This document shows positions 1 to 64,000 of a DNA stretch of 64,000 nt, piece by piece. The stretch is from Branchiostoma lanceolatum (Eukaryota; Chordata; Leptocardii; Amphioxiformes; Branchiostomatidae), in contig NC_089729.1 of the NCBI RefSeq assembly GCF_035083965.1, forward strand, positions 14,310,964 through 14,374,963, read 5' to 3'. The notes under the pieces are model-generated. The model ran no database searches. It saw only the letters and a program-made list of their open reading frames with translations, and was not told where the DNA came from. Position 1 is the stretch's first letter, and each line of letters begins with the position of its first letter. A program made the translations under genes and the position numbers.

Positions 1-1298
1 TTCCTCGTTCGACAATGCTGCGTGTACTAGGAGTTTTGTTCAGGTGGTGGTGCTACTTACAGTGCATAGAAATAAGGCACCTTGTTGAAAAACTGGTAAT
101 TGTCGACACGGATCACTGCACGCATTGGCAAGAATGTGTAAGAGGTATTTCAGACGGGGTTACTCATGAATAGAGACATTGTTCGACGAAGTAACTTGTT
201 TATTTGCATTGCATACCCGGTAAACCGCCTCAAGGCGTAACGCACCAGATTTGTACTGAAGACTACAAGCTGCATATCCGATGTCTGTCAATCCGTCTGT
301 TAGTGGATAGCATAACTCGAGAAGCTGTGGATGAATTCTTATGATGTTTGGTATGTGGGTGGGGGTTAAAAAAACGAAGATCGAGTTTGATAATGGGCCT
401 CCTAGCAGCGTTCTATTGTACTGCAGCGTAACTCCTGTTTTAGATATCTCGCGTGTTCTAGACATGCCGAGGTTGTAAATTTTGAATGGTAAATAGCTTG
501 GAGGGCATAGCCATAGGTAACAACCCGTTTGTTCAGTCGGTAGAACGTCTGTCGAAGTCGATCCCACCGTCATGGCAATTTGTACGTTATTCATGGGGAC
601 GTTAGCTGGATGCCGTAGCAATGATAATACTACTATGTCCATATATTTCTGCTTGTGTTAGGAGCAAACTTTGTGGAAAATATCGCCCTCAGTCCACTAT
701 CACACACAACATTTGGACAAAAAAGTGTTCCTTTGCCGTCTGCTGAATAACAGGATTCTGGGTAATGAATTTGGTGGCGGGAAAATACACAGTAGTGCCG
801 TAGCCATAGGCTGCAGCAACAAAGTGGCGTTTTTGATGATTGATCACACTTAGAGTCCAGTTGCAGGTTAGCAAAAGAGGTTCTAATAAGTTGTCTTGTA
901 AATAATTGTGTTTAGCTGGAAGCGGATGTGACATTTGTCTTATAAACCAGCAATTAGAATGTCACGTAAAGATTAACATCATAAGACACGGATCTTGGCC
1001 TCATTTGCATAATTTATCAGGAAATGCCATAATTCATGAAGAATAGCCGTCCTTGCTTAGATAAGACTTTCATACGTTGAACAACTTGTGTTATTTTTGG
1101 AAGAGAAGATGATCAACTGATATAGTTTATATGTACATGTGGATGAATGTTGTTGTTGATGATGAACTCCAGAACCCGAGGATGGCATGTGGATGTGAAG
1201 GAAGTATTATTATTATATCTTGACAGGAGATTTGCAAGAATTTAAATGTTAAACGTATGGAAAATTTCTTATAACTGTATTACATCAATCCCAACTAG
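1..1298. other. Intron 1 of the first carboxylesterase gene (5' end outside window)
   Basis: Bases 1-170 resemble the intron that follows the signal-peptide exon in the two long esterase genes (compare 5850-6005 and 18660-18815). This stretch is therefore the 3' part of intron 1, and the promoter and signal exon of this gene lie before the window. Around 330-560 there is a copy of an interspersed repeat also found at 52643-53000. The 160-codon minus-strand frame over it is repeat-derived and not a gene. The intron ends at the AG at 1297-1298. Confidence 0.7.
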
Positions 1299-4200
1299 GT
1301 GCTACAGCCGGCCAGGATGACGGTCTTGTTGTGTCCACGGTGACTGGACAAGTCCATGGAACAACAACCCACACAACCGACCTTCCCGACAAACCGATCT
1401 ACACTTTCCTGGGCATCCCGTACGCAGCGCCACCTGTTGGAGAACTCCGGTACCGCCCGCCCCAGCCTGCCCTCCCGTGGGAGGGGGTCAGGGAGGCCGT
1501 GGAATACGGTTCTTACTGTCCCCAAAATCTTACTTCCTTCAACAAGATGGATTATGACTTTCCAATGGAGTTTGGAGAGAACATGACCATGAGTGAGGAC
1601 TGCCTGACAGTCAACGTCTTCACTCCGACCGTAGGAGGGGATGCCGCTTTACCGGTAATTTTTACCCTACCTCATTAATAAAAAGCATAATATTTGACAA
1701 AGGCTTAAATTATGCTACAACTTTCCATCACTAAATTTCTCAAAGCTACATAAGACAGAACCATAATCGGTGGCTTCTCCGTTTTAATGCACGCCAACAT
1801 GGAATAATGTTTTGAAGTGTAAACCTACGTTGTCATCACCATTATTGTTTGCAAAAGGAATATCAATATTGATAAACCGGGAAGGGTCCGAATTTTCCTA
1901 CTACCATATTTGTTATCTCGCAAAGGTGAATTACATTTGAAGACAAGCAAGGTGTGTATATTAAAGATCATTAAAATAGGATCCTTTAGATTTGCCTTTA
2001 AGCTTTGGTGAATCTTCTTTGCAGGTCCTGCTGTGGATCTATGGAGGAGCCCTAATGTTGGGCATGGGGTCACCTCCTGGATGGGAGGCTCTTGCTGCTC
2101 ACCAAGACGTCGTGGTGGTCTCCTTCAACTACCGTCTCGGTGTGCTGGGTTTCCTCAGTACGGGAGACGAGAACATGCCTGGAAACTACGGACTCCTGGA
2201 CCAGGTCAGTCGCAGCAGTGACTAAACTGAGGCCATTGTCGATGAGAAATATTACTACCTGTTTCCTTTATGCATGCGCATTTTGCTGTTAATTCATATT
2301 GAAAAGAATGATTTTCTTGCTGTACAGGTCCGTGCCATGGAATGGGTGAAGGAAAACATTCGTAACTTCGGTGGAGATCCAGAAAGAGTCACCTTATTTG
2401 GACAATCGGCTGGAGGTATCAGTATCTCTTACCATCTTCTGTCACCCCTCAGTAAAGGTATGTTCCAGAGAGCCATCTCACAGAGCGGTACCTGGAAAAC
2501 ATTTCCAGTCAACCCTCAGCCACTTCCGCTGACGAAAATGTTCGCAGAGAAGGCCGGTTGCGAGACGGAGGACACGGCAACCCTAACGACCTGTCTGAAA
2601 GAGAAGTCAGCTGAGGAACTTTTGGAGTCGTTCGACGCCTTATGGCCTATGCTATACCTTGTCCCGGTAGTTGATGGGACATTTCTGACGTCTCAGCCCA
2701 TGGATCTGATGGAGAAAGGAGAAATCAACACAATAGATTATCTTCTTGGAGTCAACAACCACGAGGTCGGATGGGTGGCTCTGTTTGTTTTCGTTCAAGG
2801 GGATCTTCATGTTGGAATATCTCAAGAAGAATTTGTCAAAATAGTGAGGACAGGAACGACTATGGCTTACCAGGTGAGTACGCTATGCGATAAAAACTAA
2901 GTAAGAAAAGCAGTTTCGCAAGATAATTTGAAGAATTTGACTTATGACCCGAACCCATTTTAAACATATTGGTCCCGTAATATGTACAATTATGTGTATA
3001 ATGATAATGGTTTGTGTTTTGTTAGAATTATTTGTGAAACTATTGGGGTGGATATCTAGTTAAGGGCGTTATAAACTTCTTGCCACACGTTATTGCGAAG
3101 ATAGGTGCTCCACTTAAGTGACTGGTTATTTGAATCTGATAAATGCTGACAGACATACAGACCTTTGGTGAAGGTTCTCTACTTTGTTAGGACGCGGTCT
3201 TGAACTAGCTGTTTACATGACTCTGACAAGTAATAAACTATTATCTAATCATTGTTGCATCACAATCAGGGCAATCCAAACTTGGACAAAATGGTGGACA
3301 CCATCGTCGCTGAGTATCGGGATCCTACTTCGCCCGACGACCCGCTGTCTATCCTGTACCAGTTTTCACATATGAAGGGAGATTCCATGTTTGTAGCACC
3401 TACAATGCTTGTTGCAGGAAAGCATGCCGGTACGTAGCATTTGGATACTTGATTTTCATATTACAGCAATGCGCTGTATTTGTGTGCTTAAAGTTAATTC
3501 ATCTTTTATATACAATAAGATGTTCGAGAAGGAGAAAAATGGGTTTCTCTATGCCTCGCTTTTTCCTTCTTGATATCACTAGTGCCAGTTCTCTGTAAAA
3601 GCAACTCACGTCATATGTTTTTGAACAAGTGAATTTGAATATCCTATATATGAGCTATACGAATTAAGCCTATTGTTATTTTCCCCAGTCAAGTATAATA
3701 CATTTATACAGTTTAGTATCTCTTTTACTCATTCTAAAAATGTTGTAAATAATCTTGAATCCTGCTTGACAGATGCCGGTACCCGTGTCTTCCTCTACGA
3801 GAGCCAGTACCGACCTTCCATCCACCCGAACAGGCCCGACTGGGTGGGATGTGACCACGCGGACGACCTTTTCATGATTTGGGGACTCCCGTTCCTAAAG
3901 GGACCTATGAACCCCCTAAACTACACTAAAGAGGACGAAAAGTTCAGCCTCATTATGATGTCCTACTGGGCAAACTTCGCACGAACTGGGTAAGAACTGT
4001 CCACTTTCTACCTAGACAAGCCTGTATATAACATGTGTATATATATAGACCGCTGATAGCGGCATTCTAGGTTTTAGTGGCGTTTTTTTTTTTTCAAATC
4101 GCGGTATTTTGGTACTTAAGTGTTTGATGCTCGTTACAGGGATCCCTCCGACTTCACCGGCGGACCCACTGACAACCCCTCCCTGCCGACCTGGCCTCAG

Positions 4201-4335
4201 TACACACCTGACAACCCGGTCTACATGAAGCTGGACGTGGTGCCGACCACTGACGTTGGGCTGAAGTCTGAGAAAATGAAACTTTGGAATGAGATCATCC
4301 CTGAACTAGCTGCTGTGAAGAAAGATGAACTTTGA
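1299..4335 (+). CDS. Carboxylesterase (type-B, KDEL-tailed), 5'-partial, single domain
   Basis: Exons by splice sites and homology: 1299-1654, 2025-2204, 2328-2873, 3270-3429, 3773-3989, 4140-4335; phases agree throughout and 550 residues are visible. The family hydrolyses carboxylic esters in the ER lumen or outside the cell. Visible marks: SEDCL with its disulfide Cys, the NYRLGVLGF block, the nucleophile Ser in GQSAGG (most relatives have GES), the catalytic Glu in NNHEVGW, the catalytic His in CDHADD, the second disulfide pair in AGC...TTC, and a C-terminal KKDEL for ER retention. Oddities: the oxyanion-loop motif is YGGA where most paralogues have HGG(G/A), and Gln replaces Glu before the nucleophile. 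The signal exon is missing because the window starts in intron 1. Exon ends are by-eye predictions. Confidence 0.88.
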
Positions 4336-4960
4336 AATTCTCGCAAAGATAGTATGAAATGATGTGCGCTGCTACTCTGTCTCATCTTTTTTTTAAATCG
4401 TGTGTTATGATTTATTAACATAGGTTTGTGATACATGCATCAAAAATTTTTATTCATACACTAGCTTTTACAATTAATGATATTATTATTTGATACTCAA
4501 GCTACGTATCGACATTATGTCTTCTATAAGAGGTACCTATTTTCAGAGGTTTGTACTTATTGGTAAGGTTGACATCTGGCAATCGAGAAACTATTGGCAC
4601 TTAGTAATATACATTTCTGTGGTGATTTGAGCCTAGGCTATACTAAAATGTGAACATTCTAATCTTACGATAGCCTGTTGTTTTCTATTACTGCAAAGTA
4701 TTAATGTGCAGCGGCTATTCTCGTCATAAGTGGCCACCTTCAAAGTATCGTGCCGACCGGGCTATGTTTGTCATCGGATGCATCTTGATCACTGAGCTGG
4801 TTTCATTGTAAACATTATTACATACCATTACGTTGGTCTTCATCAAAGATTTAAAAATGGTAAAAATTCATTTATCCCTTCTTGAATATGCCCCTGCGGT
4901 TCAAAAGCTGCTAGGTAGAAGGCCCATAATGTGATAATTTCCTTATTTTACTAACATCAA

Positions 4961-4961
<1 letters not shown>
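4336..4961. other. Intergenic, 3' flank of esterase gene 1
   Basis: No gene was seen. This flank is duplicated after the pseudogene (17414-18032) and is partly recognisable after the two long genes (14486 onward and 26583 onward). The copies share a CTGCTACTCTGTCTCATC stretch soon after the stop codon. Confidence 0.6.

Positions 4962-5020
<59 letters not shown>
4962..5020. repeat. (CA)n microsatellite
   Basis: An uninterrupted CA dinucleotide run lies just upstream of the duplicated promoter region. It has a counterpart at 18033-18088 in the second copy of the large duplication, so it predates that duplication. Confidence 0.97.
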
Positions 5021-5242
5021 ATCTGAAAACAGAAAGTTTTAAAATCTTCTTGGCGAAGGTAATAAGAAAAAAGCATTTTGCAGTCAGGCTGCCCCACAGA
5101 AGCCTTGTTACACACACAGCGTCTGCTATTAATATTTTTCAACGTCAGCATGGGCTACATGCGTAGTAAAAAAATAAGTAACCAATCGCACTTGTAAGCT
5201 GACTTCACTGAGTCAATACTGTCTATGACCGACAGGACGTTG

Positions 5243-5269
5243 GTTGCCAAGGAAACAACCCCAAGGTCA
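5243..5269 (+). promoter_or_regulatory. Promoter module: X-box-like palindrome plus AAGGTCA half-site (upstream copy)
   Basis: GTTGCCAAGGAAAC (5243-5256) resembles the RFX X-box (GTTGCC-N2-GGYAAC, one or two mismatches). It is followed 6 bp later by AAGGTCA (5263-5269), an extended nuclear-receptor half-site of ERR/NR5A type. The same pair occurs before the ATG of every esterase first exon found here. Binding is not shown. Confidence 0.5.
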
Positions 5270-5331
5270 CGTCAATCACCGTGGTTCAGTGAGCTGCTTG
5301 GTCACACCGCCAGTTGTGTACAGTACCGAAC

Positions 5332-5381
5332 ATGGCGGCCTTTCGGGTGCTCGCTGCGATCGTCACACTGCTTCTCAATTT
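5332..5381 (+). pseudogene. Duplicated signal-peptide exon with broken splice donor
   Basis: The ATG at 5332 opens a frame nearly identical to the real first exon at 5590. The donor, GTAAGT in the downstream copy, reads GTTGCA here because the tandem-duplication junction falls at this point. The promoter may still fire, but splicing to exon 2 from here looks weak. Confidence 0.65.
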
Positions 5382-5504
5382 TTGTTGCACACACAGCGTC
5401 TGTACATATTTTATGTCAGCATGTGTAGTAAAAAAATAAGTAATCGATTGCACTTGTAAACTGACTTCATTGAGTCAACACTGTCTGTGACCGACAGGAC
5501 GTTG

Positions 5505-5531
5505 GTTGCCAAGGAAACAACCCCAAGGTCA
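5505..5531 (+). promoter_or_regulatory. Promoter module of two-domain esterase A
   Basis: The same X-box-like 14-mer lies at 5505-5518 and AAGGTCA at 5525-5531. The module starts 85 bp before the ATG at 5590. Its spacing to the ATG (64-89 bp) is similar in all four copies in the window. Confidence 0.5.
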
Positions 5532-5589
5532 CGTCGATCACTGTGGTTCAGTGAGCTGTTGACACCGCCAGTGGTGTACAGTACCGAAC

Positions 5590-8500
5590 ATGGCGGCCTT
5601 TCGGGTGCTCGCTGCGATCGTCACACTGCTCCTCTACAATTTTTGTAAGTATGTGGGTTGTGCGGCTAGGGTCGTAGCGGCATCTATGATATCCAGCACT
5701 GTGTAAAAATAGGCAAGCCACGCGGCAAATATTCAAATATGTTAACTCTGTTATGTTGCTGATGACTGGGATGGACTGATTTGAGGCTCAGAATTAGAAA
5801 TGATACACAGCGGGCTTTTTCTACACATGGGCTCCACGTCTGTTACGTTTTTCGTACGCCAATGCTACGTTTAGCATTGTGGGAGGGCGATGGTGCTACT
5901 TGCAATGCATGAAAATAAGCCCCTTTCTGATAACATGGTTATCCTTGACATGGGTCACTGCGAGCATGGGTAAGATCGATTATGTGTAAGATGTATTGTG
6001 GACAGGGTTTCCGGTCTCGTTACATTCCGTATGAGCAGCTTTAAAGCATTATAATACCTTTGCTGCTATGCAAGTACAATGTCATGTGAGAGGTCAACGT
6101 ACTTTCAAAGGCGTGCGGGCACGTTATGTGTGCGCGGGGTGTGCTAAATCTCCAAGCAGATGTAAGAAACCGCCTCAGCCCTAATGTTGATTATATATAT
6201 GTATGTATTTGCGACATTTGGTAGTGCACCTTTAACACTTCGTTGGCTCTGGAAAGACGTTCTGAGTCTGAGCTCATATCTGCTTGGAGATTTAACACAC
6301 GCCGCGCACACGATTTTTCCACAAGAGGGTCATTAAAAGTACGTTGACCCTTCACATGACATTGTACGTGTCCATGGTAGCAGTGTAAGGGTGTTGGTAC
6401 GGAACGTAACGTATGGCTGGTAAACTTTTGAAGATTTGTCAAACGGCCGTGTAGAATTTGTGTTCAAGTCATTTCTTTGGCAGATATGTATTCAAAATTA
6501 TGAGAACCATACCTATTCTTCAAAAGGCGTTATCGATGCATATGGGACAGGAAAGAGCTAACGTGGTATAAAAATTGGATTAGCGTATGCAAACATCCTG
6601 GAAACACAAGGACAAATTTGCGAAACCACGTGAAGTCAAGAGGCGATGGTATGTTGTAAAAATCGTAATCGACAAGAATATAAGATCTGTACCAATGTCA
6701 GTCTGCTACAAACTTCAGTACAACTAAACAAAAAACAAAAACATTGTAAACTATCCAGATTTCAAACCTTTGCCATGATCGTAAACAATGTTATCTATCA
6801 TGCAAAATGTATAACGTGCAGGACAGCTTTGACACGTCACCCTACAGAAGAACATTACATTGAGATACACATGCACATGATGAGCTGTAAGTAATGCAAA
6901 GCAGAAACAAATTTGCATAATCAAAGGGGAAACTTTATATTTGAAGTGTCGCCGATATAGAAAGTTGAGACAAGGCATTTTATGACAAGTTGGACATTAT
7001 TAGAAACCAATTATGCAAATATGACGTAATTTGTAAATTTCATATCATGCAAACTATATTCACCTGTGTTAAGTGTCTTGTCTTCTTGCTTATACCTGTG
7101 TATTAACATGCTTTTAGTAAAAGATAAACACCATCATACATATACCATGTGAGTTTGCATGATCAATTACGGAATGTTTAAAAAGCATTTTGCCTAGAGA
7201 TTAGACCTTCACATAACTGTTCTAATCCTATCCCAACTAGGTGCTACAGCCGGTCAGAACGACGGTCTTGTTGTGTCCACGGTGACTGGACAAGTCCGCG
7301 GAACAACCACACACACAACCGACCTTCCCGACAAACCGATCTACGCTTTCCTGGGCATCCCGTACGCAGCGCCACCTGTTGGAGAACTCCGGTACCGCCC
7401 GCCCCAGCCTGCCCTCCCGTGGGAGGGGGTCAGGGAGGCCGTGGATTTCGGCTCTTACTGTCCCCAAAATCTCTCCATGCTTAACCAGCTTGACTTTCCT
7501 ATGGAGTTTGGAAAGAACATGACCATGAGCGAGGACTGTCTGACAGTCAACGTCTACACTCCGACTGTAGCAGCGGATGCCGCTTTACCGGTAACTTGTT
7601 GACACTGTGATAAAGAACAATGACAATACTTAACAAGTACTAAAATCATGTTCCAGCTTTAAATCATCTATACTTGCATTTGTTTTCGTATGTAAAATGT
7701 AAGCACAGCATGAATTGTGTAAAGGTGAAAGTGTAACGGTTATTTGTTTCATTTTGCAAATTGACCAGTCTTGTAAAACGAATATAAAATCCCTAAACAG
7801 GAATGTTTTCTCTCAATGCATTTTGTTATTTGTTACGCAAAGTTCCCATATACTTTATAGCAGGCGACTCGGCAAAACTCGTACATTTGCATTCATAAAA
7901 ATACCGATTCTGTAGCTTTTTTTCTGACATGTTGAATGTTATGTGTTCTTCGCAGGTACTTCTGTGGATACATGGGGGAGGTTTGATGGTATTCTATGGT
8001 TCTCCTCCCGGATGGGAGGCTCTTGCTGCTCACCAAGACGTCGTGGTGGTCTCCTTCAACTACCGTCTCGGTGTGCTGGGTTTCCTCAGCACGGGAGACG
8101 AGAACATGCCGGGAAACTACGGATTCCTAGACCAGGTCAGTAGAAGCAACGGCCATCATCAATTCTAAAAAAAATCTCTTAAAAATGCTTCTTCTTTTTC
8201 AAGTATGTACATTCTGCTGATATCGTATACTAACAGAAGTAATATGCATACAATACAGGTCCATGCCATGAAATGGGTGAAGGAGAACATCCGAAACTTC
8301 GGTGGAGATCCAGAAAGAGTCACCATATTTGGAGAGTCAGCAGGCGGTATTAGCGTCTCCTATCTGCTTCTGTCACCCCTCAGTAAAGGTCTGTTCCAGA
8401 GAGCCATCTCACAGAGTGGTACCTGGAGAACATTTCCAGTCAACCTTCAGCCACTCGCAACCACCAAAATGTTTGCGGAAAAGGCAGGTTGTGAGATGGA

Positions 8501-11500
8501 AGATCCCGCAGCCCTAACGACCTGTCTGAAAGAGAAGTCGGTGGAGGAGCTTATGGGGGCAGTCCAGGCCTTGGGGCCAATGTTCTATCTTGTACCAGTG
8601 GTAGATGGGACATTTCTGACGGCTCACCCCACGGATCTGATGGAGAAAGGAGACATCAACACGGCAGATTATCTTCTTGGATTCAACAACCACGAAGGTG
8701 GATGGATGGGGTTGTCGAGTTTCCTCGAAGGAGACCCTCATGATGGGATATCCCAAGAGGAATTTGTCAAACTAGTGAAGATGGGCTTGTCATTTGTTTA
8801 CCCGGTGAGTCCGCAACGCATCTAAAAACCCTAGACCTCCTATGTCCGACAATTGTCGGGTTGCACATTCTTGGTCTGTATGCTAGCCCTGACAATTGCT
8901 GGGTTGAGAATATTTATAGAATGCGTACGTTGCAACCGCGCGGTTGTTGTAAAGCGTGGTAACTAAAATTGAGCAATATCAACGAGTACCCTTTCTTTCA
9001 ATTTTTTCTGGGCACTTGAGCAGTGGGGGTATATTTTTTCTCTGGAACTCCAGCAGGAGAAGAGTTAAAACCAAAGTGTAAAGAGTGTCTTTGCACGATA
9101 ATTTAAAGACTGTGAGTTATGTCCCATCTTAACCATCAACAGTGTTCTACATTCAGTGGATAAATAGTACTTAATATTTTTAAAAGACGTTGATGTCTTT
9201 CAGGGACGGGTGCGATATAAGTATATTGCCATGCGTGTCTTTGAGATACTTGATTCGTCATTCGAATATGATGAAGGCTGACAGGCGTAGTTACGCATTG
9301 TGTTAAAGATTAGCTATCTAACTTGACCATAACTATCGGTCAGAAGTTTGAATCACTGTCTGCAACAGTCAGTAACAGTAAAAGGGTAACAGTCAAACAT
9401 ATTGGAACATCTTGGATAATTTCATTGACAAACCATATTAATACAATTTAGTGCTTCTTAGGGATAAGTATTTAACAACGAAGTGATTTTCTCTCATGAC
9501 ATATGTTTTGGTATCCCTCTCAGGGCAATCCGAACTTTGACAAAATCGCGGACACCATCGTGGCTGAGTATCAGCATCCGACTACGCCTGACGACCCACT
9601 GGCAACCCTGAAACAGTTTACACATGTCACTGGAGATAGCTTTTTTATAGCTCCCACAATGCTTGTTACCGAAAAGCATGTCAGTGAGTAAAATTTATGC
9701 ACCTCACGTTTGTATTCTGATAATACATCTTATTCAAAGACATGTGCATATACAGCTCAAACATATGGAGTATGATATAATATTTCAGTCACTAACTCAA
9801 AATGTATTTTTCTCTTTGCCTTTATGTAAAAAAGCAACTCATATTAGCACATAATGATGCCTGTGCATAGAGATACGAATACATTTATTTTTTTCGAGAT
9901 GCACTTATGATTAAGACACAGTCTATCATTTTATCTCTCATTCTATAATGCTGTTTATTTTTTTAATTCTGTTCTACAGATGCCGGTGCTCGTGTCTTCC
10001 TCTACGAGGACCAGTACCGACCGTCCATTCACACGAACAAACCCGACTGGGTGGGATGTGAGCACGGAGACGACCTGTTCATGCTCTGGGGAATCCCGTT
10101 TCTCGACGGACCTGTCAAACCCCTAAACTACACTAAAGAAGACGAGCAGTTCAGCCTGGATATGATGGCGTACTGGGCAAATTTCGCGCGAACTGGGTAA
10201 ACATTTGTTACTTCAAATTATCCACTATTTCACACCAAGAGAACACAGTGGCATGTTTGACTGGAAGTAGGTATAGTTTTGTGACATATTTTTATATCGT
10301 GCTATCTTTTGGATTCTTGCTGCTTTTAGTTTTCACTAAATTTGTTTATGCGTTACAGCGATCCCTCCGACTCCACCGGCGGACCCACTGACAGCCCCTC
10401 CCTGCCGACCTGGCCTCAGTACACACCTGATAACCCGGTCTACATGAAGCTGGACGTGGTTTCGACCACTGAAGTTGGGATGAAACCAGACAAAGTGAAG
10501 CTGTGGAACGAGATCATTCCTGATTTGGCTGCCGCAGGTAAAAAAAAAACACTAAAATTTAGTTAATTAGTTGGAGTCCTTGCCATGCTTTCCGTCTATA
10601 GGCCGGTCACCGTCACTCTCTCTAGAGCCCGTGCCCCCAACAGTTGGTCAACGTTCAGGCATCCCATGTTCAATACATTTTTGAATAGGCATTGTGGTCT
10701 AATGATCTTTTCCAAAAAAACACAAAATGGATGGAATGAGGCTGGATGATCTATATTATCTTCCCAAATTTATTTGGAAGGCATTGTGTATTGCTTTTAT
10801 GAATCAGTTAAAAAATTAACATCCGTCACTATAGATTTGTTTGAATGGTCCAAGTCTCTTGTCCGTTGAGACAATTCTTACTTTTTTCTCAGGTAATGCG
10901 GAGTGTCCAGTTGTGTCAACTGAAACCGGACAAGTAAAGGGTACTGTCTTGCACGCCACCGACCTCCCAACCAAGCCGGTCTACACGTACCTCGGCATCC
11001 CGTACGCAGCGCCACCTGTTGGAGAACTCCGGTACCGCCCGCCCCAGCCTGCCCTCCCGTGGGAGGGAGTCAGGGACACCGTGGAACCAGGTCTTTACTG
11101 TCCCCAAAATCTAACATACCTTAACTCGATGGACCTCCCTTACAAACTTGGAGAGAACATGACCATGAGCGAGGACTGTCTGACACTCACTGTCTTCACC
11201 CCGACTGTAGCAGCGGACGCAGCCTTACCGGTGAGATTTTATAGAATAGGAAATACAATGTTCAACATATGGTGGCTATATATATCTTTATACATATTTC
11301 ATACTTGACACGAGGAAAAGAGTTGTAATTTGGTCTAGGCCCTGGTGATGTTTAAGATCATACCCGATTCACGAGGGAGCCACGTGAAGGGCAACCAATC
11401 AGAAACAAGGAAATACGCGAGGTAGAACCTGTGAAAATGTTCCAGCCCTTTTTTTGTCGGCAGCGGGTAGGCCTGTCCATAATTTTTATGAAACTTAAAC

Positions 11501-14485
11501 GAGGACGATTTTCTTCATTTTACATACATTTCGAAACAATATCGAAATGTTCCTTCATACATTTTGAAAGCAAAAATCATAATGTCTAGCAATAAGAAAG
11601 ACAAAGTTAACCTAGGTTTGCACAAATCAGAAACGACACAGAACTTCTTTGCCATCCGTTTCCAGGTTCTTTTTTGGATCCACGGAGGTGGTCTATCCAT
11701 GGGTATGGGGTCGATAAATGGATACGAGGCTCTTGTTGCACACCAAGATGTCGTGCTGGTCTCCATCAACTACCGTCTCGGTGTGCTGGGTTTCCTCAGC
11801 ACGGGAGACGAGAACATTCCCGGAAACTACGGATTCCTGGATCAGGTCAGTGACACTATTAGAGATCAGTATTGAAATCCCACCCTCAACAGGAAAGGGG
11901 GCCTACGCGTCGAACTTTCCGGCACCTCGAGGTTGCCCTACCACCCCGCGAGACAACATTAGCTCATTTACTCAAACAACAAGTGCTAATTGACGCAACC
12001 ATGTCTTGTCATCGACTTGAATCATCCTGAATTGTCTTTACCTTATTTACATTAGTTTAAACCTACAGCTATTTTACAGTTAAAGGTATAATCAGTCCAA
12101 TGGTGGTGTCTGCCTCTATTATCGGTTGACGTCGACAATGGCATAATTTACGTTCTGTACAGGTCCGTGCCATGGAATGGGTGAAGGACAATATCCGAAA
12201 CTTTGGCGGAGATCCGGGAAGAGTAACCATATTTGGAGAGTCAGCAGGTGCCGTAAGCGTCTCCTATCAACTCCTGTCACCCCTAAGCAAAGGTCTGTTC
12301 CAGAGAGCCATCTCACAGAGTGGTACCTGGACAACAATACCGGTCAACCCCCAGCCACTTCCGCTGACGAAAATGTTTGCAGAAGAGGCCGGGTGCGAGA
12401 CGGAAGACACGGCAGCCATGACGACCTGTCTGAAAGGGAAGTCTCCAGAGGACCTTTTGGAAAGCTTCCAAGCCTTACAACCCAAGATCGGCCCCATGTA
12501 TTTTTCACCTGTAGTTGATGGGACGTTTCTGACGTCTCAGCCCATGGATCTGATGGACAAAGGAGAAATCAACACAGCAGATTATCTTCTTGGAGTCAGC
12601 AACCACGAGTTCGGATGGTTGGTGCTGCCGTTTGCAATCCAAGGGGACCCTCTTGTAGGGATATCCCAGGAAGATTTTGTCAGACTAACAAAGACCGCGG
12701 CGTCAATGGTTTACCGGGTGAGCACAGACCACTTTTGATTTATATTGCAAAATTGCAAACGTTTAAAAACACAAAAAAGGCTCGAAGTATTGTTGCATAG
12801 CAGTTTTCAGTATTATTTCGGAGTAACAGCCAAAGAAGATTTCCAATATTTTGGAAAACATTTGTTGAACTCATAAGGCGTCTTTCCTTCTCTATTCTAT
12901 CTGCTTAGTGAAATCTTTTCTCTGTATCCTTGCTTCCCTTTCCACGCTTAGGACAATCCAAACATGGACAAAATGGTGGACGCCATGGTGGCTGAGTACT
13001 CAGCAGAGTCCGATGACCCAATGGCGATCCAGTACCAGTTCTCTCATCTGTGTGGAGACTTCCTCTTCGTGGCCCCCACAATTATGGAGGCTGATAAACA
13101 TGCCGGTGAGATTTGAATGGATACTTGATTGTGCAAGTTATTGAAAGTATCTTGTGTATATGATGAGCACAAAATATGCCATTGCATTATATTGATTTGA
13201 AATGAACATATTATCAGATTTTTTAAATGCTCCAAAAGAGGGAATGTATTTACTCTGCAACAAAATATCTTTAAGTACACCTTAAAGCATGCATAAAGGT
13301 TTGTTTCTTTATTTGACAGTGTTATTAATTCACGAACGGCAATAACTACCTTACATTACATTACAATTTGTATCTTACTGGAAGATTTTCCGTTTACTTT
13401 CTACTCGTACATAGACATTACAAATAGTCCTATATGCGTACCTCATTATGTTGACTGTTGTTCTTAACCCTTATCAATAGGCGCCGGTGCTCGTGTCCTC
13501 CTCTATGAGAACCAGTACCGACCTTCCATTTACCCGAACCGACCCGACTGGGTGGGATGTGACCATGGAGACGATATTTTCATGGTTATGGGAATACCGT
13601 TCTTTGACGACCAAGGGGCCACAAACATAACCTACTCTAAGACTGACGAGCATGTCAGCTTGAGCCTGATGGCGTACTGGGCAAACTTCGCACGAACTGG
13701 GTAAGAATTTGCCACCTCATATAAAGACAAGCCCACAGCTTAACGTAAATGCTAGACAGCGGCATTTTAACCCGGACACAGTTACTTTTCATATCATGAT
13801 TTTATTAAGTTTCTTCACTACCAAAAATATTTTTCTTGCTTTTCTATTTTTTTTTTTAAATCGTGGACGAATATTTCTGAATGAATAAGAAAGAAAAAAT
13901 TAGTCTGATTCTTTCCATGGCAATACTCACATGCACAACAAAGAATACTTACCTAATTCTCTTAAGTTAAACCATTTCTCAAAAAGATTTTCACCCACGA
14001 GAATTTCTAGAAATTTATGTTTATTTTTTTAATTTCATAGACTTCAAGGATATGTTTAAGATAATATTAGAATTTTTCTATCCCCTTTCTTGAAAAATCT
14101 TACTTTAAGAAAAATATTGTACGAAAAATAACTTAAGAAAAAATTCTTAACTCGTGGACAAAATGTTTTTTCTTAAGCTTAATAAGTTTTCTTAGTACGT
14201 TTTCTTCTGTATAAGAAGAAACAAGAAAAATGAGAAAAGCCATTTTCGGTAGCTGTTGGTACTTCAACTTTACACTAAATTTGTTGCAGCGATCCATCCG
14301 ACTCCACTGGCGGACCCACTGACAGCCCCTCACTGCCGACCTGGCCTCAGTACACACCTGACAACCCGGTCTACATGAAGCTGGACGTGGTGCCGACCAC
14401 TGACGTTGGGCTGAAGTCTAAGAAAATGAAACTTTGGAACGAAGTCATCCCCAAACTGGCTGCTGTGAAGAAAGATGAACTTTGA
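5590..14485 (+). CDS. Two-domain carboxylesterase A (predicted fusion, KDEL-tailed)
   Basis: Predicted exons: 5590-5644, 7241-7590, 7956-8135, 8259-8804, 9524-9683, 9980-10196, 10359-10537, 10893-11230, 11666-11845, 12163-12717, 12952-13105, 13481-13700, 14290-14485. They join in frame to 1,109 residues. Exon 1 encodes a signal peptide ([15 protein letters not shown]). Domain 1 (about 20-562) has Ser222 in GESAGG, Glu in NNHEGGW and His in CEHGDD; domain 2 (about 563-1109) has Ser762 in GESAGA, SNHEFGW, CDHGDD and ends KKDEL. Both have HGGG oxyanion loops. The join is GCCGCAG|gtaaaa (10537) to tttctcag|GTAATG (10893), phase 1 at both ends, and the second half has no signal exon or promoter of its own. 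If the donor at 10538 is not used, translation stops at 10566 after KKKTLKFS, without KDEL. The domains are certain; their fusion is inferred. Confidence 0.82.
6019..6410. repeat. Hairpin-type MITE in intron 1
   Basis: Imperfect inverted arms (about 6019-6165 and 6267-6410) share GTTACRTTCCGTA ends and an ACAATGTCATGTGA...GTCAACGTACTTT block. CTCCAAGCAGAT lies near the inner ends. No coding capacity was seen. A second copy is at 18909-19320 in the paralogous intron. Confidence 0.7.
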
Positions 14486-17413
<2,928 letters not shown>

Positions 17414-18031
17414 AATCCCCGTAAAGATAGTATGAAATGATGTGCGCTGCTACTCTGTCTCATCTTTTTTTTTAAATCGTGTGTTATGATTTATCAATTT
17501 AGGTTTGTGATACTAGTACAAGCATTAAACATTTTATTCATATACTAGCTTTTACAATTAATTATATGATTATTTGATACTCAAGCTATGTATCGGCACT
17601 ATGTCTTCTATTTTTAGAGGTTTGTACTTATTGATAAGGTTGACATCTGGCAATCGAGAAACTATTGGCACTTAGTAATATACATTTCTGTAGTGATTTG
17701 AGCCTAGGCTATACTAAAATGTGAACATTCTAAGCTTACGATAGCCTGTTGTTTTCTATTACTGCAAAGTATTAATGTGCAGCGGCTATTCTCGTCATAA
17801 GTGGCCACCTTCAAAGTATCGTGCCGACCGGGCTATGTTTGTCATCAGATGCATCTCGATCACTGAGCTGGTTTAATGGTAAACTTTATTACATACCATT
17901 ACGTTGGTCTTCATCAAAGATTTATAAATGGTAAAAATTCATTTATCCCTTCTTGAATTTGCCCCTGCGGTTCAAAAGCTGCTAGGTAGAAGGCCCATAA
18001 TGTGATAATTTCCTTATTTTACTAACATCAA

Positions 18032-18032
<1 letters not shown>
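17414..18032. other. Intergenic, duplicate of 4336-4961
   Basis: Near-identical to the flank after gene 1 apart from small indels. No gene was seen. Confidence 0.6.

Positions 18033-18088
<56 letters not shown>
18033..18088. repeat. (CA)n microsatellite
   Basis: A CA run in the same position relative to the next gene as the one at 4962-5020. Confidence 0.97.
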
Positions 18089-18089
<1 letters not shown>

Positions 18090-18311
18090 ATCTGAAAACA
18101 GAAAGTTTTAAAATCTTCTTGGCGAAGGTAATAACAAAAAAGCATTTTGCAGTCAGGCTGCCCCACAGAAGCCTTGTTACACACACAGCGTCTACTATTA
18201 ATATTTTTCAACGTCAGCATGGGCTACATGCGTAGTACAAAAATAAGTAACCAATCGCACTTGTAAGCTGACTTCACTGAGTCAATACTGTCTATGACCA
18301 ACAGGACGTTG

Positions 18312-18338
18312 GTTGCCAAGGAAACAACCCCAAGGTCA
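18312..18338 (+). promoter_or_regulatory. Promoter module of two-domain esterase B
   Basis: The X-box-like 14-mer lies at 18312-18325 and AAGGTCA at 18332-18338. The module begins 87 bp before the ATG at 18399. It is present once here, against twice in the first unit. Confidence 0.5.
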
Positions 18339-18398
18339 CGTCAATCACCGTGGTTCAGTGAGCTGTTGACACTCCGCCAGTCGTGCACAGTACCGAAC

Positions 18399-21300
18399 AT
18401 GGTGGCCTTTCGGGTGCTCGCTGCGATCGTCACACTGCTTCTCAATTTTTGTAAGTATGTGAGTTGTGCGGCTAGGGTCGTAGCGGCATCTATGATATCC
18501 AGCACTGTGTAAAAATAGGCAAGCCACGCGGCAATATTCAAATATGTTAACTCTGTTATGTTGCTGATGACTGGGATGGACTGATTTGAGGCTCAGAATT
18601 AGAAATGATACACAGCGGGCTTTTTCTACACATGGGCTCCACGTCTGTTACGTTTTTCGTACGCCAATGCTACGTTTAGCATTGTGGGAGGGCGATGGTG
18701 CTACTTGCAATGCATGAAAACATGCCCCTTTCTGATAACATGGTTATCCTTGACATGGGTCACTGCGAGCATGGGTAAGATCGATTATGTGTAAGATGTA
18801 TTGTGGACAGGGTTACCTCATGAATGGAGACGTACATTGTTTGGCCACGTAATGTGACATGATATGACCTTGGTTGACAACAACTTACTATGTAGTTTCC
18901 GGTGATGTTACATTCCGTATCAGCACCTTTAAAGCTTTAGAATACCTTTGCTGCTATGCACATACAATGTCATGTGAGAGGTCAACGTACTTTCAAAGGC
19001 GTGCGGGCACGTTTCGTGTGCGCGGGGTTGGCTAAATCTCCCAGCAGATGTAAGGAACCGCCTCAGCCCCAAAGTTGTTATACATATGTATATATTTGCG
19101 ACATTTGGTAGTGCACCTTTAACACTTCGTTGGCTCTGGAAAGACGTTCTGAGTCTGAGCTCATATCTGCTTGGAGATTTAACACACGCCGCGCACACGA
19201 TTTTTCCACAAGAGGGTCATTAAAAGCACGTTGACCCTTCACATGACATTGTACGTGTGCATAGCAGAAGTGTTAAGGTGTTAGTACGGAACGTAACGTA
19301 TGGCTGGTAAACTTTTGAAGACTTGTCAAACGGCCGTGTAGAATTTGTGTTCAAGTCATTTCTTCGGTAGATATGTATTGAAAATTATGAGAACAATACC
19401 TACATGTATTCTACCAAAGGCGTAATCGATGAGACAGGAAAGAGCTAACGTGGTATAAAAACTAGGTTAACGTACTAGGCAAACATCCTGGATACACAAT
19501 GACCTTTGCCGCTGACAAATTTGCGAAATCACGCGAAGTCAAGAGGCGATGGCATGTTGTGAAAATCGTCATCGATAAGAATGTAAAATGTGCACCAAAT
19601 TGCAATGTCATTCTGCTACAAACTTCAGTACAGGTGAACAGAAAACAAAAACATTGTGAACTATCTAGATTTTAAACATTTGCCATAATCGTAAACAGGG
19701 CAAAATTTATCATGCAAAATTTATAACATTCAGGACAGTTAAGACACGTCACCCTAAAGAACAACATTACAAGTAAACCTAAATTTGCATAATCAAGGGG
19801 GAAACTTTTTATTTGAAGTGTCACCGATATCATATGAGAAAGTTGAGACAAGACATGTTATGATAAGTGGGACATTATCAGAAACCAATTAAGTCATGTG
19901 TAAAATTCATATCATGCAAATTATATATACCTGTGTCAAGTGTCTTATATTTTTGCTTGTACCTGTCTATAAACATACTGTTAGTAAATGATAAACACCA
20001 TCATATACATAGCGCGTGGATTTGCATGATCATGGCGGAACGTTTGAATAGCATTTTGCCAAGAGATCAGAGCTTCACATAACTGTTCTAATCCTATCCC
20101 CACTAGGTGCTACAGCCGGTCAGGATGACGGTCTTGTTGTGTCCACGGTGACTGGACAAGTACGTGGAACAACCACCCACACAACCGACCTTCCCGACAA
20201 ACCGATCTACGCTTTCCTGGGCATCCCGTACGCAGCGCCACCTGTTGGAGAACTCCGGTACCGCCCGCCCCAGCCTGCCCTCCCGTGGGAGGGGGTCAGG
20301 GAGGCCGTGGATTACGGCTCTTACTGTCCCCAAAATCTTACCATGTTCAACAAGGCGGATCATGACTTTCCAATGGAGTTTGGAGAGAACATGACCAAGA
20401 GCGAGGACTGCCTGACAGTCAACGTCTTCACTCCAACCGTAGCTGCGGATGCCGCTTTACCGGTATTTTTGACAGTATCTCTTTAATAAAAGGATAATAT
20501 ATGAAACACGCCAACATTTCCATTGTGCAAAGCTTGTTTGCTGTACGTTACTGCAATCGAGAAGGGATTTTTCTACATGTCATTGAATCATATGTTTGTA
20601 ATCGGCATTTCCAGATAAAACCTTATCAATTTTTCTACATTTGCATTTAACTTTATCAAAAAGCTCATCAGTATATTTGACGTTCATTAAAAAGAAATGG
20701 ATCCTTCAGATTTACCTCTGACAAAGATATCCATCGCAGGTCTTGCTGTGGATCCACGGGGGAGCCCTGAAAATGGGCATGGGGTCACCTCCTGGATGGG
20801 AGGCTCTTGCCGCTCACCAAGACGTCGTGGTGGTCTCCATCAACTACCGTCTCGGTGTGCTGGGTTTCCTCAGCACGGGAGACGAGAACATGCCGGGAAA
20901 CTACGGACTCCTGGACCAGGTTAGTGACAGTAAGTTCACTGACGATGCTCTCAATGAATGCAAAACTAGTACTAGTTTCTTAACTACGTTAACTGTTAAT
21001 GTTTGTCGACCAGACCTATATTCCTGTTCTATTCTTGCAGGTCCGTGCCATGGAATGGGTGAAGGAGAACATCCGAAACTTCGGTGGAGATCCAGAAAGA
21101 GTCACCATATTTGGAGAGTCAGCAGGCGCTATTAGTGTCTCCTACCATCTTCTGTCACCCCTCAGTAAAGGTCTGTTCCAGAGAGCCATCTCACAGAGTG
21201 GTACCTGGAAAACATTTCCCGTCAACCCTCAGCCACTCGCAATCACCAAAATGTTTGCCGAGAAGGCCGGTTGCGAGACGGAGGACACGGCAACCATAAC

Positions 21301-24300
21301 GACCTGTCTGAAAGAGAAGTCGGCGGAGGAACTTGTGGAGTCATTCGATGCCTTAGGGCAAATTCTTCTTACGCCAGTTGTAGACGGCACGTTTCTGACG
21401 ACTGACCCCGCGGATCTGATGGAAAATGGAGACATCAACACAGTAGATTATCTTCTCGGGATCAACAACCATGAGTATGGGTGGGTGCCACTGTCTCATG
21501 TCGTTGAAGGGGACCTTCGCGTTGGCATACCTCAAGAAGAATTTGTGAAGCTAGTGAGGACTGGAACTTCCATGTATTACTACGTGAGTACGCTACGTGT
21601 TAAACCACTGAATTCAGAAGAGTGTTCTTGAAATTTAATTCAAAGACTGTGAGTAATATCGCATACCTATTTTAAACATACATGCTGCACAATCTGGTTG
21701 ATATAAAAAGATTGACAGTTCTTAAAGTTCTTCAAAAAAGAGATGGATGACTCACTGAGACTGGTGGCGTTATAAACTTATTACTACTCGTTTGAATTGA
21801 ATTAAGGCTGACGGACATCCTGCAACTTCTTGATAGTTCATTGTCGTGTTTGGCCGCAGTTTTGAACTAGCTGTTTGTTACATCTGGTATATCACGCTCA
21901 GGGCAATCCAAACTTGGATAACATGGTGGACACCATCGTCGCTGAGTATCGGCATCCGACTACGCCCGACGACCCACTGTCTATCCTGTACCAGCTTTCA
22001 CAAATGAATGGAGATGTCGTGTTTCTAGGTCCTACAATGCTTGTTGCAGAAAAGCATGTCGGTAAGTGGCGTTTGAAATACCAGCCTTTTGAATTGCGAT
22101 AGGTAACTACATTTCTGTGCAATCATCTAATATATTTTCATGCTTATCTTTTTGTTAATGCACAATTCTTGTAAATGAATATGACTATATCATAACCTGA
22201 AGAAAACTTTTTTTTTGTTATTTTTGCAAGTCACTTTGATACATTTGATGCAGTGTAGAATCTCTTTTTAATTCAATCATTTTTTGTTACAATAAGTAAC
22301 ATTGGAAGGAAATGTTCTTGAATCCTGCCTCACAGATGCCGGTGCTCGTGTCTTCCTCTACGAGAACCAGTACCGTCCTTCCATCCACCCGAACAGACCC
22401 GACTGGGTGGGATGTGACCACGGAGACGACCTGTTCATGCTTTGGGGACTCCCGTTCCTGAATGGACTCAACAAACCTCTAAGATACACAAAAGAAGACG
22501 AGGAGTTCAGCCTCATTATGTTCGCCTACTGGGCAAACTTCGCACGAACTGGGTAAGAAATGGCCGTTTCATTCATAGCAATCAACAGCTAGATATGAAT
22601 GGCAGAAACGTTGACATTCTAAACTTGACGTTTGCTTGATTTTCATATCGTGATATCTTTTAAACAGGGATCCGTCCGACTCCACCGGCGGACCCACTGA
22701 CAGCCCCTCCCTGCCGACCTGGCCTCAGTACACACCTGACAACCCGGTCTACATGAAGCTGGACGTGGTGCCGACCACTGACGTCGGCCTGAAGCCGGAC
22801 AAAGTCAAACTTTGGAACGAAGTCATCCCTAATATGGCCTCCGCAGGTAAAAAAGATGAGCTGGTTAGTTAAATCCAACCTAAACTTTTCGTAAAGGGTT
22901 GTACCCATGTCCGTTTTCTATAGCCCTTGGGCAAGCACAACAGCAGGAATCTAGTCAAAGATTAGGCAACCCATGTTCATGATGTTTTTTGAATAGGTGT
23001 TGTGCTGTAATGATCTCTATCAGAAAAAAACATTTTAAACGGATAGAGTGAGGCAATATTATATGCTATCATATAGTACTTAACAGTTGTACGGAAAATA
23101 CCTTGTCATAATAGATTTGGAACCAGCAAGCATCATTTTTGGACATGAAAAAAATGAATATCCATTCCAGCAGTTTTATTTCAATGCTCATAGTCTCCTT
23201 TCAATTGATACAATTTTACTCAGGCAAGGTGGAGTGTCCAGTTGTATCAACGGAGACTGGACAGGTAATAGGGACAGTTTCGCACGCCACTGACCTCCCA
23301 AACAAACCGATCTACACGTACCTCGCCATCCCGTACGCAGCGCCACCTGTTGGAGAACTCCGGTACCGCCCGCCCCAGACTGCCCTCCCGTGGGAGGGGG
23401 TCAGGAAGGCGGTGGAATTAGGTTCTTACTGTCCCCAAAATCTAACATACCTCAACGCGATGGATTTCCCTTTCATCTTTGGAGTGAACATGACCATGAG
23501 CGAGGACTGCCTGACACTCTCCGTCTTCACTCCGACAGTGGACGCCGCCTTACCGGTGAGGTTTTGTCGAATAGGAAATACAACATTCAACATATCCTAG
23601 CTATCTGTATCTATATATATAGCCGGTATAACCGCCATTAGGCGTAACACACCAGCTTGGCAAGTCTAGTCAACTATTTAATGGAATTTTAATCAGCAAG
23701 ATTTGTTTCACCCAGCGTCCACATTTGTTTGGCAATTGTTAAGTGTTGAGGAAGATATATCCTTGGTAGGCAAATGGCACAAAAATGTCGTCAACCCTTT
23801 GGCGACTATTTTCAGGTCCTTTTAATGATCCACGGAGGCGGTCTCACCATGGGAATGGGGTCGATGAATGGATACGAAGCTCTATCTGCTCACCAACACG
23901 TCGTGGTGGTCTCCATCAACTACCGTCTCGGTGTGCTGGGTTTCCTCAGCACGGGAGACGAGAACATTCCGGGAAACTACGGATTCCTGGATCAGGTCAG
24001 TAACAATATAAAGAGTGATATTGAAATCCCACCCTCAACTCAAAATTTCCGGCTAACAACCCCCGCGAGACAACATTAGCTCCTGTACTCAAACAGCACG
24101 AGCTGGTTGACTTATTAGCACGCAACATTGACATCGATCTATCGAAGCATCTTAAAGTCGATTTAACCTCATTAACATATCAATTCAGACTCTTGTAGTT
24201 TAAAACCTGGTAACTCCAGTTTTCCCTTTAGTCACTGACAAAGACAGCAGATGCTATCTGAAAGGGGTGACCGTTTCCAAATTTTATCCAGTTGCCCTGT

Positions 24301-26582
24301 GTATTCAATTGCCTAGATGTCTAACCTCAATCGAAATGTTGAAATCAATTTGAAACTTACAGCTCTTATACTTTTCAATGTATAATCATGCAGTCCAATG
24401 GCTGCGTTTGTCTCTATCATCGGTTGACAATGGCATACTTTTCGTCATGTGCAGGTCCGTGCCATGGAATGGGTGAAGGACAACATCCGAAACTTCGGTG
24501 GAGATCCGGAAAGAGTCACGCTATTCGGAGAGTCTGCCGGTGCTGTGAGTATCTCCTATCAACTCATGTCACCCCTCAGCAAAGGTCTGTTCCAGAGAGC
24601 CATCTCACAGAGTGGTACCTGGACAACAATGCCGGTCAACCCCCAGCCACTTCCGCTGACGAAAAAGTTCGCAGAAGAGGCCGGGTGCGAGACGGAGGAC
24701 ACGGCAGCCATGGCGACCTGTCTCAAAGGGAAGTCCCCAGAGGACCTTTTGGAAAGCTTCCAGTCCTTACAACTCAAGACTGGCACGATGTATTTCTCTC
24801 CTGTAGTGGATGGGGTGTTCTTGACATCTCAACCGATGGATCTGATGCAGACAGGAAACGTCAACACAGCAGATTATCTTCTTGGTGTCAACAACCACGA
24901 GTTCGGATGGGTGATGCTGCCATTGGCAATCCAAGGGGACCCTCTTGCAGGGATATCTGAAGAGGACTTTGTAAGACTAACGAAGACAGCGACATCGGTG
25001 GTTTATCGGGTGAGTACAAATTGATATCTTTAAAAATTCCAAATGCTTGCTACACAATACAAATGCTATAAGTTTTATTGCGCACGTATTTTTAGCATTT
25101 CTGCATAATGCATCTACCAATAAGTGAAGTTTGCCACCATGTTGAAAAAAACAAAAACTCATGAAGGCCCTTTCCAATTTTCAGGTCACTCTTTTCCTAT
25201 CATCTACTTGAAATGGTGTTTTCTGCATTCTTGTTTTTCTTCACGCTTAGGACAATCCAAACATGGACAAAATGGTAGACACCATTGTGGCTGAGTACCT
25301 ACCCAAATCTGACGACCCAATGGCGATCCAGTACCAGTTCTCTCATCTGTATGGAGACTTCCTCTTCGTGGCCCCCACCGTCTTAGTGGCTGATAAACAT
25401 GCTGGTAAGTTTCATCTAGATACTTGATTCTTCACGCGTCCTTATGTGCATATTGTTTTTGTATACTGCAATTGACATTCTGTCAAAACACGCATTTTAT
25501 TTTTTTAACATGAGCATCTTGTCAATGTTTGTTTTCTTTTGTTTTTGCTAGTAAAAGTTATTTACTTCTAATTTATCTCTTTAATCTTCTCACTGCTGCC
25601 TTACTCTATAACCGATATGGAATCAGACGTCAAACAGCTATTAGTGCTACTAAAGGTTAAAAACACTTTAAATTTTGCGTAAAGGTTTCATTTTTTCACG
25701 GTTTTATCTACTCTCCAAGCAGAGGAGTGGGTCCGACAGGTTTTTGACGCGTTTTTAGGCGTTTTTGTCGGATTTTCTACTACGTGTGGGTTGGCTAGAC
25801 AAAAAAAAAAACATGACAAAGTAGAAAGCCCGACAAAAACGCCTAAAAACACGTCAAAAACCTGCCGGACCCACTCCTCTGCTTGGAGAGTAGGTTTTAT
25901 CAACGACACATAGTAATACCTTCTTCACATTATATTTGTATATTACTGGAAAGTTTTCCTTTTTCTGTCTGCATACACATTTGAAGCAGTCGTGTACTTC
26001 CTCCTATACATGTTGTTTTTAACCCTTATAAATAGATGCCGGCTCTCGCATCTTTCTCTACGAGAACCAGTATCGACCTTCCATCTACCCGAACCGACCC
26101 GACTGGGTGGGATGTGACCACGGAGACGATAATTTCCTGGTTATGGGAATACCGTTCATGGACGACCATGGGGCCACAAACATAACCTACTCTAAGACTG
26201 ACGAGCATGTCAGCTTGAGCATGATGGCGTACTGGGCAAACTTCGCCCGAACTGGGTAAGTATTAATATGAAGACAAGCCTATAGCTTGACATAAATGGT
26301 AGACAGCAACATTTTAACACGGCCGCAGTGAAATTTTTAGCTTCTTGTTACTTAGAGTTTCCATTAAATTTAATCATTTGTTACAGGGATCCCGGCGACT
26401 CAACCGGCGGACCCACTGACAGCCCCTCCCTGCCGACCTGGCCTCAGTACACACCTGACAACCCGGTCTACATGAAGCTGGACGTGGTGCCGACCACTGA
26501 CGTTGGGCTGAAGTCCGAGAAAATGAAACTTTGGAACGAGGTCATCCCCAAACTGGCTGCTGTGAAGAAAGATGAACTTTGA
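18399..26582 (+). CDS. Two-domain carboxylesterase B (predicted fusion, KDEL-tailed)
   Basis: Predicted exons: 18399-18450, 20107-20462, 20740-20919, 21041-21583, 21902-22061, 22336-22552, 22668-22846, 23224-23555, 23816-23995, 24455-25009, 25251-25404, 26036-26255, 26387-26582. They join in frame to 1,107 residues. The signal peptide begins [11 protein letters not shown]. Domain 1 has Ser223 (GESAGA), NNHEYGW and CDHGDD with HGGA in the oxyanion loop; domain 2 has Ser760, NNHEFGW, CDHGDD, HGGG and a terminal KKDEL. The fusion join is TCCGCAG|gtaaaa (22846) to tttactcag|GCAAGG (23224), both phase 1, across a 377-bp intron with no promoter or signal exon. Reading past the donor gives a stop at 22872 and a tail KKDELVS, a KDEL that is no longer terminal. 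This gene is the duplicate of 5590-14485. Confidence 0.82.
18909..19320. repeat. Hairpin-type MITE, duplicate copy in intron 1
   Basis: Same element as at 6019-6410, inherited with the large duplication. The inverted arms carry ACAATGTCATGTGA and a CTGCTTGGAGAT core. Confidence 0.65.
25700..25901. mobile_element. Hairpin MITE with 9-bp target-site duplication
   Basis: The element at 25709-25892 has long inverted arms ending TACTCTCCAAGCAG / CTGCTTGGAGAGTA. It is flanked by the direct repeat GGTTTTATC (25700-25708 and 25893-25901). It is non-coding and sits in intron 11 of the second two-domain esterase. The first copy of the gene lacks it at this point, so it inserted after the large duplication. 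Confidence 0.85.
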
Positions 26583-27849
26583 AATTCCTGCATCGACAAA
26601 TATGACACGATTTTTGCTGCTATTTTCTCTTAGGTCAAGTAACATTCCCTGTTTTAAGATAAATGCGCAAAAACTTTTATTCATATGCAATAGCTTTTGT
26701 AATGACCGTATGGTTTGACATTGAAGTCATGTATCGACATTATGTCTTTAAAGCTTTATGTCAGTACCTTTATTATACGAGTTTGATACTCGTAACTACT
26801 GGAAAATCTCTGTGTATGTTTCAGCTCTTTGGAGTAAGAAATATGATGCTGATGGTTGTGGTGATGATGATGATGAATATGATGATGGTGGGAAAATGTG
26901 ATTTCGCTAGATTGATGTTTTTCTTTAGATTAAGGCATGATTATTGATTGGGGTAGCTGGTAATGAGTAGGTACTAGATTCACTTTATAAAGAAGCTAAA
27001 ACGCTTAAGGGTACTAGTACATTGTTGATATGATATTGACGTCTGTCAATCGAGAAACTCTTGTTATTTAGTAACCAGCGTTCATGAAGTTGATATGACC
27101 CTAGGTGATACTAAAATGTGAACATTAAAGCTTGCTATACATTTTACGAAAAATATTTTTCAGTTCCTTATTTGATACAAAATAGAACGAAGTAATCAAG
27201 CTTTGCAGCGGCTAGTTTAGCCACAACTGACCACCTTCAATGCGTCGTACTCCCTGCTACGTTAGTCAATAGGTACACCCCGAGCTCTAAGCTCATAAAT
27301 GATATTTTCCAGTGATAAAATCCCATACTATGTTCCCAGACCTACTAATAGCAATTTAGCTTTGATTAACATCATCGACATAACTTTTAATCACATTTCA
27401 TGTAAATTGATAGTACGTATCACAAACCCTTTGGATACCATCTATACGAAGTATGAAAAAAATGACGTTAATCATGCATGTCACAGGCGAACTTCAATTA
27501 TGACTTGTGATTGGCTGGGCGGAGGCATTCTATAATTGGTCAAGACGGGCCAGCTGGTACAAGATGTCGGACTCATGACGACAGAAAACAATATTGCGGC
27601 GCACTTGAATCCCAGGTTGAAACAACTTGAGCAGGCTTTTGCTATCGTAAAATCAATGGCAATTAACTAAACCTAACATTAAGTAACAATCGTTTTCGAT
27701 CTTATTTCTGCTTGCAAAATCCACTCAGTACATTTCAGTGCAAATGCTCTGAAAATTTCGTCATATAGAAGCATTTACAAGGTTTACACATATAGCGTAG
27801 ATGTAAGAATAATCAAGTCACCAAGGGACGTTTGACCTACAGGACGTTG
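26583..27849. other. Intergenic between esterase B and the next single-domain esterase
   Basis: No gene was seen. The first part resembles the 3' flanks of the other esterases. A short ATG/GAT-rich run lies near 26850-26890. Confidence 0.55.
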
Positions 27850-27875
27850 GTTGCCATGGGTACACCCCAAGGTCA
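27850..27875 (+). promoter_or_regulatory. Promoter module of single-domain esterase at 27.9 kb
   Basis: GTTGCCATGGGTAC lies at 27850-27863 and AAGGTCA at 27869-27875, 64 bp before the ATG. The surrounding sequence has diverged from the other promoters, so retention of this pair stands out. Confidence 0.5.
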
Positions 27876-27913
27876 CATCACAAAAGGGCGTGCCGTTGAG
27901 GTCACCTACAAAC

Positions 27914-29180
27914 ATGGCGGCTCAGATCCTGCACGCAATCCTACTGGTGCTTGTTTGCTCTCTTGGTAAGTGTATGTGAGTGCCCTGGCAAAGGCTGGCA
28001 TGCATTCTTTGTCTATGATTTAAAATGTGGCCATAACACTAATTTTGCATGGTAGACACACAGAGAAATATGCGTCGTGGCTTACGTATGCATCCGATTT
28101 AAGTTGGTGGGGACTGGAACTCGGTTTGGGGCTTGATAAGACACCATTGTTACTACGTTTACACTACAGCGACGTAGCATTGCCTTGTAATACCCGCACC
28201 CCACCCCTACCCGACGAACAAAAAGGCCTGTATATATCAGCCGTGATAGCTGTTTACCTACTAGTAGTACGTGGTTTGTTCATAGGCCGACCTAATTCAC
28301 CATAACAGGTGTACTTCCAAGACTAGTTTATTGGTGAGTGAATTTAACGTAAGGCGTATAGCCAAGCCTCTAAAAATGAGTCTTATAGGTAACCAATGCC
28401 TTCCCGAGTTTGACGTTAAGCGTTGTGCCCATACACATACAACGCATTCATGCAATAGTGGATAAAACGAATGCAACTCTACTCGTATTGTCCGTGTTTT
28501 TTTTTGCGGTTCTTTGTTGGAAGTGCTGTTACGTCTGATCGATCAAATAACGTCAGCTGTGTTCCAATCACCACAGGCTTGCAAGATTACCCCTATTGAA
28601 ACGCGCTATATCTTGTAACATGAGGTGTTGACGATTGCTCGTTGCGTAAACAAAATGTTTGAATAAGATAGGGTGGGTCAAAGGTCAAAGGTCGCATGCA
28701 AGGTGGACAGGTGTACAAGGTTCACCAGTTTTCAGATATTTTACACGGGGAGACAGCCACAGTAGCGCCTATTCGATTAATTTTCAATGTGTACAAGGCA
28801 GAAAGACCAAAAATATATGTTTGTTCTAAATCATCACATAAGACAGGAAAGTAAAAAGCAATAGCATCAAAGCAAATATAAATAATGACAACTTAGCAAC
28901 AGTAATTTAAGTATGGTCAACAAGAGCATGCAGATATGATTTACACAGATCAAACTAATGTAATTTAGAATAGCAGATAAAATGCTAAACTATATTGTCA
29001 TAATTTTTTTTTCGAGAATCTGCGTTTTCTTGAGTATTATATAGAACAAAAGTTGAAACTATGTGTATATTGTGCAGAATATTTTATAATGCATAATACA
29101 CTATAGTTCCAGCACATCATACCTTAGTCATAGAATTCTAACCTTTTCGACTGATGTATTATGAGTGTTTCTCTAGCCAC

Positions 29181-29249
<69 letters not shown>

Positions 29250-32200
29250 TACTCACACACACACTGACGTAACATTAATGTTGTCGTTACTCTAAATGCA
29301 TCGACATAGGTATAGTAACAAGCCAAGATGATGGTTCAGTCGTGTCCACGGCTACTGGACAAGTCCGTGGAACAACCACCCACACAACCGACCTTCCCGA
29401 CAAACGGATCTACACTTTCCTGGGCATCCCGTACGCAGCGCCACCTGTTGGAGAACTCCGGTACCGCCCGCCCCAGCCTGCCCTCCCGTGGGAGGGGGTC
29501 AGGGATGCCGTGGATTACGGCTCTTACTGTCCCCAAAATATCTCAGAGGCTAACGAAATGGACCATCCTCTCAAGATTGGTGTGAACATGACCATGAGCG
29601 AGGACTGCCTGACAGTCAACGTCTTCACTCCAACAGTAGCAGCGGACGCCGCTTTACCGGTGAGGCTTGACAATGTACTTGTTTCTTGCAGAGAAAATTC
29701 AAAAGACGGATACAAGTGAGTGGAGGCTTTGTGGCGATGTTCTTATGTGTTTGTAGTGTTGATTTTATTTTTACTACACTGTCATTAGACTGGAAGAAAG
29801 TAATTGAGAAGATAGTGTCACCACAAAGATCAGACTTTCGAAAGTTACAGGAAGTAGAGTTCAAAGGTGGTAGAACTAGAAGTCCTTTATCAGACATGAC
29901 AGATATTCCAGGTCATGGGGTCAATGGAAGAGTCTACTTATTCACTGGGTATTGCTTTCCACCTGTCTGTTTGTGTATACGCAATATGTTTAATTTGCTA
30001 GTTAAGAAGGCCAAAAAGAAAAATCTGTTCTATCAATATTGAGTCTACGACTATTGTTTGTAGGTACTTTTATGGATTTTTGGAGGCGGCTTTGTCATGG
30101 GTTTGGGTTCTCCTCCCGGATTCGAGTCCCTTGCTGCTCACCAAGACGTCGTGGTGGTCTCCTTCAACTACCGTGTCGGTGTGCTGGGTTTCCTCAGCAC
30201 GGGAGACGAGAACATGCCGGGAAACTACGGATTCCTGGATCAGGTAAGTGATTATTGGTATCATTTCTGACGTATGTAACAGTGGATGTCACTACTGTCT
30301 ATTAGTCTTTATGTACGACCGCGATTATGTTGGTATTTCAGAGTGCTGGCTTGTATGGCAAAAATGGTGCAGTGGGATCGTTGGAGAATTGAAAGTATGC
30401 TTTGGCTAGGGTCCAAAGATGGTATAGTTCAGAGCCAATATGACTTTGTAAATACAGGAGAACGATGCGGTAATGAGAGCAATTCGTTTCCTATCATTAC
30501 AATAGATGATAAGGTACACCGTTTCTTGCTGTCTACTAGCTAACGACATGTATGTTTTCACAATGCATGCGCAGGTCCGTGCTATGGTCTGGGTGAAGGA
30601 AAACATCCGAAATTTCGGCGGAGATCCAGAAAGAGTCACCATATTTGGAGAGTCAGCAGGCGGTATCAGTATCTCCTACCATCTTCTGTCACCCCTCAGT
30701 AAAGGTCTGTTCCAGAGAGCCATCTCACAGAGTGGTACATGGAAAACATTTCCAGTCAACACCCAGCCGCTGCCAGTCGCGGAAATGTTTGCAGAAGAGG
30801 CCGGGTGCGAGGCAGAGGACACGGCAGCCATGGCGACGTGTCTGAAAGAGAAGTCCGTTGAGGAACTTTTGGAGAAACAGTACTCCTTACAGCAGAGTGT
30901 TGGTCTGTATTTCATGCCGGTGGTGGATGGGACATTTGTGACGACTGACCCCATGGACTTAATGAAGGGAGGAGAAATCAACACAGTAGATTATCTTCTT
31001 GGAGTTACTAACCACGAGTTTGGGTGGGTGATGCTACCGTATGTGAATCAGGGCGACATTTATGCTGGGATGTCCCAAGAAGAATTTGTCCAAGGAGTCG
31101 AGGCAGTGGTGACAATGGAACACCCGGTAAATATTCATTCATTTATCTAATGAATTATTCAATTGTGAAATTTGGCTATTTAGATTTTAGTATATGAAAT
31201 ATTGTCTTAGAATGGCGTGATAACTGCATTGACATGTGATAGCGATTGGCAAAAACTCGAAAACAAAACGCATTTAGTGCCTGGTGAAAGAACGGAATAG
31301 AAGGGATATTATCTCTTTTCTTTACCACAAGAAGATGCAAGAAGTCTACCTCTGTTGAAAAAATACCCCCTCTTTCTCATTTTGCCCCACAAAGCATTTC
31401 AAGATATTTTCATCTGGTGAGAAAAAAGAGATATTTCATCAAAAGAAGATGATATTGAAACAAACACATAAATATAACACTCATTGAATCATCATGTTTG
31501 GGAGGGGGCAGTAATTAGTAATATAGTTTCCTGAACTAATCAAATATGATAAATAATAAGTTCTGAATTCGTTTATGACTATTATCGGTAATATTACATA
31601 GTTATTTCAGCAATATAATGCAACGGAACAATCCTCCTTTTTTGTATATACCCATTTTGAAGATGAAGAATCCAAATCGGCCTAGATATTATTGCGAAGC
31701 TATGTCCATTTTTATTTTCTGGTCATCCGCAATATAAATTATTTTCCCCTTTTTGCTGGTGCTTCTGGTACCGCAATTATATATAGGATAATCCAAACGT
31801 GGAGAAAATGGTGGATACTATCGTTGCTACGTATCGGCATCCAACTACGCCCGACGACCCGATGGCGATTCAGCATCAGTTCTCACACGTACACGGAGAT
31901 TACACCTTTGTGGCGCCCACGATTCTGGTAGCTGATAACCATGATGGTGAGATATTCAGATACTTGGTTTTTGTATTTCTGACGCTGTATTTTTCATGTT
32001 TTCTCGTTGCATCATTTGCTACATATGAATGTGGATCTGTGAATGATCGGAATGTGTGTTTGAATGTGTTTTCGCCTTTTTTTTACCTCCGTGAAAACGG
32101 AGGTATTGTAATTAGTTGGTGTGTTTGTCTGTCTGTTTATCTTAGCGTACGTCCGCAGTTATGTGAATATTGCAGAGTGCCAGCATGAGAGGCGAATGTG

Positions 32201-33663
32201 GGGTAATAGGATACCTGGTTTGGTTCCTATGGTGTCGTAGTTGAAAGCCAGACTACACCCACAAAGTTATGCCCTCAGTAATGTCTCATGTTTACATTGG
32301 TAAAGGAAAGGAAAGTGATCTCGAACCAGTTTAGCTCAAATGAACTCAATGAACAGATGAGCTACTCTTCCACTGGTCGGGACAGAGAAGACAGACGCTA
32401 TGTACAGTATTTACAGGTTCATTGTACCGGGGAAATTCCCTGAGCTCTTTTTGACAAGCACAATGAACACTGGACCACGGCTTAACGTCCTGTCCTAACT
32501 GGTCACAGAATATAGTCGTCCAGACGATCACCCTTTGCCTGGTAACCAAACTACCGACCGGGATATATGGGTGATTTACCGGCCCAACACAAATAGGCCT
32601 TTTTTTCTGACAGCCTGTCTTCGCTGCTGGCAGTTTTAATCATCTAGCTCGTCGGGAGCGAAATACTGTGATTTAAACCAACACTGTAAAAGCTTCCCGA
32701 CGTGCTTTTATTAGCCTGGGTGGTCGGGCAACGCTCTCAACACCATAGATATACCTAGAAGTTTCCAGTGGCAATGGGATAGTTAGCAGCTACGTAATCC
32801 TATATTCTCCACCTAAGAAGTCGTATTACGAGTAGTTTCTTTAACAATGATCGTCATTTTCTGCCCTGTTCGGTAGCCGCCGGAGGCCGTGTCTTTGTCT
32901 ACGAGAACCAGTACCGTCCTTCCATACACCCGAACCGACCCGACTGGGTGGGGTGTGACCATTCTGACGACTTCTTCATGATCTCCGGACTCCCGTTCGT
33001 GGAACTCCCTGAAACTCCATTGAAGTACTCAAGACAAGACAGGGAAGTCAGCTTGAGCCTGATGGCGTACTGGGCAAATTTCGCACGAACTGGGTAAGTT
33101 TATTAAGACTTAAACTTTAACAACGTCATATATAGACAGTTTAACAGTTACACACAAAGAGAGCAAACAAAGCTAGCCTAGCCACATGTCTATCCGGAGC
33201 TGCAAGGGCTACAAGCTGGGTTTCACGGCATTGTAATTTTTTACTGAGCCCACCAGGCTTTGGTGCCGAAGGATTCCACGTTAGAAATTGCGGTATACAT
33301 GGTGCGTCTTTGTGAAATGTTTTAATATCTTGTTAACGTTTGGGATCGTCAATCACGATGATTTGCTGAACATATAGCACTCCTATATTTGAAATCTATG
33401 GTGCTTTTATGATAAAAGTTAATGTACTAAATTCTCCCTGAGGCTAATCTGGTAGGATATTTTTCAGCGATCCCTCCGACTCCACCGGCGGACCCACTGA
33501 CAGCCCCTCCCTGCCGACCTGGCCTCAGTACACACCTTACAACCCGGTCTACATGAAGCTGGACGTGGTGCCGACCACTGACGTTGGACTGAAGCCGGAC
33601 AAAGTCAAACTTTGGAATGAGATCATCCCTGACCTAGCTGCTGTGAAGAAAGATGAACTTTGA
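27914..33663 (+). CDS. Carboxylesterase, single domain, KDEL-tailed, complete
   Basis: Predicted exons: 27914-27965, 29310-29659, 30064-30243, 30575-31126, 31787-31946, 32877-33093, 33468-33663, giving 568 residues. The signal peptide begins MAAQILHAILLVLVCSL. The predicted triad is Ser221 (GESAGG), Glu342 (TNHEFGW) and His460 (CDHSDD). The Ser number equals that of human CES1, and the overall length matches single-domain CES enzymes. The oxyanion loop is FGGG instead of HGGG. It ends VKKDEL, so it is an ER-lumen enzyme. Its long introns are unrelated to those of the duplicated units, and it is the most diverged complete gene of the array. An AATAAA lies at 33980-33985. This is the only esterase here with a clear first exon, full exon set and no fusion. 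Confidence 0.92.
29182..29247. repeat. (CA)n microsatellite
   Basis: A CA run in intron 1, just before the second exon of the single-domain esterase. Confidence 0.97.
32085..32190. repeat. Fragment of an interspersed repeat
   Basis: It starts with the small hairpin CCTCCGTGAAAACGGAGG and continues with GT/CT-rich sequence. A related head (CTCCATGAAAAATGGAG) opens the repeat at 52643. Confidence 0.5.
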
Positions 33664-34839
33664 AATATTTGAATTTGTGTCACATATTTTATGAGCTGCA
33701 AAGATCTTTTTGGTGTCAACTAATAATCAGTAATTCCTGTAATGGCGATCAAAATTTCTATGAAATGTGAGGGAAGGTTTTTTTAATTTATGCATGCAAC
33801 TTACGCCCTAGGAAGTGAATAGTTTTTGTTGGCTTGTCTGTCTGAGTGTATTTGTGTGTTTCTAGATTTACGTATTACGTTAAAATAATCTATGCATTTA
33901 CTGGACTTTGCCTAGAATAGATTTGTGAAATTGATTTCTCCGTAAGATAGTTCACATCTAGATGTTGAGTATCAGATACAATAAACTTAATAATTTTATT
34001 ATTAAAATCAATTGAAAAACAAAATCTTCTCGGCTAAGATAATAACACCAGTACTGCATGTTGACTTGTTTTTGTGAACAACTCTAGCACAAAATAGGAA
34101 ATACATTTTGTGAGAAATTCTGGTCAATTTATACTATACTTGACGTGTTATTCTTTTGTATGTTTATCGCAGAACCAAAGATTGGGAAAACCTAACTTTA
34201 TAAACTTAAACATTCCAGCCATGATCCCATGAACTCTCTGTGGGTACGAAAGAGAGAAAATCAGCAATTATGATGATGCAAACGTTTTGAAGTTGGTTCA
34301 AATATGTATTGTAACAAACATTAAACAGTTGTACTCGTCATGAAACAAAATATACATCTTTAGTCTGAAAACTGCCAAAAAATCGTTTACATAATTTGAA
34401 GGCCTTATGAAAGAAAAATTCTTGGGTTATGTGCCCACACTACCCCTATGCTGAATTTCAGGCCCAAACTTGAACAGATTGGATCAAATTGACCATATAT
34501 GACATGAAGAAGATGAAGAAATAAGACCAACTGAAAATCAATGTATTTTCTTCACAAACCTATAGTGTGGAGTGAGATATAATGATAACTTTTCGCTTAC
34601 GTCATGCATGCCCAAAAAATGTGTAACAAGTCTACCTCCATGACATATTTCAGGTTAGATTCATTTCAGTGATTTTTACTTAACTTCAAGAGGAGACGAA
34701 GACGAGATCTGAAGAAACACTTCTTCAAACACTACATTTCAATGCTATTTCTTTGGTATGGAATGAGATAAACAACAATATTTCCCTTCTATTCCTGTGG
34801 TATGGAGTGAAAAATAATAATTTCAGTTCTCCTATCTAA
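33664..34839. other. Intergenic after esterase at 27.9-33.7 kb
   Basis: AT-rich. No gene or ordered repeat was seen apart from the likely polyadenylation hexamer at 33980-33985. Confidence 0.5.
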
Positions 34840-35360
34840 TACCGAAATAATGAGGGCCTTTCTCGACATATCAACTACTTTGAAACATTTTGCTGCCTTA
34901 ACGTATCTGATAACCTTGACCTTTGACCTAGCTACCTGTCGGACAGTTCTCTTGTCATGCATGACAAAATGTCATGAGTTATCCTTCCGCGTTACTATAT
35001 TACCTATACATCAATATTTGCCTGTGCATATACATTTATAAACCAACATGTCTTACTGATTGTAGACTAAGAACCTGTTGTTATTTGTCTAATTGGGTGT
35101 TTAGGGGTCAAATTTCTGCGAGGTTTATTTTCTTCAAGCGGACGGTTTTGTGACACGGCCAGGCCATTGTACGGCATAAACAAAGATTCAAGATGGCGGC
35201 AAAAGCTAGTGGACAAAAGAAAGAGATCAGTTATCGGGAACAGATGTGTGCAGGTAGGAACGAACTCAAGTCAATCATACAAGCAAATATGAACAACGAA
35301 CAACATAGATTATTATACATTCTTTAATCTATCTTTATGCAAAAATTGACGTTTGTACTT
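34840..35360 (+). repeat. Segmental copy of the IQCK promoter and first exon
   Basis: This stretch aligns by eye with about 51350-51860: the upstream AACCTTGACCTTTGACCTAGC region, the leader ATAAACAAAGATTCAAG, the exon, and about 100 bp of the following intron. It lies 16.5 kb upstream of IQCK on the same strand, between two esterase genes. Confidence 0.8.
35193..35253 (+). pseudogene. Orphan copy of IQCK exon 1
   Basis: ATG at 35193, 61 nt, with the same length, phase and GTAGG donor as IQCK exon 1 (51679-51739). It reads MAAKASGQKKEISYREQMCA against MAAKVIGEKKEISLWDQICA in IQCK. No following IQCK exon is nearby. It is either a relic or a distant alternative first exon for IQCK. Confidence 0.7.
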
Positions 35361-35404
35361 AATTATATACGGTACAAAGTTACCGGTAAAGGTTGCAAGG
35401 CCAG

Positions 35405-35450
35405 ACCAAGGACATTGTATACTATATAATGTCCTTGGCCAGACGAACTG
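35405..35450. repeat. Inverted repeat
   Basis: CCAAGGACATTGTAT...ATAATGTCCTTGG forms a short hairpin, next to GGCCAGACGAAC, which recurs in the palindrome at 35732. Confidence 0.6.
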
Positions 35451-35731
35451 CAACGTAAAAACGTCCATTTCATAGTTTTCGTACTTGCGGCAGGAAGATA
35501 GCAGAAATGAGCTCGTTCCATAGTTTCAATATTTCTGGGTTCAGGCTAAGTTGTGAACTACAAAGTCCAAACATAAACAGTTTGATACCATATGTTGCCA
35601 TCATTGCCAACAACAAACATATTTGATAAAGAACACTGTTGTCAAAACAGTGGTAAAACATCAGTATAAAACCTGATGATGCTTAAGAAACGACCGTTAC
35701 AGTTTTCAGGCAAATTACCTTTAAGATACTA

Positions 35732-35803
35732 GTAAACAAACGGTTTCGTTCGTCTGGTCTTACGAAGCTTCGTAGGGCCAGACGAACAAAACCGTTCGTT
35801 TAC
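35732..35803. repeat. 72-bp near-perfect palindrome
   Basis: The arms are 36 bp each with 32 pairing positions and centre on ACGAAG|CTTCGT. Together with the hairpin at 35405-35450 it shares the GTTCGTCTGG motif, so both may belong to one MITE. Confidence 0.75.
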
Positions 35804-36354
35804 GGCAAAAAACGTTACGAAAGGATTTCGACGGGTCCAGGTAGGTCTTCACGTTTCTCATAATCTGATGTAAAATGACATGGAATACTAACATGGCTGA
35901 AAGGCATAGGAACTGTGGACTGTGGTGTTTTTAGTGAAGATATTGGGTCCGAGAGTTACTTCCGGGTATGCTTCCGCGTCGAATGTTATGGGGCATTTGC
36001 CTAGGATTGACCCCTGTGACGCTGTGCACTATGGATGGTTACTTTGCCTTTATTGTTGGCTCTAGCATACCTAAGGTTTGTCTCTTTCTGGAAAAAATAA
36101 GTCATCGCGATTTGCCGGGGAAAAATATGATGCCTTATATTCTACGCCAAATATTGTGCATTGCTTTTGACGGGAAAACAATATTTTCCCCTTAAATTTC
36201 CTAAAATTAGAAAGGTTGGAGACACAAATCTCAGTTGGGTTTGTAGCTGGTGGGATATTGTTCCGCGATATACTAGTACATATATGTTAGTTCTTTTACT
36301 TCAGAATTCTTTCCAGAAAGAGACAGTCGCTGGACTATTAAAAGGGTGTGGAAT

Positions 36355-36468
36355 TAATCACCAAGCAGATCTAACGGTTACAAAGACCGTATCCAACCCG
36401 GGTTGCAATAAAACTCCCTTTGCCAGTTGGAAACGGTCTTTGCAACCATTAGATCTGCTTGGAGATTA
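36355..36468. mobile_element. Short hairpin MITE (CTCCAAGCAGA family)
   Basis: The ends TAATCACCAAGCAGATCTAA / TTAGATCTGCTTGGAGATTA are inverted and the arms continue through ACAAAGACCGT. It is 114 bp and non-coding. No clear target-site duplication was found. Confidence 0.7.
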
Positions 36469-36789
36469 CCTCTTAATCTATCACAGCAGCAAGAACCGGT
36501 TGGATTGAATTGGATAGATTTTTTTACATGCAGCTGTTCGGACAATGTTCCACAATTGTCATTGACATTGTCCAAATACATTGGAATTATCAAGTGTCAT
36601 TCTTTCGAGGTCTTATCATGTACATCTTAAAATATGTAGCGTGTATCCTCGACGCTTGCAGACGGCTATTTATTACCAAAGGTGTAAGTAGCCGCGTATA
36701 CCTCTACGTTGGTGTCCCCATGTGTCCCTATGAAGTCACACAGAAACACGTTTAGATGTGAGTAAAATATATCGTCCGCCATGTTGGAT

Positions 36790-36818
36790 TTTGACCTTTG
36801 ACGTCATGAATTCTAAAC
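36790..36818 (+). promoter_or_regulatory. Possible promoter of the last esterase (weak)
   Basis: TTTTGACCTTTGACGTCATG contains a reverse-strand AAGGTCA half-site joined to a CRE-like TGACGTCA, about 80-100 bp before the first exon I can place. The other esterases combine AAGGTCA with an ACGTCA tail in the same way. No X-box is present. The assignment is tentative. Confidence 0.3.
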
Positions 36819-36891
36819 CATGTAAGTTTCATTAAATGATCTTACATCACCTATGCTGTAGTCAATTTGCTTTCATTTATCCCTACTGCAG

Positions 36892-39645
36892 TCAATCCTG
36901 ATGATCGTCAAGTTGTGTCCACGGTGACAGGACAAGTCCGTGGAACAACCACCCACACAACCGACCTTCCCGACAAACCGATCTACGCTTTCCTGGGCAT
37001 CCCGTACGCAGCGCCACCTGTTGGAGAACTCCGGTACCGCCCGCCCCAGCCTGCCCTCCCGTGGGAGGGAGTCAGAGAGGCTGTGGAATATGGTTCTTAC
37101 TGTCCGCAAAATATCAGTTTCTTCAATAAGATGGATCATGACATCCCAATGGAGTTTGGAGAGAACATGACCATGAGCGAGGACTGCCTGACAGTCAACG
37201 TCTTCACTCCTACTGTAGCAGAGGATGCCGCTTTACCGGTAATTTCGACCATATCTTATTCATAGTAAAAATTATATTCAAAATACAATAATATTTTGCC
37301 ATAATGTCCTATTTCTAAACCCTAGTCAGAAGCTCCTTGAAAACACAACATAGAAACATATCTAATGATGTAAAGCCGCTAAGTCTAAGATATTTGATAT
37401 TACTGTAATTGTAGTTATTAAAAAAAAGAATATGAATATCAATGAATCTGGAAATATGTTTTCCACCATGTATGATTATGCTTATGATTAAAGCTAGGTA
37501 ACTTTCATTTGAAGGGATATGTTAGAATTATCAAAGTTTTTAACGTTGGTATAGTTTCGTCCGTCAAAAAACCTGATTGTTTGAATTTACCTCTGACAAA
37601 TGCCTAATATTCTTCACAGGTCTTGTTGTGGATCCATGGAGGAGGCCTGATGTACACCATGGGGTCACCTCCTGGATGGGAGTCTCTTGCTGCTCACCAA
37701 GACGTCGTGGTGGTCTCCTTCAACTACCGTCTCGGTGTGCTGGGTTTCCTCAGCACGGGAGACGAGAACATGCCGGGAAACTACGGATTCCTGGATCAGG
37801 TCAGTGGCATAAACGGCAGAGATGATAATTATTGTTCTTAAAAAAATCACGTCTTTATTACTTAGTTTATGTACGATAAGTTGATATTCTTGCTTTACAG
37901 GTCCGTGCCATGGAATGGGTGAAGGAAAACATACGAAATTTTGGTGGGGATCCAGAAAGAGTCACCATATTTGGAGAGTCAGCAGGCGGTGTCAGCATCT
38001 CCTACCATCTTCTGTCACCCCTCAGTCTGTTCCAGAGAGCCATCTCACAGAGTGGTACATGGAAGCTACTTCCAGTCAACCCTCAGCCACTCGCAATCAC
38101 CAAGAGGCTTGCAGAAAAGGCCGGTTGCGAGGCGGAAGACACGGCAGGTATAACTACCTGTCTAAGAAAGCTCTCAGCTGAGGAACTCTTAGAGTTATTC
38201 GGGACCTTAGGGCAGATGTATTTTACGCCGGTGGTAGATGGGACATTTCTGACGAATGACCCCGCGGATCTGATGGAGAAAGGAAAAATCAACACAGCAG
38301 ATTATCTTATTGGTGTCAACAACCACGAGATGGGATGGGCGCAGCTGTCGGTGTTCATCAAAGGGAATCTTCGTGCGGGCATATCCCAAGAGCAGTTTGT
38401 CAAACTAGTGAAGACATCAATGTCATTTACCCATCCGGTGAGCACGCTACGCGTTTAACACTGACGTTGTAATATCTGGCGAATATACAACGTTTTACAT
38501 AACAGGAATTTTTTTGTTAATGGCATTGGGTGACTATGAGGGACGGGGGACGCTATAGGCTGCTTCCCATACGTGTCTGGAAGAGCACGTGATATAAGTG
38601 AATGATCATTCGAATCTGATGAAGACTGACATCTCTTCACTGTGTTAGAACGCATTCTTAAAGTAGCTTACGGTTCACAATACACTGAGAAGTAATCATC
38701 ATGTTTACTTTTCCATTTGGTATCACGCTCAGGGCAATCCAAACTCGGACAAAATGGTGGACACCATCGTCGCTGAGTATCGGCACCCGACTACACCCGA
38801 CGACCCGCCAGTGATCCTGAACCAGTTTTCACACGTGATTGGAGATTCCACATTTGTAGCACCTACAGTGTTTGTTGCAGAAAAGCATACCGGTAAATAG
38901 CATTTGGATACCTGCGCTTTTGTATCACGATTATACGCATTGTATTTGTGTGCGCACATTTCAATTATCTTTCATAGATGATTATATGTTCAATCCAGTG
39001 AGATACCGATGTTTCTACGGTTTAGCATGATATATATTATTAGCATTTCATAAATGTTGTTAACTTTTCTTAATCCTGCTTGACAGATGCCGGTGCTCGT
39101 GTCTTCCTGTACGAGAACCAGTACCGACCTTCCATCCACCCGAACAGACCCGACTGGGTGGGATGTGACCATGCTGACGACCTTTTCATGATTTGGGGAC
39201 TCCCGTTCTTAAAGGGACCTGTCAAAGCCCTTAACTACACTAAAGATGACAAGGAGTTTAGCCTCAACATGATGGCGTACTGGGCAAACTTCGCACGAAC
39301 TGGGTACAGAAAGCTGGCTCCTTTATACACAAAGTTATCATGTCAAGTCAAGTAGCCTGTTTTGAGTCGACATCTATCAATATCCTGTTATCATTTATGT
39401 TCTTGGTACTTCGAGTTTTAACCTAACTACATTTAATGATCTATTACAGCGATCCCTCCGACTCCACCGGCGGACCCACTGACAGCCCCTCCCTGCCGAC
39501 CTGGCCTCAGTACACACCTGACAACCCGGTCTACATGAAGCTGGACGTGGTGCCGACCACTGACGTTGGGCTGAAGTCTGAGAAAATGAAACTTTGGAAC
39601 GAGATCATTCCACAGCTAGCTGCTGTGAAGAAAGATAAACTTTGA
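36892..39645 (+). CDS. Carboxylesterase, single domain, ending KDKL; first exon not placed
   Basis: Exons: 36892-37238, 37620-37799, 37901-38437, 38733-38892, 39087-39303, 39450-39645, giving 544 residues after the signal exon. The triad is complete: Ser in GESAGG, Glu in NNHEMGW, His in CDHADD, with an HGGG oxyanion loop. Two codons (Lys-Gly) present in all paralogues are missing after SPLS. The C terminus is KKDKL: one base change (GAA to AAA) relative to KKDEL, which should weaken or abolish ER retrieval. Exon 2 starts in phase 1, so a signal exon must exist upstream. MNSKP at 36807-36822 has a phase-1 GTAAGT donor but no hydrophobic stretch. The gene is probably functional but could lack a signal peptide. 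Confidence 0.82.
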
Positions 39646-39708
39646 AATTTGACACTTTATATCATATATTTCATGAGCTGCAAGTGTTTGACTTTTATTG
39701 ACTTGTAA

Positions 39709-40054
39709 TTATGAACAAAGGAATTAAACTTTACGTCCAACACAAGAATGAATTGGGACTTACCCAAACTTTCGGCTCACTCTGTCAACTTTGTTCACGG
39801 AATGGACCCGTCTACTCATGGAACGTGACATCAGAGACACGTGACCGTAGTAGCGGGTCATACGTACCAAATAACTTTTGTCGCCCCCCGTCTCTGTTCA
39901 AGGTAGGCCTGTAGGCTCTAATGTAGACCGCCTTCTTTACTCTTCTTGCAAAGAAATCCGGTTCCGAATCAAGGTTGACGGGAACAGCCGAAAATTTGGG
40001 TAAGTCCCAATTCATTCTTGTGTTGGAGGTAAAGTTTAATTCCTTTGTTCATAA
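39709..40054. mobile_element. Harbinger-like MITE with long terminal inverted repeats
   Basis: Inverted arms of about 60-70 bp begin TTATGAACAAAGGAATTAAA and are flanked by the direct repeat TAA (39706-39708 and 40055-40057). A 3-bp TWA target duplication is typical of PIF/Harbinger elements. It is 346 bp, non-coding, and lies 60 bp after the last esterase. Confidence 0.75.
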
Positions 40055-41341
40055 TAACATCTACCAACACAGATAAACTTTCATGCTAAGTTAATACATT
40101 AACTTGATTTATCAACTACAGTAATTCCTGATTTAAGGGCAATAAATTTCTTGATGAAATGAGAGGGTACGTTTATAGTGTTTACAAAATCTCTAGTCGT
40201 AACCGTCGGGCCGGCCGCTAGCAGCGCGATTTAGTCGGGCTAATAGTATAGGTATGCAAAAGGTTTAAATAAATTTACCCTGGAGAGTGGAGTATTCTTG
40301 TCTTGTTTGTCACTGGTCGTATGTTTTTACATTATTATGATCTATGCATTTACTAAATCATTCAACAATCCAACTGAACTTTGCATGGAATAGATTAATT
40401 TAATGTATTTCTGTGTGTAAGCCATTTAACAATATCTCGGGTGTAAGGTATGGTTGATCATGTCAACAATCATACAATAAAACATCAATAGACAAAAATA
40501 CTATAGCACTGAGGAAATATGAAAATTGTGTCATGTTTGTTGTTGTTTCTTGTCAACAAGTCTTGATCAAAATCATGACTGATTCACATTAGGTATAATG
40601 TGTTACTCTTTCACAAATGTATATACAAATTGCAGAACCAATTCTAGATTGGGTGAAATCAAGGAGGTGAAATCTAACTGAAACCAAGTCTATATTACTA
40701 TATAACCTCCTTGCTGAAACATTCCCATGACTTGTTATGGGTAAAATATGACATCTATAATCAAGTATCAAAGTATAATGATACTTCGAAAGCAAAAGTT
40801 TCAAGACATTAACCATCTATATTGCTACAAGGATTAACCAAAATTAAACAATATTTATTGTATACTTGAACATGAAACTATCATTATGACAAGTGCTGTC
40901 AGTCAGCATGGCCATACCACAGACACATTGTACTAGCAACTACGACATATCAATTTGCATATTCTAATGCACATTCCATGTACAGATTTCTTACAAACAT
41001 AGCTGATTCCAACAACTTTACTTTTTTGGAAAACCTTTTAGCAAGTATTCAATCTATTGATCATTTTGTTGCCCAGTTAAACCTATACAACAATACAGAC
41101 TTCAACACTACAGATCATTACTTTTTACCAAGCTTTGAAAAAAGGACAAGGCACATATTTTGAAGCAGATTTACAAATTGTACAGCTCAATGTTGTGTTA
41201 TACTAGTAGTAGTGATAACTTTGCTGGAAAATTCGTCACATTTCATGACTTAACAACTTGTGTATTTTAGATTTAAAATCGAAATTCTTTTCCCGCCATA
41301 TAATTTTTCAAAGAGGAATAGTTGTTTGCAACAGTACAAAG
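40055..41341. other. Intergenic between last esterase and KNOP1
   Basis: AT-rich and no gene was seen. Both neighbouring genes end towards this region (converging 3' ends). Confidence 0.5.
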
Positions 41342-43683
41342 TCAGTCATCGAATCTCAAGGATTTACTTGCATTCTTATCAATAAAGAATGTCTTAGTTT
41401 TGGGGTCTTGGGCTTCACTGTACCCAAGTCCTGAGACCTTTGCTTCAGTCATTTTCCTATTTATAGCCGTGTCAAATTGGGACTCCAACAATTTGTTTAC
41501 ACTAGACTCTTGGGACTTATCCATGGCCATCGTGGAATGGGGTGAGCCTGAACTGAACTTTGATTGGCTGGTTGATTTCCTGAAATTGAAAGGTGATTGG
41601 TTGTTTCCTAATGTAGTTTTCTTCTTGGCACTTGATTGGTTGTCTTTGTCAGGGGTGCCCTTCAGGCCTCCCATAAGCCTGAAGAACTTGTTCTGTCTTT
41701 CCACACTCCCAAGAGAGGCAGTGCCCCATTGGCCGGCCTTGACTATGGGTGTCGGAGACTGAAAGATGAAGAAGAAAATAAGTCAGCGCAAGTTCAACTT
41801 TCTCTTTTTAAATACTAGTAACACTTTCAGTGTCATTCAATTTTCTTTTCAAAATTTTACCACTGTGGCACAATAGTAGGTTGAGAATTGTATAACTAGG
41901 ATAGCCAGGCTTCTCTGAATCTCCAACCAACATCTGCTTGGAGAATACTTATTTGCATATGTGCTAGCTATGCATCCCTCTTACATTCCAAGCAATCTTA
42001 AAACCTTGGGATCGGTTGATGCCTAAAATCTTTTTTTTCTGGCCTAACATGTTTTTTTCTGGCCTAACATGTTTTTTTCTGGCCTAAATATAATTTCTGT
42101 ATGCTCACCTCAGTATTCACCACTTTTTCCTTCTGTACATCTACCCTCTTCCCCGTGACAGTTTCCACTTCTCTCTGTAGCTCTCTTCTCCTCTCTCTTT
42201 CCACATCCCCGAGACCGTCTGGGTTCCCCTCTTTGACACTTACAACCGTCACATTGTCATGACTGTTGTCGTAGGTGAATCCCACGTTTTTGTATTCCAC
42301 CGAACTTTTTGTCTTGCCGTTATTGGTCGTGTACTTGCCATAGTCCCAACTTTCTGACGACTTTCGTTTTCTTTTTGATGGACTCTCTTCTTCACGTTTC
42401 ACCGTTATTAAGGATGCTGTACTGTTAACTTGGTCAGATTGTTCCTTATTTTCAACAGTGTCTTTGGTGCTTTTCTTGTCTTTCTTTTTCTTCTTCTTCT
42501 TAGCTTTAGGTTCTGTCACAGATGGTTGCTGTTTCTCTTCTAGATCTTTTACTTCTTTAAACTTTCTTTTCTTTGCCTTCTTTTCAGACTTGACATCTGT
42601 TTTGGGGCTAGACTCACAATTGACCGTTGAGTCTTTGTTGTCTGACTCAGTCTTAACTGTGGCATCAGAATGGTCTGGCTTTCTTTTTTTCTTCTTCTTG
42701 GTAGGTCTCTCTTCTTCGTCAACTTCAGAACTGTTCACGGACTTCTTGAGATCCTTTTCTTTTATCTTCTTTCCTTTTGTTTTTTCCAACTTTTCAACAT
42801 CACTTGTACCATACTGTTCATCTTCTTTTTGTTTCTTTTGTTTCTTCTTTTTCTTTTTTCCAGTGCCTTCTTCACTGGCATTACTAGTGCCAGCCTCTGA
42901 CTGAGATGATTTCCCTTTTTCTCTCTTTCGCTTCTTCGTACTTGTCTGTTGTGGTCCACTTTCCACTGCCACAGCCTCAACTTTGTTCTCGGTTGATTTC
43001 CTTTTTCTGGATTTCTTCAACTTTGCATCGTTGTTATTTTGAAGGCTGTCTGGCGTTTTCAAAGATTTGGCTACAATTGTTACATCTGTTTTCTTAACCA
43101 TTGAACTTACTTTTGGTTGATCATCTTCTACCACATTTGCATCCTTTTCTGTTTTCTTCTTAGCCGACTTTTTGGACTTCTTATATTTGACTCCTTCACC
43201 AGTGGTGCTTTCGGAGGCTGCAGATGCCTTCTTTTTTCTCTCTTTTCTCTCCTTCTTTGTAAGTTTCTCCTTTGTTACTGCATCTTCTATAACAATGCCC
43301 TCCTCTGTTCCTTTCCTCTTTTTAGACTTTTTAGGTTTAATTTTATCTTTAGGAGGACTGTCCGATGCAACTTCTATTGACATATCCAGTTTCCTCTTCT
43401 TTGAACCTGGTGACTTTTTCTTGTCTTCATCTTTGATTACGGTTACGTCCTCTTCCGTCTTGCTCTTCTTGGACTTTTTGTCTTTTTTAGTTCCAGCTTT
43501 TCCGTCATCTTGTGTTGGCGATACTACTTGCTTATAATCTTTCTTCTTTTTCAAACTTTTCTGCACTACCTTTTCTGCCTCGTCTTCATCACCGTGCGCT
43601 GCAACTACTTGTTTCTTCTTCTTTTCTTTCTTGGTGACTTTCATTTCAGAATCTTGGTGTTCAACCTTCTTTTTACCCATCAT
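41342..43683 (-). CDS. KNOP1: Lysine-rich nucleolar protein 1
   Basis: Two coding exons on the minus strand: 42109-43683 (ATG at 43683) and 41342-41758. They join in phase 0 via GAG|gtgagc and ctttcag|TCTCCG to 663 residues (human about 458). Residues 1-480 are a low-complexity string of KKKK, KKSK and acidic blocks, as expected for a nucleolar protein. The identifying part is the C-terminal exon, with NKFFRLMGGLKG, a Ser/Thr-rich stretch, SGLGYSEA and the end FFIDKNASKSLRFDD. These match the conserved C terminus of vertebrate KNOP1 (FLRLMGG..., FYIDRNASKS). An acceptor at 43687 suggests a 5' untranslated exon further up. It is head to head with IQCK, as in human. Confidence 0.9.
41919..41948. 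repeat. Minimal CTCCAA...TTGGAG hairpin
   Basis: ATCTCCAACCAACATCTGCTTGGAGAAT resembles the joined ends of the CTCCAAGCAGA hairpin MITE family. It lies in the KNOP1 intron and could be an internally deleted copy. Confidence 0.4.
42031..42086. repeat. 20-bp tandem repeat, three copies
   Basis: CTGGCCTAACATGTTTTTTT repeats about three times in the KNOP1 intron, close to the donor site. Confidence 0.8.
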
Positions 43684-43686
43684 AAC

Positions 43687-44118
43687 CTGTAAAAACGGGA
43701 AAACAGTATGTTAAGTTGGTTCATTGCTGATAAAAAAAGCTCAAGGAAGCATAGGAAAAACTAATTAGGTCTAGGTAGTACGTACTAGTATACAATTTAG
43801 ACAACTAAAAATTATAGCAAATACTCAGAAACTTTAAGTGAGCCAATGTGTTGTAGGCTTTTTCGATCACTAACATGTTATCAACATTTTTCAGGTACGA
43901 CTGAGGTGTGACTGAGGAGTTTTGGGTAGCCTGAATTCAATCAAGCCTCCAGTGACCGCTCGCCGCCATGTAACCGCCTCGCAACCCTCGCGGGGAGGGG
44001 GCAGAAATCCCCGGACAGCTGGAGTTTGTGTTATACAGACTAAGTTTGGGGATGTTATCGAAAAACCATTCATTAACCTTAATAACCCTTAATTTTTTTC
44101 TGGTAGTACCGAAGCAAA
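43687..44118. other. KNOP1 upstream region
   Basis: Presumed KNOP1 intron or 5' region. It contains CCCTCGCGGGG near 43985, a motif that recurs beside the retrotransposon at 45213 and 50621. No gene was seen. Confidence 0.45.
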
Positions 44119-45212
44119 TATACAAATGTAACTGCCTCCTTTGTCAGTACTGGACAACCAGTACGGAAGTGGTCGCAGAACAGGAGCTCCAGTACTGAGA
44201 CTTTCTCAGTACTGGAATTCCTGTACTGGGCAGCTTCAGTACTGGGAACACTCCTTTCAGGACGGGAAACCGAGTGCTGAGACTTTAACGAGCGTCTAAT
44301 GTTATTTTCAGGGCTGCATCTCTTCGATGCTTTTTTTCCTACTTCAAAGCTATTGTTTGGAAAACGTTCGAATGAAGAAAAAATAGAATAAAATACAGTA
44401 TCACATTCTGTAACGTTTCAACGACGACAACATATCCCTGTGGCTTGTGCCTTTATCTGGAGAAAACGTACACTGAAATAATAATGTACTTTTTATTACC
44501 TACCAAAATCTATGTCCATAACCAAGGAACAAAACAGTACTACCTAAATGTTAGTATGTAACGTTTACAAGCATACCCTGAACCATAGTCAACCGTAGTA
44601 AACTTAGAACTTTCACAGTAGACTAGATAACTTTTTCGATTCCCATGCGTATTTCCATGTAATTGATTGTCTGCAATTAGCCTTCGGGCATGAACTTGCA
44701 ATAAAGTTATTATTATTAAGATGTATGTAGACAACTAAATCCAAAACTGTCCAGTCGGTCCAATCAATGGATCATCCCAGTACTAATAGAACGTGAGTAC
44801 AGGACGCCCAGTTCCGAAATAATTTGAGGTCTCGGCTTCCAGTACTGAAGAGTCACTATTTACTGGTAAATCCAGCACGGAACCCGTTACATCCGTAAAT
44901 CGGCACTCGGTTCTCCAGTGCTGAATGACCTCCTCACTGGGTAACCAGTACCGAAAGACTTTTGACCTAGCCGGAACGCAAATCCGTACTGGAACCCGAG
45001 TGCCGAAAGGTGTTCAGCTCTGGAACCCGAGTACCGAAACAAATTCAGTTCTGGACGTCCAGTGCTGACAAAGCTTCGGTACTGGAATAAAGCCGTTCCG
45101 TACTGGAATTCTTGTACGGAACTTCCTTCCGTACTGGGGGCCGAGTATCGGCGCCATTTTCTCCAAGGGTTCCGTACTGGGTGCCCAGTAAGGAGCCGGT
45201 TACATCTGTACA
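44119..45212. repeat. Fold-back-like element with AGTACTG minisatellite arms
   Basis: The ends are inverted: TACAAATGTAACTGCCTCC on the left, GGAGCCGGTTACATCTGTA on the right. The arms are made of many degenerate copies of a unit containing CCGTACTGGA...GAGTACCGAA. On the right (about 44990-45180) several successive units are 31 bp long. Each unit is itself partly dyad-symmetric. The middle part (about 44290-44760) is unique AT-rich sequence. No coding capacity was seen. Confidence 0.65.
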
Positions 45213-45226
45213 CCCGCGAGGGGCAT
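45213..45226. repeat. Left half of a 14-bp hairpin split by the retrotransposon
   Basis: CCCGCGAGGGGCAT here is the exact reverse complement of ATGCCCCTCGCGGG at 50621-50634. The retrotransposon lies between the two halves. Confidence 0.8.
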
Positions 45227-45238
45227 CCTCAACGCTAG

Positions 45239-45470
45239 TGTAACCAGGTTTAGGAGGTCAGGGGTCAGCCCTGATCGAGGCCCCGGATGTTGAAGTTAGT
45301 TGCGTTGCGTTGGGGCAAGTTCAAGCAAGTTGTTACAGTTATTCGGTTTAGTTTAGAGCGTGCACGCTTAGCGATAGTTAGGTTCGAGTTCGACAACATA
45401 ATCCATCACGAAGTTCCACCTTCTGTAGAGCCCACGGATACGAGGTAAGGACGATCAATACCTTGTTACA
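45239..45470 (+). repeat. 5' long terminal repeat
   Basis: 232 bp, starts TGTAACCAGG and ends CTTGTTACA. It is the same as the 3' copy over its whole length as read by eye. It is followed directly by a candidate primer-binding site starting TTGGTGTCAGAAGTG. Confidence 0.95.
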
Positions 45471-45488
45471 TTGGTGTCAGAAGTGAAC
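45471..45488 (+). other. Candidate primer-binding site
   Basis: TTGGTGTCAGAAGTGAAC directly follows the 5' LTR. The TGGTGTCAGAAGTG core ends in the complement of a tRNA CCA tail. I could not assign the tRNA. Confidence 0.6.
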
Positions 45489-45534
45489 AGAAGAATCTGG
45501 AACGCGCGTCGGACAAAGAACAAAGAAACTCAAA

Positions 45535-46329
45535 ATGGCTGCGACACGTGCAGAAATCAAACTCGCCAAGTTCTCGGGCCGTAACCTGAATTTCGGCTCT
45601 TGGTATAGGCAGTTTGCTCGCCTGGCCAGATTGCAACAATGGAAAGTAGAAAGTTACCCAATGTACCTCATGCTACATTTGGAGGGTCCGGCTCTAGAGT
45701 ACGCCGAGAGTTTGGGTGACAAGTTGACAAACGACGTGGAAAATTTGCACACGGTGTTATCAGACAGGTTTGGGGCCGGGGAAAGGAAGCAAACCTCGCT
45801 CGACGAGCTACTGCACTTCCACAGGAAGGTCGGAGAGACACTACTCGACTATGAAATGCGACTGAGGTCATTGTTGCAGTACGGGCACCCCAAAACAGAT
45901 GTAGCGGAGAGGGAGAAGATGGGGGTCAATTATTTCATTACCGGTCTGCAGCCCTCTAGGCTGGCAGAGAGGTTGGGCGACATTTTCCCTCGGCCGAATA
46001 ACCTGAGAGACATCCGCCGTGCCGCAGCACAGCTGGAGGGTACGGAGAGCACTACGGTGCACATGGTCGCTAGCAATAGCAGTGAGGAGGCGCTAGAAGA
46101 AAGGGTGGCCCGGCTGGAGAGCCGAGTAGAGGGCATGGCGGGTTGCCTGACCCGAATTGAAGACGCAGTAACGAAGAGCGACACCGGAGTTCGTACCCCA
46201 AGCAACCCGGGAAATGACAACAACAACAACGGAAACAAGGCTGGTGGTAGTGACTACATCTGTTTCAACTGTGGTGGCCGTGCGCACATGGCAAGGAACT
46301 GCCCCAGCCCGAAGAAGTCGTCAAACTAG
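45535..46329 (+). CDS. gag: Retrotransposon Gag
   Basis: 264 residues from the ATG at 45535. The N-terminal two thirds has the retrotransposon-gag helical fold look (WYRQFARLARLQQW..., then LHFHRKVGETLLDYEMRLRSL). A predicted coiled stretch (EERVARLESRVEGM) follows, and a single CCHC zinc knuckle (CFNCGGRAHMARNC, about residues 243-256) lies near the end. The frame stops at TAG 46327-46329. Pol is in the -1 frame relative to gag, with an overlap of about 75 bases, so Gag-Pol would need a frameshift. I did not find a canonical slippery heptamer. Confidence 0.93.
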   Translation: MAATRAEIKLAKFSGRNLNFGSWYRQFARLARLQQWKVESYPMYLMLHLEGPALEYAESLGDKLTNDVENLHTVLSDRFGAGERKQTSLDELLHFHRKVGETLLDYEMRLRSLLQYGHPKTDVAEREKMGVNYFITGLQPSRLAERLGDIFPRPNNLRDIRRAAAQLEGTESTTVHMVASNSSEEALEERVARLESRVEGMAGCLTRIEDAVTKSDTGVRTPSNPGNDNNNNGNKAGGSDYICFNCGGRAHMARNCPSPKKSSN

Positions 46330-46340
46330 GGGGCGCTGGG

Positions 46341-49300
46341 GTGGGGGGTGACACACTAGCGCATATTAAGGAGTCACCCCAGAACAGTAAGTTGAATGAT
46401 TCTTCTGATTGTGCCAACGATAATGAGGATTTTGAAGACAATGATCATGAAGATTGTGAAGCCAGGGAAATCAAGCAACTGTTATATTTAAATCTGGACA
46501 TGTGGAATCAAAATTTGAATGCATTGGTAGATTCAGGTGCGGGGCCATCTTGTGTTGATAGCTCAGTTTGGGAAAAGGGTGGCAAAGTGCCCTTAAAGAA
46601 TTGCTGGCAGAGTTTCGTAGCAGCGGGAGGTGGTGTACTTAAAGTGCTCGGTTCCGTGGAGGTGAGGATAAGGGTGCATGGTGCGGAGATCAAGAGGAAG
46701 GTCTATGTCGTTCACGGCTTGCAGGAGAGATGTATCCTGGGAATGGACTTTATGAGGTCAGTCAGAGCCGTTGTTGACACCGTAGGAGAGACCATCTCTG
46801 TCCGAGGCAGACCATGCCCCTTGCAAGTCCTGTCCATTCGCCCCAATGTCTGCAGGGTGAGTTTAGCGGAAGATGTTACCCTCCCGGGACGTCATGAAGT
46901 CGTCGTACCTGGATGCATACAAGATGCAAACCCTGGATGGGGAGGTTTTCTGTCTGCAGTGTTCGAACCCAACAGTTTGGAAGGGAAAGATAAAGTTGTG
47001 TGTGCCAGAACCGTGGTGATGCCGACCGAGGGGTCCGTGCCAGTAAGGCTGGTCAACATGTCGCCAGAGCCAGTGACATTACGGCGTGGTTCCAAGGTCG
47101 GACAGCTGACTCCTATGGATGGAGGGGAGGCTGAGGAAGTTGTACTGCCGCCAGCTGGCAAAGGCAGAACCAAGAGACGCACAAGGGCACAGCAAGTGTT
47201 GACGCTGAGGGGTCTGGCCACCAAGAGTTCTACTCCCGAGGCAGGAGAGGTGGATCGCATCCTGTCAGACCTTGGTCTGGACAGGAAGGACTTGAGCACA
47301 GACCAGCGGCGGCGTGTGTATAGGACAGTTGATCGATTTCAACATGTGTTCTCACGTGGACCGCTGGACTTGGGAAGAACTGACAAGGTCAAACACAAGA
47401 TTGACACCGGTAGTGCCAGGCCAGTGAAACTTGCACCTAGGCGGTACTCACCCCACCAGCGAGAAGAGATGGCGCGCTGCCTCCAGGGCATGCGAGAGAT
47501 AGGCATCATCAGGGAGTCACACTCTCCCTGGGGAGCTCCTGTAGTCTTGGTAAAGAAACCTGATGGATCAACACGATTCTGTGTGGACTACAGAAAGCTC
47601 AATGACTGTACACTGAAGGACGCATATCCCCTACCTAGGATAGACGACGCCCTGGACGCTTTGGGTGGAGCAAAGTACTTCAGTACCCTGGATCTGGTGA
47701 GCGGTTACCACCAAGTAGAAGTAGAGGAAAGTAGCAAAGAGAAGACAGCGTTCACTACACCTCTCGGATTGTGGGAGTTCAACACCCTTCCCATGGGCCT
47801 CTGCAACTCGCCCGCGACATTTGAACGGCTTATGGACTTAGTCTTGGCTGGACTCTGCTGGTCCTCCTGTCTTGTGTACCTCGATGATATTATAGTCTTT
47901 GGCCGTACGTTTGAAGAGCATTGGGACCGACTTGAGGCTGTCTTGCAGCGCCTACAAGATGCAGGGCTGAAGGTCAAGACTACCAAGTGTCAACTGCTGA
48001 GAGAGAAGGTGTCTTTCCTGGGACATGTAGTGAGTGAACAGGGGGTGGAGACAGAACCAGGGAAAGTAGAGGCCGTCAAAACCTGGCCGATCCCAAGTAA
48101 CAGGGGAGAGCTCCGATCGTTCTTGGGCTTTTGCTCTTACTACAGGAGGTTTGTGAGAAACTTTTCAGGTATCGCGGCACCGTTATACCAGCTGGCCAAC
48201 GACCGAGAGGGGAACTTTGAGTTCGGAGAGGAGGAAAAGGGGATTTTCAGGCAGTTGCAAAGAGAACTCACCACAGCCCCGGTCCTAGCCTTCCCCGATT
48301 TTCACAAGAAATTCATCTTAGACACAGATGCGTCAGATCGGGGACTGGGAGCTGTACTGTCTCAAGAAGTCAACGGTTGTGAACACCCTATAGCCTACCA
48401 CAGTCGTACGCTGAGCAAAGCTGAACGGAAGTATTGCACCACCAGGAAAGAGCTGCTTGCTCTCGTTAACTCTGTATGGCATTTCAGACACTATTTGTTA
48501 GGTTGTGAGTTTACTGTTCGTACCGACCACCACGCCCTAAAATGGCTGATGACATTTAAGGAGCCTGAGAATCAAGTAGCACGTTGGCTGGAGACGTTAG
48601 CGTCATTCTCATTCACGGTTCAGCACAGAGCTGGGAAGAAACACGGCAATGCTGACGGGTTGTCTAGGATTCCCTGCCGACAGTGCGGCCTAGAAGATGC
48701 ACCGACAGATGGCGTGATGTCAGTCCAGGTTGCTTCAGACCCCCCTGAGGTACTTGTACCTTTTGCAGCCGGTCAGGATATCAAGCAACAGCAGGCCGAC
48801 GATCCTGAGATAAGCCCCGTGCTATTAGCAGTGGAGAGCGGAGACGAGACTGAACAACCCTCCCCACTCGGGAAGGAAGGCTTGCGCTATTGGAATGACC
48901 GAGAGAGGATGGAGGTCAAGGAGGGGGTGTTGTACCGGAGATTGTATGCTGATAACACAGACACCTCCTATCGGCTCCAGCTCGTCGTGCCAAAGACTCT
49001 GAGGGAACAGGTGCTCAGGGAATGCCACGGAGGTATTCTGAGTGGGCACCTAGGGGTGGATAAAACCCTTCTAAGAATGCGAGAACGGTTCTTTTGGTAC
49101 GGGATGGCTACCGATGTCGAGCTACATGTGAAGGGATGTTCAGAGTGTGCCAAGAGGAAGACAGGGTCCCGGCGAAGAAGGGCACCATTAGTTCCCTCAT
49201 CCCCAGGATTCCGGTGGGAGAGGGTGGCCATGGACTTTATGGGACCCTTCCCAGAGACCCCGAAGGGAAATAAACACATATTGGTAATATCTGATTATAT

Positions 49301-50351
49301 GACGAAATGGGTGGAAGCTGTAGCGTTACCAGATCAAAAGGCGACGACCGTGGTGCGAGCATTGATTGATACATGGATCACCAGGTTCGGTGTGCCCTAC
49401 CAGCTGCACAGTGACCAAGGGAGAGACTTTGATTCACAGATTGTCCACACATTATGCCAGGAGCTGGGAATTAAGAAGACAAGAACTACGGCCTATCACC
49501 CAGAGGGTGATGGCATGGTCGAGCGATTTAATAGGACGGTCTGTCAGATTCTTACCATGTATGTGAATGACTCTCACACTGACTGGGATGCCCGCCTTCA
49601 GTCAGCCTTGTTCGCCTACCGTACCAGTGTCCACTCCAGCACAGACTACACTCCATTCTTTCTCACCTATGGTGAGGAAGCAAGGGTACCAGCCGACGTC
49701 ATGTGGCCTGTGGACAGGCCAGAGCCAGCTGGAGGGATAGACGTTCAGGCACAGGGGGTGAGAGAAGAATTGGATATGGCCTACAGAAGAGCTAGACAGA
49801 ACATGGAAACGGCCCACAGGCGCCAAAAGGATGTGTATGACAGAAAATGCCACGGAGGAGGCTTCTCCGTGGGGGACCAAGTTTGGCTGTCTATTCCAGC
49901 CGTCCCGAGAGGATTGAGCAAGAAGTTCTTCCCAAAATGGAAAGGACCCTACAGAGTGGTGACACGGATGTCAGATGTTACCTATAGAGTCCAGCGAGTG
50001 GGAGGACGACAGAGGGTCGTAGTGCACTTCAACAGGCTCAAGGAGTACCATGTGCAAGAGCCGGAAGAGGAAACAGGAGCGAGAGCAGAAGATTCTTTGA
50101 CAGATGAGTTACCTGCCGAGGAGACTCCAGCTGAGGATTCAGACGCAGAGTCGCTGCAGGATTGGGTGCAGTGTGACTCCTGTGACAGCTGGAGAAGGAT
50201 AACAGCACATGAAGCTGCTGAGATAGATCCAGACGGAGAGTGGTACTGCTCAATGAACGAAGACCAGAGTCAAAATGTGTGTGACGCTCCAGCACCCACT
50301 ACAACCCGCTCTCGACGCCGGGGGAGACCCCCGGATAGATTGGGGTTCTAA
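46341..50351 (+). CDS. pol: Retrotransposon Pol with C-terminal CW zinc finger
   Basis: 1,336 residues counted from the GTG at 46341; the frame is open from 46254. In order: aspartic protease (DSG at about 64-66), reverse transcriptase (YLDD near 513-516), RNase H (DTDAS near 660), integrase zinc-binding region (CHGG...H, CSEC; about 894-935), integrase core with D in MDFMGPF, D in HSDQGRDF and E in VERF (about 963, 1023, 1060), then a GPY/F module (WKGPYRV, about 1200). After an acidic linker comes a CW-type zinc finger, about 1275-1314, with WVQCDSC, WRR, EWYCSMN and the last Cys in NVCDAP (Cys 1278, 1281, 1303, 1314). That domain binds methylated H3K4 in MORC and ZCWPW proteins. All catalytic motifs are intact. 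Confidence 0.94.
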   Translation: MGGDTLAHIKESPQNSKLNDSSDCANDNEDFEDNDHEDCEAREIKQLLYLNLDMWNQNLNALVDSGAGPSCVDSSVWEKGGKVPLKNCWQSFVAAGGGVLKVLGSVEVRIRVHGAEIKRKVYVVHGLQERCILGMDFMRSVRAVVDTVGETISVRGRPCPLQVLSIRPNVCRVSLAEDVTLPGRHEVVVPGCIQDANPGWGGFLSAVFEPNSLEGKDKVVCARTVVMPTEGSVPVRLVNMSPEPVTLRRGSKVGQLTPMDGGEAEEVVLPPAGKGRTKRRTRAQQVLTLRGLATKSSTPEAGEVDRILSDLGLDRKDLSTDQRRRVYRTVDRFQHVFSRGPLDLGRTDKVKHKIDTGSARPVKLAPRRYSPHQREEMARCLQGMREIGIIRESHSPWGAPVVLVKKPDGSTRFCVDYRKLNDCTLKDAYPLPRIDDALDALGGAKYFSTLDLVSGYHQVEVEESSKEKTAFTTPLGLWEFNTLPMGLCNSPATFERLMDLVLAGLCWSSCLVYLDDIIVFGRTFEEHWDRLEAVLQRLQDAGLKVKTTKCQLLREKVSFLGHVVSEQGVETEPGKVEAVKTWPIPSNRGELRSFLGFCSYYRRFVRNFSGIAAPLYQLANDREGNFEFGEEEKGIFRQLQRELTTAPVLAFPDFHKKFILDTDASDRGLGAVLSQEVNGCEHPIAYHSRTLSKAERKYCTTRKELLALVNSVWHFRHYLLGCEFTVRTDHHALKWLMTFKEPENQVARWLETLASFSFTVQHRAGKKHGNADGLSRIPCRQCGLEDAPTDGVMSVQVASDPPEVLVPFAAGQDIKQQQADDPEISPVLLAVESGDETEQPSPLGKEGLRYWNDRERMEVKEGVLYRRLYADNTDTSYRLQLVVPKTLREQVLRECHGGILSGHLGVDKTLLRMRERFFWYGMATDVELHVKGCSECAKRKTGSRRRRAPLVPSSPGFRWERVAMDFMGPFPETPKGNKHILVISDYMTKWVEAVALPDQKATTVVRALIDTWITRFGVPYQLHSDQGRDFDSQIVHTLCQELGIKKTRTTAYHPEGDGMVERFNRTVCQILTMYVNDSHTDWDARLQSALFAYRTSVHSSTDYTPFFLTYGEEARVPADVMWPVDRPEPAGGIDVQAQGVREELDMAYRRARQNMETAHRRQKDVYDRKCHGGGFSVGDQVWLSIPAVPRGLSKKFFPKWKGPYRVVTRMSDVTYRVQRVGGRQRVVVHFNRLKEYHVQEPEEETGARAEDSLTDELPAEETPAEDSDAESLQDWVQCDSCDSWRRITAHEAAEIDPDGEWYCSMNEDQSQNVCDAPAPTTTRSRRRGRPPDRLGF

Positions 50352-50370
50352 GACACGAGGACGTGTCTTC

Positions 50371-50386
50371 ATAGGAGGGAGGACAG
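50371..50386 (+). other. Polypurine tract
   Basis: The purine-rich ATAGGAGGGAGGACAG lies directly before the 3' LTR, the expected position for plus-strand priming. Confidence 0.75.
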
Positions 50387-50618
50387 TGTAACCAGGTTTA
50401 GGAGGTCAGGGGTCAGCCCTGATCGAGGCCCCGGATGTTGAAGTTAGTTGCGTTGCGTTGGGGCAAGTTCAAGCAAGTTGTTACAGTTATTCGGTTTAGT
50501 TTAGAGCGTGCACGCTTAGCGATAGTTAGGTTCGAGTTCGACAACATAATCCATCACGAAGTTCCACCTTCTGTAGAGCCCACGGATACGAGGTAAGGAC
50601 GATCAATACCTTGTTACA
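50387..50618 (+). repeat. 3' long terminal repeat
   Basis: 232 bp, identical by eye to 45239-45470. Confidence 0.95.
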
Positions 50619-51433
50619 CTATGCCCCTCGCGGGGTTTTGTTGAGTAATGTATAGATGTAGATCTGTATATTTGCAGTACCGTATAGCAAAATGATCATA
50701 TAGTTAACTGTTACATGGGAACTACGATCATATGATGAACTAGCAGTAGCAGCTGGCAAAATATTATACACCGTTTTGTACTCCTAGATCACAAATTTCT
50801 GATTAAATCCCATATCTAAAATTCCTACGCACAGTATGCGACCTACAAGTAGAGATTGCACCCATTCAGAAGGGTCGTTAATCCATAGACTACGAACTAG
50901 ACTAGCAAATCTTGTCTATGTCTGGTCTATATAGTATATAACCTCCGTGAAATTAGAAACAGGAAACATAAGGGGGAGGGGGGCACAACAACACATGTTC
51001 GACTTTGTTCGTACAATCAAACCTTACCTCTCATTGCAGTCTTCTTGAACTGGAAGTCAAATCTTCGCTTGAGATTAGTGCCGGTACTGTACTTTGTACA
51101 GACACCTAACTGCACTATCAGGGATCCCTTTGTATTCCTACAAAATTGCTTTAAAAAAGGACTTTAGTACATGCCACCACGCACACAGTGTCCAACATGC
51201 TGTGAGGGCGACAAAAGTGACTAAAGATAACGTAGGGACATAAATACGATCTAATTTTGAATATCGTCAATATAGATAATGTAAATGTGAAGATAATAAA
51301 TTTTGATGATTTTTATTGCTCTTTTATTTGATAATGGATCAATAAAAGCCTTTTTCGAACATAATAACTTTTTTTAACATTTCGCTGCCTTGCCAGATTA
51401 ACAACCTTTGACCTAGCTTCTTGCCCGAAACGT
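50619..51433. other. Region between the retrotransposon and the IQCK promoter
   Basis: It begins with the right half of the split hairpin (50621-50634). No gene was seen. From about 51350 it is homologous to the segment copied at 34.8-35.4 kb. Confidence 0.5.
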
Positions 51434-51447
51434 GTTGCCATGACAAC
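51434..51447 (+). promoter_or_regulatory. RFX X-box in the IQCK promoter
   Basis: GTTGCCATGACAAC is one base off the symmetric X-box GTTGCCATGGCAAC. It lies 232 bp before the IQCK ATG. RFX factors drive cilium genes through this motif, which suits a gene linked to motile cilia. The copied promoter near 34.95 kb has lost the motif. Confidence 0.6.
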
Positions 51448-51678
51448 ATTATGAAATATCCTTCCGCGTAGAGTTAAATAGCTTAAATCACAATCATGTT
51501 TCTACTATCTGTAAATGCATATCAATATAACATCATATTGCATCAAATAGAGCTTCCATATGGTCGTTATTAGTCTAAATGGATGTTAAATGTTGAATTT
51601 CTGCGAGGTTTATTTTTCTTCAAGCGGTTGGTTTCGTGATGTGGCCAGGTCGTTGTAAGGCATAAACAAAGATTCAAG

Positions 51679-54600
51679 ATGGCAGCGAAAGTTATCGGTG
51701 AAAAGAAAGAGATCAGTCTTTGGGACCAAATATGTGCAGGTAAGGACGAACTTAACTCAATTTGTACAGGTAGAAATACACAATGAACAATATAGATTTC
51801 TATACATTCAACTTATTTACCTGGTGTTGAGCTGTCTTGACGCAAAACTTAATTTTGTACTTGAAAGCCAAGTACATGTAAGTCCTTGGTAAGACCAGGA
51901 AAAACTTCAAAATACCTTTCCAGAAAAAATGTGGTCTTTCTAGGGCTCATGAATCTATTCTTCGGTGTTCCGACTTCTATGTTCTTTATTATTTTTTTGG
52001 TCGATATGGGGCGATGTTGTATCGTTTCAGGTATACACAAAATGAGTTCATAAACACTGAAACAGAGCTGGAAAAAAATATTATACCGGTACCCACTTAA
52101 TTTGCAAAACAAGATTGAGACTCCAGAGAAAAAGTAGAATACTATAGTTGAGTGAATCACATATTGCACATAACAGAAATGAAGAGTTTCGAGCTCTGTT
52201 TGACATGTGCATAAATTGTTCATGGTACATGTACAAATCAAACCTTACTTGTTTTTTTCTTTGACGTTACCAAGACATGTAGAATACAAATAGTTATCTC
52301 TTAATTAGTCATCAATTTTTTCAGGTTTATAACATAACTCATATTTGTGTTCAATATTATTTCTTTACAGAAGTGGCAGCAACAAGACCCCCTTTTGAGC
52401 CTCCAGAAGATGACGCATCGTCTGTAAAGACTGATGTGGTTCAGTACGATGCCACCAAACACAACCCCGTCTTCTACGGCCGGATGTTCTCAAAGGTTCC
52501 CGCGGACAGCGATCCCTTCGAGTCGTTTGACCCGTCCACCTCACATCCCGCGTGCGTCGGATACTCTCTCGTGGATAAGCCTCCACCACCGCCCAGTCCT
52601 CCCAGTACACCACTGCCTGATCCTAGGCTATGTAGGTGTTAGTTCTCCATGAAAAATGGAGGTTATGATTATATCTTAGGCAACGTTTATCTGTGTGTTT
52701 CCGTGAACAAGATAACTCAGAAACAACTTGATGGATTGGTTTCATATTGCGTGTGTTGGTAGGTTGTGGTGAAAACTGAAAATGATTAGATTTTGGGCCC
52801 CCTGGCAGCCTTCCTAGGTACTGCAGCTGAACTTTTGTTTTTTTATATCTCCCGTTCTGAACATGTTATGGGATTTGTTTCATGTTGTGTGTGTTAGTAG
52901 GGTGTGCCAAAAACTGGAAATAGTTAGATTTTGGGCCCCCTGGTAGATTTCCTAGGTACTGCAGCTGAACATCATTTTTTGATATCTCGCTTTCTGAACA
53001 TGCTATGGTCATGATTTTTGGGTGGTTGATTACTCTTGGGCTGAGAGTAAGTGGTGTAGTTTTATGCTCAGGGAGAAGTGACGTGACAGTGAGATGCAAT
53101 TTTCTCTATCATTCATGTTAAAATTTGGTCTTTCTGAAAACATCTATGTTACAAAATCATTAAATCAAGTGTCTACTGTGTGTTTTTTGCTTGACATGTC
53201 ACCGCAAAAAATTACAAATATGAAGCCAGCGTGACACCCTCAATCACTATTGGTTGAACGTCTTCTGTTTGTGAACATTTTGATGTTTACAGTATGATGA
53301 TTATCTTATCCAGGTGCGCCCAGAGAGTACCTGGAACACTACATCTTCCCCGTCCTCCTGCCAGGCATGGTGGAGATGCTGAGGGAGGCGAAGAACCAGA
53401 GGTGCTTCGAGAGGAAGAGAACCAAGTTTAACGCCTGCGACTTCCTCACGGAGTGGCTCTACAAGTGAGTTCACATTCAACGACCTGCCTTATAACAATG
53501 AATTTTGAAATACATTCATTTATAACTTCAAACACTTACAAGTGACCATGTCCGTCTAGTAACATAATTTTTTTACCATTGATGCACAGTCAAACCTGTA
53601 CAAGTGACCACCTCTACTATTAAGGACCACCTGGTCACTGATATACAGTCAAACCTGTACAAGTAGCCATCTCCACATAAGGCCAATTGCAATATGATCA
53701 CTTTTGTTGGTACTTTAGATCCTTTTCCCATTGACAAGGGAACGGGTTTTCTGCACGTGAAAAATTTGCGCGTGAAAATTTGCGCGTGAAGAATTTGCGC
53801 GTGAAAAAATGAATTTCTTTAAAATGTGTCAGAAAATGTGCAGTATAATTTTCTTAGACAGGAAAATGTGATCCCATGATACAATTTTTCATCAGACACC
53901 TGAATTTATGGTTTCAAAACTTTTGATTTTTTTGTCCCTTGGGAATAGGTCCCTTGGGAATTGTTAAACTTTTGGGGGCTTGAAACCTAAACATTTTAAA
54001 ATCACTTAAATCTTTCAGAAATACATAGTCAACTTATTTATATAAGGTTTTGTATTGTAAAATTTAACTATTTGAAGCTTTTCTCCATTCTATTAGCCTA
54101 ATTTAATCTTTTCTCAAGCAGATTCTTTCACGCGCAAATTTCAAACTTTTTTGTGCGTGAAAACTTAACATTTGAAAATCACTTAAAAAACACTTGAAGA
54201 TTGAAAGAAAAACATTTTGAACTGTAGAATGCAACACTAAGATACTTAGTTCCATTGTGGCTCATCTTATTTCAAGTTTTAAGCTTAAAACCTCCAAAAA
54301 GGTTTTAAATCCCTTAGGAGTCAGCTTAGATATTCCCAAGGGACCTAAAATTCAAATCCAAAATTCAGGAAACAGATGCAAAATCATATCATGGGGTAAC
54401 ATTTTTCTGACTAAGAATTTTGTAGTGCACATTTTCTGACACATTTCTTGAACTTTATTTTTCACGCGCAAGTTTTTCACGCGCAAGTTTTTCACGCGCA
54501 AGTTTTTCACGCGCAAATTTCTTACGCGCACAAAACCCCAACCCATTGACACAAGCATTAATAATCCTGTCGATAGTGACCACCTGTCCACATTTTATTG

Positions 54601-56073
54601 ATCGGTCCCCTGAGTGGTCTTGTAGAGTAGCTTTGACTGAAGTTGCATTGTAGGAAATTCGGACGTAGCTAGATTGGTGTTTTCAGCTAAGATAAAAAAT
54701 TAACCGAAAATGAATTGCATGTCAGGCTAACAAGTGGTTAGTGCTATAAGTATAACCATTGATAAGTTCCAGGATATGTCTCATCAGCATAATTCTTTAT
54801 TTATTTCAAATTTTCAATGCTCTGTGTGTTTGTATCTGATAGGATGAATCCTCAATACGGAGCAGACAGAGGTGACATCACACTCTTTGAAATTCCGTTT
54901 GTCAAGAGCTGGCTGGAGGAACAGTAAGTGCTTCAATTTCCTTCAACTGTCCTGAAATTGACTAACAGGAAAAAATGTGCATAGATTTTCAGAAAAAAAT
55001 ATAGTGTGTACATTGATACATGTACATTCAGCCGGCTTTATATTCCTTTAATTCAGAATGTTGAAATATACTACCTTTTTCCTAATGACACACAAAATGT
55101 ATAAAAAAACAAACTTTTAAAATCATTTAAGATTCAAAATATTTGATGCCTTAAAGAATTTCTGTTGTTCTACCTTACTTGCTGAACAATTTATCTTTTT
55201 TATGAAAGGAGCAGTACATGTAATAATAAACAACCATGTACTTCTTTACAAGACACTGCTCATATGATATTTGTTGTTTTCAATCCCCTCAGTCCCCGCC
55301 CCCCTCTGCCCCTGTCTTTGCTGTTGTCTGATGAGGAAGCGGCCACCATTATCCAGTCATTCTTCAGGGGATACCTGGTAAGTACAACATGGAAACATCG
55401 GTGGGATACCCACATAACTGCAGCTGCTTTCTCATTGGCTACACTGCTAATTTTGATTGACAGCTGGAATTGTTCTAATTATAACATTAAATTTTCAGTT
55501 AAGTATTCAACATCATTGTTTATAGAACAAGAAGGTTGAAACCATTGTGATGACATACTACTTCTAGATATCTTTACCGGAGAGACGCTGCAATGCCGAA
55601 TTGTATCGCCGGGTGGCCTCACTGCACAGCACAGTGAACCTGCCACTCTCTTTTTGTAAACAAAAAAGAAATTTTATAACTTATAAGACATGAGATATTT
55701 CAAGCAAATTAAACATTTGAGGCATTGTTTTTGGTTTTGATTTGAAGACAGGTCTCATACCTATGTTCTCATACAGACAAGAAGAGACCCTGAGGTTCAG
55801 GAGTTGCGTCAGTGGCAGCGTGAACTCCGCGAGGAAGGAGAGGACATCTCCATCAAGGTCGAGGAGTTCTGGAGAAAACATGAGCCTTCGGAGGAGGGCC
55901 ACGATCCTACGCAGAAGACCAGCCCAAAAGGAACCCACAAGACATCAAGTTCGGGCAGTCCCAGGGGCTTTAAGAAACAGAGAGCATCATCTGGGATATC
56001 GGCTGTTACGTCAGAAGTGTCTATCAGTATAGAGCCCCCCTCCCCACAACCACCTCAGAGTCCTGATGTGTAA
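51679..56073 (+). CDS. IQCK: IQ domain-containing protein K
   Basis: Exons: 51679-51739, 52371-52631, 53314-53464, 54843-54923, 55293-55377, 55777-56073, joining in frame to 311 residues (human about 287). Matches to vertebrate IQCK run along the whole protein: SLWDQIC near the start, APREYLEHYIFPVLLPGM, CFERKRTKFNACDFLTEWLY, PRPPLPLSLLLSDEEAA, an IQ motif IIQSFFRGYLTRR (a calmodulin-type binding site) and ELRQWQRELRE, then a Ser/Pro-rich tail. The protein is associated with axonemes in other animals; here that is inferred. It is head to head with KNOP1 and tail to tail with the class C receptor gene. A polyadenylation hexamer follows at 56428. Confidence 0.93.
52643..53000. repeat. Interspersed repeat, two copies in tandem (IQCK intron 2)
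   Basis: It opens with the hairpin TCTCCATGAAAAATGGAGG, then holds two copies of a block with TTAGATTTTGGGCCCCCTGG and TAGGTACTGCAGCTGAAC. A diverged copy lies at about 330-560 on the other side of the window, and head fragments occur at 32085. It starts only 12 bases after the exon-2 donor. Confidence 0.7.
53738..54544. mobile_element. Fold-back element with subterminal TTGCGCGTGAAAA repeats (IQCK intron 3)
   Basis: The left end carries 3-4 copies of a 13-17 bp unit with GCGCGTGAAAA. The right end carries 5 copies of the reverse complement (TTTTTCACGCGCAAG). The inner arms are also inverted (CCCTTGGGAAT near 53940 against ATTCCCAAGGG near 54330). It is about 807 bp with no coding capacity. 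Confidence 0.8.
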
Positions 56074-57839
56074 GACTTTAGGAGGAAGAAGTTGTATAAT
56101 AACGAGATGCAGTCAACTTTAAGAAAAACACACTATATTGTTTGAAGTACTGTAAATACAAATCTGGAAAGGGATTTGCAAACAAATGATACTATTATGA
56201 AAAGTTACTGTATGAAATATTGTAAGCATATTACATTTGAAGGACTATTTCATGAATTTCTATTAACTTTTCATAGTTTTCTGTGCTTGTGTATAGAGTT
56301 TCTATTGATGTTTTGTTACGAAAAGTTTAATATACCATCATATGGTAATTTTTGCCAAACTCATATTGTTTCTAAATGCAGTAAATGAAAGCTATGGTGT
56401 ATTTGTGGGAGAATTTTGTGTGATAGCAATAAAAAGTAAAAAGAATGTCATTTTTCTTCCATTTTTGGTGTGTGCATGTGTGTGACTGTGTGCATGTGCA
56501 TGTGTGTACATTGTGTGTACGTGTGTGTATAAGATGTATAATGCATGTGTGTGAGTGAGAACTTTGTGTGTGTGTGTATCTGCATGTGTGTGTGTGTATT
56601 TTGCTAAACATTTGGCATACTAACTACTTTTGATAGGACTTGTGAATAATAACAGATATTCATCAAATATTCACCAAATATTGACATAAGTGAGGCTATG
56701 AACAAATTATGTGTGTGTTTGTGCATGTGTGTCTTTACAGGCTTAGCAAACAACCTTTCCATTTGAATACAATAAGCTGAATGGCAAAGATTAGAAACTA
56801 TTGGATGAGATAATCTTTAGTATAACTTTATTGAGTTAGCAGTTTCTATACCCATTGAATGCACTACGAGTATTAGGCGTTTCTTCAGCTTTTCTTTCTC
56901 TTCTTTTTCTTGACAGTTCAAGATAGCTGTCTGAAATTTAGGCATTGTTAAAGCCATACCAATACATGTATCAGTTTTTCATAATACATAATTTATAGTA
57001 CATGTCTGTATCAGACTTACACCTTTGGAAAGACAAACGATCTAGTCTTTATTTCTTCAATAAATTCAGCAAAATATTGTTTCTTTTACAAAAAGTTGAT
57101 GTTTGGATGTTTGTCTTGTGAATATTGTTTTAAAGGTTATTAGATACAAAAGTGCACATAGGATCATAATAATCACACAGCTGTACATCATAGTGTTTGA
57201 GTAATCTTGGCAATTTCTAGTTTTAAAATGTCGATAATTTGAAACTTTTTTTTACAGCAACGACAATATCTCAATTTTGCTCAATGTCCCAAAGAAAGAC
57301 CATGATCGCTTTTATGATACATATGTACAAAGCACTCTACCTTAAGTATTTTTTAAACAAATACAAGTAATAATGATAATAATAATGTCATCATCAAAAT
57401 GTCGATGGCATGGCAACGTCCAAGGTGAAATAGATAAACTCGGAGGAACAGAATTATTTTGTTAGTGAGACAAAACTAATTAGGGTACGTATGTGTGCGT
57501 TCTGTTATTCTTGTTCTGTTTAGTTAGCATTTTGTACAAGGCGCTAGCAGTGGTGACGATGTCAGTATTCTAAATTGTTAGTAGTTCAAATGCGAGAACT
57601 GTAGATATAATTAGCATTGGACATGTAGTAAGAAAAGATACTGTCATTAATTATGTACGATATTAGATATCAGTTGGATACGTAGAATGGATTTTGTTAG
57701 TGATTTGATTGACAGGTAGAGCAGACGACACTCGTCACCACTGAAAGAGCAGATCCTCCCGACCACCTGAGTACTTTGATTTGGCCTGGCGGTGGCAGAA
57801 CCTGTAGTAATAGACAGGGGGCGCTCCCGGCGGACCCGG
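56074..57839. other. Intergenic between IQCK and the receptor gene
   Basis: The two genes converge here. A GT-rich imperfect run lies at about 56465-56600. No further gene was seen. Confidence 0.6.
56428..56433 (+). other. IQCK polyadenylation hexamer
   Basis: AATAAA, 355 bp after the IQCK stop codon, followed by a GT-rich stretch as is usual downstream of a cleavage site. Confidence 0.6.
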
Positions 57840-60800
57840 CTAGGCCACGTCCCCGTACAGAGGCGGTTGGGAGGGTCTGCTGTTGTCGCTGCCTCGGGAC
57901 CTGGACGTTGCGTTGCCATTGACGATATTTTGACGAGGCGGATGGCTAACAGCGCGCGCGCGGCGTTGGTTCTCGGCGTTCACCTTCCTCAGATGGTGCC
58001 TTCTCTTCAGACGTGCGAGCGTCCATAGCTTTGGTATGAACATGAACAACAAGAGAATCCAACCGGTGGTCACCAGTCCTATACACACAGCCGGATCGCG
58101 CCAGTGTTCCTTATTCAGCGACGTAGCTCCTAGCGTATGCATTATCGTCCACGCAACCAGAATAAAACCCGTCAACCAGGCACTATTACTGATACAAATA
58201 ATCTCCGAAGTCCGCTCTCTACGAGTGCTTTTAACTATGGCGAATATAAGGGTCAGAAGTCCTAAGAGCATGACATAAGTAAGGGATTGGATGAGGGATT
58301 CCTTTCTGACGGCGCACTGAAAGATGTACTGGACCGTGTTATCTTTGGTTACGGCTGTGTAGACTGCTTTTGGGGGAGCGAGAATCAGCCATTCGACCGA
58401 CACTGCCACTTGTACGGCTACTAACAAAATGGCGATGACAAACATGACAGGGCTACTAGGAGGACGCGCCATCCCCGTTCGCGCGATTTTCGCCAACATG
58501 GCGGCGAAGCACACCGCGTACGCCAGTGCGAGACCCACACGACGCAGCCCGCACACGGCGTCCGTCGGCTCGATTACGAAGAACACCACCGTTACGAACA
58601 TCAATAGGATACCCACCAGCAGCAGATACCCCAACGCGGTTGATGAACGCTTTGTCTGAATGCTCTGGAGCGTCACCGTGACGTAACACGTAAAGATAGT
58701 CATGATGGTGACCCCTAACCCCGCAGCTACAACGACTAGCAACCCCCACAAACTCTCCAGGTCTGTGATTGGCGCGAAGACGTTCCTCGTAGCGTTGATG
58801 CCGGTTGGTTTAGACGAGGGAACGTTGGTACACTGGGGACAGAAGGAGGTGTCCTTGCACGCGGAGGTCGGGCGGCGCTCCATATCATCGGCGGCGTAGG
58901 CGCGAACTGTCCACGGCGTCAACTGGAGGGTGTTATCCGACCACGTCCCAACCTGTATATGAAAAAAAAATAGCTGTTTCTATCTTTTTGCTTCGTGTTT
59001 TAAAGTAAAAGGGAGTAATAGTCTTCCAAGATTACCTTCTTGGTCACTGACATGATAGAACACGTACATCTGATAAGCCGTGAACAGAAATTAAATCAAT
59101 TAAAAGTTGACGATTAGACCTACTTCTTTGTAGCCGTAGGATCCTCCGCTTTGCCTCTGGTAGTTGAGAATCTTCATCCGGGCCGCCGCATCACCACTGG
59201 GTGTGAATCTGAATATCCCTCCGCTCTCGTCCATGTACGAAACCGCCCTGATTTTGTCCACGATGTCTTGCAGTCTTCCCACCGAACTCCAGTATGCGTC
59301 GCACAACCCGGGCGTCGAACACGTTTCTTTCCAGTATTGGTGTATTCCTCTTGCCATGGCAACAACTGCGTTGATGGTGCTCAGTGCGCAGCCGTCGTCC
59401 AAGAAGTCAAAGTTCACGACGCGCGAGTCACTCCCGCATTGCCTACCATATTTGGCAATAGTCCCGGGGAGGTCACATTGAAAAAGGTATTGCCAGAATG
59501 GTTTGAACCATGGGTTCCGTGTGTTCTGTCCAGGGGTAAGAGACGATACGTAGTTCTCAAACGCCTGTGATTTTCTGACTTCTGTTTCTAGCCTCAGCGC
59601 TCCCCTTGTGGCATATTTCAAGGTCACGTTCGTCGAAAAGAAGGCGTTGTCGTTGCCAAGGCCAAGAGCGGATACCCACGTGAAGAGGCCAAGGGCATCG
59701 CCCCGCGAGGTGGCGCCAATAAGGCTTCGCGCTTGCGCAGAAGACAGAAATAGCACAACGGCCTCTGCTCCCTTTTCTGCGTGTTCTTTTAGTGCTGCAA
59801 TCGTTCTGTCGTAATCCCCACTCTGGTGGAAACTTTTCACCTCCACTTCTGTCGCAATACATATCCCCTGTCGGGTGGCGGCAGACACGAAGTCTTTTTT
59901 CAGCATTTTAAACATCTCGTCTTCACTATTGACAACTGAGACGTAACTAAAACCCAACCTTCTCAGAACTGCGATTGTAACGTTCACTTTTTGTTTTTCC
60001 GACGATACGGCGTTTAAAAAGTTGGGGTACCTAGACCTATCTGTTAAATGTCGGTTGTTTTGGCAAGTTCCTATCTCCGGTATTTCTAAACCATCCAAAA
60101 AAGTCGCCAGTTGTTGCGACTCGCCCGCATTTGAAGAACCGACGTAACCGGCTATTTGTGAAACTAGGTCTCCTCTCGAAGTTTTCCCCGTGCTCTGTAG
60201 ATTTGAGGCGTCCCTAACGGCTTTTACACCGCTCGAACACGAGTCTAGAACAACAGTTCCTAGTTTGAGGGTAGGGAGTATATCTCTGTCGGCGTTGACT
60301 TTGTCTAAAGCGTACAAAAGCGCCTCGACGTCCTGTACTACCGCCTTGGAACGTAAGGCGCCGCAGGCAAACGGAGACGACGATTGACTGGAGTGGACGG
60401 GAATGACAGCAGGAATGATGACGTCACCGGGGATGTAGATGACGTCGTCTGCACGTGCGCATTCGGGGCAGGTGCCGACGCAGTAGGACGTGGATACCAC
60501 AGGCATGTTCTGATCGTTGTAGGTGAAGACATCTGACGGGTTCAGCTGTAGAATGCCACCCGCATAGCGACCAACCTGTCACAGAAATGGTATAACAATG
60601 GTTAGAAACTAGCTTATTATCCACTCGTCATGGCAGCACTGGCAGTTGCCACTATCTTGGGATTTCGACACCTTCTGGTTATCATTTTGTTTCCAGACTA
60701 GATAAAGGACAGGAAGTTCAAAGACTGCAGTACCATCAAATATCACAAGCTGCGCTTCAGTTTACCGCTAGGTACTAGTTGCTGATATTATTGAAATCAT

Positions 60801-62466
60801 GCCAGATCTTTACAAAAAGGCATAATTTAACTTCAGCATCAATACTATATATATATGGAAATACAAAAACACAAACTTCCTTACATATAAGAGTACAATT
60901 CAATAACGGCATGTAATGATCTCTTCCACAAATTACATCCCCTACTAACAATTTTCTCCCCCGAAGCAAAGTCCGCACGCGAACCTGTCCGTATTTGCCA
61001 GCAAATACTGATTTCTAGTTCTATTACCGTTTTAATACACATCCAGAAACAGCTTTACATATACTCTTACGCATATATCTATCCAACATATATAGTTGTT
61101 GACATACCTTAGTCATTGCAAAGGCCCCACCAGGGATCCTCTTGTAGTTGAGCACGTCGAAAGCTGGCTCCGCAAATCGGTCCTGTGTGAATCTGAAATT
61201 ACTCCCACTAACAGAAAGGAAACTCATCCTCTTCAATTTCTCAAAGAACCGTGCTCCTTTCCCTGCCACGCATGCGCTGACGGGGCCCAAACATCCTCCA
61301 GACAACACAGCTTCCAGCGCATGCGCAAACGAGTACACACTGTTGAAGACTGGAAGAACTAACGGGTCCTGGTCGAACCCAGAGTTTTCGTCCAAAACCT
61401 CGTTCCCAGTGCAGTTCTGACCAAAGGCACCGTCTCCAGGGAAGAGGTCACAGTTAAAATATTGTTGCCAAAATACTCGAAATGAGGGGTTACGGGTATA
61501 GTTTGCTGGATTTAAAGTTTTTAGATACTCTTTGAAAGTATCGATTTCTTGGGTCTCTGTTTCCAGTGACATCGATCCTTTGGCGACTGAGTCGAAATTA
61601 TTCATTTCAAGAACGTCCTTCAGGCCGAAACCCAACCATTGGAACCGTGTAGAAACCCCAGCTCGCGTGGCTGCCTCGAAAACCCTGTGAATAGCCTCCA
61701 TTTGAAGCAGCAACACGACGCCTTTGGCCCCTTGCTTGCTTCTCAAAACGGAAATGACGTAGTCAAGGTCAGTGTCCGTGCTGTTCTGACGCACAAATTG
61801 TGTAGAGGAGATGCATACGTCATCATTTTCTGCGATTCTTCGGAAGGCTTTTAGATTGGCTGATCCGTAAACGTCGTCTGAAACGATTACTGACACATAC
61901 GTCCATCTAAGTTTCTTGACAATCTCGACTAGGACGGCGCCATGCGTATTTTCACTCGGTAGAGCCCGAAATAAGTAGGGATACAAGAGATCGTCACTCA
62001 GCGCCGCGCTTGTTGTCGTGTAGCTGATTTGAGGCGTCTGCGTCGAGGCTAGGATACTCGCTACCGCAGCGGTGACTTGGTCGGATTCGCCACTGACAAA
62101 TCCAACAACTTTATCTTTGTCGTCACTAAGATATCCTGCGCCCCCGCTTAACAGGTTCGTTACCTCAAGAGCTGCTATTTCGGGACTATTGCAGCTGTCA
62201 ATCACAACCCCACCCAGCCTAACACCTGGCAGAAGGGCGGAGTCACGGTTGATGACGTCAATGGCAAAGAAGAAGGCCTCGACCAATTGGAGACTGGTAG
62301 CAGGTACGACGTCTCCGCACGTGAAGGGCACGTGACCAGCGGGATGGACGGGGATGAGGGCGGCAATGATGACGTCACCTGGAGTACGCAGATGAGGCTG
62401 CCCTTCACCGTTTGAGAGGAGGAGTGTGAACACCAAGAATACCGTTGCTAGGCAATACGACGTCAT
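57840..62466 (-). CDS. Class C GPCR with two Venus-flytrap domains (mGluR-like)
   Basis: Minus-strand exons 61108-62466, 59124-60575 and 57840-58952 join in phase 0 to 1,307 residues. A signal peptide (MTSYCLATVFLVFTLLL) is followed by a first Venus-flytrap (about 28-450) and a short Cys linker (SYCVGTCPEC). A second Venus-flytrap (about 500-930) and a similar linker (CKDTSFCPQC) come next. Seven membrane segments (about 1005-1245) include the class C marks CGLRR in TM3 and FIPKLW in TM7. An Arg/Ser-rich tail follows. Each flytrap plus linker start is one exon. By eye, flytrap 1 keeps T152 and Y200 at the mGluR1 T188 and Y236 positions, with E172 for D208; flytrap 2 has lost these. The full nine-Cys domain of mGluRs is missing. 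The ligand is unknown, possibly an amino acid. Confidence 0.88.
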
Positions 62467-63242
62467 GTTGATGAGCCTGTGTACGGAATCAAATCATCAC
62501 ATGTCAGTCAGATTCGTCTAACTCTTTGTTAAATTTTGGAATATGGTCTGTAATTTTTTCTTTTAATTATAGCACAACAAATACAGCCTACACAATTACA
62601 AACAAAGCATACACTTGAGCTCGCGCAAAATTAACCAAACTAAGGAACACCCTGTTAAATTGACTGAAAACGAATGGCACTCGATAATCTACGAGTAGTT
62701 TGGATTCGTCCCCATACCGTATCCAAAACGAATTATTGATAACCCCAAATTTAAGCCTTCAGGGGATTTAGCTTTATAAACGTCAGTTTCATTGGGCATA
62801 TCGTTAAGTCTTCATCCTTTCTAATGTCCCTTTTCATTGGCGGGCGTTTCGTTTGAAATGTTTCAGTTGCGTGACCCAAAAAGATTACCCTTAATACGTA
62901 ATTATATGGGTGTTCAAATTCAGAATGAAAATGGGAGTAACACGCTAATTTTGAATTGTATATCAGAACATGCTACCCACAAAGATCAATTCAATGCCTA
63001 CTTAGAACTAAGTAGAATATTGCTGTCCAGTTATTTTAGAATAAACTATCAACTTGTACTTTTGTCTCTTATCCATGATTTAATATGAGAAGTCATCACA
63101 GGTCAGTGTACCAGCTAGTGACTCGCTAGGTTACTTCTTGCAAGAGTGCAAAGTTCACGCCATATTTCTTGTACTATAAATAATACCGTACGGTTACACT
63201 TAGTGATAGACTGAGATATTGGGCAATATTGTATCGTTTCTG

Positions 63243-63243
<1 letters not shown>
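62467..63243. other. Upstream region of the receptor gene
   Basis: It should contain the promoter of the minus-strand receptor. No recognisable motif or further gene was seen. Confidence 0.4.

Positions 63244-63337
<94 letters not shown>
63244..63337. repeat. (CT)n microsatellite
   Basis: An uninterrupted CT run of about 94 bp, upstream of the receptor gene. Confidence 0.97.
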
Positions 63338-63339
<2 letters not shown>

Positions 63340-63547
63340 AAACGATTCAAATTCAATTCACTTAACCGTCATTCATCAAGCTGTACGTGGTCACAAGCGG
63401 AAGGGGGATCTGAGGGGGCCTTGTTGGAGAGGCAACGTTCAAAGAATGGATCGGACAATTTCGACTCGCGCTAAAAGAACACCACCATTTCTTTGATAAT
63501 CTTAATCATAGAAGCATTTTCTTCCCCGTATCTTAGTCATCGTACTA

Positions 63548-63670
63548 AGTTTTAGTTTTAGACAACACAAATGTACATATATTTTTTGTACTATTGACTT
63601 ATACAGAATAGTTTTAGTTTTAGACAACACAAATGTACATATATTTGTACTATTGACTTATACAGAATAG
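63548..63670. repeat. 60-bp tandem duplication
   Basis: Two adjacent copies of a unit containing TTTTAGACAACACAAATGTA and GTACTATTGACTTATACAGA. They differ by a three-T indel, so the duplication is recent. Confidence 0.9.
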
Positions 63671-64000
63671 TTTCTAATTGTATAATATTATCATCACGTT
63701 TGTGTAGTGCAAACTTGACCATGTCTTATACAGTTCCTGCGTTGCCCTTTAAGAAAGAGCTGCCTCCTATGTGAACTATGGACTAGATTCATTAATAGCA
63801 AGCTATTCAAAATGTCAACTGTTATAAATGACGATAGACAATCCCCCACACAATCATAGACTCAAATGTTGGATTTCCAACGCATTCGAAAAATCTACTA
63901 AATTAGCGTCCCTTCTTCGAATGATTTTCACTCACGCAAAGAAAAGGCTAAAATGTAGCAAAACAAACAACAAGATGTGATAACCGTTGACAATAGTGGC
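63671..64000. other. Right edge of the window
   Basis: AT-rich. No gene or ordered repeat was seen. Confidence 0.4.

Follow-up and report, generated by a model that had tools for sequence, protein, structure and literature searches.

The window, the whole stretch of 64,000 nucleotides of Branchiostoma lanceolatum DNA that was analyzed, carries three minus-strand exons that open reading frames and splice sites join into one continuous reading frame of 1307 amino acids. The encoded protein runs from a leader through a Venus-flytrap domain (flytrap 1), a three-cysteine linker, a second flytrap (flytrap 2) and another three-cysteine linker to a class C seven-transmembrane (7TM) domain and a tail; all coordinates that follow are on the minus strand. 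Exon 1 (61108..62466; 453 codons) holds the start codon, the hydrophobic leader and most of flytrap 1, with the Pfam profile ANF_receptor matching residues 63-443 (E 1.9e-53). Residues 1-22 (62401..62466) are a predicted signal peptide, marked by a hydropathy peak only. Ten bases 5' of the ATG, an AG at 62477..62478 (CACAG followed by GCTCATCAACATG) may act as a splice acceptor, from which a 5' UTR exon upstream of the ATG is possible; in one B. belcheri gene model (P0006), the residues FIN precede the shared start methionine. Intron 1 (60576..61107; 532 bp, GTATGT..TGACAG) and intron 2 (58953..59123; 171 bp, GTAGGT..ATACAG) are GT-AG introns in phase 0, and both contain stop codons in every one of the three frames. 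Exon 2 (59124..60575; 484 codons) first completes flytrap 1 with its last strand and supplies the three cysteines of linker 1 (residues 454-495; 60450..60575), a segment that can be aligned with the opening of exon 3, and continues into flytrap 2 (residues 496-937; 59124..60449), which is recognized by the ANF_receptor profile (residues 84-474 of the exon product, E 1.1e-38), by PDB matches and by homology to flytrap 1. Exon 3 (57840..58952; 370 codons plus a TAG stop) likewise completes flytrap 2 with its last strand and supplies the three cysteines of linker 2 (residues 938-1001; 58761..58952), a segment placed by cysteine positions and by alignment to the start of exon 2. It then encodes the 7TM domain (residues 1002-1250, approximate bounds; 58014..58760) and a C-terminal tail of 57 residues (57843..58013) that shows no difference among the four lancelet sequences aligned.

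The product of this locus belongs to the mGluR line of class C receptors and has its two flytraps in tandem. The features that define the class, a 7tm_3 domain and an extracellular ANF_receptor flytrap, are both present, the latter in two copies that each match nearly the whole profile; the 7tm_3 match (PF00003, E 2.1e-32) covers residues 65-308 of the exon 3 product and positions 3-251 of the 251 in the profile. Homology links the two flytraps with one another (31% identity, BLASTP E 9e-64) and with mGluR flytraps in the PDB (E 8e-57 and 6e-53). Each of the three exon products has an mGlu subtype as its top PDB match, and the joined protein matches PDB sequences across both exon junctions. 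The nearest sequences by this search are mGlu3/2 for flytrap 2 and the 7TM domain (mGlu3 being closest to the latter, at 76.8 bits) and mGlu1/4 for flytrap 1. The coordinates, the three phase-0 exons and the domain order given in the first-pass annotation are borne out by the reading frames, the GT-AG sites and Pfam. Support for its seven membrane segments comes from the full-length 7tm_3 match; a hydropathy scan of residues 994-1252 returned merged and overlapping peaks and not seven clean ones. Exon 1 is not a complete gene, because the end of flytrap 1 sits at the start of exon 2, which has no leader of its own; a separate gene in exon 1 was rejected on these grounds.

The same layout of two flytraps and a 7tm_3 domain was found in other lancelets, in three database gene models from two species (two from B. 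belcheri, one from B. floridae). Two of these, one from each species, are also 1307 amino acids long and align to the window protein without gaps at about 90% identity; a fusion or assembly error specific to the window was rejected on the strength of this shared layout. Identity among the three 1307-residue proteins is 85.6-87.7% in flytrap 1 and 85.6-89.3% in flytrap 2. Among the matches listed, the protein search gave these three lancelet relatives together with four fish class C receptors, including one CaSR-like protein and one taste receptor type 1. Searching with residues 480-1260 of P0005 gave, among the matches listed, only the three lancelet proteins, and residues 985-1255 matched the same three only; such searches detect shared five-residue words alone, and other phyla may hold relatives that they miss. 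No published two-flytrap class C receptor was recognized among the matches listed, in coverage lying mostly outside subscription journals.

Each linker contains exactly three cysteines (residues 485, 489 and 492; 969, 975 and 978), and no match to NCD3G, the nine-cysteine domain, was listed for any exon product (E up to 10, with HMMER filters dropping most matches above about 0.1). The earlier proposal that a short cysteine linker after each flytrap replaces the nine-cysteine domain therefore stands, except that it had allowed three to four cysteines. Within the flytraps, the conserved cysteines at mGlu1 positions 67/109, 378/394 and 432/439, which we take to be the paired ones, are present. 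A counterpart of Cys140, presumably the inter-subunit cysteine of mGluRs, is absent from both flytraps, where the alignment has a gap at that column. Alignment places the lobe-2 cysteine (mGlu1 Cys254, mGlu2 Cys234) in both flytraps, at residues 218 and 692. In mGlu2, Cys234 is described as pairing with the cysteine-rich domain, and helix F as linking a pocket tyrosine to this disulphide cysteine (PMC12394075).

Intron 2 interrupts flytrap 2 at the same site at which intron 1 interrupts flytrap 1. Aligned with each other, the opening segments of exons 2 and 3 score 61, against 43 for the best of 1000 shuffles, a likeness pointing to duplication of a flytrap-linker unit. In a tree from which P0006 was left out and which used three of the four fish proteins (leaving out P0009), the two flytraps pair with each other (support 87/88) and side with mGlu1/3/4 against the three fish CaSR/T1R-like proteins (100/100). 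An AU test rejected neither a placement of flytrap 1 with mGlu (p 0.076) nor one of flytrap 2 with mGlu (p 0.195), which leaves their pairing in the tree less than firm. The cysteine-rich domain may first have been reduced to a three-cysteine stub. The flytrap-plus-linker unit would then have been duplicated, or two tandem genes, perhaps two different mGluR genes, would have fused when a deletion took out the 7TM domain of the first and the leader of the second. Either way, exon 2 would be a hybrid that finishes copy 1 and carries the body of copy 2.

To compare the ligand pockets, residues were taken from PMC2680970 and from section 10 of PMC6307864, and the pocket set consists of the eight positions identical in mGlu1, mGlu3 and mGlu4, the three subtypes of our mGlu set. 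P0006, with a gap in flytrap 2 and a divergent linker 2, was left out of the pocket counts and the pairwise table. Flytrap 1 keeps two of the eight positions (T188 and Y236) and flytrap 2 none; for all mGlu-invariant columns the figures are 75/148 and 71/148. Pocket depletion gives a Fisher p of 0.007 for flytrap 2 and a non-significant p of 0.16 for flytrap 1. R78 and K409, which hold the glutamate side chain, are both leucine in flytrap 1, and D/E and C in flytrap 2. At S165, T188, D208, Y236 and D318 (mGlu1 numbering), flytrap 1 reads D, T/S, E, Y and a three-residue gap, the serine at T188 being that of B. floridae, and flytrap 2 reads A, N, E, M and L/F, so that R78, K409, S165 and D318 are missing from both. 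Tyr236 and Cys254 occur together in flytrap 1; flytrap 2 has Cys254 alone. S165 is called the most conserved class C pocket residue in PMC2680970, and with its loss flytrap 1 may bind nothing in the cleft. To the first-pass annotation, the pocket residues seemed kept in the first flytrap and lost in the second; the asymmetry and the loss in flytrap 2 hold, but a kept pocket in flytrap 1 was rejected as worded, given the two positions of eight, the substitutions at R78, K409 and S165 and the gap at D318. A division of labour between the flytraps is only partly supported by the alignments, and the counts of 2/8 and 0/8 are suggestive only.

We propose, as a reading with an even chance of being right, that the receptor arose from a duplicated (or fused) unit in which flytrap 1 is a sensor for something other than glutamate and flytrap 2 a relay or spacer to the 7TM domain. 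Flytrap 1 would be the sensor, keeping the helix-F link with the pocket tyrosine at one end and the disulphide cysteine at the other; its glutamate clamp is lost, and its ligand is therefore probably not glutamate. Flytrap 2 keeps the fold and the disulphide cysteine but has lost all eight of the mGlu-invariant pocket residues compared; it probably serves as an allosteric module or relay between flytrap 1 and the 7TM domain. Closure of flytrap 1 would then be passed to the 7TM domain via the two short disulphide-tied linkers.

Flytrap 2 could also be a sensor in its own right, each flytrap binding a different non-glutamate ligand and the receptor integrating them by AND or modulator logic. Its conservation among lancelets equals that of flytrap 1, and its altered cleft has fixed residues of its own (C, Q and N at mGlu1 186-188). 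The absence of all eight invariant pocket positions counts against two sensors, as does variation at 6/17 cleft positions among three lancelet sequences, set against 2/16 in flytrap 1 (a non-significant contrast, p 0.22), and we find this arrangement rather unlikely. A further possibility is that the two flytraps within a single chain contact each other through their lobes like the protomers of mGluRs or GABA-B, placing both extracellular halves of the switch over one 7TM domain; two homologous flytraps lie in cis with unequal pockets, and neither has the inter-chain cysteine. However, L116, I120, L174, L177 and F178, which we take to be the hydrophobic LB1 dimer interface of mGlu1, read A, T, I, S and T in flytrap 1, mostly non-hydrophobic, and V, S, F, G and L in flytrap 2. 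Linker 1 and the last strand of flytrap 1 together span about 40 residues, and an AlphaFold2 model of the B. floridae ectodomain from a five-row alignment was uninformative (mean pLDDT 33.3, pTM 0.24). A flytrap dimer built into one polypeptide, with a sensing and a ligand-blind flytrap, a single 7TM domain and a non-glutamate ligand, appears unlikely; if true, one chain would do a job that needs two in mGluRs and GABA-B.

Lancelet gene models are error-prone and include false fusions (PMC4967905), and exon 1 might come from another gene, one for a secreted flytrap, or the locus might be a dying pseudogene. Intron 1 contains one AATAAA/ATTAAA-type hexamer, and its retention would yield a secreted flytrap 1. 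Such a history is very improbable: exon 2 has no leader and opens with the segment that completes flytrap 1 and forms linker 1, an in-frame stop lies directly upstream of its acceptor, all three exons are open, and the alignment to the two 1307-residue database proteins is gapless, with flytrap identity of 85.6-89.3% among the three.

Class C receptors are thought to require two flytraps, from two chains, for switching. A chain in which nature has set two unequal flytraps above a single 7TM domain offers a ready way to ask what purpose a second flytrap and a second 7TM domain serve, and whether a short disulphide-tied linker can stand in for the cysteine-rich domain. With relatives named only "metabotropic glutamate receptor 3-like" or "hypothetical", this domain-level novelty sits in databases under an mGluR3-like label. 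The lancelet receptor is like mGluRs in its ANF_receptor flytrap, the positions of the conserved cysteine pairs, the lobe-2 Cys254 and 7tm_3; mGluRs have one flytrap plus NCD3G, whereas it has two flytraps and lacks NCD3G, R78, K409, S165, D318 and Cys140. Tandem flytraps on one chain are found in bacterial BvgS. Trypanosoma brucei receptor adenylate cyclases likewise have two flytraps per chain (PMC6027212). By their description, both are set apart from the lancelet 7TM protein as single-pass cyclases or histidine kinases. The GABA-B receptor, in which one subunit binds and the other transduces, offers a resemblance only: GB1 and GB2 supply one ligand-competent and one non-competent flytrap (PMC12138688), and the cysteine-rich domain is absent there too, but in GABA-B the flytraps are split between two chains that carry two 7TM domains, and the linker lacks the conserved cysteines, in contrast to one chain, one 7TM domain and three cysteines per linker. 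PMC6307864, which treats five amphioxus mGluRs, describes a bilaterian mGluR class IV in which R78 and K409 are replaced by non-polar residues and contacts to the amino-acid backbone are kept. Flytrap 1 is likewise non-polar at both positions, whereas the lancelet receptor mostly loses the backbone contacts.

The receptor gene lies on the minus strand in three exons (62466-61108, 60575-59124 and 58952-57840), running from an ATG at 62466 to a TAG at 57840 and encoding 453, 484 and 370 residues, respectively. Both introns (532 and 171 bp) are GT-AG and phase 0, are closed by stops in all frames, and are AT-rich, with a GC content of 0.37 and 0.33 versus 0.50-0.55 in the exons. In Pfam searches, the products of exons 1 and 2 each match the Venus-flytrap domain ANF_receptor (flytrap 1, E 1.9e-53; flytrap 2, E 1.1e-38) and that of exon 3 matches 7tm_3 (E 2.1e-32); the best match among solved structures is an mGlu receptor for all three products. 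The joined 1307-residue protein is matched by mGlu7 in three consecutive stretches, the second of which (query 690-948) passes from flytrap 2 over the exon 2/3 junction (937/938), and the exon 1/2 junction (453/454) is crossed by stretches of mGlu1 and mGlu5 reaching query 467 and 474. A plain hydropathy scan peaks over the leader (residues 1-22) and again across residues 994-1252, where the peaks merge and overlap; the count of seven membrane segments follows from the 7tm_3 match being full. The open reading frames, introns and Pfam matches bear out the first-pass annotation of three phase-0 exons encoding two flytraps and then a 7TM in one chain, and we consider this two-flytrap, one-7TM architecture almost certain. 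Were intron 1 retained, the frame would continue for 27 codons to a stop (61027-61107, minus strand), possibly giving a secreted flytrap 1.

Exon 2 begins with VGRYAGGILQLNP..., the last flytrap strand followed by the linker; since it has no leader and its frame is closed by a stop shortly before the acceptor, it requires exon 1. Exon 1 as a separate gene was ruled out, because exon 2 holds the last strand and linker of flytrap 1 without a leader. The start of exon 3, VGTWSDNTLQLTP..., is the counterpart of the exon 2 start (alignment score 61; maximum over 1000 shuffles 43), and the intron position is identical in the two flytraps. False fusions are possible among lancelet gene models (PMC4967905); the agreement of three database models, together with raw window DNA that reads alike, would argue against one here.

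These models were returned by a protein search, and share the layout of the window protein: P0004 (Branchiostoma belcheri; 90% identity, 1307 aa), P0005 (B. floridae; 89%, 1307 aa) and P0006 (a second B. belcheri model; 84%, 1355 aa). Two of the three records are named metabotropic glutamate receptor 3-like and the remaining one hypothetical. An alignment of the window protein with P0004 and P0005 needs no gaps and gives pairwise identities of 85.6-87.7% (flytrap 1), 85.6-89.3% (flytrap 2) and 94.0-95.2% (7TM); the 57-residue cytoplasmic tail (57843-58013, minus strand) exceeds all of these, being 100% identical in all four lancelet sequences. Flytrap 2 of P0006 is some 45 residues short and its linker 2 differs in sequence, which looks like model error. 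Judged by sequence distance, the window may derive from a Branchiostoma species distinct from B. belcheri and B. floridae. Judged from sequence, the lancelet receptor gene is of unusual architecture, kept across database gene models.

The proposal that the nine-Cys domain of mGluRs has been replaced by a short Cys linker was upheld: Pfam lists no NCD3G match to the receptor exon products up to E 10, and there are three Cys in each linker (linkers 1 and 2, after the respective flytraps). Both flytraps have the lobe-2 Cys and the six Cys that make up the three mGluR intra-flytrap pairs, and flytrap 2 has two extra Cys, at residues 624 and 849 of the window protein. Both ends of helix F (Tyr and Cys) are kept in flytrap 1, and the Cys alone in flytrap 2. 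In mGlu2, this helix extends from lobe-2 Cys234 to pocket Tyr216, and Cys234 is bonded to Cys518 of the cysteine-rich domain (PMC12394075). A bond to lobe 2 plus an intra-linker bond would consume all three linker Cys.

In mGlu1, whose numbering is used here, Ser165, Thr188, Asp208, Tyr236 and Asp318 hold the amino-acid backbone and Lys409 binds glutamate (PMC2680970); mGluR class IV is described as being without Arg78 and Lys409 (PMC6307864). At the five backbone positions, flytrap 1 has Asp, Thr (which is Ser in B. floridae), Glu and Tyr followed by a gap, with Leu at both 78 and 409, and flytrap 2 has Ala, Asn, Glu, Met and Leu/Phe; its residues at 78 and 409 are Asp/Glu and Cys. Of the 148 columns invariant in mGlu1, 3 and 4, 75 are retained in flytrap 1 and 71 in flytrap 2; eight of the 148 lie in the pocket, and of these flytrap 1 keeps two and flytrap 2 none, a depletion significant for flytrap 2 (p 0.007) and not for flytrap 1 (p 0.16). 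The claimed asymmetry, a pocket kept in the first flytrap and lost in the second, is thus present but weaker than claimed, with the flytrap 1 pocket altered and that of flytrap 2 dismantled, and neither resembles a site for glutamate. Across three lancelet sequences, flytrap 1 varies at 2 of its 16 pocket positions and flytrap 2 at 6 of 17, with no significant difference from the rest of each domain (p 0.75 and 0.09) and no significant contrast between the pockets (p 0.22).

In a tree of 12 flytraps (both from each of three lancelet sequences, mGlu1/3/4 and three fish CaSR/T1R-like), flytraps 1 and 2 grouped with support of 87/88 and both fell with mGlu at 100/100; in AU tests, placing either flytrap with mGlu was not rejected (p 0.076 for flytrap 1, 0.195 for flytrap 2). 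Because an LQL-P motif and a three-Cys stub are common to both copies, we favor a single ancestral flytrap-linker unit, which would have been doubled after reduction of the cysteine-rich domain. The end of copy 1 and the body of copy 2 meet in exon 2, a hybrid make-up compatible with a duplication and then a deletion that would have run from the copy 1 linker into the copy 2 start. When the three exon products were compared by BLASTP with all stop-to-stop frames of at least 40 aa in the window, no other receptor-like frame emerged at E 0.01.

Our best guess at how the receptor works, on which we are evenly divided, is that flytrap 1 serves as sensor and flytrap 2 as relay. Flytrap 1 would close around a non-glutamate ligand and pull linker 1 via helix F and the disulphide, and flytrap 2, by way of its own disulphide, would relay this pull to linker 2 and on to the 7TM. 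A built-in dimer, wherein the two flytraps of one chain pair like the protomers of an mGluR dimer, is improbable; speaking against it, the lobe-1 interface positions of mGlu1 are mostly non-hydrophobic in flytrap 1. The AlphaFold2 ectodomain model has a mean pLDDT of 33.3, too low to inform either reading. The receptor may act as a monomer, as a homodimer with four flytraps, or paired with a different class C receptor. The TM3-TM4 stretch, the second intracellular loop (58437-58499, minus strand), aligns as some 13 residues shorter than its mGlu3 counterpart, a difference that could affect which G protein is chosen.

Glutamate-family receptors of B. floridae have been numbered 17 (text) or 18 (abstract) by Nordstrom et al. 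2008 (PMC2246102), and Ramos-Vicente et al. 2018 describe five amphioxus mGluRs, expressed in the nerve cord, in a main text that lacks the words "Venus", "tandem" and "two ligand-binding" (PMC6307864). An eLife 2025 survey gives metazoan layouts of ANF + NCD3G, ANF alone, or Cache + EGF, the terms "two ANF" and "multiple ANF" being unused (PMC12716839). Tandem flytraps are already recorded in T. brucei receptor cyclases (PMC6027212), and in Venus kinase receptors the flytrap sits on a kinase (PMC3703292); the comparison with GABA-B draws on PMC12138688, and PMC6526094 contained none of the four terms looked for in it. No description of a double-flytrap class C GPCR was recognized among the matches listed from open-licence literature.

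Elsewhere in the window, a retroelement pol ORF (46254-50348, plus strand) encodes protease, RT, RNase H, integrase and a C-terminal CW-type zinc finger (PF07496, E 5e-13), preceded by a gag-like ORF (45487-46326, plus strand) with weak PNMA and zinc-knuckle matches; the domain order suggests a Ty3/Gypsy type. The CW-type finger, a histone-reader fold, follows the integrase as though to target chromatin. By eye, similar ORFs repeat in the ORF list as an apparent tandem array of carboxylesterase genes (1250-40000, plus strand), and all three ORFs tested from it match COesterase (E 3e-50 to 4e-49). An ORF at 41345-41782 on the minus strand matches SMAP (small acidic protein; E 6e-14).
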